From: Roseofilum acuticapitatum BLCC-M154
GTDB taxonomy: Bacteria > Cyanobacteriota > Cyanobacteriia > Cyanobacteriales > Desertifilaceae
Length of the DNA: 42,726 bases
Direction of reading: 5' to 3'
Assembly (NCBI RefSeq): GCF_030068475.1
Contig: NZ_JAQOSP010000024.1
Location: forward strand, 1 to 42,726
Shown: in pieces, positions 1 to 42,726 of the stretch
How the letters are laid out: each line of letters starts with the position of its first letter
Position numbering within the stretch: the first letter of the stretch is position 1
The notes under the pieces: generated by a model
The model's input: the letters and a program-made list of their open reading frames with translations, nothing else
Databases searched by the model: none
Told to the model about the DNA's origin: nothing
Position numbers and translations under genes: made by a program

Positions 1-30
1 TTCCAGCAATTTTTGCTGTTCTGGTGTCAT
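1..30 (-). CDS. 5' end of a gene running off the left edge, probable HEPN-domain partner of the MNT protein
   Basis: Only ten codons are visible, reading MTPEQQKLLE. The ATG overlaps the TGA stop of the nucleotidyltransferase gene by four bases (ATGA, 27-30), which implies translational coupling. MNT nucleotidyltransferase genes commonly sit in such overlap with a HEPN ribonuclease/toxin gene, and HEPN proteins often begin with a similar Glu/Gln-rich helix. The HEPN identity is therefore inference from context and a short N terminus; the start itself is well supported. Confidence 0.45.
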   Translation of the reverse strand, partial: MTPEQQKLLE

Positions 31-350
31 AGGGGTATACCTTCTCGGCGGATGTTACGAAAGAAGCTATTGTTATACTCTTGGAATTGGCGACTACTGG
101 CTAAAGCACAGCTTATCAACGTATTATATTCTAAGCATAAATCGGCAATTGTTTTGCTAATTCTGTTGCTCTCTTCAGAATATTGAAAGTCTTGTTTCAG
201 AATGATTAAAATATCGATATCTGAGTCAGGTTCTGCATCCCCTCTTGCTTGAGAACCATAGAGAATAATTTGGTCAATTTGCTGTCCATATAGGGTTTTA
301 AGTTTTTGACAGGTTTGGTTTAAGATAGTGTTAAGAGTTTCTTTGGTCAT
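27..350 (-). CDS. MNT-type minimal nucleotidyltransferase (putative antitoxin)
   Basis: A small nucleotidyltransferase of the DNA polymerase beta superfamily. The signature GSQARGDAEPDSDID lies at residues 32-46 counted from the ATG at 350 and fits the GSx10DxD motif whose two Asp residues bind metal. In characterised MntA-HepT pairs such enzymes neutralise a HEPN toxin by adding AMP to it. The gene overlaps the next downstream gene by four bases, supporting a two-gene module. A longer reading from 389 would overlap the upstream NB-ARC gene by 59 bp, so 350 is preferred; about 20 bp of overlap remains, suggesting that the NB-ARC gene is co-transcribed with it. The partner lies outside the window. 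Confidence 0.85.
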   Translation of the reverse strand: MTKETLNTILNQTCQKLKTLYGQQIDQIILYGSQARGDAEPDSDIDILIILKQDFQYSEESNRISKTIADLCLEYNTLISCALASSRQFQEYNNSFFRNIRREGIPL

Positions 351-1743
351 CTTTGATTTCAACCGGTGATCTTTCCAAGTGTTTATCATTACCGTGCAAA
401 GCGCTATAGTGTTTAATCACAGGTTCTAGAATTAACTGGAAGTGTTTAGAGTCTAGAGATTTTTGAATAAAGCCCCGTTTTCTTAAAGAGTAAATGGTGG
501 CTAAAAGATTGAAGTCTGAGGAAAATTGTTCTGAAGGGATGTTGGACAGATCGGTGAGATTCTCTTGATGAGCTAACCAAGATAATAGGAATTTTTCAGA
601 AGCAGATAAACGCTGATAATGGTCTCTTATGATGAGTTCTATATCGCCTAAAAATAGGTTAGGATAGGATAAGAATTGGGCGACGCTACCATTAAAGAGG
701 TCTTGGATCGTCGCAGCAATAATGTTAAGCCATGAGGGGTTTTGACTGTAGCGGTTGATCAGTTCTAACCATCGATCGCGATCGCTTAATCCTTTGTTTT
801 GTAGGAGTTCTTCGGCTAATTGCACTGAACCGGATAACAGGAGGCTATGACAAGGACGATTTTCGGCTTCTAGGGTGGCTATTTCTGGGGGTTGTTCCCA
901 ACTGAGGAGCAGTACGCAACTGTTGTGGGGCGATCGCCCAATATCTTGCAGCAGTTTACCATAACTCTGGTATTCGGGTAGGTAACGCCCAACGAGTTCT
1001 CCAGGGGTGAGAGTTTCGTGGAAGTCATCCAGGATAATGAAGCAACGGTGCGATCGCAAGTAGTCCAGTAGTGCGCGATGTTCGCTTGCTTCTCCTTGGG
1101 AGAGGAATTGGATTAAGCCAGTTGTGAGGGCGTTAAGATTGGGGAAGGTGCGGTGACTATACCAGATGAGGCGATCGAAATGCGCTGCTATGTCGTCTAC
1201 CAGTTGGGTTGCAAGGGCTGTTTTGCCCATCCCCGATAACCCATAGATGCTGATAATGGCGCTATTTTCGTTGAGTATCCAGTGTTTGAGCGTGTTGAGT
1301 TCCTCTGTACGGTGGGGATAGAGGCGATCGTATTTGGGGATGTGAGTGCGATCGTGTATTTTTTCAGCCTGAAAATTTTCTGATTGATTAATAGAAGTTT
1401 GTTCTTTTACTTTTTCATTTGAAGAATTGTCGTGAAAAATATTTATATTGCCGTTACCCATATGCATATTAGGATTAGAATAGAAAAACGACACATTTTC
1501 TAAAATAGCTCTAACATTCTTTTTTTTGACATCCTCTCCCAACACATCTGATAACAATTTCCACAATTCCCAAGCCATCTTTCTCACATGATCCGTAGAG
1601 CAGTGGTATTCCTCAGCAATTGCTTTATAGTCTTGACGTTCCCAAACCCCCTCCAAAATCGCCTGCTGTAGGGAATCCAGACGTTTTCCTGTTTTCGCAA
1701 AAATCACATCATCTGTCCACTTGAGGACTTCTTGAAGTTCCAT
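331..1743 (-). CDS. NB-ARC (STAND) NTPase with N-terminal helix-turn-helix domain
   Basis: A 470-residue signalling NTPase. Residues 1-85 form a helical HTH-like domain of the kind found at the N terminus of many cyanobacterial NB-ARC proteins (the vWA/MoxR-associated HTH type). A low-complexity linker follows (about 86-135). The NB-ARC domain has Walker A GLSGMGKT (168-175) and Walker B CFIILDDF (234-241). The C-terminal third looks like a winged-helix segment. No WD40, TPR or effector domain follows, so the protein is short for the STAND class. STAND NTPases act as switches that assemble on ligand sensing, often in conflict or cell-death pathways; the specific role here is unknown. Its 3' end overlaps the nucleotidyltransferase gene, so the genes may form one operon. 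Confidence 0.8.
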   Translation of the reverse strand: MELQEVLKWTDDVIFAKTGKRLDSLQQAILEGVWERQDYKAIAEEYHCSTDHVRKMAWELWKLLSDVLGEDVKKKNVRAILENVSFFYSNPNMHMGNGNINIFHDNSSNEKVKEQTSINQSENFQAEKIHDRTHIPKYDRLYPHRTEELNTLKHWILNENSAIISIYGLSGMGKTALATQLVDDIAAHFDRLIWYSHRTFPNLNALTTGLIQFLSQGEASEHRALLDYLRSHRCFIILDDFHETLTPGELVGRYLPEYQSYGKLLQDIGRSPHNSCVLLLSWEQPPEIATLEAENRPCHSLLLSGSVQLAEELLQNKGLSDRDRWLELINRYSQNPSWLNIIAATIQDLFNGSVAQFLSYPNLFLGDIELIIRDHYQRLSASEKFLLSWLAHQENLTDLSNIPSEQFSSDFNLLATIYSLRKRGFIQKSLDSKHFQLILEPVIKHYSALHGNDKHLERSPVEIKDDQRNS

Positions 1744-1958
1744 AGCTTCATCAATAGAGTTAAGTTTTGTATCTTTTTGTCCTACATTATCCCATATTTT
1801 CCCATTTCTTGGAATAAAAACAAATTTTGTGACATTTTCAAGCCGCGATCACTGCATCAATATCCCCCTTAAATCCCATTTTTGTAAGTTGATCAATTAT
1901 CAGTAGAATGACAGTATATAAACGGCCGGTTTAATTTTACCCTTAGAGGATCAGATCA

Positions 1959-2237
1959 ATGGTAAAAATGTTAGGAACTGAAGAAAAGTGTTCTGAAAAG
2001 CTACCTTTTGCCATGTTGTTTGCAGTAGAGCCTGCTTTTACCAGCATTTCTAGTGAAGTGCTTGAAAAAGAACTTCGCTATAATCCTGAACTTCAGATCA
2101 ACGAAGAAAGTCAATTAAGTCTTATTGTAGCTGGGCAAACCAGCACAAGTGTTAGGAGATCTACTAATACTGGTAGTCTTCCTATACCTGGTACTGGAGA
2201 TTCTGATGACGATAGTATGGGTGATGAAAGCAAGTAA
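1959..2237 (+). CDS. Graspetide-like (omega-ester peptide) precursor, candidate
   Basis: A 92-residue peptide immediately upstream of an ATP-grasp ligase of the microviridin/graspetide type. Residues 1-59 look like a leader: a short motif LPFAMLFAVEP (15-25) recalls the PFFARFL leader helix bound by microviridin ligases, followed by an acidic amphipathic stretch. Residues 60-92 look like the core: rich in Thr/Ser (61-64, 68, 69, 71, 73, 79, 82, 86, 91) followed by a cluster of Asp/Glu (81, 83-85, 89, 90), the donor and acceptor residues needed for side-chain ester rings. There is no TxKYPSD microviridin core. An AGAGGA ribosome-binding site precedes the ATG. Precursor identity is inferred from composition and neighbourhood; the ring pattern cannot be read from sequence. 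Confidence 0.72.
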   Translation: MVKMLGTEEKCSEKLPFAMLFAVEPAFTSISSEVLEKELRYNPELQINEESQLSLIVAGQTSTSVRRSTNTGSLPIPGTGDSDDDSMGDESK

Positions 2238-2257
2238 GTCACTTATTTGAGAAATTC

Positions 2258-2296
2258 AAAGATAGGTGTTTATAAATTATAGATACCTATCTTTTT
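2258..2296 (+). terminator. Hairpin with T-run between precursor and ligase (attenuator/terminator)
   Basis: The arms AAAGATAGGT (2258-2267) and ACCTATCTTT (2285-2294) are perfectly complementary and the stem can extend inward through A-U and G-U pairs. Five T residues end at 2296. It sits between the precursor stop and the ligase start. A partial terminator here would give more precursor than enzyme, as is common in RiPP operons; that role is inferred. Confidence 0.6.
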
Positions 2297-2331
2297 AAGT
2301 TTGTTGGGATTATGTGTTTCATTATAGTTAT

Positions 2332-3324
2332 ATGATAAAGCCAATTCTAGTTATTACAGATAAATGTGATGTTCACGCGGATTTTGTCACCATGGAACTT
2401 AGGAAAATGGGTGGTGATATTATTCGCATGAATACTCAAGATATGGGACATAACTCAGATTTCTTTCTAGGAAAGCCAGATTTACAAGAACCTTGGAAGC
2501 TACAGTTCCATTTCAAAGATTCTAACAAAACTCTAACAGCAGATAGCTTTGATACAATTTGGTATCGAAAACCAGAACCCGTCAATCCCAATCCCAGTAT
2601 TGCCGAAGAACACGCGCAGATTTTTGTTCAGGAAGAATATGCATATTTTTTACGGTCATTTTATACGCTTTATGGTCACAAGAGGTGGGTTAATCCTTTT
2701 TGGAGTTTAAGACACTCCAGCCAAAAGTTACCGAACCTAGAACTTGCAGAAAAACTAGGCTTAAAAATTCCCAAAACTTTAATTACTAACAATGCAGAAG
2801 TGGCTAGAGAGTTTGGGGCATATTGCAACTGGAATTTACTCGTGAAAACCTTTCATTTTTCTGGCTTTGTTGTGAATCAAACAGAAGCGTGGCATTGTTT
2901 TGCCAAAAAAATTGACAAAGAACAGTTTCTTGAATTCGCAGAAACCATACATTTTGCTCCAACTTTTTTACAACAATACATAGACAAATCCATAGAATTA
3001 AGGGTTACTATTATTGGAGAACAAGTCTTTACGGCTGCTATTCACTCACAAGAGATTGAAAAAACCAAGTCTGACTGGAGAGCTATAGACACTTACCAAA
3101 TCAAACATACCATTTACGATCTCCCAGAAGACATCGCTCAGAAACTGTTGGCTTTTAACCGTCATTATTCTTTGGTATTCTCGACATTTGATCTGATTCT
3201 AACGCCTGAAGGAGAATACTACTTTTTAGAATGCAACCCAAATGGTCAATGGTATTGGATTGAAGAATTAACTAAACTTCCTATGGCAAAAGCAATGGCT
3301 GAATTGCTAATCCAAACCAATTAA
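2332..3324 (+). CDS. ATP-grasp ligase of the graspetide/microviridin (MvdD-like) family
   Basis: About 330 residues, the usual size for MvdC/MvdD-type peptide ligases. The N terminus (MIKPILVITDKCDVHADFV) begins the pre-ATP-grasp domain; DTIWYRKPEP follows the family pattern seen before the ATP-grasp fold. The C terminus carries the diagnostic ECNPNGQWYWIE segment (about 300-311), containing metal-binding Glu and Asn. Family members use ATP to form ester or amide bonds between Thr/Ser/Lys and Asp/Glu side chains of a leader-bearing peptide; the preceding 92-aa gene is the obvious substrate. Only one ligase is present, and no acetyltransferase or transporter follows, so rings are probably esters. 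A GTG at 2314 could add six residues; the ATG at 2332 fits family N termini better. Confidence 0.88.
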   Translation: MIKPILVITDKCDVHADFVTMELRKMGGDIIRMNTQDMGHNSDFFLGKPDLQEPWKLQFHFKDSNKTLTADSFDTIWYRKPEPVNPNPSIAEEHAQIFVQEEYAYFLRSFYTLYGHKRWVNPFWSLRHSSQKLPNLELAEKLGLKIPKTLITNNAEVAREFGAYCNWNLLVKTFHFSGFVVNQTEAWHCFAKKIDKEQFLEFAETIHFAPTFLQQYIDKSIELRVTIIGEQVFTAAIHSQEIEKTKSDWRAIDTYQIKHTIYDLPEDIAQKLLAFNRHYSLVFSTFDLILTPEGEYYFLECNPNGQWYWIEELTKLPMAKAMAELLIQTN

Positions 3325-3359
3325 AATTATAATCATTATAAATAAAAATTAGACGTTTT

Positions 3360-3387
3360 GTAGGGGCGAACGGCTGTTCGCCTCTAC
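3360..3387. repeat. 28-bp dispersed palindrome, family A, copy 1
   Basis: An imperfect palindrome beginning GTAGGGGCGAACGG and ending TTCGCCTCTAC. A perfect copy is at 28590-28617 and a shortened one at 42255-42278. It truncates the PIN-domain relic to its right, consistent with insertion of a small mobile palindrome. Confidence 0.8.
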
Positions 3388-3545
3388 CAGATACGATCAA
3401 AATATGTAAAAGTCCTAAAAGTTCAACAGCCGCTAAATTAGTAATGGGCGAAGCATCACTGATAACAATCATAGATGACCGAGCGATCGCTAACCAATTG
3501 CGCCTCGATCCAATCCAGATTTTGAACTTCAACTATCCGGAAGGA
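3388..3545 (-). pseudogene. Shuffled remnant of a DUF3368/PIN-domain toxin gene
   Basis: On the minus strand, an ATG at 3472 opens MIVISDASPITNLAAVELLG, the start of a VapC-like DUF3368 PIN nuclease with its first catalytic Asp. After about 28 residues it runs into the palindrome at 3360-3387. Just upstream, in a different frame, is VEVQNLDWIEAQLVSDRS (about 3532-3480), which resembles an internal segment of the same family. The pieces are therefore in the wrong order and frame. No complete PIN protein can be read. A longer frame to 3281 reads through the palindrome and is not a real gene. The homology of the second piece is from memory of the family. Confidence 0.5.
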
Positions 3546-3576
3546 TCAAAAGATTGAAATTGATTTACGGTGTTCA

Positions 3577-5046
3577 TCAATTTATACTAGATGGAGCAGA
3601 AGTGCGAAATATTTCCTCATTATTGTCAAAAGCAACTAAATCAATCCGTAGGGGCCCTGCGGTATAGGTCGTTTCCGAGGCGATCGCTTGAATCGTTATG
3701 CGGGTAGGATTTTCCCTGATTTTCTGCACAAAATTCATCAATGTTTCTGGCGAGCCATCCCCTACTTGTAACCGACTTTCTAAAATCCCTCCTCGACGGG
3801 CCCGAAAGCGACAAGACTCAATCAAAATACCAACTTGTTCAATTAACTGCTCTTCACTCATGATTGCACCATTGGTGATTCCTGTAGCAATCACTTCTCC
3901 GGATTCAAACACAACTTGATTTAAGGCCACATCTACAAAAATCTCCACATTAGATTCCCCACGAATATAGTTGCCTGCTGATAATAACCTCACCACATAT
4001 TCCTGACCATCAGCAATTTTTTCTTTTAATCGTTCCACTTGCTCCGGAGTCACTTGAATGACCTGCTCATTGATTTCTCTCGTGCCCGGTTTAACCTGGT
4101 CTCTAGCAAACTGATTAGCAATTTCTAATAAGCGATTCACCGCTTGCATAGATCTTTGAGGATCGAGAACTTCAACTACGGCAGAAGCGAGAATTTGTCC
4201 TCGAAGTAAGGCTAAATTACCTTGCCGCAAATCTTGATAATCTTGATAATATTGCTCAAAAATCCGGACTTGTCGCTCCAAAAATTTTTGTTGATTTTCC
4301 AGTTCTTTTAATTTAGATTCTCGCTCTTGAATGACCTTATTCCGATTTTCAATTTCTCGATCGCGTTCGGCAATTAACTCATTGCGATTGGCAATTTCTT
4401 CGTCTCGTTGAGCAATTTGGGACTTGACCTCATCTCGCTGACGAATTAACTCTTCGCGCTCCGTCCTTAATTTATCTAACTCCGATCGCAAATTTTCAGT
4501 TTGAACGGTTACTCGCTTTAATTGATCTTGAGCCTGTTGAAATTTGCCCACGATCTCCTGTAGCTGACCTTGGGTTTGCTCAAAGTTCTTTTGAATTTCC
4601 CGTAATTGAGCTTGGGTTTTCTTTAGATTTTCTTCCGTTGCTGACTTCTGAGCTGTAACCGTTTGCAAACTAGCATTGAGATTATCTAAATTTTGCTCGA
4701 CCAGTTCCCGTTCGGCCCGCACCTGAGCTAAGTCAATTTCAATCTGTGCCTTTTGTGCTTGGGTAGACTGAAGTTCTCGACGAGCTTCGCGGAGCTTACG
4801 CTGGGTTTCATCATACTCAAAAATGCCTCGGCGCAAAGGCTGACTCATGGCAAAGAGAATGCCTAGGGTTGAGCCAGAAATCAAAGTCCCCGTAACAATC
4901 GTGACTAAAACAGCCGTTTGTCGGGGGCGAAGATTAAATAAGCTCAACCTGGCTTTACCCACCTTAGTTCCCAGGCGATCGCCCAGAGTCGCGAGTAAAC
5001 CCCCTAAAAACAAAATCGAGACAATCAGAATAATGCCAATAGTCAT
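3577..5046 (-). CDS. DUF3084 coiled-coil membrane protein
   Basis: A 489-residue protein of the cyanobacterial DUF3084 family. Two N-terminal hydrophobic helices (about 2-22 and 44-66) flank a short basic loop with NLRPRQTAV; a very long coiled coil follows (about 78-265, rich in Glu, Gln, Lys and Arg, with near-repeats such as RDEEIANRNELIAERDREI), then a globular C-terminal domain of about 220 residues. The layout suggests a membrane-anchored protein with the bulk on one face of the membrane. Function is not established. It ends 95 bp from the ntcA start side and is transcribed in the same direction, so it may be read with ntcA. Confidence 0.85.
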   Translation of the reverse strand: MTIGIILIVSILFLGGLLATLGDRLGTKVGKARLSLFNLRPRQTAVLVTIVTGTLISGSTLGILFAMSQPLRRGIFEYDETQRKLREARRELQSTQAQKAQIEIDLAQVRAERELVEQNLDNLNASLQTVTAQKSATEENLKKTQAQLREIQKNFEQTQGQLQEIVGKFQQAQDQLKRVTVQTENLRSELDKLRTEREELIRQRDEVKSQIAQRDEEIANRNELIAERDREIENRNKVIQERESKLKELENQQKFLERQVRIFEQYYQDYQDLRQGNLALLRGQILASAVVEVLDPQRSMQAVNRLLEIANQFARDQVKPGTREINEQVIQVTPEQVERLKEKIADGQEYVVRLLSAGNYIRGESNVEIFVDVALNQVVFESGEVIATGITNGAIMSEEQLIEQVGILIESCRFRARRGGILESRLQVGDGSPETLMNFVQKIRENPTRITIQAIASETTYTAGPLRIDLVAFDNNEEIFRTSAPSSIN

Positions 5047-5140
5047 GGGTAGCTAGAGACGATCTAAGATCCAGATATAGCCTAGCCCATAAGAGTAAAG
5101 GCGATCGCCCAAACCGTAAGAATTCACATGGGTGTTCAAT

Positions 5141-5812
5141 TTAAGCAAACTGCTGACTCAAAGCCACCGGATTATGGACTGTAATCTTCTTCTTATGGAT
5201 AGAAATCATTTTTTCCCCCCGTAAATCTCCCAGCAAACGGGTAACGGTTACCCGTGTAGAGCCGATCGCCTCGGCGATCGCCTGATGAGACAGTTTCAGA
5301 TCGATCGTAATTCCATCCTCCGTAGGAACGCCAAAATCTCGACATAAAATCAACAAAAAACTCACCAGTCGCGATCCCATATCCCGGTGTGCCAGAGTCT
5401 CAATCATCATCTCCGTTTGTAAGATCCGAGAAGAAAGCCCTTGCAGCATCACCATAGACAGCTCTGGATTTTGCTTAATCGTCTTCTCCACACGATCGAT
5501 CGGCAGAGAAAGCAATTCCACCGGAGTGAACGCCACAGCATGATAAAATCGGTCTGAGCGATGGCCCGTAATTAAGGACAACACCCCAAAGACACTATTT
5601 TCCCGCAATAGCGCCACGGTAATCTCTTCTCCAGCTTCATAAACCCTAGAGAGCTTAACTGCCCCTTTGAGCAGAAAATAAACCCGCTCGGCTGGATCGC
5701 CCGGAAAAAAGATCGTTTTACCGCGCTCAAAGCTTTCCACCACTGGGGGAAAACCACCGCCACTCATTTGGCGAAACATAGCCGCTAGGGGTTTGTCATC
5801 ACTAAGTACCAT
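5141..5812 (-). CDS. ntcA: Global nitrogen transcription regulator NtcA
   Basis: A 223-residue CRP/FNR-family protein, exactly the usual NtcA length. An N-terminal cyclic-nucleotide-binding-like beta roll (about 25-135) is followed by the dimer helix and a C-terminal HTH with [19 protein letters not shown], the highly conserved NtcA recognition helix region. NtcA binds 2-oxoglutarate and, with PipX, activates nitrogen-assimilation genes at GTAN8TAC sites. glnB, a standard NtcA target, is in this window. The gene is divergent from fabI across a 337-bp gap. No good NtcA box was found in its own upstream region. Confidence 0.97.
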
Positions 5813-6149
5813 ATTGCCTTACTTCTAATGTGTGACTGTGCGATCGCGATAGTGTTGCGGAGCAATCTCGCTCTCCAACAAGTGATCTGGTGAGCAGTGT
5901 ATCACCTTCCACCACTGGTCTTAAAACAAATTTAACGGAGTTTTTCAATAAAGGGGCTATCTTAATCTGGGATAGATGGCTATCAGTTTAACCAATCTCT
6001 GCCCATTCGTGGAAAACTCGACCCCAAAAAAATCTCCTCGACCCAGATCGGTCAGTCAGTCTGTATGAGATGATGCCAGTATACCCAACCCTAACCTTTT
6101 AGGCTTAGGCGGGATATCTCGACAAGATTCTATTGACGATCAAACCATC
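5813..6149. other. Divergent intergenic region between ntcA and fabI
   Basis: 337 bp without a gene. It must hold the promoters of both genes. An interrupted inverted repeat (GTGAT at about 5881, ATCAC at about 5900) and one HIP1 site are visible; no confident promoter or NtcA box could be assigned. Confidence 0.5.
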
Positions 6150-6926
6150 ATGCTCAACTTAACTGGAAAAAACGCGCTGATTTTAGGCATTGCCAATAAC
6201 CGCTCCATCGCTTGGGGAATCGCCCAACAACTCCATCAAGCGGGAGCCAACTTAGGAATTACTTATTTACCTGACGAAAAAGACCGCTTTCGCAAAAAAG
6301 TCGAAGATCTAGTCTCTCCCCTCAATCCCAGCCTATTTCTGCCCTGTGATGTGCAAAATGATGAGCAAGTGGCCGAAATGTTCGAGACGGTGAAAACAGA
6401 ATGGGGACATCTGGATATTCTGATTCATTCTTTGGCTTTTGCGGGTAAAGATGAACTTAGTGGCGAGTTTAGCGACACCACCCGCGCTGGTTTTCTCAAA
6501 GCGATGGAAATTAGCACCTATTCTCTGACTCAGCTCTGCGCTCAGGCTAAGTCTTGTATGGCTGAAGGCGGTTCTGTTGTTACCCTCAGTTATTTGGGAG
6601 GGGTGAAGGTGATCCCCAACTATAATGTCATGGGGATCGCTAAATCCGGTTTAGAAATGAGTGTCCGCTATTTAGCGGCTGAATTGGGGCCGAAAAATAT
6701 TCGCGTCAATGCCATTTCTTCTGGGCCCATTCGCACGTTAGCTTCTTCAGCCGTGGGGGGTATTTTGGATATGATTAAGCATGTGGAAGAAATTGCTCCC
6801 CTACGACGGACTGTGACGCAAACGGAAGTGGGAAATACTGCTGCTTTTCTCTGTAGCGATCTGGCTAGTGGCATCACGGGACAGATTATTTATGTGGATG
6901 CTGGATATGAAATTATGGGCATGTAA
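6150..6926 (+). CDS. fabI: Enoyl-[acyl-carrier-protein] reductase (NADH) FabI
   Basis: A 258-residue short-chain dehydrogenase-fold enzyme that reduces enoyl-ACP in the last step of each fatty acid elongation cycle. The FabI-type nucleotide-binding start GIANNRSIAWGIA is at residues 13-25. The catalytic pair Tyr158-x6-Lys165 is intact in YNVMGIAK, and the FabI-specific SYLGG is at 147-151. C-terminal ITGQIIYVDAGYEIMGM is typical. In many cyanobacteria I recall fabI being followed by hisB; here hisB is 4.4 kb away behind an apparent insertion. Start chosen at the ATG giving MLNLTGKNALILG; no strong Shine-Dalgarno is present. Confidence 0.97.
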   Translation: MLNLTGKNALILGIANNRSIAWGIAQQLHQAGANLGITYLPDEKDRFRKKVEDLVSPLNPSLFLPCDVQNDEQVAEMFETVKTEWGHLDILIHSLAFAGKDELSGEFSDTTRAGFLKAMEISTYSLTQLCAQAKSCMAEGGSVVTLSYLGGVKVIPNYNVMGIAKSGLEMSVRYLAAELGPKNIRVNAISSGPIRTLASSAVGGILDMIKHVEEIAPLRRTVTQTEVGNTAAFLCSDLASGITGQIIYVDAGYEIMGM

Positions 6927-6943
6927 TCGGAGTTGATCGTTAT

Positions 6944-6992
6944 GGGTAAGTTGGGTTTGCTGTGCTTGCTTGCCAATGAACCTAACTTACCC
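6944..6992. repeat. Inverted repeat downstream of fabI
   Basis: Arms GGGTAAGTTGGGTT (6944-6957) and AACCTAACTTACCC (6979-6992), 14 bp with one mismatch, around a 21-nt loop. There is no T-run, so it is not a classical terminator. A related element with arms GGGTAGGTT/AACCTACCC lies at 14668-14707. Confidence 0.65.
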
Positions 6993-7035
6993 ACAGAAAG
7001 TTCTATTATCAATTAAAAATTAACAATGGGGATCG

Positions 7036-7075
7036 GTTGTAATAGAGAAATTCAGAGAACAATGGAAATGGGCGA
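7036..7075 (+). repeat. Left copy of 40-bp direct repeat (hisB leader sequence)
   Basis: Matches 11262-11301 at 35 of 40 positions, at a constant offset of 4226 bp. The right copy is the native hisB upstream region including its start codon, so the left copy places a hisB-like leader and ATGGAAATGGG start in front of the CDPS gene. Confidence 0.85.
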
Positions 7076-7655
7076 TAATACTCCGCATCGCTTGGGCGAT
7101 CGCACAACCTATCGAGCTAAAGTCAATGGTGTTTTTCCCCATACAGCCAGAATGAGTTTTGAGCAATTAGATTCTTGTTTTTTGGGAGTCAGTCTTGAGA
7201 ATAAAAACTTCACCCCAGAAAAGCTTAAGGCAATGATTGAGTGGATTTCTAGGAGGTTTCGCTACTGTGCTGTCTTAGTTGGAGATAGTATTCATCGGAT
7301 AACGTTGGAAACTACAAAGTCACTTGAACCAGAAATCGCGCTGATTGAAGCTTTAGCAATGGGGAATTGTTTTATTCAGGATAATAAACATCTTTTCTCT
7401 GTTTTTCAAGAACAGACTCAATTTACATTCGAGACTTGTAGCCACATTCAGGACTCAGAAATTTATATACAGTTTTATAAGCGTCTCAAAGATTATTTTG
7501 AAAACCATGCTGGGTTTCGTTCATCTATTGAAGGATTTTCACGTCAATACTATAGCAGGAAAAGAAATGATCGAGACGAAGTATTAATAAGGTACAATAT
7601 CGAACGATCTTGTGAATACTTTATTGCTGAAAAAAATGAACCAATACAGCAATAA
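7062..7655 (+). CDS. tRNA-dependent cyclodipeptide synthase, C-terminally truncated
   Basis: About 197 residues from the ATG at 7062. CFLGVSLENKNF carries the CDPS nucleophile Ser44 (Ser37 in AlbC) with Asn three residues later, as in the NYH subfamily; RFRYCAVLVGDSIHRITLE is the conserved Rossmann strand-helix region. Near the end, SCEYFIAE supplies the Tyr and Glu four residues apart that match Tyr178 and Glu182 of AlbC. CDPSs use two aminoacyl-tRNAs to make cyclodipeptides. The reading frame then runs out of frame into dacB-like sequence and stops seven residues after that Glu, so the C-terminal part with the Tyr-His (202/203) pair is absent. Activity is doubtful. A start at 7026 would add 12 residues; 7062 is favoured because it equals the hisB start. 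Confidence 0.8.
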   Translation: MEMGDNTPHRLGDRTTYRAKVNGVFPHTARMSFEQLDSCFLGVSLENKNFTPEKLKAMIEWISRRFRYCAVLVGDSIHRITLETTKSLEPEIALIEALAMGNCFIQDNKHLFSVFQEQTQFTFETCSHIQDSEIYIQFYKRLKDYFENHAGFRSSIEGFSRQYYSRKRNDRDEVLIRYNIERSCEYFIAEKNEPIQQ

Positions 7656-8172
7656 CCCCATGGCGGAAATGTTCGCTCGCATGGTGGGAGGTGCAGGGAT
7701 CGTGTCCCAAAAAGCGGCCTCTCTTGCCGGTATTCCCCCAGCCGAGATTAAACTGATTAATGGGTCAGGATTAGGGGAAGAAAACCAAATGTCCCCACGA
7801 GCGGCGATCGGTTTATTCTTAGGTATTCAAAAACTTTTACAACCCCATCAAATGACCGTCGGTGATGTTGTTGCCATTGTCGGACAAGATGAAGGGATCT
7901 TAAGATCGCGCCCTTTACCTAAATTTGCTGTCGTCAAATCAGGAAGTCTCTACGTTGTCAGCACCCTGGGAGGAGCCTTACCCACTGCCCAAAAAGGTAT
8001 TATTTGGTTTGCTATGTTTAATGGCGGTAGCTATTACGAAGATTTCCGTGAAGAGCAAGAAGCCTTTGTCAACCAACTGGTGAGCCAGTGGGGAGCCGTA
8101 TCTAGCCTACCGAAAGAACTCAAACCTGGCTTGTCTCCAACCTCTGGATCTCGGATTGAGAAAGTACAATAA
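7612..8172 (+). pseudogene. 3' fragment of a D-alanyl-D-alanine carboxypeptidase (PBP4/DacB type)
   Basis: The frame MNQYSNNPMAEMFARMVGGA through KFAVVKSGSLYVVSTLGGAL matches the C-terminal half of PBP4-type peptidases: SNN is the SxN motif and KSG the KTG-box. LINGSGLGEENQMSPRAA is also a DacB hallmark. The N-terminal half, including the catalytic SxxK Ser and Lys, is missing; upstream DNA encodes the CDPS instead. The two genes overlap in different frames around 7622-7655, with the DNA ttgctgaaaaaaatg shared by both. A protein could start at 7612 or 7636, but without SxxK it cannot be an active penicillin-binding enzyme. Confidence 0.8.
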
Positions 8173-8383
8173 GGTTACAGCGCTTTGGGCTGTAATGCTG
8201 GGCATCGCTTCAGCGATCGCCGAAACCCTAAGATTTGGAGATGATGGAGATTGCTTCCCTGCGATCGCAATGACAACTGTTTAGCCGGACATGAAAGGGG
8301 GATCGTTCCCACTGTATCTCATGACCGTGCCATGACATCCTGTTTACCAGCGTGTAGAATGAGCTAGAGCAGGAAAAAAAAAC
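8173..8383. other. Intergenic gap before the sensor kinase
   Basis: 211 bp, with two HIP1 sites and a short inverted stretch around the first (GCATCGCTTCAGCGATCGC). No gene or clear terminator is seen; a GAGCTAGAGCAGG stretch lies shortly upstream of the kinase start. Confidence 0.4.
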
Positions 8384-11161
8384 ATGACTCAATTCATCTC
8401 TTTAATTCAATCTAAAAAAGCATTCCGATTACTCATCACTTTTTTATTCTTTATCGCCCCCATTGCGACCGTTGCTGGTTTTATCTATACTCAAGAAATA
8501 AAGCAAGCAAAAACTTTATTAGAAATCCAAGCCACCAATAGCCTCAAAGGGCAAACCGATCAAATTTCCAGAGAGTTTCAGTTAGTGGTATCCGATTTAA
8601 GAATCTTAGCAGAACTGAACGAGCTGCAAACCTATCTCGCGGAAATAACAGTTGAGCAACGGAATGCTCTAGCCCGTGAATTTTTCCACTTTTCTGTCCA
8701 TAAAGAACTGTACGATCAGATTCGGTTTTTAGATGAAACGGGACTGGAAAATGTTCGGGTTAATTTTAATGCCGGTCAGCCCTCGATTGTGCCAGTAGAA
8801 AAACTGCAAAATAAAGGAAATCGCTATTACTTTCAAGATGCCTGGGTTCTGTCTGCTGGAGAAATTTTTGTTTCTCCTTTTGATTTGAACATGGAAAAAG
8901 GCAAGATTGAACAGCCCTTAAAACCCATGATTCGCTTTGGGATGCCGGTGTTCGATCGCCAGGGGGAGAAACGAGGGATTGTCTTACTCAATTATCTGGG
9001 AAAGCCATTATTAACTGCGCTCAAAAAGGATGCGATCCATGCTCCAGGGGAGCTAATGTTATTGAATGCGGAAGGGTTTTGGTTGACTGGAGTTTCCGCA
9101 TCGCAGTTATGGGGATTTATGTATCGCGATCGCCAAACTGAACTCCCGCAAACCTTCGCCGAACAGTTTCCCCAGGAATGGCAACGCATTAGTCAGGAGA
9201 GGAAAGGTCAATTTTATACAACTAATGGCTTGTTTACATTTGTAACTATCTATCCCTTAGTGGAGGGACAAAGATCCAGCACGGGGGCTTCAGATGCCTT
9301 TAGTCCCAGTGAATTGGAGATCGGTGCATCGGAGTATTACTGGAAAGTCGTGTCCTATGTACCGACGGAAGAGATTCAGGCAATCCTACTCCCCATTGGG
9401 CAAAAAATTACGCTACCGTTTCTCCTATTAGCGGCGATCGTGTTAGTCCTTTCGATAGGGTTAACGGATGTTCAAGTCAAACATAGAAACGCGGAACTAA
9501 AAATTGAGGCACAAAATCGTTTCCTAAATAATGTCATCAATTCTTTAGGAGATTCTTTTTATGTCATTGATGTCACCAATTACAAAATTGTTACAGCTAA
9601 TACTGCGGCAAAAAAACTGGGTACTGTTAACCATACAACCTGTTATACGTTGACTCATAAACGGAATAGTCCTTGTAGTGATGATATGGATCAGGCTCAT
9701 CCTTGTCCGTTAGAAATATTGCGGAAAACAAAAGAGCCAACTGTGGTTGAACATACTCATTTTGATGCCCAAGGTAACCCACTTATTGTAGAAGTTCATG
9801 CCTATCCTATTTTGGATATTCAAGGAAACTTGGTACAAATGATTGAGTATAGTTTAGATATTACAGCTCGCCGCAAGGCAGAAGAGCAAGTGCGTAAACT
9901 TTCCCAAGCCGTAGAACAAAGCGCTAATGGCATTCTGATTACGGATTTAAAAGGAAGAATTGAATATGTGAACTCCCAGTTTACTGAAATGACCGGGTAT
10001 ACTGTGCAAGAAGTTCTAGGAAAAACACCGCGAATCTTAAATTCGGGAGAACAGAGCAAGGAATATTATCAGGAATTATGGCAAACGATTCAATCAGGAA
10101 ATGAATGGCGGGGTGAGTTTCATAACCAACGCAAAGATGGTTCTCTGTATTGGGCCCATGCGACTATTTCTCCTATCTTCAATGCTGATCAAAAAATAAC
10201 TCATTTTTTAGGAATTCAAGAAAATATAACGGCTCGTAAACAGGCAGAATCTGACTTGCGAGAGTCTGAATATAAATTAAGACAGCAAACTCAAGAGCTG
10301 GAGAAAACTTTAGCCGAATTACGTCAGGCTCAATCCCAACTTATCCAAACTGAGAAAATGTCGAGTTTGGGGCAATTGGTTGCCGGAATTGCCCATGAAA
10401 TCAATAATCCTGTTAGTTTTATCTATGGAAATTTGGGCTATGCTGAAAGTTATATCAAAGACTTGATGAGTGTGATTGAGGCTTATCAGGAATCCTACCC
10501 CGATCCTGAGCAACGGGTGGCGGAAACTATCGAAGAGATGGATTTGGAATTTTTAAGCGAAGATCTATCCAAAATTTTGGAATCGATGAAGGAAGGGGCA
10601 AATCGAATTGATGCGATTGTTTCTTCTTTGCGTACCTTTTCTCATATCGATCAGGTGGGGATTAAAGCGGTAGATATTCATCAAGGATTGGACAGTACCT
10701 TAACGTTATTACAATGTCGATTACAAGGGGATGAAAATCGTCGAGAGATTCAGCTCAAAAAACAATATGGTAAGTTACCCTTGGTAGAATGTTATCCCGA
10801 TCAATTGCATCAGGTGTTTATGAATTTAATCATGAATGCCATTGATGCCATTGAAGAGCGCGATCGCTCCTCGGACAACGTTCAATCCTATCTAGGGGAA
10901 ATCAGCATTATCACTCGAACGATCGGCGATCGCTCAGTGCAAATCAGTATTATTGATAATGGTATCGGTATTAAAGAGTCCATAAAACCTCGATTATTTG
11001 ATCCATTTTTTACAACTAAAGATGTGGGTCAAGGAACAGGGTTAGGACTCTCCATTAGCTATCAAATTATTACAGAGCAGCATCAGGGAACCATTGAATG
11101 TTTGAGCAAAGTATCTGAAGGGATAGAGTGGGTCATAACATTACCGGTTCAGATGATCTAA
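8384..11161 (+). CDS. Membrane sensor histidine kinase (Cache-PAS-PAS-HisKA-HATPase)
   Basis: A 925-residue kinase. Transmembrane helices at about 15-36 and 342-360 bracket a periplasmic domain of about 305 residues that looks like a double Cache sensor. Two PAS domains follow (about 379-495 and 503-620); the first contains clustered Cys residues in CYTLTHKRNSPCSD and HPCPLEIL. A coiled linker leads to the HisKA box with phospho-accepting His671 in GIAHEINNP, then the HATPase domain with N box (NLIMNAIDAIEE), G1 (DNGIGI), F (FDPFFTTK) and G2 (GTGLGLSI). No receiver domain and no response regulator gene are nearby, so it is an orphan kinase in this window. It lies within the interval bounded by the 40-bp repeats. 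Confidence 0.93.
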   Translation: MTQFISLIQSKKAFRLLITFLFFIAPIATVAGFIYTQEIKQAKTLLEIQATNSLKGQTDQISREFQLVVSDLRILAELNELQTYLAEITVEQRNALAREFFHFSVHKELYDQIRFLDETGLENVRVNFNAGQPSIVPVEKLQNKGNRYYFQDAWVLSAGEIFVSPFDLNMEKGKIEQPLKPMIRFGMPVFDRQGEKRGIVLLNYLGKPLLTALKKDAIHAPGELMLLNAEGFWLTGVSASQLWGFMYRDRQTELPQTFAEQFPQEWQRISQERKGQFYTTNGLFTFVTIYPLVEGQRSSTGASDAFSPSELEIGASEYYWKVVSYVPTEEIQAILLPIGQKITLPFLLLAAIVLVLSIGLTDVQVKHRNAELKIEAQNRFLNNVINSLGDSFYVIDVTNYKIVTANTAAKKLGTVNHTTCYTLTHKRNSPCSDDMDQAHPCPLEILRKTKEPTVVEHTHFDAQGNPLIVEVHAYPILDIQGNLVQMIEYSLDITARRKAEEQVRKLSQAVEQSANGILITDLKGRIEYVNSQFTEMTGYTVQEVLGKTPRILNSGEQSKEYYQELWQTIQSGNEWRGEFHNQRKDGSLYWAHATISPIFNADQKITHFLGIQENITARKQAESDLRESEYKLRQQTQELEKTLAELRQAQSQLIQTEKMSSLGQLVAGIAHEINNPVSFIYGNLGYAESYIKDLMSVIEAYQESYPDPEQRVAETIEEMDLEFLSEDLSKILESMKEGANRIDAIVSSLRTFSHIDQVGIKAVDIHQGLDSTLTLLQCRLQGDENRREIQLKKQYGKLPLVECYPDQLHQVFMNLIMNAIDAIEERDRSSDNVQSYLGEISIITRTIGDRSVQISIIDNGIGIKESIKPRLFDPFFTTKDVGQGTGLGLSISYQIITEQHQGTIECLSKVSEGIEWVITLPVQMI

Positions 11162-11209
11162 TACAGCGCTTCGCGTGGTAACGAGGTAATAGGTTCTCTT
11201 AAAAGTCCC

Positions 11210-11230
11210 CCTGAAGAAGTATAAATGCTA
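11210..11230 (+). repeat. 21-bp match to the 3' end of the hepT gene
   Basis: CCTGAAGAAGTATAAA plus GCTA after one variable base matches 13170-13190, the last codons and stop of hepT, with one mismatch. In the hepT frame it encodes PEEV-stop. It may be a scrap of a lost MNT-HEPN cassette upstream of hisB. Confidence 0.45.
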
Positions 11231-11261
11231 TATCCAGCCACAAATCGCTGTATCATAAACT

Positions 11262-11301
11262 GATGTAATAAAGACAATCAGAGAACAATGGAAATGGGTG
11301 A
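11262..11301 (+). repeat. Right copy of 40-bp direct repeat (native hisB leader and start)
   Basis: 35 of 40 bases match 7036-7075. Includes the hisB ATG at 11288 and its first codons. Confidence 0.85.
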
Positions 11302-11887
11302 GCGCACAGCTTCAGTTCATCGCGTAACCGGGGAAACCGATGTTACCGTATTCTTAAATTTGGATGGCCAGGGAAAATGTAGCGCCAAAACAGGCATTCC
11401 CTTTCTTGACCATATGCTGAATCAAATTTCATCCCATGGACTGATTGACCTGGAAGTAGAAGCACAGGGAGATTGGGAAATTGATGACCATCATACCAAT
11501 GAGGATGTGGGGATTACTCTCGGTCAAGCCCTAGCCAAAGCATTAGGCGATCGCAAAGGAATTGTCCGCTTTGGCCATTTTATCTCCCCCCTCGATGAAG
11601 CCCTAGTACAAGTGGCCCTCGACTTCTCTGGACGGCCCCATCTGAGTTACGGGTTAACTCTTCCCACGGAACGAGTGGGAACCTATGACACCCAATTGGT
11701 ACGCGAGTTCTTTGTAGCAGTGGTGAACCATTCCCAAATGACCCTCCATATCCGTCAACTCGATGGCATCAACTCCCATCATATTATCGAAGCCACCTTC
11801 AAAGCCTTTGCCCGTTCCATGAGAATGGCCCTAGAAATCGATCCCCGTCGCACGAGTAGCATTCCTAGCTCTAAGGGCGTATTGTAG
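11288..11887 (+). CDS. hisB: Imidazoleglycerol-phosphate dehydratase HisB
   Basis: A 199-residue Mn-dependent dehydratase for the seventh step of histidine biosynthesis. The two metal-binding signatures are present: [11 protein letters not shown] and [16 protein letters not shown], together with FLDHML near the N terminus. Monofunctional, as usual outside the enterobacteria (no HAD phosphatase domain). Start at ATG 11288 ([19 protein letters not shown]). Its leader is duplicated 4.2 kb upstream. Confidence 0.97.
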
Positions 11888-11981
11888 TTGAAGATGACCC
11901 ATTACCCATTACCCAATCGTCATTTTGGTGCGATCGCGTCCCATAATAGTGTCTGGTGAGTTATTTTGAAATCCGACAATC

Positions 11982-12245
11982 ATGCCTAGAACTCCAGATG
12001 AATATGCCGTCCATCTACTCATGAGTGGAGGACACCGAGAAGTAGTACGCTTTCCAACCATCAAAGACTTTCAGAAGTGGTACGCGGCCGAAGTGGTGCA
12101 GAAAAAAGATAGTGACGACTTTGTAAGCGTCCCCATGAAAACCACTGAAGGGGAATACATGGTCATTCGCCCCAATAGTATACTGGCTATCCGGGTAGAA
12201 CCGGTGTATACCAGCAGTATAGATCGAACTCCCATGGATGATTAA
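11982..12245 (+). CDS. Conserved hypothetical 87-aa protein
   Basis: A small soluble protein beginning MPRTPDEYAVHLLMSGGHRE and ending DRTPMDD, with no signal peptide or recognisable domain. I recall similar short proteins in other cyanobacteria but no function. Its 3' third (from about 12146) is duplicated at 13213-13310 upstream of intact mltA, which suggests that this gene was the ancestral upstream neighbour of mltA. Confidence 0.75.
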   Translation: MPRTPDEYAVHLLMSGGHREVVRFPTIKDFQKWYAAEVVQKKDSDDFVSVPMKTTEGEYMVIRPNSILAIRVEPVYTSSIDRTPMDD

Positions 12246-12461
12246 CCCTCTCAATGAAAGCCCTCCTCACCTCCCTAATTTTAACGGTTGGACTCAGTTG
12301 GATGCCTCTGGTTTGGGGGCAGACTCCCTCACCTTCTCCTGCGGTGGATGTCCTAGGAGTCACCCAGAGAGGGGAGGGGGAGCTGGGTTGGGGCGATCGC
12401 CTGTTTGGCCCTTCTGGAGATAAGCGATCGCTCTTAAGGGCCATTGATTATAGTTTGCAAT
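12146..12461 (+). repeat. First copy of a ~316-bp direct duplication
   Basis: Runs from the 3' part of the 87-aa gene through the first ~70 codons of mltA. It aligns collinearly with 13213-13529, including TGGTCATTCGCCCC, GGTAGAACCGGTGTATACC and GGCCATTGATTATAGTTTGC, with scattered substitutions and one codon indel. Confidence 0.85.
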
Positions 12462-12508
12462 TTTCAACGATAACATTTAGCTCTAGGGTTCCACTTATGT
12501 TACCGTAG
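12254..12508 (+). pseudogene. 5' fragment of mltA (truncated duplicate)
   Basis: Encodes a signal peptide and N terminus nearly the same as intact mltA (MKALLTSLILTVGLSWMP; LFGPSGDKRSLLRAIDYSLQ), then diverges at about 12461 into unrelated sequence and stops. It lacks the whole catalytic region. It could still be translated and exported as an 84-residue peptide, but nothing suggests a function. Confidence 0.8.
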
Positions 12509-12535
12509 TACAGGGTTAATCGAACTTCTGAACAG

Positions 12536-12853
12536 ATGGCTATTCAAATTCCGATTGACGATCGCCAAATTGCCCAATTCTGCGATCGCTGGAAAATTAC
12601 GGAACTGGGATTATTTGGCTCGGTCTTGCGAGAAGATTTCGATCGCGATCGCAGTGATGTAGATGTCTTAGTGTCCTTCGCTGAAGATGCCAGTTGGACG
12701 TTGCTGCATTTGGTAGATATGGAAGATGAATTACGGGAAATATTTGCCAGAGATGTCGATTTAGTCGAACGTCGAGGAATTGAGCAAAGCCGAAATTATC
12801 TGCGGCGCAAAGCCATTTTAAGTTCTACTCAAACGATTTATGCAATCTCGTGA
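12536..12853 (+). CDS. mntA: MntA-type nucleotidyltransferase antitoxin
   Basis: A 105-residue minimal nucleotidyltransferase. GLFGSVLREDFDRDRSDVDV holds the GS (28-29) and the DxD pair (Asp41, Asp43). There are 11 residues between GS and DxD, one more than the common spacing; the extra length coincides with overlapping HIP1-type sequence GATCGCGATCGC encoding DRDR. In characterised systems MntA inactivates HepT by adding AMPs to a Tyr near its active site. The gene overlaps hepT by 14 bp. The pair lies between two copies of a 316-bp duplication. Confidence 0.88.
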   Translation: MAIQIPIDDRQIAQFCDRWKITELGLFGSVLREDFDRDRSDVDVLVSFAEDASWTLLHLVDMEDELREIFARDVDLVERRGIEQSRNYLRRKAILSSTQTIYAIS

Positions 12854-13184
12854 AATTCATTACTTACTAGATATGCTAAATGCAGCAAAGTTAGCTCAAG
12901 AATTTGCTTTAGGGATCGGTTGGGAAGAGTTTCAAGCAGATCTCATGCGCCAAGCGGCCATTACTCGCGAAATTGAAATTATTGGAGAAGCTGCTCGGAG
13001 GATTTCTGAAGAGTCTCAAGCCGAAGTTCCGGAGATTCCTTGGCATCAAATTATTGGAATGCGAAATCGGATTGTTCATGAGTATGATCGTTTAAATTTA
13101 GCGACCATATGGCAGACAGTTCAGAATGCATTACCAGAATTAATCAGGGTTTTAGAAACTCTCATTCCTCCTGAAGAAGTATAA
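12840..13184 (+). CDS. hepT: HepT-like HEPN ribonuclease toxin (DUF86)
   Basis: A 114-residue all-helical HEPN protein. The catalytic Rx4HxY motif is intact in RNRIVHEY (Arg75, His80, Tyr82). HepT toxins cleave RNA, and Tyr82 would be the residue modified by MntA. REIEIIGEAARRISEE is the typical second helix. The start overlaps the mntA end. The last codons and stop (PEEV) recur as an isolated scrap upstream of hisB. Confidence 0.88.
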   Translation: MQSREIHYLLDMLNAAKLAQEFALGIGWEEFQADLMRQAAITREIEIIGEAARRISEESQAEVPEIPWHQIIGMRNRIVHEYDRLNLATIWQTVQNALPELIRVLETLIPPEEV

Positions 13185-13212
13185 AGGCTAAATCGATAAA
13201 CATACACACTCA

Positions 13213-13529
13213 GAAGGCGAATATATGGTCATTCGCCCCATGAGTATCCTGGCTATCCGGGTAGAACCGGTGTATACCAGCAGTATAGATCAAACACCTA
13301 TGGATGACTAGCACACTGTATGAAACCCCTCGTTACCTCCCTGATTTTAACGGTTGGACTCAGTTGGATGCCTCCGGTTTGGGGGCAGCAAACTCCCTTA
13401 CCCTCCCCAGCAATGGAAGCGCTGGAAGTAACCCAGAGATTGGAGGGTGATGTGGGTTGGGACGATCGCCTGTTTGGCCCTTCTGGAGATAAACGATCGC
13501 TCTTAAGGGCCATTGATTATAGTTTGCAG
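13213..13529 (+). repeat. Second copy of the ~316-bp direct duplication
   Basis: Collinear with 12146-12461. It begins with the last ~33 codons of the 87-aa gene without that gene's start, so that part is a non-coding fragment, and continues into intact mltA. Confidence 0.85.
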
Positions 13530-14486
13530 TATTTGCAAACGCCCAAGGCGATCGAAGATTACACTAAATTGAACCATCCAGAGATTAATCGCGATCGCGT
13601 CCGTCAGTCATTAATTCGCTTTCGCCAGATCCTAGCTAACTCCCGCAATGCGGCCGAACTCCAAAGAGCCGTGCAGCGAGAATTTACCGGGTATCAGTCC
13701 GTCGGCAACGATGGCCAAGGAACCGTCGGGTTTACCGGCTATTTTGAACCCACCTACAGAGGAAGTCGCACCCGAACCGCCCAATATCGCTATCCCCTCT
13801 ATGCTCGTCCCGCAGACTTCGAGGACTGGGACAAACCCCATCCCACTCGTCTAGAACTGGAAGGGGAAGATGGTTTAGGGGCGCAAAGTCCCCTGCGAGG
13901 AACCGAAATCGTTTGGCTCAGAGACCGTCTAGAAGCCTTTCTCGTCCATGTCCAAGGTTCCGCCCAGATCCAACTTCCCAATGGCCAGGTGATGACTGTT
14001 GGATATGCGGGGAAAACTGATCATCCTTATACTAGCATTGGTAAAGAACTGGTGAACGCGGGCATCTTTCCCCTAGAGTCCTTAACCTTACCCAAACTCA
14101 TCGACTATTTTCATCAGTTCCCCGAACAGATGAACGAGTATTTACCCCGCAATCAAAGTTTTATCTTTTTTAAGGAAACCCAGGGACAACCCGCCACCGG
14201 GAATTTAAGCGTACCCGTCACTGCGGGGCGCTCCATTGCTACTGATAAATCAATCATGCCTCCAGGCGCTCTAGCTGTCATTCATGCTCCCCTTCCCGAA
14301 CCCAATGCCCAGGGGCAGCTTGAACCCACTCTTGTGAGTCGGTTTGTCCTCGATCAAGATACCGGAAGCGCTATTAAAGGAGCGGGACGAGTCGATGTAT
14401 TTATGGGCACAGGAAGCGAAGCAGGCGATCGCGCCGGGTTAACCCACTCCAACGGAGAGCTTTATTACCTGCTCCTGAAGCGATAG
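13320..14486 (+). CDS. mltA: Membrane-bound lytic murein transglycosylase A family protein
   Basis: A 388-residue MltA/3D-domain peptidoglycan transglycosylase. Residues 1-22 form a Sec signal peptide ending VWGQQ; there is no lipobox Cys, so it is probably not a lipoprotein as in E. coli. FTGYFEPTYRGS opens the MltA domain, AFLVHVQGSAQIQL is the family barrel motif, and the C-terminal 3D domain has DQDTGSAIKGAGRVDVFMG with the presumed catalytic Asp359. It should cleave MurNAc-GlcNAc bonds to give 1,6-anhydro ends. Upstream DNA is the second copy of the duplication, so its original promoter may now drive the truncated copy. Confidence 0.92.
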   Translation: MKPLVTSLILTVGLSWMPPVWGQQTPLPSPAMEALEVTQRLEGDVGWDDRLFGPSGDKRSLLRAIDYSLQYLQTPKAIEDYTKLNHPEINRDRVRQSLIRFRQILANSRNAAELQRAVQREFTGYQSVGNDGQGTVGFTGYFEPTYRGSRTRTAQYRYPLYARPADFEDWDKPHPTRLELEGEDGLGAQSPLRGTEIVWLRDRLEAFLVHVQGSAQIQLPNGQVMTVGYAGKTDHPYTSIGKELVNAGIFPLESLTLPKLIDYFHQFPEQMNEYLPRNQSFIFFKETQGQPATGNLSVPVTAGRSIATDKSIMPPGALAVIHAPLPEPNAQGQLEPTLVSRFVLDQDTGSAIKGAGRVDVFMGTGSEAGDRAGLTHSNGELYYLLLKR

Positions 14487-14539
14487 GATAGAAAACACAC
14501 CGTTATCATCACACCAATTCAAAAGGAGAACCTAAACCC

Positions 14540-14650
14540 ATGGTAGAACCCCTAGTTTCCGGCATCGTACTCGGCTTAATTCCCATTACCCTCGCTGGTT
14601 TGTTTGTAGCTGCCTATCTCCAGTACAAACGAGGCAATCAACTCGGTTAG
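14540..14650 (+). CDS. petG: Cytochrome b6f complex subunit 5, PetG
   Basis: A 36-residue single-span membrane protein, [20 protein letters not shown] followed by [16 protein letters not shown], close to PetG across cyanobacteria and chloroplasts. PetG stabilises the cytochrome b6f complex of the thylakoid. AAGGAGAA lies about 11 bases upstream of the ATG, a clear ribosome-binding site. It follows mltA by 53 bp and may be co-transcribed. Confidence 0.96.
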
Positions 14651-14667
14651 ATCTCCCTAGGAGTCAT

Positions 14668-14707
14668 GGGTAGGTTGGAGGACGCAACCGGCGAACCCAA
14701 CCTACCC
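14668..14707. repeat. Inverted repeat after petG
   Basis: Arms GGGTAGGTT (14668-14676) and AACCTACCC (14699-14707) with a 22-nt loop; related to the element at 6944-6992. No T-run follows. Confidence 0.65.
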
Positions 14708-14726
14708 CTAACCCAAGCCCATTGTT

Positions 14727-14768
14727 AATTGTTCATTATTAATTGTTCATTATTAATTGTTCATTGAT
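14727..14768 (+). repeat. Three tandem 14-bp units abutting the Uma2 start codon
   Basis: The unit AATTGTTCATTATT is repeated at 14727 and 14741; a third copy from 14755 diverges after AATTGTTCATT. The array ends at the ATG at 14769. Copy-number change would alter the leader of this gene. Confidence 0.85.
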
Positions 14769-15356
14769 ATGGCTCTGACGACCCAAAAACTAAGTTTTGA
14801 GGAATATCTAATTTATAACGATGGCACAGATACCCGCTACGAACTGGTCAACGGAGAATTAGTACCGATGAGCTTGGGGACGGGAAAACATGGGGCGATC
14901 GCCGAATTTTTATATGATCAATTCCGCGAGATCATTAAACAGCAAGCCCTTCCCTGGACAGCAAAACAAATGATCGTTGCCGTTCGCTCCCCTCGTGGAG
15001 GTCGTTGGGATACCTGCCGCATTCCCGATATTACCCTCTTATCTCAAGAACAATGGGAAGACATGGCCGAACGGGAAGCCGTCATTAACCTGAATGAACC
15101 GCCCCCATTGCTCGTAGTTGAAGTTGTCAGTCCCTCCACCAAAATGGATGACTATCGCTCTAAACAATCTGAATATAGTGTGCTAAATATCCCTGAATAT
15201 TGGATTGTAGACCCCATTGAACAAAAAGTAATTATTGGTCAATTAGATCATGGATTGTATAATCTAACCGAATTTCAAGGCGAACAACTCATCAACTCCC
15301 CCACATTCCCACAACTTCAGCTAACCGCCAGTCAAATTTTAGCTGCTAAATTATGA
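14769..15356 (+). CDS. Uma2 family endonuclease (DUF820)
   Basis: A 195-residue PD-(D/E)XK-fold protein. RIPDITLLS provides the catalytic Asp, and [19 protein letters not shown] the ExV and following Lys; [16 protein letters not shown] is the Uma2 signature. The family is hugely expanded in cyanobacteria and its biological role is unclear. Start set at ATG 14769 ([14 protein letters not shown]) rather than a TTG 12 bases upstream. It overlaps the next Uma2 gene by four bases (ATGA). Confidence 0.9.
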
Positions 15357-15958
15357 TTTACACTTCGACTAAATTACTAACCTTTGAGCAATTCGTTGCT
15401 GAATACGGCGATGATTTTCGTTATGAATTAGCCGATGGAGAATTAATCGATATGGAACCGACGGGGCCCCATGAAACGGTCAGTGGTAAACTCGCTACCA
15501 AAATTGGGATAGCTGTTACTAATGCTCAACAACCGTGGTTTATTCCGCGCACCTGCTTAATTCAACCGTTTGCCGATATCGCTACAGCGCGTCGTCCTGA
15601 TGTTCTGGTGTTGGATGAAACTCTATTAGACCGTGAACCCCTATGGCAAAGAGAACCGATTATTACCTTGGGTCGCTCGATTAAGCTGGTGGTAGAAGTG
15701 GTCAGTTCTAACTGGGAAAATGATTATGCTCGCAAAGTGGAAGAATATGCACTGTTAGGAATTCCTGAATATTGGATTGTAGACTTTAGGGGATTGGGGG
15801 GAACGGCATTTATTGGGAAACCAAAGCAACCTACGTTTACGGTTTGTCAATTGCAGGGAGAGGACTATCATCAGCAACAATATCGGTTAGGAGAAGCGAT
15901 TTTTTCTCCTTTATTGACCGATTTACAGTTACGATTAGACGATGTTTTACCCCGATAA
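15353..15958 (+). CDS. Uma2 family endonuclease (DUF820)
   Basis: A 201-residue Uma2 protein, translationally coupled to the one upstream. It has [10 protein letters not shown] and [18 protein letters not shown] as the active-site segments, and [17 protein letters not shown]. It resembles the Uma2 at 34489-35109 (shared GLGG...FIGNPKQPT-like C-terminal part) more than its direct neighbour, so the pair is not a simple tandem duplication. Confidence 0.9.
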
Positions 15959-15970
15959 AATAACCGCCAT

Positions 15971-16058
15971 TTAGTCCACTAACCAAGCAAACAATTGACC
16001 TACGGTTAACTCGAATGAGGAAGCAAATGAAGGAACTGCAATGACTTGTCCGGGTTCA
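15971..16058 (-). pseudogene. 3' fragment of a Uma2 gene
   Basis: The minus strand encodes QSYDEPGQVIAVPSFASSFE and then LTVGQLFAWLVD-stop, almost identical to the C terminus of the Uma2 gene at 18009-18572. Homology stops abruptly at about 16058, where a different gene fragment begins. Confidence 0.8.
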
Positions 16059-16170
16059 TCGTAGGATTGGGATCGGCATTAAACTGGGCATTGGCTTTAG
16101 ATCCTAGGGTCAAAACTCCCACAGAAACCAAGACACAGAGGGAACTTAAAGTTTTGAGTCGAGTTAGCAT
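16059..16170 (-). pseudogene. 5' fragment of a secreted-protein gene fused to Uma2 debris
   Basis: An ATG at 16170 with a good Shine-Dalgarno (GAGGAGT) opens a Sec signal peptide beginning MLTRLKTLSSLCVLVSVGVL and ending SKANAQ (AxA cleavage site). After about 36 residues the frame enters the Uma2 fragment out of phase and stops at 16006. The mature protein is lost, so its identity is unknown. The 54-residue product could be exported but is probably a relic. Confidence 0.65.
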
Positions 16171-16212
16171 ATTCACTACTCCTCACGATTTTTAGACAAT
16201 CATAGCCGATCG

Positions 16213-17097
16213 TCAGCCGTTAGTATTCTGAGGGTTACTTTGAGCTAAAACCATTGCAGCTATTACCAGAGCTGCGCCAATGAAACCGCGTACTCCCAAT
16301 TTTTCTCCCATCAAGAAAAATGAAAAAACCGCAGCAAAAATCGGCTCTAGCGTATATATTAGGGCGGTTTCGTAAGCGTTAACCCATCGTTGACCGATAA
16401 CTTTAAGCACAACAGGAAAAGCAGTAGCAACGAAACCAAGGTATAGGAGCGGCCCCAAATTCGTAACAATTACTTCTTGCTGCCTAACCAAATCGGGAGC
16501 GGCCCAGATTAAAGATACTATGGCAATAACCCAAAGCTGTATTGCTCCGAGTGGCAAAATTGGATAGCGCCATGCAATAGAGTCAAGCTTGAGAATATAG
16601 ATAGAGTATAATAAAGCATCGACAAGCATCAAGAAATCACCCATAACGATCTCTTGGCTCTCCCAACACATCACACCCACACCAAGGATGGCAATTCCTG
16701 CGGTGAGGAAAGTTTTTAAGAATACCTGCCGACCGAGTAGTTGTCCGAGTAAAGGAACTAGGATGACATTGAAACTGGCAATAAATGCAGCATGATTGGC
16801 ATGGGCAGTCTCAAGGGCAACAGTCTGGATGGTATAAGCAGAAAAGATTATAAGTCCCAACAGAACGCCATCCCGTAGCAGAGAAATATTAAGGAAGCGC
16901 AAATACAGAGTGAAAGGCAATGCTGCTACTGCAAAGCGTGTTGCCACTATTACAGCAGGAGAAAGATTGCTGACTGCTCCCTTGATGACGGGAAAGCTAC
17001 TACCCCAGATGAGGGTAACAACCAGTAGCGCTGCTATACCCCAAGCATGGTTGCTGTCTGTTATTTGGTTAGATTTGTTATCTAATTCTATAGTCAT
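16213..17097 (-). CDS. EamA/DMT family transporter
   Basis: A 294-residue membrane protein with about ten hydrophobic helices and two EamA repeats; LIWGSSFPVIKGAV in the first and YTLEPIFAAVFSFFLMGEKL in the second are family signatures. DMT proteins of this type export amino acids or related small metabolites, though the substrate cannot be read here. It lies 41 bp downstream of a 2OG-Fe(II) oxygenase gene on the same strand, so the two probably form an operon. Confidence 0.9.
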   Translation of the reverse strand: MTIELDNKSNQITDSNHAWGIAALLVVTLIWGSSFPVIKGAVSNLSPAVIVATRFAVAALPFTLYLRFLNISLLRDGVLLGLIIFSAYTIQTVALETAHANHAAFIASFNVILVPLLGQLLGRQVFLKTFLTAGIAILGVGVMCWESQEIVMGDFLMLVDALLYSIYILKLDSIAWRYPILPLGAIQLWVIAIVSLIWAAPDLVRQQEVIVTNLGPLLYLGFVATAFPVVLKVIGQRWVNAYETALIYTLEPIFAAVFSFFLMGEKLGVRGFIGAALVIAAMVLAQSNPQNTNG

Positions 17098-17138
17098 TAG
17101 CAGAATAATTCACGAGTAATTGAGCTAAATTCCTCTAA

Positions 17139-17846
17139 CTAACCGTAAAGAGTATCACTAGAGTAAGAAATATCAATATTTTGGGTTTCTTCATCAGCGT
17201 ATGTAAAGATGATGTTAGTGCGCTGGGCTTCTTCTAGAAGTGGCGAAACTCTATGAACTGTTTTGTTCGCTTTCATAAAATAGCAATCTCCAACATTATG
17301 CCCAACCCGGTGAACTAATGGCGTATCCAGATCGCTAATTTCCATACTATGAGGCACAAACTCCAGACATCCTCCAACTTCTTCTGGTGGGGTTTGAATA
17401 AAAATCACAAACACAAAAGCGTATGTATCGAGGTGTCCTCCATGAACATCCCCTCTTTTTTCAAGTCGGTGAATGGCGTGTCTCTCAAAAATATCTGGTG
17501 CTACATACACTTGAGTTCCTGCAATACCAGAGAAAAAGTCCATGAGTTGAGAATTATGGTAGATAGCAGGAATGAGTGATGAGTGTTCTGCAACAGCATT
17601 GCCAGAAACATTACTCATAAATCTAGGCGTATTTCCATCCTGCTTCATGAGAAAATCTCTTCTTCGAGAATGCTGCTCAAATATTCTGAGAACTTCTGCT
17701 TTCAAGGTTTGAAAGGAATTATTATTGAAAAATGACGGTAATTTTACATAAGTGTTGAGAGTAAACTCTTGTTGAAATAAAGTTCCCCCTTCTCTACTGG
17801 GATCATAATTGCTATTGAAAAAACTGGTGTTGACCTGGTAGACCAT
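17139..17846 (-). CDS. 2-oxoglutarate/Fe(II)-dependent oxygenase
   Basis: A 235-residue double-stranded beta-helix enzyme. The facial triad is readable as His138-x-Asp140 in HGGHLDTYAF and His198 in KTVHRVSP, with Arg209 eleven residues later for 2-oxoglutarate. Asp in the triad argues for a hydroxylase rather than a halogenase. The protein is a stand-alone domain with no signal peptide. It resembles prolyl-hydroxylase-like and small-molecule oxygenases; substrate unknown. The downstream EamA gene suggests a hydroxylated small molecule that is exported, which is inference. Confidence 0.82.
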   Translation of the reverse strand: MVYQVNTSFFNSNYDPSREGGTLFQQEFTLNTYVKLPSFFNNNSFQTLKAEVLRIFEQHSRRRDFLMKQDGNTPRFMSNVSGNAVAEHSSLIPAIYHNSQLMDFFSGIAGTQVYVAPDIFERHAIHRLEKRGDVHGGHLDTYAFVFVIFIQTPPEEVGGCLEFVPHSMEISDLDTPLVHRVGHNVGDCYFMKANKTVHRVSPLLEEAQRTNIIFTYADEETQNIDISYSSDTLYG

Positions 17847-18008
17847 ATTACTTTAATTAAGACTAGAAATTCGCAATGTTCACAAGTGAATTATAGTATG
17901 ATTCGATAGAAAAAACTATAGAAATCAATTTGCCATGGTATCACAACTATTTTCAACTATAAAAAAATAGCTAAATATCTGGGCTTTGAATTAAGCTATG
18001 GGATGGTA

Positions 18009-18572
18009 TTAATCCACTAACCAAGCAAACAATTGAGCGACAGTTAACTGGAACGGGGACGCAAATGAAGGAACTGAAATAACTTGTCCGGGTTCATCGT
18101 AGCATTGGGGTTGCTGATGGGGAGCGTAAGTAAATAGGGTTTCTTCCTGCGGATCGATTAACCAACCCATTTGTGTTCCATAGTCTAAGGAGCGCAGAAT
18201 TTTTTTGACGATCGCCGTTTGTCCTTGATCTGGAGAAACAATTTCGATCGCCCAATCTGGAGCAATTTCAAAACTATTGGCAATTTTCCCATCCATATCG
18301 CGAGGAATACGCTCCCAAACCACCACTGATATATCCGGCACAATCGATTTCCCACCAAAAGTACAGCGCAATTCTGACCACGCTCGCGCAATTTTAGGGG
18401 GTTTCAGAGCCATATTAATCGCTGTCGCCAACTCAGTTTGAATCGTACTGTGTTTTCCTTCAGGCATGGGTTTTTCCAGAATTACCCCATCCCTATATTC
18501 GCGAATCGGCCGAGTTTCCGGTTGTTGCAGAAACTGCTCTAGAGTTAAGGTTTCAGCACAGATCTGTACCAT
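18009..18572 (-). CDS. Uma2 family endonuclease (DUF820)
   Basis: A 187-residue Uma2 protein with IVPDISVVVW and WAIEIVSPDQGQTAIVKKIL as active-site segments and LDYGTQMGWLIDPQEETLF as the signature. Its C-terminal sequence is duplicated as the fragment at 15971-16058. It is convergent with nothing and divergent from ndhB across 143 bp. Confidence 0.9.
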   Translation of the reverse strand: MVQICAETLTLEQFLQQPETRPIREYRDGVILEKPMPEGKHSTIQTELATAINMALKPPKIARAWSELRCTFGGKSIVPDISVVVWERIPRDMDGKIANSFEIAPDWAIEIVSPDQGQTAIVKKILRSLDYGTQMGWLIDPQEETLFTYAPHQQPQCYDEPGQVISVPSFASPFQLTVAQLFAWLVD

Positions 18573-18715
18573 AACGAGAAATCGACTAAGAATAGTCTTT
18601 TTATGGTAGCGCTAAAAGAAGCTCTAAACTCAATAAACCTATGGTGGGAAGCGCGATCGCTATATAATGCGGAAATGTTACGTCGCCAGATGCATAGCTC
18701 AACTCAAAACAACCT

Positions 18716-20266
18716 ATGGATGTTACCAACCTTGCTGCCCAGCTTAATGCTGGAGTCATAATACCAGAGGGAATCGTTATTCTAACCTTACTGGTCGTAC
18801 TGATTACAGACCTAATTGGTGGACGCAACGCCTCAAACTGGACACCCTATATTGCGATCGCCGGATTACTCACCGCCGTTGGCGCTCTAGTTCTCCAATG
18901 GGATAACCCCAACCCCATCGCCTTCTTTGGCGGATTTAACAGTGATGCCCTCAGCATCGTCTTCCGGGGTGTAATTGCCCTCTCTGCGGCGCTCACCATC
19001 CTCATGTCCATCACCTACGTCCGAGAAACCGGAACCGCTTTAGGTGAATTTCTGATGATTCTGCTCACCGCTACCATTGGAGGCATGTTCCTCTCTGGAG
19101 CAGATGAATTAGTCATGATCTTCGTCTCCCTAGAAACCCTCAGTATCTCCTCCTATTTACTGACGGGATATATGAAACGCGATCCCCGCTCCAATGAAGC
19201 AGCCCTAAAATATCTGTTAATTGGAGCCTCAAGTTCGGCAGTCTTTCTCTATGGCAGTTCCTTACTCTATGGCTTATCCGGTGGAGAAACCCAATTAGGC
19301 GAAATAGCCCAAAGCTTTAGTCAAAATCCCCAAAGTCCGGCGATCGGTCTCGTCATTGCCCTCGTCTTCATTATCGCCGGTATTGCCTTCAAAATCTCTG
19401 CTGTCCCCTTCCACCAATGGACACCCGATGTTTATGAAGGCTCCCCTACCCCCGTCGTTGCCTTCCTCTCCGTCGGCTCCAAAGCGGCTGGCTTTGCCCT
19501 CGCCATTCGCCTACTCGTCACCGCTTTCCCCTCCGTCTCCGAGCAATGGCACTTTGTCTTTACCGCCCTTGCCATCTTCAGCCTCATCTTAGGAAATGTG
19601 GTTGCCCTGGCTCAAACCAGCATGAAACGGCTCCTCGCCTACTCCTCCATCGCTCAAGCCGGTTTTGTCATGATTGGGTTCATTGCTGGAACTGAAGCCG
19701 GATATGCCAGCATGATTTTCTATCTCCTGGTATACCTGTTCATGAACCTCGGCGGCTTCACCTGTGTCATCCTCTTCTCTCTGCGAACTGGAACCGACCA
19801 AATTAGTGAATATGCCGGTTTATATCAAAAAGATCCCCTACTCACCCTGGGATTAAGTCTGTGCTTATTATCCCTCGGTGGAATTCCTCCCCTCGTCGGT
19901 TTCTTCGGCAAAATTTATCTCTTCTGGGCAGGTTGGCAAGCCGGTTTATATACCCTGGTTTTACTGGGATTAATTACCAGCGTTGTTTCCATCTACTACT
20001 ACATCCGTGTCGTCAAAATGATGGTGGTTAAAGAACCCCATGAAATGTCTGAATCTGTAGAAAATTATCCCGCCATTCAATGGAATATTCCCGGCTTGCG
20101 TCCTCTGCAAGTGGGTTTAATTGTCTCCTTGTTAGTCACTTCCCTAGGTGGCATTTTCTCCAATCCCTTATTTACTTTAGCCAATGATGCCGTCATCAAT
20201 ACTCCCCTGTTGCAAGCTTCTACCCCTGCGGTAGAATCTATTGCCCAGTTAGATCTGGCTGATTAG
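18716..20266 (+). CDS. ndhB: NAD(P)H-quinone oxidoreductase subunit 2, NdhB
   Basis: A 516-residue, 14-helix proton-pumping subunit of thylakoid NDH-1, used in cyclic electron flow and respiration. Characteristic stretches include [53 protein letters not shown] and [15 protein letters not shown], with the conserved Glu and Lys residues of antiporter-like subunits. Start at ATG 18716 matches the cyanobacterial N terminus. A strong terminator follows. Confidence 0.97.
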
Positions 20267-20312
20267 GACTTGGCTCTAGTCTCTTGAGCTAGTCCCTTGA
20301 GCTGGACTTGAG

Positions 20313-20342
20313 CCGCCTAACCTCCGAGTTAGGCGGTTTTTC
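20313..20342 (+). terminator. Rho-independent terminator after ndhB
   Basis: CCGCCTAAC (20313-20321) pairs with GTTAGGCGG (20328-20336) around a six-base loop, followed by a run of five T. Confidence 0.92.
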
Positions 20343-20400
20343 TGATTGGGTGAAACTTGCTAGACTGAAAGGAGATAGCCAGCAGGAGAGGAACCGGCTG

Positions 20401-20772
20401 ATGATTACCCTAATAGATTTCGATCATCCTTCAGTGATTGCTCTGAGTATTGAAGGCAAAATTGAGCGCGAGGATATTGATAAAATTGGTCAAGAAATTG
20501 ATGACAAACTACAACAGTATCCCCATTTACAAGCCTATGTGGAAGTGAAGCAGTGGGGATGGATTACTCCAGATGCACTACTGGAAGATTTGAAAATTGG
20601 CTTTAATCACTTTCAGGACTTTGATAAAAAAGCTGTAGTTTCTGATACGAAGTGGATTAAGTCTTTGTTGCCTTTGGCTCGTCGCTTGTTTCCGGCTTTA
20701 GAAGTGGCTTGTTTTCCTTGGTCAGAACAAGAACAAGCCCGTCTGTGGATTCAGAGTCAATCCTCTGAGTAA
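20401..20772 (+). CDS. SpoIIAA-like STAS-fold protein
   Basis: A 123-residue protein matching the SpoIIAA-like family (PF11964 type): MITLIDFDHPSVIALSIEGK opens the fold and ARRLFPALEVACFPWSEQEQ closes it. Members are often annotated as STAS-domain proteins without known partner. The start is the ATG at 20401, preceded by AGGAGAGGAA; a longer frame begins inside the ndhB terminator and is not credible. Confidence 0.82.
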   Translation: MITLIDFDHPSVIALSIEGKIEREDIDKIGQEIDDKLQQYPHLQAYVEVKQWGWITPDALLEDLKIGFNHFQDFDKKAVVSDTKWIKSLLPLARRLFPALEVACFPWSEQEQARLWIQSQSSE

Positions 20773-20862
20773 AGGTAAAAAAAAGCCCCAAGGATCTTAA
20801 CCCCCAGGACTCTCAAACCTTTATTCTGGAATCTAGTATAACACGCATGGGGGAATGGGGGA

Positions 20863-21318
20863 TTACTGATTACTCATTTGCCAATACTCTAATACTTCAC
20901 GAGGATTAAATCCACGATATTGCAGATAACGATAAACCTTGGCTTGGGTTTGAGGATCGAGGTTAGTCCAATCCGTAATTTTATATTTGCGTTCTACTTT
21001 AGCTTGTAAGTCTTGGGTTTCGGCTAAATCATCTGGGAGTTCAGCCTGTTGATCCCAAACTTTTTCAAAGAGTTCTGGGGGAATGCCTTTGCTTAGGCAT
21101 TTGCGACGAATCCCCGCTTTACCATATTTCCCTTTGCCACTTTCAATCAAGCTGTTGGCTAATCGTCGATCGGATTGATAGCCTAAACTTTGCAAGTGAG
21201 CGATCGCCTCAGTAATTTCCTCAAGGGAAAATCCTTTTGCTTGGCCCTTCTTTTCCAGTTCTTTAACGCTATAATCCCGGCGGGAAAGGAGAAGATTAAA
21301 ATAAGTCTGACAAGTCAT
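20863..21318 (-). CDS. recX: Regulatory protein RecX
   Basis: A 151-residue helical-repeat protein. YFNLLLSRRDYSVKELEKK is the first RecX three-helix repeat, GYQSDRRLANSLIES and RRKCLSKGIPPEL the second, and YRYLQYRGFNPREVLEYW the C-terminal one. RecX binds the RecA filament and limits its extension. recA is not nearby. Confidence 0.92.
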   Translation of the reverse strand: MTCQTYFNLLLSRRDYSVKELEKKGQAKGFSLEEITEAIAHLQSLGYQSDRRLANSLIESGKGKYGKAGIRRKCLSKGIPPELFEKVWDQQAELPDDLAETQDLQAKVERKYKITDWTNLDPQTQAKVYRYLQYRGFNPREVLEYWQMSNQ

Positions 21319-21455
21319 AATTAGTGAACCCTAGAGAAAGAAATGATGGATGAAGATCGGGGAGAAGATTTTCCTGACTTCATTTTAAGACTCAGTTCTT
21401 GACGAATCCGACCGATTATTGCTCTAATAACAAATACGATCTTCGGTAAAAGCTT

Positions 21456-22082
21456 ATGACTTCTTTACCTTATACACCTCCTCCCCGAAAACCGGCAGGC
21501 CCTTATGAAACTGACCCAGAGAAGAGCCGAGCGGCTTCTCAGAAGTATTCCCCCTCTGTACCGATTTCAGTGTATCGGGACTTAGCCAGTGAGGTGAAAG
21601 AAAAGCAAGTCATACTGGAGAGTCTGAAACAACAGAATCAACAACTGATTCAACAAAATCAACAGTTACGGGGAGAAATTGAGCAGTTGGTGCGTTCGGT
21701 GGTGCGCTTACAACAGATTGCCCATGCCTATGAGCCAAGCAGTATACCGGTTGTGCCCCTGTCACCTCCTCGCCCAGTTCCCAAAGAGGGGGTAATGTCA
21801 GAACCCCAGTTTAAGCCGGAGTCACGAGTGGATTTAAATCCTCCACTGCAACCGGAACCAGAAGAGAGCGATCGCCCGATTGATTTACCTCCCAATCCAG
21901 AAGATGTACCCTTATTTAGTGAGGAGCAACAACGCCCCTATCCCTATCCTAGCGCCCCAGAACGTTCTTCTGACCTGAATGGTGTTGGCCTGGCGATCGC
22001 TATCTTTATTATTGCGGCTATGGCAGGAACAGCCAGCTTTCTGATTGTTCGCCCCTTGATTCAACAAGGCAATCCAAAGTAA
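21456..22082 (+). CDS. Hypothetical membrane protein with coiled coil
   Basis: A 208-residue protein. A Pro-rich N terminus is followed by a coiled coil (about 42-92) with a Gln/Asn-rich segment (QQNQQLIQQNQQLRGEIEQL), a Pro/Glu-rich linker (about 95-170) and a single transmembrane helix near the C terminus (about 178-200). This is a tail-anchored layout with the bulk in the cytoplasm. No domain recognised. It is 102 bp upstream of glnB on the same strand. Confidence 0.75.
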   Translation: MTSLPYTPPPRKPAGPYETDPEKSRAASQKYSPSVPISVYRDLASEVKEKQVILESLKQQNQQLIQQNQQLRGEIEQLVRSVVRLQQIAHAYEPSSIPVVPLSPPRPVPKEGVMSEPQFKPESRVDLNPPLQPEPEESDRPIDLPPNPEDVPLFSEEQQRPYPYPSAPERSSDLNGVGLAIAIFIIAAMAGTASFLIVRPLIQQGNPK

Positions 22083-22087
22083 ATTTC

Positions 22088-22133
22088 GTAAAGTCTGTAA
22101 CAAAATTCTATTGCCAAGGGGTGATAGTAAAAT
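22088..22133 (+). promoter_or_regulatory. Candidate NtcA-type promoter for glnB
   Basis: GTA-AAGTCTGT-AAC (22088-22101) keeps five of the six conserved bases of the GTAN8TAC site. It is followed after 23 bases by TAGTAA (22125) or after 26 by TAAAAT (22128-22133), close to the ~22-base spacing of class II NtcA promoters. glnB is a known NtcA target in other cyanobacteria. One half-site mismatch keeps this tentative. Confidence 0.45.
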
Positions 22134-22157
22134 GCAGTCCTAGTGCAGTCTATTTGA

Positions 22158-22523
<366 letters not shown>

Positions 22524-22736
22524 GATAGCAACCGCAGTTGTCTGGTGATGATGGGTTAGGAGTTGATTGACTGAATGTTCTGTTGAAGGCGGTTGAAAGG
22601 CAGGACAAGAGTCATCCCGATAGCTTCTAACTCACAGTTGCCACCCTAGCGCTCAGGGAAAAGGCTCTGAGCGCTTCTGGTGTCTCCTAGGGGGAACTAA
22701 TGATCCAATCCTATTTTTGAGGTTTAAGCGATCATT
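22524..22736. other. Gap between glnB and rdgB with a stable hairpin
   Basis: 213 bp. AGCGCTCAG (22648-22656) pairs with CTGAGCGCT (22667-22675) over a ten-base loop. No T-run follows, so it may be a transcript 3' end, a processing site or part of a small RNA. The genes on either side converge. Confidence 0.5.
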
Positions 22737-23312
22737 TTAGAGCCAGAGTTGTCGAAATTGAGGCAAAAAGAGTTTAAAGGCTTCTCCCCGATGGGAAAGG
22801 TTGTGTTTCATCTCTGGGGTGAATTCGGCAAAGGTGCGTTGATATTGGGGCAGATAGAAGATGGGATCGTAGCCGAATCCGCTATTCCCCCTGGGAGCAT
22901 GGAGAATTTCACCGGGACAAATGCCTTCGCTACTCAGGGCGATGTTTCCAGAGGGATCGGCAAGGGCGATCGCACAAACAAAGTGAGCGCGGCGATTTTC
23001 TTCATCCCCTAATTCCTTGAGAACTCGCTCGATGCGCTCGGTATCGGTATTTCCATAGCGAGCAGAATAAATACCTGGAGCGCCGTTGAGGGCATCAATA
23101 GACAGTCCAGAGTCATCGGCGATCGCCCATTCTCCCGTTGCTTTCGCCACTTCTGAAGCCTTTAAGCAAGCATTTTCGACAAAAGTATCCCCCGTTTCTT
23201 CAACGTCCAATTCTGGGGGTTTGGGCAGAAAGTTAATATCGAGGCCCTCAAAATAGGCTTTAATTTCTTCTAATTTACCGGGGTTACCCGTGGCGACGAC
23301 CAAAGATTTCAT
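22737..23312 (-). CDS. rdgB: XTP/dITP pyrophosphatase (RdgB/HAM1 family)
   Basis: A 191-residue Ham1-like NTPase that hydrolyses non-canonical purine triphosphates. VVATGNPGKLEEI is the phosphate-binding start, ADDSGLSIDALNGAPGIYSA the catalytic segment with Asp residues, and GNSGFGYDPIFYLP the base-recognition loop. Start at ATG 23312; a frame extending to 23363 adds 17 residues not seen in the family. Confidence 0.95.
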   Translation of the reverse strand: MKSLVVATGNPGKLEEIKAYFEGLDINFLPKPPELDVEETGDTFVENACLKASEVAKATGEWAIADDSGLSIDALNGAPGIYSARYGNTDTERIERVLKELGDEENRRAHFVCAIALADPSGNIALSSEGICPGEILHAPRGNSGFGYDPIFYLPQYQRTFAEFTPEMKHNLSHRGEAFKLFLPQFRQLWL

Positions 23313-23487
23313 GGAACAATTACAGATAGGGAACCAGAAACGCGAAAGGGCGCGACTTTTCACGGTTTCTAACCCCTTATTCTAATTCACCTGCGTCATG
23401 GGTCAAACGTTTTCACTGGGGCTGACCTTCGGTAAACTTGAGTTGAATAAAACCCCTCACCCTAAGATCAGGGAGACTTTGGCACAG

Positions 23488-24942
23488 ATGAAGATTTACA
23501 CACCAGACTGGGTAAAACACGCCGTTTTCTACCAAATTTTTCCCGATCGCCTGGCAAAAGGCAACCCACCCCCAAACACAACTTGCCCCCGTCTCCTCCT
23601 AGAACCCTGGGAGAGTCCTCCAACCCAACAAGGCTACAAGGGAGGCAATCTTTGGGGGGTCATTGAAACCCTAGATTATTTACAAGATTTAGGCATTACA
23701 GCCATTTACTTTACCCCCATCTTTCAATCAGCTTGCAATCATCGCTACCATACCCATGATTACACCCAAGTCGATCCCATGCTGGGGGGAAATTCAGCTT
23801 TTTTTGCCCTTCTGGAAGCTGCCCATAACAAAAATATCAAAATTGTCTTAGATGGAGTCTTTAACCATGCCAGTCGGGGCTTTTTCCAATTCCATGACAT
23901 CCTAGAAAATGGCCCCCATTCCCCTTGGGTCAATTGGTTCAAAATTCAAGATTGGCCCCTCTCCGCCTATGATGGGAGTAAACCGGCTAACTATATCGGT
24001 TGGGCCAATAATCGCGCCTTACCGGAATTTAATCACCAGAATCCCGATGTGCGAGAATATATCATGCAAATCGCCGAATATTGGATTGGCTTAGGGGTGG
24101 ATGGCTGGCGATTAGATGTGCCCTTTTGTATTAATGTGGAAGGCTTTTGGCAAGAATTTAGGCAACGAGTGAAAGCCATTAACCCAGAAGCCTATATTGT
24201 CGGCGAAATTTGGACGGATGCCCTACCATGGCTCGATGGAACTCAGTTTGATGGGGTGATGAATTATTTATTTACTGCACCTACCATAGCCTTTACTGCT
24301 GGCGATCGCGTAGATTTTAATCTGGTTCGTGATTGTGCCTATGAACCCTATCCAGCCCTCGATGCTGCCGGTTATGCCAGCAAAATTCAATCCCTGCTAC
24401 ATCTTTATGACTGGGAAATTCAACTGACGCAACTCAATCTACTCGATTCCCATGATACTGCCCGCTTAGTCACCATAGCTCAAGGCGATCGCCCTAGCGT
24501 CCAATTAGCCACCCTCTTGCTCATGACCTTCCCAGGAGCGCCCAGCATCTACTATGGTGATGAAATTGGATTAGCCGGGGCAAGAGATCCCGATTGTCGG
24601 CGCAGTTTCCCCCCTCCAGAACAGCGAGATCCAGTCATCCTCACCTATCATCGCCAACTCATTGCCCTCAGACATCAATATCGCGCCCTACGAGTGGGAA
24701 CCTATCACGTCATTTTTGCTGAAGGACTCGTTTATATCTTTGCCCGTCAAGAAGCCGATCAAACCCTGATTATCGCTCTCAATGCTGGAGAACAAGCCAT
24801 TGCCGTGCGCTGTTTCCCCAGAAACTTAAATCAAATTCCCAGAACCCTCGTTTATGGACAAGCAGAAATCGAATGGTTAGACAATGGGGATTTGCGCCTC
24901 GAACTTCCTGCTCGCCAAGGCTGTATCTTGAGTAATCAGTAA
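23488..24942 (+). CDS. GH13 alpha-amylase family glycoside hydrolase
   Basis: A 484-residue (beta/alpha)8 glycosidase. The conserved GH13 regions are present: DGVFNHASRG (region I), DGWRLDV with nucleophile Asp210 (region II), VGEIW with acid/base Glu240 (region III) and LLDSHDTAR with Asp323 (region IV). YQIFPDRLAKG at the N terminus and the short first domain suggest a neopullulanase/cyclomaltodextrinase-like enzyme without the extra N-terminal domain. No signal peptide, so it probably acts on cytoplasmic glycogen-derived oligosaccharides. Start at ATG 23488; an upstream ATG at 23398 adds 30 residues of unlikely sequence. Confidence 0.92.
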   Translation: MKIYTPDWVKHAVFYQIFPDRLAKGNPPPNTTCPRLLLEPWESPPTQQGYKGGNLWGVIETLDYLQDLGITAIYFTPIFQSACNHRYHTHDYTQVDPMLGGNSAFFALLEAAHNKNIKIVLDGVFNHASRGFFQFHDILENGPHSPWVNWFKIQDWPLSAYDGSKPANYIGWANNRALPEFNHQNPDVREYIMQIAEYWIGLGVDGWRLDVPFCINVEGFWQEFRQRVKAINPEAYIVGEIWTDALPWLDGTQFDGVMNYLFTAPTIAFTAGDRVDFNLVRDCAYEPYPALDAAGYASKIQSLLHLYDWEIQLTQLNLLDSHDTARLVTIAQGDRPSVQLATLLLMTFPGAPSIYYGDEIGLAGARDPDCRRSFPPPEQRDPVILTYHRQLIALRHQYRALRVGTYHVIFAEGLVYIFARQEADQTLIIALNAGEQAIAVRCFPRNLNQIPRTLVYGQAEIEWLDNGDLRLELPARQGCILSNQ

Positions 24943-25031
24943 AAGCTTAACCTTTCTTGAAGAGAGATTAATCTTAAGCTGTTACCCTGGGAAGCAGTTT
25001 ACCGACTATCCCATCTATTTCCTATTATCCT

Positions 25032-26456
25032 ATGAACTCAAGTCTCTCTCGAACCAAAGTTGTTGCTACTATTGGCCCTGCCAGTAATAAGTTAGAAATT
25101 CTGCGAGAATTAGTCCAAGCAGGCATGAGAGTCGCTCGTCTCAATTTCTCCCATGGCAGTTATGAAGATCATGCTACTGTTGTCTCGCGACTGCGACAAG
25201 TCTCTGAAGAATTAGAGATTCCGGTTACCTTACTGCAAGATTTACAGGGGCCTAAAATTCGGGTGGGACGATTTCCGGAAGGTCAGCTAGAGTTGATTCC
25301 GGGAGCATCGGTTATCTTAGTTCCTGAAGCTGAATATAACGGTCAAGAGTCAACTATTCCCATTGATTATCCTTTTTTAGCTGAAGAAGCTGAACCCGGA
25401 TCGCAAGTTTTGCTTGATGATGGCTTATTGGAGCTTCAGATTATGGCCATTGAGGGGCAACAGGTCGAATGTAAGGTGATGGAAGGAGGCATCCTTAAAA
25501 ATCGCAAAGGGGTGAATTTACCCTCTTTAACCTTGCGTTTACCTTCGATGACGGAGAAAGATAAACAGGATTTGGTCTTTGGGTTAGAGCAGGGGATTGA
25601 TTGGGTCTCTCTAAGTTTTGTCCGTAGTGCTAAGGATATTATCACTCTGAGAGAATTTCTCAAGGAACATGAAGCGGATCATATTCAGGTGATGGCGAAA
25701 ATTGAGAAGCCTCAAGCGATAGAGCATTTAGAGGAGATTGTTAAGGAATGCGATGGTTTGATGGTTGCGCGGGGGGATTTAGGGGTAGAAATGAGTCCGG
25801 AGCGCGTGCCTAAGTTGCAAAAGCAGATTATTCAGTTATGCAATCAAAAGAGTATTCCGGTGATTACGGCGACGCAAATGTTGGATAGCATGATTCATAA
25901 TCCCCGGCCAACTCGTGCGGAAGTGTCTGATGTGGCGAATGCGATTATGGATGGTACGGATGCGGTGATGCTCTCAGGTGAATCTGCGGTGGGTGCGTAT
26001 CCGGTGAAGGCGGTGGAAATGTTGGTGAAAATTGCCTGTGATACGGAAGAGAATGCCCAGTTTGTGAATTATCCTCCAGCAGAACGGGATGAAACCCATG
26101 CTTTAAGTGAGGCCCTCAATACGATTGATAAGATTCTGGATCTGCGCTGTATTGCTTGTTTTACGACGACGGGGTATACGGCGACTCTGGCGGCTGCGGA
26201 GCGTCCGAAAGCGCCGGTGGTGGCTTTTACTCCTCGCGATCGCGTTTATCATCGTTTAAATTTGGTTTGGGGGGTTAAGCCTATGCTTTTGGAGAATCCT
26301 GAAGCTTCTTTGGAGCAGTTGATTGGGCAAATTAATGCTCGCCTGCTGGCTAAAGGTTGGGCGACTCCAGGGGATAAGATTTTGATTTTAGGGGGTTCTC
26401 CAGTTCAGAAGATTCGGGGGACGAATTTTATTAAGATTCACCGGATTGAAGGGTAA
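25032..26456 (+). CDS. pyk: Pyruvate kinase
   Basis: A 474-residue enzyme converting phosphoenolpyruvate and ADP to pyruvate and [21 protein letters not shown] is the N-terminal signature, [11 protein letters not shown] and the active-site block [17 protein letters not shown] are present, followed by [11 protein letters not shown] and ATQMLDSMI. Length fits the short form, without the extra PEP-utiliser domain of about 110 residues seen in some cyanobacterial paralogs. Confidence 0.97.
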
Positions 26457-26475
26457 TTCATCCGGGTTCAATTTC

Positions 26476-27192
26476 TTAGGAAAGTGCCTCCTGTTGAGCG
26501 GTGAAGAGTTGCTGAATCCCTATTTCAGCCCGATCTAACATCTGGTTGAGTTGCTGCCGGTTAAAGCTTCCATGTTCGGCGGTTCCTTGGACTTCGATCG
26601 CCTCTAGACGATCGTTCATGACGACATTAAAATCGACTTGGGCGATCGCATCTTCTTCGTAGCATAGGTCTAAATAGGGTTCACCCTCTAGTAATCCTAC
26701 GGAGACAGCCGCCACCCGATAACGTAATGGAGACTGGGTTAATTTTCCTTGTTCTAACAATTGATTAATGGCATCGACAACCGCTACATATCCTCCGGTA
26801 ATGGCGGCGGTGCGAGTGCCAGCATCGGCTTGCAGTACATCAGCATCAACGGTTAAGGTGCGCTCACCCAATACTTCTAAGTCTAAAGAGGCTCTTAAAC
26901 TGCGCCCAATTAACCGTTGAATTTCTTGGGTGCGTCCGGATAATTTCAAGACTTCCCTGGGGTGACGTTGGGGGGTGGCATTGGGAAGCATTCGATATTC
27001 TGCGGTGAGCCATCCTTTGCCTGTGCCTTCTAGAAATTTGGGTACATTTTCTTGTACAGATACGGTGCATAAAACTTGAGTATCGCCAAAACTGGTGAGT
27101 ACAGAACCCCAAGCAAATTTGGTGAAACCACGCTCAAAGCGGATGGGACGGAGTTGATCGGGTTGACGACCATCGGGACGGGGTAGAGCCAT
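26476..27192 (-). CDS. rph: Ribonuclease PH
   Basis: A 238-residue phosphorolytic 3' exoribonuclease that trims tRNA precursors. [20 protein letters not shown], the phosphate-binding GRSLRASLD and [13 protein letters not shown], and [18 protein letters not shown] (metal-binding Asp) are all typical. It lies 8 bp downstream of the adk-like gene, so the two are probably an operon. Confidence 0.96.
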
Positions 27193-27200
27193 AATTGAGG

Positions 27201-27782
27201 TTAAGTTTCGCTGGAGTTTGCCATCAGTTGAGTTTGGAGTTTGGCCAGCACTTGCTCTTGGGATTGATTCCCATCAATGGTGAGTAGGCGCTGACGTTTG
27301 TCATAATAATCCAGAATGGGGACAGTTCGGGTTTGAAAGAGTTCAATCCGTCGTTGGATGAGGTGGGGGAGATCTTCAGCTTCTCCCATAGTTAACCGTC
27401 TTTCTATCATGACCGATTCTGAGGTATTGAGGAAGATGGCCCAGTTTAGGTGTTGGTGAAGTTCATCGAGTAAGAAATCGAGTTCTTCGGCTTGGAATGC
27501 GGTACGGGGATAGCCTTCGAGGAGCCATCCACTGCTGGTATCGGCTTGGAGGAGGCGATCGCGGATAAAGGTGATTAAAATTGGATCGGGTACAAATTCC
27601 CCTCGTTCTACATAGGTTTGGCATTGCAATCCTAATTCGGTTTGCTTGGCGATCGCCTTTTTGAGAATCCCCCCCATAGAGACTAATGGGATCTGGAGGC
27701 GATCGCACAAATACCGAGCTTGCGTGCTTTTTCCTGAACCCGGCCCACCCAAAATTACCAATCTCAAGGCTCTTCTCCTCAC
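27201..27782 (-). CDS. Adenylate kinase family nucleoside-monophosphate kinase
   Basis: A 193-residue P-loop kinase with [20 protein letters not shown], the NMP-binding helices, [19 protein letters not shown] (the Adk DGFPRT-type motif with Asp replaced by Glu) and [17 protein letters not shown]. The LID domain is short, as in eukaryotic AK1 and many cyanobacterial forms. Assigning it as the main Adk is uncertain because cyanobacteria often carry more than one, the usual one sitting in the ribosomal-protein operon. Upstream of rph on the same strand. Confidence 0.82.
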
Positions 27783-27957
27783 CTACTCAGTGTTGTAGAC
27801 CAGAGTACCAAATAACCTTAGTGTTTTGCGCTCTTCCCCATGCGATCGCACCCTACTACTCCCTCAGACTATATTAACTTTTGTTACGCGATCGCACTGT
27901 TGACCCAAGAGAAATTTTAAACTCGCCTTGATGAGTTGCTCGATACGAAAACACTAT

Positions 27958-28548
27958 ATGGCTTATTTTTGGTTTAAAGCGTTCCACCTCATTGGTGTTG
28001 TGGTCTGGTTTGCAGGGTTGTTTTATTTAGTTCGTCTCTTCGTTTACCATGCTGAAGCCTCAGAACGAGAGGAACCCGCACAAACCATTCTCAAAGCGCA
28101 ATACGAAATTATGGAAAAGCGCCTCTATCATATTATTACCATGCCCGGAATGGTGGTTACAGTGGCAATGGCGATCGGTTTGATCTCTACAGAACCAGAA
28201 ATCTTAAAATCGGGTTGGCTCCATATTAAACTCGCTATGGTTGCTCTATTACTGGCCTATCATTTCTATTGTGGACGCATAATGAAACGGTTAGCATCCG
28301 GTGAATGTAACTGGACAGGTCAACAATTTCGCGCATTAAATGAAGCCCCGACAGTGCTGTTAGTTGTTATCGTTCTCTTGGCAGTCTTTAAGGGAAGTTT
28401 ACCTTTAGATTTAACAACGTGGCTCATTTTTGGGCTAGTTGTTTCTATGGTAGCTGCAATTCAACTTTATGCGAAGAAACGCCGCCAAGATAAGGAGAAA
28501 ATGTTGGAACGTATTGAACAACAAACCTCAGCTTCATCAGCCGGTTAA
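27958..28548 (+). CDS. hemJ: Protoporphyrinogen oxidase HemJ
   Basis: A 196-residue membrane protein (UPF0093) with four to five helices. FKAFHLIGVVVWFAGLFYLV contains the conserved His and GLF; YHIITMPGMVVTVAMAIGL and WLHIKLAMVALLLAYHF (conserved Lys, His) follow. HemJ oxidises protoporphyrinogen IX to protoporphyrin IX and is the usual enzyme in cyanobacteria. Start at ATG 27958; a frame from 27928 adds ten unlikely residues. Confidence 0.93.
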   Translation: MAYFWFKAFHLIGVVVWFAGLFYLVRLFVYHAEASEREEPAQTILKAQYEIMEKRLYHIITMPGMVVTVAMAIGLISTEPEILKSGWLHIKLAMVALLLAYHFYCGRIMKRLASGECNWTGQQFRALNEAPTVLLVVIVLLAVFKGSLPLDLTTWLIFGLVVSMVAAIQLYAKKRRQDKEKMLERIEQQTSASSAG

Positions 28549-28589
28549 CAGGGTTTTAGATTACGCGCAATCCCGTAGAGTCGGTATAT

Positions 28590-28617
28590 GTAGGGGCGAG
28601 CGGCCGCTCGCCCCTAC
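28590..28617. repeat. 28-bp dispersed palindrome, family A, copy 2
   Basis: A perfect palindrome: GTAGGGGCGAGCGG and its exact reverse complement with no spacer. Related to 3360-3387 and 42255-42278. It could act as a bidirectional hairpin after hemJ. Confidence 0.88.
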
Positions 28618-28756
28618 AAGAATGTATCATTGAATATTCCAATAGATTTTCATTGACTACCGCCGAATCGAAACCATAAACCACCTTGTCATTTTTCCGT
28701 CATCTTTAGTCCCTAAAGTCGAAAGAGTCTCTTCTCAATACTTAAGGAGTCTCGCC

Positions 28757-29290
28757 ATGCATCGTATTGTTGCGTCTGTCTTAGTTGCCAGTAGTCTTGC
28801 TGTAGCGGTGGCTTTTCCCTACATCAGTCGCGCTCAAACCGTTCATACGGGAACCGTCGAACGGGTTTGGGAAGACGGACTGAGCTTAAATACAGGCGAT
28901 CGCACTTTGCGGGTTGATACTTGGGATCTCTACGGCGACAGCACGCCCGCGCATATCTCTGTGGGGGATGAATTGACAATTTCGGGTGAATTTGAGGGTG
29001 GTGAATTTGATGCCTTCAGCATTGAGGGGGCTAGATCTGCTCCGGTTTCTGAAGGGGTCGGTGTCCCGGCTTCTCGTTCTCCGGGATCTAAGGTTTACAC
29101 GGGTACGGTTCAAGCGGTATGGGAAGACGGACTGAGCTTAAATACAGGCGATCGCACTTTGCGGGTTGATACTTGGGATCTCTACGGCGACAGAACGCCC
29201 GCGAATATCTCTGTGGGGGATGAATTGACGATTTCGGGTGAATTTGAGGGTGGCGAATTTGATGCCTTCACGATCGATCGCGCACCATAA
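28757..29290 (+). CDS. Secreted protein with two near-identical repeats
   Basis: A 177-residue protein. Residues 1-26 are a signal peptide (ending SRAQ); two copies of an approximately 60-residue beta-rich domain follow, each with VWEDGLSLNTGDRTLRVDTW and ISVGDELTISGEFEGGEFDA. The domain looks OB-fold-like. The repeat is nearly identical at the DNA level at a 252-bp offset, so it is a recent duplication. Start supported by TTAAGGAG upstream. Likely periplasmic; function unknown. Confidence 0.85.
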   Translation: MHRIVASVLVASSLAVAVAFPYISRAQTVHTGTVERVWEDGLSLNTGDRTLRVDTWDLYGDSTPAHISVGDELTISGEFEGGEFDAFSIEGARSAPVSEGVGVPASRSPGSKVYTGTVQAVWEDGLSLNTGDRTLRVDTWDLYGDRTPANISVGDELTISGEFEGGEFDAFTIDRAP

Positions 29291-29294
29291 GCGA

Positions 29295-29340
29295 TAAGAA
29301 GGCGATCGCGAAAGCCAAAGTTTCCGAGATCGCCTTCTTA
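29295..29340. terminator. 13-bp inverted repeat after the secreted repeat protein
   Basis: TAAGAAGGCGATC (29295-29307) pairs with GATCGCCTTCTTA (29328-29340) around a 20-nt loop. A plausible transcript end without a strong T-run; part of the stem is a HIP1 site. Confidence 0.6.
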
Positions 29341-29374
29341 CCTAACATTAGAGGTTAACCGACTTTGACATTAA

Positions 29375-29392
29375 AGTATAGCCAGCGATCGC
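29375..29392. repeat. HIP1-containing dispersed 18-mer
   Basis: AGTATAGCCAGCGATCGC; near-identical words AGTATAGCAAGCGATCGC at 30849-30866 and AGTATAACAAGCGATCGC at 31746-31763. All three lie in non-coding gaps of the accessory block. Confidence 0.6.
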
Positions 29393-29470
29393 CTCAATCT
29401 TTTAGTAGTTTGCGATCCGCTTCATTAGAAAACCTAAATGAGTTATGTAATGGTTGTAGGTCGCGAACTT

Positions 29471-30085
29471 CTATTCGTCCAGAATATTTGCTTCCCTTGT
29501 ACTTGACAATAGAAAATTTATCGTTCCAAAAATTTTATCTAAATCGGTAATTGTAATTCTCAACTTACTTTTTGTGAATTCATTAGATACTAATTTTCCA
29601 AATTGCCATAATTCTCCATCCGTTACTATCCCATACACAGGAAGTTCCTCGGCTTTATTTAATTTCTGCACAGCAATCAACTCAGCTAGACATTGCCCCC
29701 ATCCCTCTGTAAAATCATTCTTTTTTGCTTCAACAATAACGACGATTGGCAAACCCAAAACCGTTTTACCTAATTCGGATTTTGTGGAGAATAAGTAATC
29801 AGGTGTTCCATTGAGTTTAGCATCATATGTTATGGATTTGTGGCTCCAGAGAGTATATTGATCAACAAAATCTTTATAAACTTCTCTTAAAATTGGATAA
29901 ATAATACTTTCACATCTTGAGTATTCAGATGTGTAAATATCCATAGTTTGTTCGCTGAATTTCAATTCCTGAACAAAAAGATCGGAAGGCTTTAAATCGG
30001 TAATTTCAATAAAGTTTTCTTCTAAGTATTTAATATTATACTCTTCTTGAACTTGAGCAATAGTTTTATAATCACTAAAAGTCAT
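29471..30085 (-). CDS. PD-(D/E)XK nuclease-like protein
   Basis: A 204-residue protein. SRCESIIYPILREV supplies the first-helix Glu (59), GTPDYLF the Asp (96) and VVIVEAKK the ExK (Glu119, Lys121), an intact PD-(D/E)XK core; later VYGIVTDGELWQFGKL is typical of the restriction-like HsdR-N/DUF4145-type set. It resembles the gene at 37271-37900 in the same motifs. It has no helicase or methylase neighbour. Start at ATG 30085 (MTFSDYKTI); 30130 adds 15 residues. Confidence 0.75.
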   Translation of the reverse strand: MTFSDYKTIAQVQEEYNIKYLEENFIEITDLKPSDLFVQELKFSEQTMDIYTSEYSRCESIIYPILREVYKDFVDQYTLWSHKSITYDAKLNGTPDYLFSTKSELGKTVLGLPIVVIVEAKKNDFTEGWGQCLAELIAVQKLNKAEELPVYGIVTDGELWQFGKLVSNEFTKSKLRITITDLDKIFGTINFLLSSTREANILDE

Positions 30086-30181
30086 TAATAACTCTTGCCT
30101 CTCAACGTGAAACTCTTGATATAATTGCATTATATCCTAATTTTATGCTTTTTAGCGATCTAATACTCGTGGTTCATCTTT

Positions 30182-30475
30182 TTAATCTGAAAAAAACATC
30201 TCAAATTGACGATATCCACTTAATACATAAACGATTTCAATTCCATCATCCATAGGATAATAGAAAGCAATATAATCATCAACTAAAAAAACGCGCAATC
30301 TCGGTGCTAAATTTTCATAGGGCTTACCCATATTAGGAAACCCTGAGACACGCTCGCATTTTTCGACAAAGCGATCTAAAAAACGATCGGCTAGATCGAT
30401 CTCAAAACTTGCCAGATAGTTGTAAATTTCCTCTAAATTCAAACTGGCTTCTGGAGAAATAATATAACGACCCAT
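30182..30475 (-). CDS. parE: ParE/RelE-family toxin
   Basis: A 97-residue toxin with YIISPEASLNLEEIYNYLAS at the start, FPNMGKPYENLAPRLRVFLV in the centre and YVLSGYRQFEMFF at the end, as in the ParE family. ParE proteins block gyrase; RelE relatives cleave mRNA. It overlaps the upstream antitoxin by one base (TAATG), as expected for a TA pair. Confidence 0.9.
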   Translation of the reverse strand: MGRYIISPEASLNLEEIYNYLASFEIDLADRFLDRFVEKCERVSGFPNMGKPYENLAPRLRVFLVDDYIAFYYPMDDGIEIVYVLSGYRQFEMFFSD

Positions 30476-30726
30476 TAGCCTTTCTCTCGTAATCTTTTAC
30501 CTTGTTCTCGCAAACGAGATATAACCATTTCTCCTTCAATACCTTCACCGCGTTTTAATTGTTCTGTTCCTTGTGCAATCTTGCTTTTGATTTGGGAGAG
30601 AATTTTTTGCTTTTCTTCTAATAACTGTAGGGCTTCATCAATAACTTCATCAATTGTTGTAAAATTCCCTTGTTGGATTTGCTTTTTAATTAAACGTTCT
30701 TGTTCTGGCTTGAATATGAGATTCAT
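30475..30726 (-). CDS. parD: ParD-type antitoxin
   Basis: An 83-residue protein starting MNLIFKPEQERLIKKQIQQG, with an N-terminal ribbon-helix-helix-like segment (FTTIDEVIDEALQLLEE) and a charged flexible tail for toxin binding. Its stop overlaps the parE start. Confidence 0.88.
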   Translation of the reverse strand: MNLIFKPEQERLIKKQIQQGNFTTIDEVIDEALQLLEEKQKILSQIKSKIAQGTEQLKRGEGIEGEMVISRLREQGKRLREKG

Positions 30727-30958
30727 GGATCTTCGCCTCAGTTTTCTTATAACTACTCATTCAATTGTAGCCGAAACAACGCCAATAGCAAAGAACACAA
30801 GTGAGATCGCGAGTATTGGGCAATGAAACGCTATCTGTCTTTCGTGGAAGTATAGCAAGCGATCGCACTCGCAAAATATCGGCGATCGCACCAAGCAAAC
30901 ACCTCACACTCTGAATCATGCTAAAATATACAATATTCTTTCTGTAAGAATCGTCAGT

Positions 30959-31180
30959 ATGCTCGAATCGACTCAAAAAGTTCTGCAAGAGGCATTAATC
31001 TTATCTCCCACTGAAAGAAGTGTCTTAATTGATGCTTTAGTATTCAGTTTAGATCGACCCGATTCCCATTTAGATCGACTCTGGTTAAGCGAATCTCAAG
31101 ATCGCTTGCAAGCATATCGCAGGGGTGAATTAGAAGCAATTCCAACAGAACGAGTATTTGAGGAGTTAACAGATTTTTGA
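30959..31180 (+). CDS. Orphan addiction-module antitoxin (TIGR02574-like)
   Basis: A 73-residue protein with ALILSPTERSVLIDALVFSL and WLSESQDRLQAYRRGELEAI, typical of the putative addiction module component family that pairs with RelE/ParE toxins. No toxin gene follows: the next 90 bp hold HIP1 sites and then another antitoxin. The toxin partner seems to have been lost. Confidence 0.85.
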   Translation: MLESTQKVLQEALILSPTERSVLIDALVFSLDRPDSHLDRLWLSESQDRLQAYRRGELEAIPTERVFEELTDF

Positions 31181-31270
31181 TGGAGAGGCGATCGCGATCG
31201 CATGGAAATTATTTGTATCTTCTAGAAATTTTCTGCTAAGATAGCTCTATTATAAAAACTCAATTCAACT

Positions 31271-31534
31271 ATGAAAACAATCCAACTGACTCCTGAAATT
31301 GAAGCCCTAGTCGATCGCCACGTCAAAAGCGGAAAATATCGGGACGATCTAGCGGTAATTGAAGAAGGTTTACTCTTATTAGCTGAAAGAGAAAGCATTT
31401 ATAAAGGAAGATTTGAAGAATTGAAAACAGAGGTCGCAATCGGCGTGGAAGATCTAAAACAAGGTAGAAAAGTTGATGGAAGAGAAGTTATACAACGCTT
31501 AAAAGTAAAAAATCTCGACTTAATTGAGAATTGA
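31271..31534 (+). CDS. ParD-like antitoxin
   Basis: An 87-residue protein starting MKTIQLTPEIEALVDRHVKS, with a ribbon-helix-helix-like N terminus (YRDDLAVIEEGLLLLAERE) and a C-terminal toxin-binding region. It is followed three bases later by a broken parE, so it now stands as an antitoxin without a functional partner. Confidence 0.83.
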   Translation: MKTIQLTPEIEALVDRHVKSGKYRDDLAVIEEGLLLLAERESIYKGRFEELKTEVAIGVEDLKQGRKVDGREVIQRLKVKNLDLIEN

Positions 31535-31537
31535 AGA

Positions 31538-31717
31538 ATGACGCTTGTTTTAATATCTTCAAAAGCTGAAAGCGATTTAGAAAGTATTAACGATCGCATG
31601 GTTTCCTATAGTCCTCAAGCTGCTAACCGTTTATTAGATAAAATTCTTGATAAATTTTGAAACATTAGGACGTTTTCCTAATCTGGGCAAAAGTAGAGAT
31701 GAAGACGAAGTAACGTA
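31538..31717 (+). pseudogene. Frameshifted and truncated ParE toxin
   Basis: Starts MTLVLISSKAESDLESINDR and continues AANRLLDKILDKF-stop. Removing one T from the TTTT run at about 31657 restores DKFETLGRFPNLGKSRDEDE, the ParE middle region. The remaining C-terminal half is absent. Toxin inactivation is clear; the antitoxin upstream is intact. Confidence 0.85.
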
Positions 31718-31786
31718 ATGCGATCGCGCTTCTGTCCTTGATGTAAGTATAACAAGCGATCGCCAAGCTATTTTATTCAGGGTTTT

Positions 31787-31849
31787 GGTGCGTTACGCAG
31801 GAACAGAGATTCTCCATTTATTGATAGATTGCTCCCCTGCTAACGCACC
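31787..31849. repeat. Palindromic repeat element (GGTGCGTTACG type)
   Basis: GGTGCGTTACGCAGG (31787-31801) is nearly the reverse complement of CCTGCTAACGCACC (31836-31849). Short elements with GGTGCGTTA ends are common in cyanobacterial genomes. It occupies most of the gap between the parE relic and the zinc-ribbon gene. Confidence 0.7.
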
Positions 31850-31860
31850 CTACACGATCT

Positions 31861-32607
31861 TTATTCCCTATCTTCATACTGAAGCTGATCAAAGGTTAAA
31901 CCGGCTACGATATGAAAAGGGATATCGAATTCTTGCCCCTGATTATTCGTGATTCTTATTGATCCATTTTGTAGGATTCTTTTCCAGTGAAATATGACCG
32001 CTAGTCTAGTAAACGCAGGAACTTCTATCTCTACCTCTTCAGTATAGGTTTCTTGACTGTTTTCTGAGATAGAATACTGCCTGCGTAGAGATTCTTCTGT
32101 AAGAAATTTCAGACCTGTACCTTGAATGCCCAATGAAAACTCATGACCATCAACCTGAACTGCCTCGTATTCAATCGTATAACTTCTCTTCCAATTTTTG
32201 CTAACCGTAAATTTACGCCTCAAGATAGCTGGACTCTTAAGATTATCAATGATTCGTTTATCATCACCAATATTCTCCTGGCTTCGGCTAGTTTCAGTCA
32301 CAGAAAGAACTTTGACCTGTTTCGGCTGTTCAATTGTGGTATTTGGACGCACATTCCATTGATACCCACAAATGGAGCATCTAGCATGTGAAAGAGTAGG
32401 ATCTACTGAGTGCAAGTTTGAGGCTCTTGTACCATCAGCAAAGTAGTATTCAACTTTTGTATGAACTCCCATGGAATTCCAAAGTTTTTCTTTGCAAGAA
32501 GGACATCTACCACCAGCAGATAAATACTTCTGAAAATCGTCAGAATACTGAAATACAAGGTTCCCAATTATCGATTGACATGAGCCAACAAGTTCATTAA
32601 TGTCCAT
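31861..32607 (-). CDS. Zinc-ribbon protein with C-terminal beta-rich domain
   Basis: A 248-residue protein. Cys35, Cys38, Cys77 and Cys80 (RCPSCKE and RCSICGY) form a probable zinc ribbon. Residues about 128-248 are beta-rich; TYTEEVEIEVPAFTRLAVIF and the alternating Ser/Thr stretch before it recall the stem and flanking strands of aerolysin/ETX-MTX2-like pore-forming proteins, but this similarity is weak. No signal peptide. It lies downstream of the vWA gene on the same strand with a 110-bp gap. Function unknown. Confidence 0.7.
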   Translation of the reverse strand: MDINELVGSCQSIIGNLVFQYSDDFQKYLSAGGRCPSCKEKLWNSMGVHTKVEYYFADGTRASNLHSVDPTLSHARCSICGYQWNVRPNTTIEQPKQVKVLSVTETSRSQENIGDDKRIIDNLKSPAILRRKFTVSKNWKRSYTIEYEAVQVDGHEFSLGIQGTGLKFLTEESLRRQYSISENSQETYTEEVEIEVPAFTRLAVIFHWKRILQNGSIRITNNQGQEFDIPFHIVAGLTFDQLQYEDRE

Positions 32608-32717
32608 GATTTTCCCTATGTTCGCTTATCTTTCCCTGTAAAGTTGTAAGGTGGGGTATTAGCCAACTCCGACTAATAACTTGACCACTCAGACTTTGTG
32701 TTTTGGGCAATCTTAAC

Positions 32718-33989
32718 TTATGCTAACGCAGAAATCGCCGCACTAGCCTTAATATAAGCCCCCAGCCCCAGATGCTCTAGCTTGGGATAACAACTCCGGT
32801 AATGCGTCTCGCTCACAAACAACCACAGAATCCGAGTCCGCCGATTCTGGGGTGGCTTAGGACAGGGAGCATAACCATCGGTGTAAATAATCAGACCATC
32901 GTAATCTCGATGTTCTTCCAGATACGCTAAAACTGGGTCAAAATTTGTCCCGCCTCGTCCTGTTAACTGAACCTCCCTTTTGGCGCGGCGGAACGTCATT
33001 ACATCGGCGGTAATCTGAGCATCAAATTGAATGACATCGATCGCCGGAACGCCATAGTTAAAAAAGCGATTCACCACGGAAAATCCCTGCTGTAGCTCTT
33101 TGGTTCCCATGGAGCCACTCACATCAATGGCAAAGAGTAAACGGGTGGTAAACTCGCGACGACTGCCCATATAGGCGAACCCATAACGGCGATTCGGCTT
33201 CATGCGGGTGAGCCGTCGCTGTTGGCTGAGGATGGAGGTGCGAAACTTGCGTAAAACTGCCCGATAGTCGAGTTTTGGGTGCAGATTGGCCAAAATCCGT
33301 TCGCGCAATTTGCCGCCAATGCTGCCCCAACTGTCATTGGCTTGTGCCATTCTCACCAGATCGTCTAGGCGATCGCTCAATAATTCGTCTCGATCCCACT
33401 GGTCAGTATTTTCCACACCGCTCAGGTCTGCGTCGGTATAGACTTCTAGGAGATCTGAAGTTGAAGAGTTAGAAGAGCTGCATGGGAGGGCAGTTTCAGC
33501 TTCTCCCATCCCTGCTCCAGAGCCTCCCTGCTGAGGATTGGGGGACTGTTGATCCCCCCTAGCCCCCCTTAAAAAGGGGGGAACCTGATCGAGCAGCTTG
33601 TGGTAGTAGAACTCGAAGAATTGTTGGTCAGAACTGGAGTCGCCAAACACATCCCGCGCCCTCGGAAACGGTAGCTCGGTTTGCAGATATTCCTGGAGCG
33701 TTATATTACTGGCAGCATAGCTAATGGCGGAGTGCGCTTGGCGGCGACTGTAGGGGTGTTTGAGCAGAATCCGTAGGGCTTCAAAACGTAGGGTGGCTTC
33801 TAAGTGGCGATCGCTCAATTGCGCGATAAACTCCGGATTATACTCAATTCTACCCCGTTGCACGCGAATCGTTTGAATGCGTGGCTCAGACACCAAAGCG
33901 TGACTCGTCCAGACAGCCAAGAATAGTGGCTCAACCAGCAGCCACTTTTCGACTATTCGAGCAATACGGTGACGGGCAATCTGTTTCAT
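32718..33989 (-). CDS. vWA-domain protein (DUF2201-like N terminus)
   Basis: About 423 residues. The N-terminal 120 residues resemble the DUF2201 metallopeptidase-like domain; the C-terminal vWA domain has the MIDAS motif AIDVSGSMGTKE (near residue 287), TGRGGTNFDP and LIIYTDGYAP. Such proteins partner MoxR ATPases, and one is encoded at 35202-36287. Residues about 133-150 (QVPPFLRGARGDQQSPNP) are encoded by a palindromic repeat inserted in frame. Start at ATG 33989, overlapping the RelE stop by four bases (ATGA); a frame from 34034 would overlap it more. Confidence 0.88.
   Translation of the reverse strand: MKQIARHRIARIVEKWLLVEPLFLAVWTSHALVSEPRIQTIRVQRGRIEYNPEFIAQLSDRHLEATLRFEALRILLKHPYSRRQAHSAISYAASNITLQEYLQTELPFPRARDVFGDSSSDQQFFEFYYHKLLDQVPPFLRGARGDQQSPNPQQGGSGAGMGEAETALPCSSSNSSTSDLLEVYTDADLSGVENTDQWDRDELLSDRLDDLVRMAQANDSWGSIGGKLRERILANLHPKLDYRAVLRKFRTSILSQQRRLTRMKPNRRYGFAYMGSRREFTTRLLFAIDVSGSMGTKELQQGFSVVNRFFNYGVPAIDVIQFDAQITADVMTFRRAKREVQLTGRGGTNFDPVLAYLEEHRDYDGLIIYTDGYAPCPKPPQNRRTRILWLFVSETHYRSCYPKLEHLGLGAYIKASAAISALA
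33541..33590. repeat. Palindromic repeat inserted within the vWA coding sequence
   Basis: Contains GATCCCCCCTAGCCCCCCTT, then AAAAAGGGGGGAAC; the C-run and G-run pair as a hairpin. Similar CCCCCCTTaaaaAGGGGGG elements are widespread in cyanobacterial intergenic DNA. Its length keeps the vWA frame open. Confidence 0.75.
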
Positions 33990-34240
33990 CGTAATAATAA
34001 ATCGTACTCTGCATGTGTCCCAATCCAAAACCACACTACATCAGTATCTTTCTCTACAGCTAAAGCACGGTAATGAATTCCTACTCGCACTGACCAGAAT
34101 GGGCCCACCTTCTTGAAATGTAGTGACGGATAGCGAGAATCTTGTTTTAGCAACTCGTAACAACGATCGGCAAGTTCTTGAATCTCACGTGGTAACTGTC
34201 GATAGTGATACCAAAAGTCAGGAGTTGCACGATATTTCAT
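33986..34240 (-). CDS. RelE/ParE-family toxin
   Basis: An 84-residue protein starting MKYRATPDFWYHYRQLPREI with LHFKKVGPFWSVRVGIHYRA in the centre and a C-terminal WIGTHAEYDLLL, the pattern of RelE/HigB-type mRNA interferases. Start at ATG 34240, which overlaps the antitoxin stop by four bases; its own stop overlaps the vWA start by four. So antitoxin, toxin and vWA genes are translationally linked. Confidence 0.85.
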   Translation of the reverse strand: MKYRATPDFWYHYRQLPREIQELADRCYELLKQDSRYPSLHFKKVGPFWSVRVGIHYRALAVEKDTDVVWFWIGTHAEYDLLLR

Positions 34241-34437
34241 AGATCGGTACAACGCCCTTCCTGTAGATGTTGCAATGCTTTCTCAGCGAGTCCATCAAGC
34301 TTACCTGCCGCTACATCTTCTTCAAACTGACGATCCCAAATCTCTGCATCAAACTCTGCAAACCAAGCTCTAAAAGCAGCTAAGTCTTCCGCAGGTAATT
34401 GACTAACAACTTGTTCAGCTTCTTTCAATGTACTCAT
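34237..34437 (-). CDS. Antitoxin of the RelE-type module
   Basis: A 66-residue acidic helical protein, MSTLKEAEQVVSQLPAEDLA ... FDAEIWDRQFEEDVAAGKLD, a pattern seen in small antitoxins that precede RelE toxins in cyanobacteria. No HTH is obvious. ATGA overlap with the toxin gene. Confidence 0.82.
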   Translation of the reverse strand: MSTLKEAEQVVSQLPAEDLAAFRAWFAEFDAEIWDRQFEEDVAAGKLDGLAEKALQHLQEGRCTDL

Positions 34438-34488
34438 AATTAGTGCAAAAGCTAAATTTTTATTGAGATAATTTTACTATACCTTTAT

Positions 34489-35109
34489 CTAAATAGTTTT
34501 GGCGGCAAAAATCTCTGCGGCGCTCAGTTGAAATTCCGGGAAGGCCAAAGACTCAATCTTCTCATTTCCGGTGAACAGCGTTACCTGATACTCCCCATCC
34601 ACCAGTTGGTAAACCGAGAGCGTCGGTTGTTTGGGATTGCCAATAAACCTGCGGCCACCTAAACCCAGATAATCGACAATCCAGTATTCGGGGATACCCA
34701 TCAGTTCGTAGTCCCCGACCTTCCTCAGATAATCATCTTGCCAGTTTGTACTGACGACCTCGATCGCCAGTCGGACGGAATCTCCCTTGGTAATAATCGA
34801 TTCTTGCTGCCAACGGGGTTCCTCCGCCAGTTGCGCTTTATTGAGGACAATAAGATCGGGTTGGTAACCGGATTCGCCATCAATTGGTTTCAGCAAGCAA
34901 TCGCCGGGAATTGTACAAGGGTATTGCGATCGCCGAATTTCAAAATGGAGTTCGCCCGCAATAAAACCGATAACGTTAGAATGTTCCCCAGTTGCTAAAG
35001 GCATTTTGACGATCGCTCCATTGCGTAGCTCGTATTTATCAATCGAGTTTTCTGGATACCAGTCCACAAATTCATCGAACGATACGGGGGTTGTTAGAGT
35101 TGCAATCAT
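34489..35109 (-). CDS. Uma2 family endonuclease (DUF820)
   Basis: A 206-residue Uma2 protein with YQPDLIVLNK and RLAIEVVSTNWQDDYLRKVG as the active-site parts and [20 protein letters not shown]. It resembles the gene at 15353-15958. It lies between the MoxR and the antitoxin genes on the same strand, as part of cargo separating MoxR from vWA. Confidence 0.9.
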   Translation of the reverse strand: MIATLTTPVSFDEFVDWYPENSIDKYELRNGAIVKMPLATGEHSNVIGFIAGELHFEIRRSQYPCTIPGDCLLKPIDGESGYQPDLIVLNKAQLAEEPRWQQESIITKGDSVRLAIEVVSTNWQDDYLRKVGDYELMGIPEYWIVDYLGLGGRRFIGNPKQPTLSVYQLVDGEYQVTLFTGNEKIESLAFPEFQLSAAEIFAAKTI

Positions 35110-35142
35110 AGTTATTCAGGATGAGAGATTAAAAGAGGTTGA

Positions 35143-35175
35143 AGAAACCCGGTTTCTTGGAGAAACCGGGTTTCT
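35143..35175. repeat. Tandem 15-bp palindromes (AGAAACCSGGTTTCT)
   Basis: AGAAACCCGGTTTCT (35143-35157) and AGAAACCGGGTTTCT (35161-35175), each internally palindromic and together able to form a larger hairpin. This is a repeat type common in cyanobacterial genomes. Confidence 0.85.
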
Positions 35176-35201
35176 GGCGGTTTCTGGCGAAGGATTGGGG
35201 T

Positions 35202-36287
35202 TCAAACCTGAATCGCCTCTAAATACTCCGACAAGAAGTCAATCAGATCCATCGATTCAGCGACAAAACCCATGGCATCGCTAAATTTGGGGCTTTGAAC
35301 CAGGGAGGAAAAATGGGCGATCGCCTCCTGCTGTTTGGCTTTGGCGAGATGCTGGAGGTATTTCAACAGATTCTTGCGGGCCTGATCGGCTTTATTTTCC
35401 GGGCAATGGCCCGAATTTAGCCAGAGTAAAACCCGTTCATTTAAACTCGCAAAGTCCTGAATTTCCAGGTCTTTAAGCTGCTTGGAATACTTAGAAAATT
35501 GTAACAACAGTTGCTCCGGTTCCAAACCCCGTTGGTTAGCCAAGCTTTGGCGAAATGCGAGACTAGCATGAGTCCCCACCATACCGGCGATCAGTTTGAA
35601 ATGAATGTCTTGCAGATCTTTATGGTTGCCAACAAAATCCGCCACTTTCACCCAAGCGCGGCGATCGGGGGTTTTGACTAGACCGGCAGTGGCGATCGCC
35701 GTATCCGCATCCAGATTATCACCATCGAGATATTCTGGATGCTGTTGGATAAAGGTTAACACCCGCGAATCAATATCGCGATCGGCAGCCCAGAGTAGCC
35801 AATCTTCCACCGTCGGCGCAAACTCGTAGAGGTTAAACCGGGATACCAGGGCCGGATCGAGTTCGGTTAGTTGATATTCTTCTCCCCCATTCACCGCAGC
35901 AATGACAATACTGCCAGGGGGTAAGGCTTTACCGGCTAAGGTTTTGTTCAGGGTGAGGTCTTGAACCGCCTGCAAAATTTCGGGACGGGCGCGGTTCAGC
36001 TCGTCTAGGAAGAGTACCACGGGGCGATCGGCTTCAGGCCACCAGTAGGGGGGTAAAAACACCGATCGCCCGGTTTTCTCATCTTTATGCAACAAGCCAA
36101 TCAAATCCCCCGGATCGCTCATCTGACCCAAAAAGAAGGGGATAACAGGCAGATTTTGGCGCTGACGGTAGAAATGGCTAATAATTTCTGATTTACCAAT
36201 ACCATGCTTTCCCACCAGAAGAATATTTTGCTCCGGTGGGGTGAGTTCCAGCACTTGATAGAGTTCGCGAGCATCAATACGAATCAT
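35202..36287 (-). CDS. MoxR-like AAA+ ATPase
   Basis: A 361-residue AAA+ protein. Walker A is GKHGIGKS (26-33) and Walker B VVLFLDELNRA (90-100); IVIAAVNGG is sensor 1 and LDPALVSRFNLYEF carries the arginine-finger region. MoxR ATPases act as chaperones with vWA partners in metal insertion or complex activation. The vWA gene is 1.2 kb downstream on the same strand, separated by Uma2 and TA genes. Start at ATG 36287. Confidence 0.93.
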   Translation of the reverse strand: MIRIDARELYQVLELTPPEQNILLVGKHGIGKSEIISHFYRQRQNLPVIPFFLGQMSDPGDLIGLLHKDEKTGRSVFLPPYWWPEADRPVVLFLDELNRARPEILQAVQDLTLNKTLAGKALPPGSIVIAAVNGGEEYQLTELDPALVSRFNLYEFAPTVEDWLLWAADRDIDSRVLTFIQQHPEYLDGDNLDADTAIATAGLVKTPDRRAWVKVADFVGNHKDLQDIHFKLIAGMVGTHASLAFRQSLANQRGLEPEQLLLQFSKYSKQLKDLEIQDFASLNERVLLWLNSGHCPENKADQARKNLLKYLQHLAKAKQQEAIAHFSSLVQSPKFSDAMGFVAESMDLIDFLSEYLEAIQV

Positions 36288-36311
36288 TTAACCAATAATA
36301 ATAAACTCTTG

Positions 36312-36385
36312 GGAGTGCGTAGCGTGTCCGCAGGACAAACATCTTGCTCACGAGAGAAAGGCAGCGAGCGAGACGCTCGCACTCC
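36312..36385. repeat. MITE-like repeat, family C, copy 1
   Basis: Terminal inverted repeats GGAGTGCG and CGCACTCC. The interior contains GTAGCGTGTCCGCAGGACAA, which recurs in reverse complement in 42137-42217. It fills the gap between the MoxR gene and the gene upstream of it. Confidence 0.82.
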
Positions 36386-36475
36386 TTCAACTCTAATTGA
36401 TCTGTATTTTAAAACCCCTACAAGATTAGCTCCCGTGGGAGTTCATTGTTAATTGTTAATTGTTCATTGATTTTA

Positions 36476-37201
36476 CTACAAATCCTCATGACGAATCCAG
36501 CCAGACCAGCCATAACGACGCTTGAGACGGGTGGTAAAGCGAACACCACTATTGTAAGTCTCGCGAAGAGTTTGAATGGCGGGTCGTAATTTGGGTAATA
36601 CTTCTTTGAACTGGTTAAAGGGAATCAGAATGGCAAAGTAGTCTTGGTCAGACAGACGAATCATTAGCTTAAGCTTAATGCTATCGACTTCGGTGGCAAA
36701 GTCAAATTTATCTTCTTTGGCAATTTTCCGCACCTGAGCTAAGATGGCTTGCACTTTCAAGTCTTTCTGTTTTTTGCGCTTGGCAGCTTGGGCTTTTTGC
36801 CGGTCAACGCGCTGTAAAAAAGCTTTTACTAGGGAGACGACTTCACTGATATCGGAAACGGGGGCCGGCGATCGCTGATATCCTAAGTCTACCCAGAGCT
36901 GTTGCTCCGGACTCACAAGCAGATGTAAATGGGTATCGTGGTGATACCAGCGCTCTTTTGATTGTTCGAGCAGAATACAACAACAGACCCTATGGCTGGG
37001 GATTTGCTCTGCACTTGACCCGGTTTGAGAACGACGGAGATCATAACAGGTATCATGGCGCTTGACCCCAGCGAGAGGCTCAACTCGCGCTAAAAAGTCT
37101 TCCGCCAGCGCTTGGGCCTGTTCGGGGTCAACAGTGAGGGGGTTTTCCCCTGATATATTCTCCCGCAGGAGCTTTTGCATACTCCGTAATGTGATGGACA
37201 T
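36476..37201 (-). CDS. Hypothetical protein upstream of MoxR
   Basis: A 241-residue basic protein with no recognised domain. The N-terminal half contains several Cys and His residues (KRHDTCYDLRRSQTG, HRVCCCILLEQSK, HHDTHLHLL), a charged Lys-rich helix follows (RQKAQAAKRKKQKDLKVQ), and the C-terminal part has RLSDQDYFAILIPFNQFKEV. It lies 188 bp upstream of MoxR and 69 bp downstream of the PD-(D/E)XK-like gene on the same strand. It may be an adaptor of the MoxR-vWA set; this is inferred from position only. Confidence 0.65.
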   Translation of the reverse strand: MSITLRSMQKLLRENISGENPLTVDPEQAQALAEDFLARVEPLAGVKRHDTCYDLRRSQTGSSAEQIPSHRVCCCILLEQSKERWYHHDTHLHLLVSPEQQLWVDLGYQRSPAPVSDISEVVSLVKAFLQRVDRQKAQAAKRKKQKDLKVQAILAQVRKIAKEDKFDFATEVDSIKLKLMIRLSDQDYFAILIPFNQFKEVLPKLRPAIQTLRETYNSGVRFTTRLKRRYGWSGWIRHEDL

Positions 37202-37270
37202 AATCTCAACGACCTTCCTTAGCTGACATTCGGTAAGATTGCGTTCTTCACCAACCCACCCTTAATGATA

Positions 37271-37900
37271 TCAACTGGCGATCGCTCCTGGTGTTTGCAG
37301 CGTAATGCCAAATAGAATAGCGATAACTTTGGCCAAATCATTCGGTACACCGTAGGTATTGATATCTTTTTGAATCAACTTTTGCTGGCGATAAAACAGA
37401 CCAAATTTCCAAGTATCTCCTGTCGTCACCGCTCCGTAGAGACAATCTACAGGAGCATCAACCCACTGGTCTAGGGCAATCAGTTCTACCGCAAGCTGGG
37501 TAAATCCTTTCCCCAGATCGGCATTTTTCGCTTCAATAATGACAACGTTTTGATGCGCGGGAATAAAATAATCCACATTTCCCTTCAATTGGTTACTCAC
37601 CTGGATCGAATACTCAATTTTGAGGGGCGACTGAATAAACTTGCAGACCGTTTTCAGCACGGGAAAAATGAGCGATTCTCGACGGGCAATTTCTGAGGTG
37701 GGATTGACTAATGCCAAGTTTTCTGTCAATTCATGGATCAGTGGGGTCGGGTCTAGAGGTTGTTGTTCTGGCAGTTGGAGAGAAGTGGATTGGAACGCCA
37801 CCCCAAATTCAGCTAGGATATCGGCGGTGTCAAAGGGTAGGGCGGCATATTGGCTAAAGCTGTAACTTGCGGCAGGATCAAGAATTGAAGGTTTTGCCAT
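37271..37900 (-). CDS. PD-(D/E)XK nuclease-like protein
   Basis: A 209-residue protein with the same motif set as the gene at 29471-30085: RRESLIFPVLKTV (Glu75), GNVDYFIPAHQNVVIIEAKN (Asp110, Glu123, Lys125) and LYGAVTTGDTWKFGLF. No methylase or helicase is nearby. It is the first gene of the minus-strand run that leads to MoxR and vWA. Confidence 0.75.
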   Translation of the reverse strand: MAKPSILDPAASYSFSQYAALPFDTADILAEFGVAFQSTSLQLPEQQPLDPTPLIHELTENLALVNPTSEIARRESLIFPVLKTVCKFIQSPLKIEYSIQVSNQLKGNVDYFIPAHQNVVIIEAKNADLGKGFTQLAVELIALDQWVDAPVDCLYGAVTTGDTWKFGLFYRQQKLIQKDINTYGVPNDLAKVIAILFGITLQTPGAIAS

Positions 37901-38077
37901 CGCTTTACTCCAGCAGCTTCAAAGTTGTCCCTGAATTTTACAAAAATGTTGATTATATTGTCAACTTAATAAACCTTTACAAAATCTTAACCTTGAGTAG
38001 ATTTACTGTAACTTGAGATACAACAAAAGTGCAGAGGATAAGTCAATAATCATCATCACGATTGAGGAGGATTGCCT

Positions 38078-38518
38078 GTGAATGCTGCTGAACAAGCAAA
38101 AAACTTTGAAGTCGCCAGCCAAATCGCTACGGCTATCAACCTTTTTAAGTCCCAATTCCCCGATGTGCGGGTGGATATGAAGCCTTGGATGAATGACCCC
38201 GATACCCAAGAATGGGTTGATCCGGACTCCATCGATCTGGGTTTCCATTTTCCCGGTTTTAGTCGATCTCTCCAAAGTCGTTCTCTGTTGATCCAAATTC
38301 GCTTTCATCGAGATCCCCTAGACAATGCTCATCGGGCTATTGGTATTGAAGTGACTGGATATAGCCACCAAGGGCAACAATGGCGATTCTCCACGGTGGA
38401 AAATTGGCGCTTTGAAGGGGAAACCCAACCTAACCCCGACATGGAAAATAAGTTAAAGCACTTTTGCCGTCAAACTTTAGCTCTCTTTAATGGAGAAGGA
38501 GAACGGCGCACGGCATAA
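38078..38518 (+). CDS. Conserved hypothetical protein, GTG start
   Basis: A 146-residue soluble protein starting at GTG 38078, seven bases after GAGGAGG; a TTG at 38072 is too close to that site. The sequence has VDMKPWMNDPDTQEWVDPDS and RSLLIQIRFHRDPL, with no recognised domain; similar proteins seem to be confined to cyanobacteria. It precedes fba by 139 bp on the same strand. Confidence 0.75.
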   Translation: MNAAEQAKNFEVASQIATAINLFKSQFPDVRVDMKPWMNDPDTQEWVDPDSIDLGFHFPGFSRSLQSRSLLIQIRFHRDPLDNAHRAIGIEVTGYSHQGQQWRFSTVENWRFEGETQPNPDMENKLKHFCRQTLALFNGEGERRTA

Positions 38519-38657
38519 AAAGAAAAACCGATGATCGTAGCAAGATCCCGGTTTGATTTCCTAAAATCCCAAAAATATCTTAATATTGTTTCAAGACTGG
38601 ATTTGTCATTAGACAACTTGCTGATAACCATAACCATCTTAGGAGGACAAGTATAGT

Positions 38658-39737
38658 ATGGCCCTCGTACCCATGCGACTTCTGCTCGATCACGCAGCCG
38701 AAAACAATTACGGTATCCCAGCATACAACGTAAACAACATGGAGCAAATTCTGGCGATCATGGAAGCTGCCCATGAAGCCGATAGCCCTGTAATTCTGCA
38801 AGCTTCCCGTGGTGCTAGAAAATATGCCGGTGAGAACTTCCTCCGTCACCTGATTCAAGCCGCAGTGGAAACCTATCCCCATATTCCCATTGCTATGCAC
38901 CAAGATCATGGGAATGCTCCTGACACCTGCTATACCGCGATGCGCTATGGTTTCACTAGCGTGATGATGGATGGTTCCTTAGAGGCGGATGCGAAAACTC
39001 CCGCTACCTTTGAATATAACGTTAGCGTTACGGCTGAAGTTGTTAAAGTGGCTCATTCCATTGGTGTGAGCGTTGAAGGCGAACTCGGTTGCTTAGGTTC
39101 CCTAGAAACCGGAATGGGTGATAAAGAAGATGGTCATGGGTTTGAAGGAAAACTCTCTCACGATCAATTATTAACCGATCCCGATGAAGCGGTTCAATTT
39201 GTAGAACAAACTCAAGTAGACGCTTTAGCCGTAGCTATTGGAACTAGCCATGGTGCGTACAAATTCACCCGTAAACCCACCGGTGAAATCCTGGCCATTA
39301 GCCGCATTGAAGAAATCCACAAGCGTCTGCCTAACACTCACTTAGTGATGCATGGTTCTTCTTCCGTACCCGAAGATTTAATTGCCATCATCAACCAATA
39401 CGGTGGTAGCATCCCTGAAACCTACGGTGTACCCGTGGAAGAAATTCAGAAGGGAATCAAGAGTGGCGTGCGTAAAGTTAATATCGATACCGACAACCGG
39501 TTAGCGATCACGGCGGCTATCCGTGAAGCGGCGGCTCAAGATCCGTCTAACTTCGATCCTCGTCACTTCATGAAGCCTTCTATCAAGTACATGAAACAAG
39601 TCTGCTTGGATCGTTATCAACAGTTCTGGACTGCCGGTAATGCCAGTAAGATCAAGCAAGATAGCTTAGATGTCTATGCGGTTAAATATAGCAAAGGTGA
39701 ATTAGACGCAACCACTAAAGAAGTCGCTGCTGTTTAA
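38658..39737 (+). CDS. fba: Fructose-bisphosphate aldolase, class II
   Basis: A 359-residue zinc-dependent aldolase of glycolysis and the Calvin cycle. [17 protein letters not shown] carries the catalytic Asp and zinc-binding His; [20 protein letters not shown] is the class II signature and [10 protein letters not shown] another zinc-binding His. Ribosome-binding site AGGAGG about 11 bases upstream. The length and C terminus fit the Calvin-cycle type. A terminator follows. Confidence 0.97.
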
Positions 39738-39794
39738 TTTTTCTTGAGCATTTGCTCTTCGTTTGTTCCTAACTGTTCACTGATATTGTTGATG

Positions 39795-39824
39795 GGGATG
39801 AATCTTCGGGTTCATCCCTTTTTT
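39795..39824 (+). terminator. Rho-independent terminator after fba
   Basis: GGGATGAA (39795-39802) pairs with TTCATCCC (39811-39818) around an eight-base loop that contains TTCG, followed by six T. Confidence 0.92.
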
Positions 39825-39873
39825 GGTTGAGTCCTATACATAATAATTAAAGTCATTATCAATTCAGCCATTT

Positions 39874-41928
39874 ATGCAGCATCTTCCGACCTGGGTTGCA
39901 GCCAACCCAATCGCCTCATTTACTCTGTTGCTGTTTGCCAGCTTAACGGTTCCTCCCCTAGTGGAGCGCCTGAAACTGCCGGGACTTGTCGGACTGCTCC
40001 TGGCTGGCGTAATTCTTGGCCCCTATGGTCTGCAATTGCTCAACCCGGAGACGGAAACGGTCAAACTTCTATCGGACATTGGGAAAATTTACTTAATGTT
40101 TGTGGCGGGTCTAGAGATCGACCGGGCGGCTTTTCGCGAAACTCGAAATCGCTCCCTGAAGTTTGGATTGACTACATTTTTAGTCCCACTCATTGCGGGA
40201 ACGCTGGTCGGACAAGTCTTTGGATTTGGCTTAAATGCCTCTTTACTGATCGGATCGCTTTTAGCTTCCCATACCCTGTTGGCTTATCCCTTGATCCAAC
40301 AATTTGGAGTGGTGCGAAATCCGGCGATCGCCGTTACTGTAGGGGCAACCATTTTCACAGATGTGAGCGCTCTCTTGGTTTTGGCGATTTGTGTCTCGAT
40401 CCATCAAGGACAATTTTCATGGGTGGGTTTAATCCTACAACTGGTTTCCCTCGCCATTTATGCGGCTGCCGTTCTCATCGGTTTAGATCGGCTGGGTCGG
40501 GAATACTTTCAACGCACGGGAAATGAAGAGGGCAATCAATTTTTATTTGTGCTTCTGTCCCTATTTCTAGCTTCAGTAGGGACTCAAGTTATTCAAATTG
40601 AAAACATTGTGGGGGCATTTCTAGCTGGACTAGCGGTTAGTGATGTTCTCGGCCATGGCCCGGTAAAAGAAAAGGTGGAATTTGTTGGCGCAGTGCTGTT
40701 TATTCCTTTCTTTTTTGTCTGTATGGGGTTGCTGATTGATATTCAGACTTTTCTCTACACTTTAGGGAATGAGCCAATGTTGGCGATCGCGATCGTAGGC
40801 TCTTTAATCGGCAGTAAATTTATTGCGGCTTGGATAGTTAAAGGAGTCGATCGCTACACTTGGATCGAAACCCTTACCATGTGGTCTCTTTCTTTACCGC
40901 AAGTAGCCGCAACCCTAGCTGCCGCCTTAGTGGGATTTCAGGTGGGACTGCTGACTGAACCGGTTTTTAATAGTGTGATTGTGTTGATGTTGGTGACTGC
41001 GATCTTAGGCCCGGTGTTAACGGAACGCTTTGCTAAACAGTTAATGATTTCTGGAGATGGAGCTACCTCTAAGGATCTCCAGAGATCTAATAATCGATTT
41101 TCTACGGATCGCCCTCTGGCGATCCTTGTCCCTGTCAATAACCCTGCGACAGAACCCAATCTGATGACGATGGCGGGTTTGCTGGTTCAACAGCAGGGGG
41201 GGCGGGTGATGCCTTTGGCGATCGCCCAAACTTCTAGCACTCTCAACGATCCTCGATTTCTAGAAAGCTTATCCCGAAAGCGTTCTGTCCTCCAACAAGC
41301 AGCCGAACACAGCTTAAATTTAGGAGTAGAAACCCAACCCTTATTGCGTATCGATCTCGATATTGCTTTAGGCATTTGTCATGCTGCTAAAGAACAGGAA
41401 GCCGATCTCGTGTTAATGGGATATGGGGACATTACCACCCTACAAGCCCGGTTGTTAGGGAATATCATCGATCAAGTATTTCAGAGTAGCCCTTCTCCTG
41501 TGGCTGTGATGCGACTGTTAGCCGCTCCTAAGCTGCTCAGTCGCATTTTGGTCTTTATCTGGGATATCTCACCCCATACTCTTAAGTTAATTGCCTTTGC
41601 TCAGTCCATTGCTACGGCTAATCAAGGCAATATTACCCTTAAATATTTGATTTCTGCTAGCACTCCCCCAGAGAAGCAAGGGGAATTTGAGCTACAGTTG
41701 CGCCAACATCTGGTATTTGGGTTGGAAGAGGAATATCATCAGATCGAGATTGAGGCGATCGTTAATACCCATCCAGCTACGGTTATCCTGGAGACTGCCC
41801 ACAACTTTGACTTAATTATCCTCAATGCCAAAGATATCCATCCGGGTAAAGGATTAATCCTCAATGATTGGGCAACTCCGATTATTCAGGGACTCGACTG
41901 CTCAATGATATTATTCTCCAATCCCTAA
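39874..41928 (+). CDS. CPA2-type Na+(K+)/H+ antiporter with USP-like C-terminal region
   Basis: A 684-residue membrane protein. Residues 1-390 hold about 12 helices of a Kef/NapA-type antiporter; GATIFTDVSALLVLAI carries the conserved Asp in helix 5/6 (the family often has a DD or ND pair; here T-D). IENIVGAFLAGLAVSD is the second half-helix. Residues about 410-560 and 565-684 form a soluble tail resembling two universal-stress-protein folds (RPLAILVPVNNPATEPN; ADLVLMGYGD; SPVAVMRL). It likely sits in the plasma or thylakoid membrane. Start at ATG 39874. Confidence 0.88.
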   Translation: MQHLPTWVAANPIASFTLLLFASLTVPPLVERLKLPGLVGLLLAGVILGPYGLQLLNPETETVKLLSDIGKIYLMFVAGLEIDRAAFRETRNRSLKFGLTTFLVPLIAGTLVGQVFGFGLNASLLIGSLLASHTLLAYPLIQQFGVVRNPAIAVTVGATIFTDVSALLVLAICVSIHQGQFSWVGLILQLVSLAIYAAAVLIGLDRLGREYFQRTGNEEGNQFLFVLLSLFLASVGTQVIQIENIVGAFLAGLAVSDVLGHGPVKEKVEFVGAVLFIPFFFVCMGLLIDIQTFLYTLGNEPMLAIAIVGSLIGSKFIAAWIVKGVDRYTWIETLTMWSLSLPQVAATLAAALVGFQVGLLTEPVFNSVIVLMLVTAILGPVLTERFAKQLMISGDGATSKDLQRSNNRFSTDRPLAILVPVNNPATEPNLMTMAGLLVQQQGGRVMPLAIAQTSSTLNDPRFLESLSRKRSVLQQAAEHSLNLGVETQPLLRIDLDIALGICHAAKEQEADLVLMGYGDITTLQARLLGNIIDQVFQSSPSPVAVMRLLAAPKLLSRILVFIWDISPHTLKLIAFAQSIATANQGNITLKYLISASTPPEKQGEFELQLRQHLVFGLEEEYHQIEIEAIVNTHPATVILETAHNFDLIILNAKDIHPGKGLILNDWATPIIQGLDCSMILFSNP

Positions 41929-42017
41929 TACAGGGCTTTGTGCTGGGGTGATGGGGGAAGGTAGCCGTAGATCCCAGTATTAACACCGTAGTGCCGTGAC
42001 ACAGCTAAAAATGTGCG

Positions 42018-42079
42018 GGTGGGTTAGGCGGCTAAAACCTAGACTGTGACAGCAATCTATCAATCCGCCGTAACCCACC
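42018..42079. repeat. Palindromic repeat (GGTGGGTTA ends)
   Basis: GGTGGGTTA (42018-42026) and TAACCCACC (42071-42079) are exact inverse repeats; the inner GGCGG and CCGCC extend pairing. A repeat type common in cyanobacteria. Confidence 0.8.
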
Positions 42080-42136
42080 ATTTTAGGGTTGTCAAGGCAG
42101 TAGTGAACTGTTTCAGCTAATTTGATGCATTTAAGA

Positions 42137-42217
42137 GGAGTGCGAGCATCTTGCTCGCTGTTGTTTTCCCTAGGGAGCGAGACGTTTGTCCTGCGGACAC
42201 GCTACGCTACGCACTCC
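42137..42217. repeat. MITE-like repeat, family C, copy 2
   Basis: GGAGTGCG and GCACTCC ends, interior GTTTGTCCTGCGGACACGCT. Inverse orientation to 36312-36385. Confidence 0.82.
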
Positions 42218-42254
42218 GGGAAACCTATTGCCCTATTTTAGTTGAAACAATCCA

Positions 42255-42278
42255 GTAGGGTCGGCCGTTCGCCCCTAC
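42255..42278. repeat. Dispersed palindrome, family A, shortened copy 3
   Basis: GTAGGGTCGGCCGTTCGCCC plus CTAC; it keeps the right arm of 3360-3387 and 28590-28617 but has lost part of the left arm. Confidence 0.6.
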
Positions 42279-42317
42279 AACTATGTCTCATTACCGGAAA
42301 TTTGGGTTTAGAGCAAC

Positions 42318-42330
42318 GCCCTTCTAGGGC
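42318..42330 (+). mobile_element. Possible left-end hairpin of an IS200/IS605-type element
   Basis: GCCCT/AGGGC with a three-base loop, 43 bp before the tnpB start. IS605-family ends carry short subterminal hairpins. Too small to be certain. Confidence 0.25.
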
Positions 42331-42372
42331 GGCTTTATATTTATCCGCAACAATGTGTTATAAAATAATGTC

Positions 42373-42726
42373 ATGTTAATTAGAGAAGCCAAGCTACTAA
42401 ACGGAACGGAGGCGCAATACTGCGCTCTCGACGATGCCATTCGTACCGCTCAATTCATTCGGAATAAGGCGGTTCGATACTGGATGGATAATCGAGGAGT
42501 GGGGAAAGCGGCTCTATACTCGCTATGTAAGGATCTAGCGAAAGAGTTCCCGTTTGCGGGTAAATTAAACTCGTCCGCTAGACAGGCTAGTGCCGAAAGA
42601 GCTTGGCGGGCTATCTCTAGTTTCTATAGTCGTTGCAAGAAGAAGGAAAAGCCTAAAGGGTATCCTAAGTTCAAGAAACACTGTCGCTCGGTAGAGTACA
42701 AGGTTAGCGGGTGGAAGCTATCGGAG
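42373..42726 (+). CDS. tnpB: TnpB family protein (IS200/IS605 group), N-terminal part
   Basis: 118 codons run without a stop to the window edge. MLIREAKLLNGTEAQYCALD, RTAQFIRNKAVRYWMD, SSARQASAERAWRAISSFYS and KPKGYPKFKKHCRSVEYKV form the N-terminal OrfB/TnpB domain (WED/REC part) before the RuvC nuclease. TnpB is an RNA-guided nuclease made by IS200/IS605 elements. No tnpA is seen upstream, so the element may be a tnpB-only unit. The RuvC residues and guide-RNA region lie outside. Confidence 0.88.
   Translation, partial: MLIREAKLLNGTEAQYCALDDAIRTAQFIRNKAVRYWMDNRGVGKAALYSLCKDLAKEFPFAGKLNSSARQASAERAWRAISSFYSRCKKKEKPKGYPKFKKHCRSVEYKVSGWKLSE

Follow-up and report, generated by a model that had tools for sequence, protein, structure and literature searches.

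The window analysed here, a 42,726-nucleotide stretch of the Roseofilum acuticapitatum BLCC-M154 genome, probably carries a single-ligase graspetide cassette that belongs to a distinct cyanobacterial clade and is controlled by a divergently transcribed STAND-type regulator, through repeats in the spacer between the two. Evidence for a graspetide is good, and as such the finding is nothing out of the ordinary; the novelty lies in a conserved gene for an HTH-like/NB-ARC protein, in the 10-bp arrays and in the way both turn up again next to other cargo genes. The original prediction paired a 92-aa precursor with one ATP-grasp ligase, and this pairing was confirmed by the location of the open reading frames (ORFs), the relatives in other genomes and the codon pattern of the leader. 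Its description of a minimal, compact two-gene system did not survive, because the divergent HTH-like/NB-ARC gene is a conserved third gene and the spacer has an operator-like array.

The ligase (2332–3324, forward strand) is a graspetide-type ATP-grasp enzyme of 330 aa, with an MvdD pre-ATP-grasp domain followed by a RimK-like ATP-grasp domain. Its likely start is the ATG at 2332, within a GTG-initiated ORF beginning at 2314, and the NPNGQWYWIE segment that had been taken as diagnostic is indeed present, at residues 302–311. Both Pfam matches are barely above their cut-offs (PF21068, 29.8 bits for a cut-off of 27; PF08443, 22.2 bits for a cut-off of 21), and the protein lies under the cut-offs of all the NCBIfam graspetide-ligase models, the best being TIGR04187 (217 bits, cut-off 350). 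Its matches in the PDB include AMdnB (E 1.7e-37), two entries named ‘ATP grasp ligase’ that we take to be MdnC and MdnB (E 1.1e-36 and 1.5e-36), and CdnC. In a tree of 54 rows, including two actinobacterial tgmB rows and E. coli RimK, the window ligase groups with those of loci L009, L010 and L044 (100/99) in what is called subfamily A here. Subfamilies A, B (5 rows), C (2 rows) and D (12 rows) form a clade of 23 rows (97/94), apart from an 18-row microviridin-type clade (97/91), the two tgmB rows and E. coli RimK; the long branches of A and D meet in this tree, so the branching order within the clade is unsure. PF21068, the PDB homologues and the tree place the enzyme in the MvdC/MvdD-type ATP-grasp group. 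The clustering with non-RiPP ATP-grasp enzymes that would have counted against the original prediction was looked for in the same tree, and the ligase did not group with E. coli RimK; a RimK-type or non-RiPP ligase was rejected on the Pfam and PDB matches and the tree. The predicted absence of a second ligase also held, none being found in the window's genome at E 1e-20.

The precursor gene (1959–2237, forward strand) was delimited from its ORF, its relatives and an alignment of five precursors. The leader of the 92-aa product reads LPFAMLFAVEPAFTSI...YNPELQIN and the core QTSTSVRRSTNTG...DSDDDSMGDESK, with a possible cleavage site after IVAG. The LPFAMLF motif, at residues 15–21, differs from the PFFARFL helix of microviridins, as had been noticed, and conforms to the Phhx(1,2)h pattern described for graspetide leaders in the available text of Makarova et al. 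(2022; PMC8939145), in a gene that adjoins the ligase. The invariant residues of the five aligned precursors include P16, F17, A18 and M19, Y41 and N42, Q46, and G72, together with S62, T63, S68, T69, D83, D85, D89 and E90 in the core, a set of Thr/Ser donors and Asp/Glu acceptors of the graspetide kind. The stretch separating the Thr/Ser and acidic clusters differs in length among subfamily A cores, so a hairpin or stem-loop would fit, in any of several connectivities compatible with the sequence. In the leader, third codon positions vary most in all four comparisons (relative to Arthrospira, 10 differences at first, 9 at second and 25 at third positions). The precursor matches no Pfam or NCBIfam family at E 10. 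As originally proposed, its core lacks TxKYPSD and Thr/Ser residues precede an acidic cluster. None of the TxKYPSD core, PFFARFL leader and paired ligases of microviridins is found here, and membership of that group is ruled out by the leader, the core, the number of ligases and the tree; Pfam, NCBIfam, PDB, tree and precursor alignment all bear out a graspetide-type ligase and precursor that are not of the microviridin kind.

The core had also been called unfamiliar, which holds in a relative sense: the plan of Thr/Ser residues followed by an acidic tail recurs in the sister subfamilies, and graspetides with many core patterns have already been catalogued (PMC8939145 and PMC13097080, in their available text). 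Precursors of subfamilies A–D share a proline with hydrophobic residues, followed by Y[ND]PxxQ or a near variant (YNARFQ in one Arthrospira copy, YNPETK in one L061 copy). Nearly all the clade precursors then have a Thr/Ser cluster and an acidic tail, the tail being missing from the L063 precursor (subfamily D). Profile comparison of the leaders gave a strong match between D and B (E 5.5e-8, probability 95%) and a weak one between A and D (E 6e-4, probability 29%); a direct match of the A leader onto the B leader failed (E 0.05, probability 1%). Precursor number varies: L061, of subfamily B, has precursors on both sides of its ligase (2403–2639 and 4503–4736), and two precursors are also present in L051 and in the Arthrospira locus L009, where both precede the ligase. 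At L054 (subfamily C), an ORF resembling a GNAT acetyltransferase on inspection lies between precursor and ligase (3897–4463).

Close relatives of the cassette occur in Arthrospira, Okeania and one further genome, with ligases 79–86% identical to that of the window. A genome scan for the precursor yielded three loci (Arthrospira sp. PCC 9108, an Okeania MAG and a Trichodesmium MAG); the precursor relatives in the three named genomes are 51–69% identical, and one more was found in a further genome. Two precursors lie ahead of the ligase in Arthrospira and one in Okeania. The Trichodesmium precursor is broken and stops early, and its 12-kb locus has no ligase (best tblastn E 8.6). A graspetide-type ligase is present at E 1e-20 in 69 of 291 genomes of the same order, but a close one was found only in G563 (79%), apart from the window's own genome, and five congeners of that genome have no ligase at E 1e-20; the cassette is, thus, rare and patchy. 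Searches of plasmids gave no match to the precursor and ligase matches on 79 records, all below 60% identity, and viral contigs had no match to ligase peptide patterns, in a search that reaches close relatives only. A mobile origin was rejected on the basis of these plasmid and viral contig searches.

The product of the divergent gene (331–1743, reverse strand) is 470 aa long; its N-terminal domain spans about 90 aa, and it also has an NB-ARC domain (PF00931, 39.8 bits for a cut-off of 23.5) of the STAND class. A P-loop, GLSGMGKT, and a Walker-B-like motif, FIILDDF, can be read in its sequence. PF00931 and synteny make it a likely dedicated regulator. No sensor repeats or TPRs were matched in the 470 aa. 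The N-terminal domain appears HTH-like on inspection and from weak, sub-threshold matches: among ten diverse members, in which 11 of 91 alignment columns are invariant, HTH-type Pfam matches were below threshold (Sigma70_r4 in three of the ten, best E 0.085), and a PDB search with a profile of these ten domains retrieved no DNA-binding protein (best E 0.11). One HTH_23 match above cut-off was obtained with the short protein of L058, with its best stretch in the C-terminal part. We infer DNA binding by this domain mainly because of the arrays described below. A minimal nucleotidyltransferase (27–389; PF01909, 44.5 bits) adjoins the NB-ARC gene.

When the 470-aa protein was compared by BLAST with the ORFs of the ligase loci, its N-terminal domain was found divergent to the precursor in all 22 full-length clade loci that could be tested (the window, L009, L010 and L044; L046, L050, L057, L059 and L061; L054 and L055; and L045, L047, L048, L049, L051, L052, L053, L058, L060, L063 and L070). 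It was found in none of 29 other ligase loci (L033–L037, L039–L043, L062, L067, L071, L072, L077, L079–L086, L143, L144 and L147–L150; L065 is the same place as L043), for which upstream flanks ranged from about 0.7 kb. Left out of the counts are L056 and L140, which lack upstream room at a contig edge, L142, a microviridin-type locus also at a contig edge, the ligase-less L011, and the remnants L139 and L141 described below; L038 coincides with L139 and does not figure among the 29. L011 nevertheless retains the N-terminal-domain gene, the frame of which is broken there and in L009. Ten subfamily D loci encode a short protein of about 160 aa consisting of the N-terminal domain without NB-ARC. 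Two clade members survive as 5'-truncated remnants, L139 (95% identical to B) and L141 (D-like), and have neither this neighbour nor a recognizable precursor. For L050, L057 and L061, the start of the divergent gene was placed manually according to the BLAST frames and could be one codon off.

The spacer between the divergent gene and the precursor is 198–222 bp long in 19 of 23 loci (the 22 and L011), the exceptions being L045, L052, L063 and L070. Spacer comparison identified two operator-like arrays in the window: array 1 (1780–1809) has three 10-bp units, TCCTACATTA, TCCCATATTT and TCCCATTTCT, and array 2 (1863–1883) has two, TCCCCCTTAA and TCCCATTTTT, which are 11 bp apart. Similar CCCCTAAATCCYATTTTT stretches in L010 and L011, and a related one before the paralogues L125 and L126, were recognized by eye. 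Array 2 adjoins a possible −35 box, TTGTAA (1882–1887), and −10 box, TAGAAT (1904–1909), in a promoter consensus scan that did no better than chance (4 found, 6.2 expected). The array unit differs between subfamilies: TCCCAyTTTT-like in A, CCACTAAA-like in B, TCCGTATTTT-like in C and TyCGACTTTA in D. A lag of 10 ranks first among the 31 lags in subfamilies A, B and D, exceeding 200 of 200 shuffles; it comes second in L061, and C and L045 also have another best lag. When each subfamily or odd case was represented by a single spacer (six sequences, first 150 bp), lag 10 again came out best (0.290 versus 0.170 ± 0.019). Searched genome-wide, the exact patterns gave seven matches for D in eight genomes (none in three of the eight), two for A in G563 and four for B in four genomes, all within these spacers, with no matches for the reversed controls; as the patterns were derived from the spacers and the chance expectations were 0.13, 0.03 and 0.00, this shows only the absence of an exact second site. 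A looser array pattern had 12 matches in the window's genome, versus seven for the reversed control and 4.4 expected; two lie in the window spacer, and one is located on contig C50, some 90 bp ahead of a further copy of the HTH-like domain.

The divergent gene has many paralogues. In G000 there are 12 matches to the entire protein, some of which cover NB-ARC alone; for the N-terminal domain there are 28 matches in G563, 24 in G352 and five in G450. Of these last 57 matches, the four that are graspetide-linked and the 25 weakest were omitted, and the upstream regions of the other 28, which had played no part in finding the period, provided an out-of-sample test. Their first 150 bp have a lag-10 autocorrelation of 0.293, a value reached by none of 200 shuffles (0.179 ± 0.009), with further peaks at lags 20 and 30; the value for the next 150 bp, 0.186, was reached by 88 of 200 shuffles. 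Lag 10 is the best single lag in 13 of the 28 regions. A TATAAT-like box lies 24–36 bp before the start of the HTH-like match in 16 of the 28 paralogues, and in none or one of the 28 in each of five windows farther away. The divergent ORFs beside the paralogues include, by inspection, likely secreted proteins, a MoxR-like ATPase and small peptides, several paralogues having no clear divergent ORF. On this evidence, the family appears to have the graspetide pathway as one of its cargoes, and the probable divergent switch seems to belong to a wider bacterial family tied to tandem ten-base repeats.

Some of these neighbourhoods merit separate mention. The cargo ORFs at L111–L138 include an RTX-like protein (L128), a MoxR-like ATPase (L117) and small peptides (L118, L135 and L136), all assigned by inspection, and new peptide systems are possible among them. 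At L100 (G000, contig C86, 1–7000), a copy of the divergent gene is split over frames (63% and 54% identical) and accompanied by about five array units, counted by eye, with no graspetide beside it; a nucleotidyltransferase ORF nearly identical to that at 27–389 of the window is followed by an ORF presumably of the HEPN-like family, which suggests that L100 may be a duplicated segment with another cargo. In the window, a vWA-like ORF (32718–34034, reverse strand) lies near a MoxR-like ATPase ORF (35202–36287, reverse strand), and on inspection the ORFs in 32718–36287 could form a vWA-MoxR type system. A short repeat after the ligase (3358–3387) is found dozens of times across the genome, in either orientation, and looks like a small dispersed palindromic element.

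Between precursor and ligase lies an RNA hairpin (2258–2294, forward strand) with a 17-pair stem and a T-rich tail. The gap that contains it folds more stably than any of 200 shuffles (z −4.34). Different hairpins are found in the corresponding gap of other loci: after the first precursor of L009 (z −3.14), in L010 (−3.03) and, weakly, in L044 (−1.78); the gap directly ahead of the L009 ligase has none (z 0.82). The window hairpin is possibly a partial terminator favouring expression of the precursor over the ligase. The locus was originally said to lack an acetyltransferase and a transporter, which agrees with our inspection of the nearby ORFs, where neither an acetyltransferase nor a peptide exporter was recognized. 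Two C39-type peptidase domains are encoded elsewhere in the window's genome and could serve leader cleavage. The absence of a local protease is not unusual, because a microviridin leader protease is reported to be encoded in trans (PMC13039773, available text).

The observations cover gene order, homology, conservation and the periodic repeats; from them a scheme can be proposed for leader binding, ring formation and cleavage, and for DNA binding, the direction of regulation, its signal and the biological role. The ligase would bind the precursor leader at LPFAMLF...YNPxxQ and join Thr/Ser residues of the STS/ST cluster (about 62–71) to Asp/Glu residues of the tail (83–90) through dehydration driven by ATP. 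The product would be a hairpin or stem-loop closed by at least two ester rings, with a loop whose length varies. Cleavage after an AG/GG doublet, by a protease encoded elsewhere, would remove the leader. The HTH-like domain would read the tandem 10-bp repeats between the two genes, and the divergent protein would act on its own promoter and on that of the precursor and ligase genes, with NB-ARC as the switch.

A wider reading can be advanced tentatively, as less likely to be right than wrong. The divergent genes would constitute a large, undescribed cyanobacterial HTH-like(-STAND) family, each member reading its own 10-bp array, with one unit per helical turn and per HTH, head-to-tail, and controlling itself and one divergent cargo (graspetide pathway, secreted proteins or ATPases). 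The unit would track the presumed recognition helix (DHVRK with TCCCA, EGYxKD with TYCGAC), amounting to a one-domain-per-10-bp code, and the modified peptide might be the STAND ligand.

Other readings of the locus were weighed against control of the cassette through the spacer repeats. A self-sensing loop, in which the mature graspetide, by binding NB-ARC, activates the operon that encodes it, is compatible with that control; it is suggested by the one-to-one pairing of peptide cassette and divergent gene and by the ligand-switched nature of STAND regulators such as MalT. It is nonetheless unlikely, given that no sensor repeats are matched in the 470-aa protein, that the short D proteins lack NB-ARC and that the paralogues examined adjoin other genes. 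The same D proteins bear on the idea that the NB-ARC protein is the STAND sensor or effector of a conflict or cell-death system, with the modified acidic peptide as its signal or toxin: the conserved part is the N-terminal domain, ten D loci have no NB-ARC, and 10-bp arrays adjoin the gene family. Matches to PADLOC defence families were all weak (with the window protein, E 0.0011 at best; overall, 2.5e-4, with L010). AP-ATPases are coupled to modified peptides, including acidic-type ones, in actinobacterial VMAP systems (PMC7159879, available text), the window protein has a weak FxSxx_TPR match (17.2 bits, E 0.0014, cut-off 300), and the HTH-type matches of the N-terminal domain are sub-threshold, with no relevant PDB match; even so, a conflict function appears quite unlikely.

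It is also conceivable that the divergent gene is a passenger retained by shared descent and that the repeats are a by-product of an AT-rich spacer. The clade loci are all homologous, hence not independent, and the gene family is multi-copy (12 in G000; 28, 24 and 5 in G563, G352 and G450), but the linkage persists although clade ligases fall to about 32–37% identity with the window ligase, and no dinucleotide shuffle reaches the period-10 signal, which the next 150 bp do not show; this explanation is therefore improbable. Less probable still is tagging or ligation of a small acidic protein by a RimK-like ATP-grasp enzyme, with no macrocycle. The RimK-like domain matches would be in keeping with it, but the tree places the ligase among graspetide ligases and well away from E. 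coli RimK, its MvdD pre-ATP-grasp match is above cut-off, and the precursor has a Phhx(1,2)h leader and a donor/acceptor core. For the preferred reading, a graspetide cassette under the control of its divergent neighbour, the consequence is that a clade with members in Arthrospira and Okeania gains a candidate regulator and operator, so that silent clusters become testable via the regulator. The repeated regulator–cargo arrangement can be recognized in DNA by its 10-bp tandem arrays, and this opens the function and regulons of multi-copy cyanobacterial HTH-like/NB-ARC genes to direct testing.

Among known systems, the microviridins (MvdC/MvdD, MdnB/MdnC) resemble that of the window in their ATP-grasp family, leader with proline and hydrophobic residues, Thr/Ser donors and acidic acceptors. 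They differ in having two ligases rather than one and in the PFFARFL and TxKYPSD motifs, which the window system lacks, and their ligases belong to another clade. The actinobacterial tgmA/tgmB graspetides (TIGR04186/TIGR04187), which we take to be of the fuscimiditide type, also have a single ligase, and TIGR04187 is the best NCBIfam model for the window ligase. However, neither window gene reaches the cut-offs of these families (217 versus 350 bits for the ligase; no match of TIGR04186 to the precursor), the tree keeps the ligase apart from the two tgmB rows, and no methyltransferase was seen beside it on inspection.

The families catalogued by Makarova et al. (2022; PMC8939145), of which the available text counts 174, and in PMC13097080, where the available text numbers graspetide groups to 43 with their co-occurring proteins, likewise have a precursor beside an ATP-grasp gene, the Phhx(1,2)h leader and varied cores. 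The window clade may be one of the numbered groups of PMC13097080. The co-occurring genes in the available text of PMC8939145 were drawn from same-strand directons, so a divergent partner would be missed; NB-ARC does not appear in the available main texts of these two papers, nor ‘transcription’ in that of PMC13097080. The VMAP modules (PMC7159879, available text) share with the window an AP-ATPase coupled to a modified peptide, but the window has a graspetide instead of rSAM/FxSxx peptides and another N-terminal domain; the available main text of that paper contains neither ‘ATP-grasp’ nor ‘RiPP’. The accessible parts of the literature on graspetide regulation and on divergent NB-ARC regulators in cyanobacteria yielded nothing on such a pairing, and those on cyanobacterial NB-ARC, STAND and HTH proteins concern sigma factors, some carrying NB-ARC. 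Our literature searches found nothing joining ATP-grasp, RiPP and NB-ARC. Regulators of the MalT type are ligand-switched STAND proteins with direct-repeat sites. The window protein, which has another N-terminal domain and in which no TPR sensor was matched, differs from them in these respects, but resembles them in combining a STAND ATPase with direct-repeat sites, those of the window being predicted.
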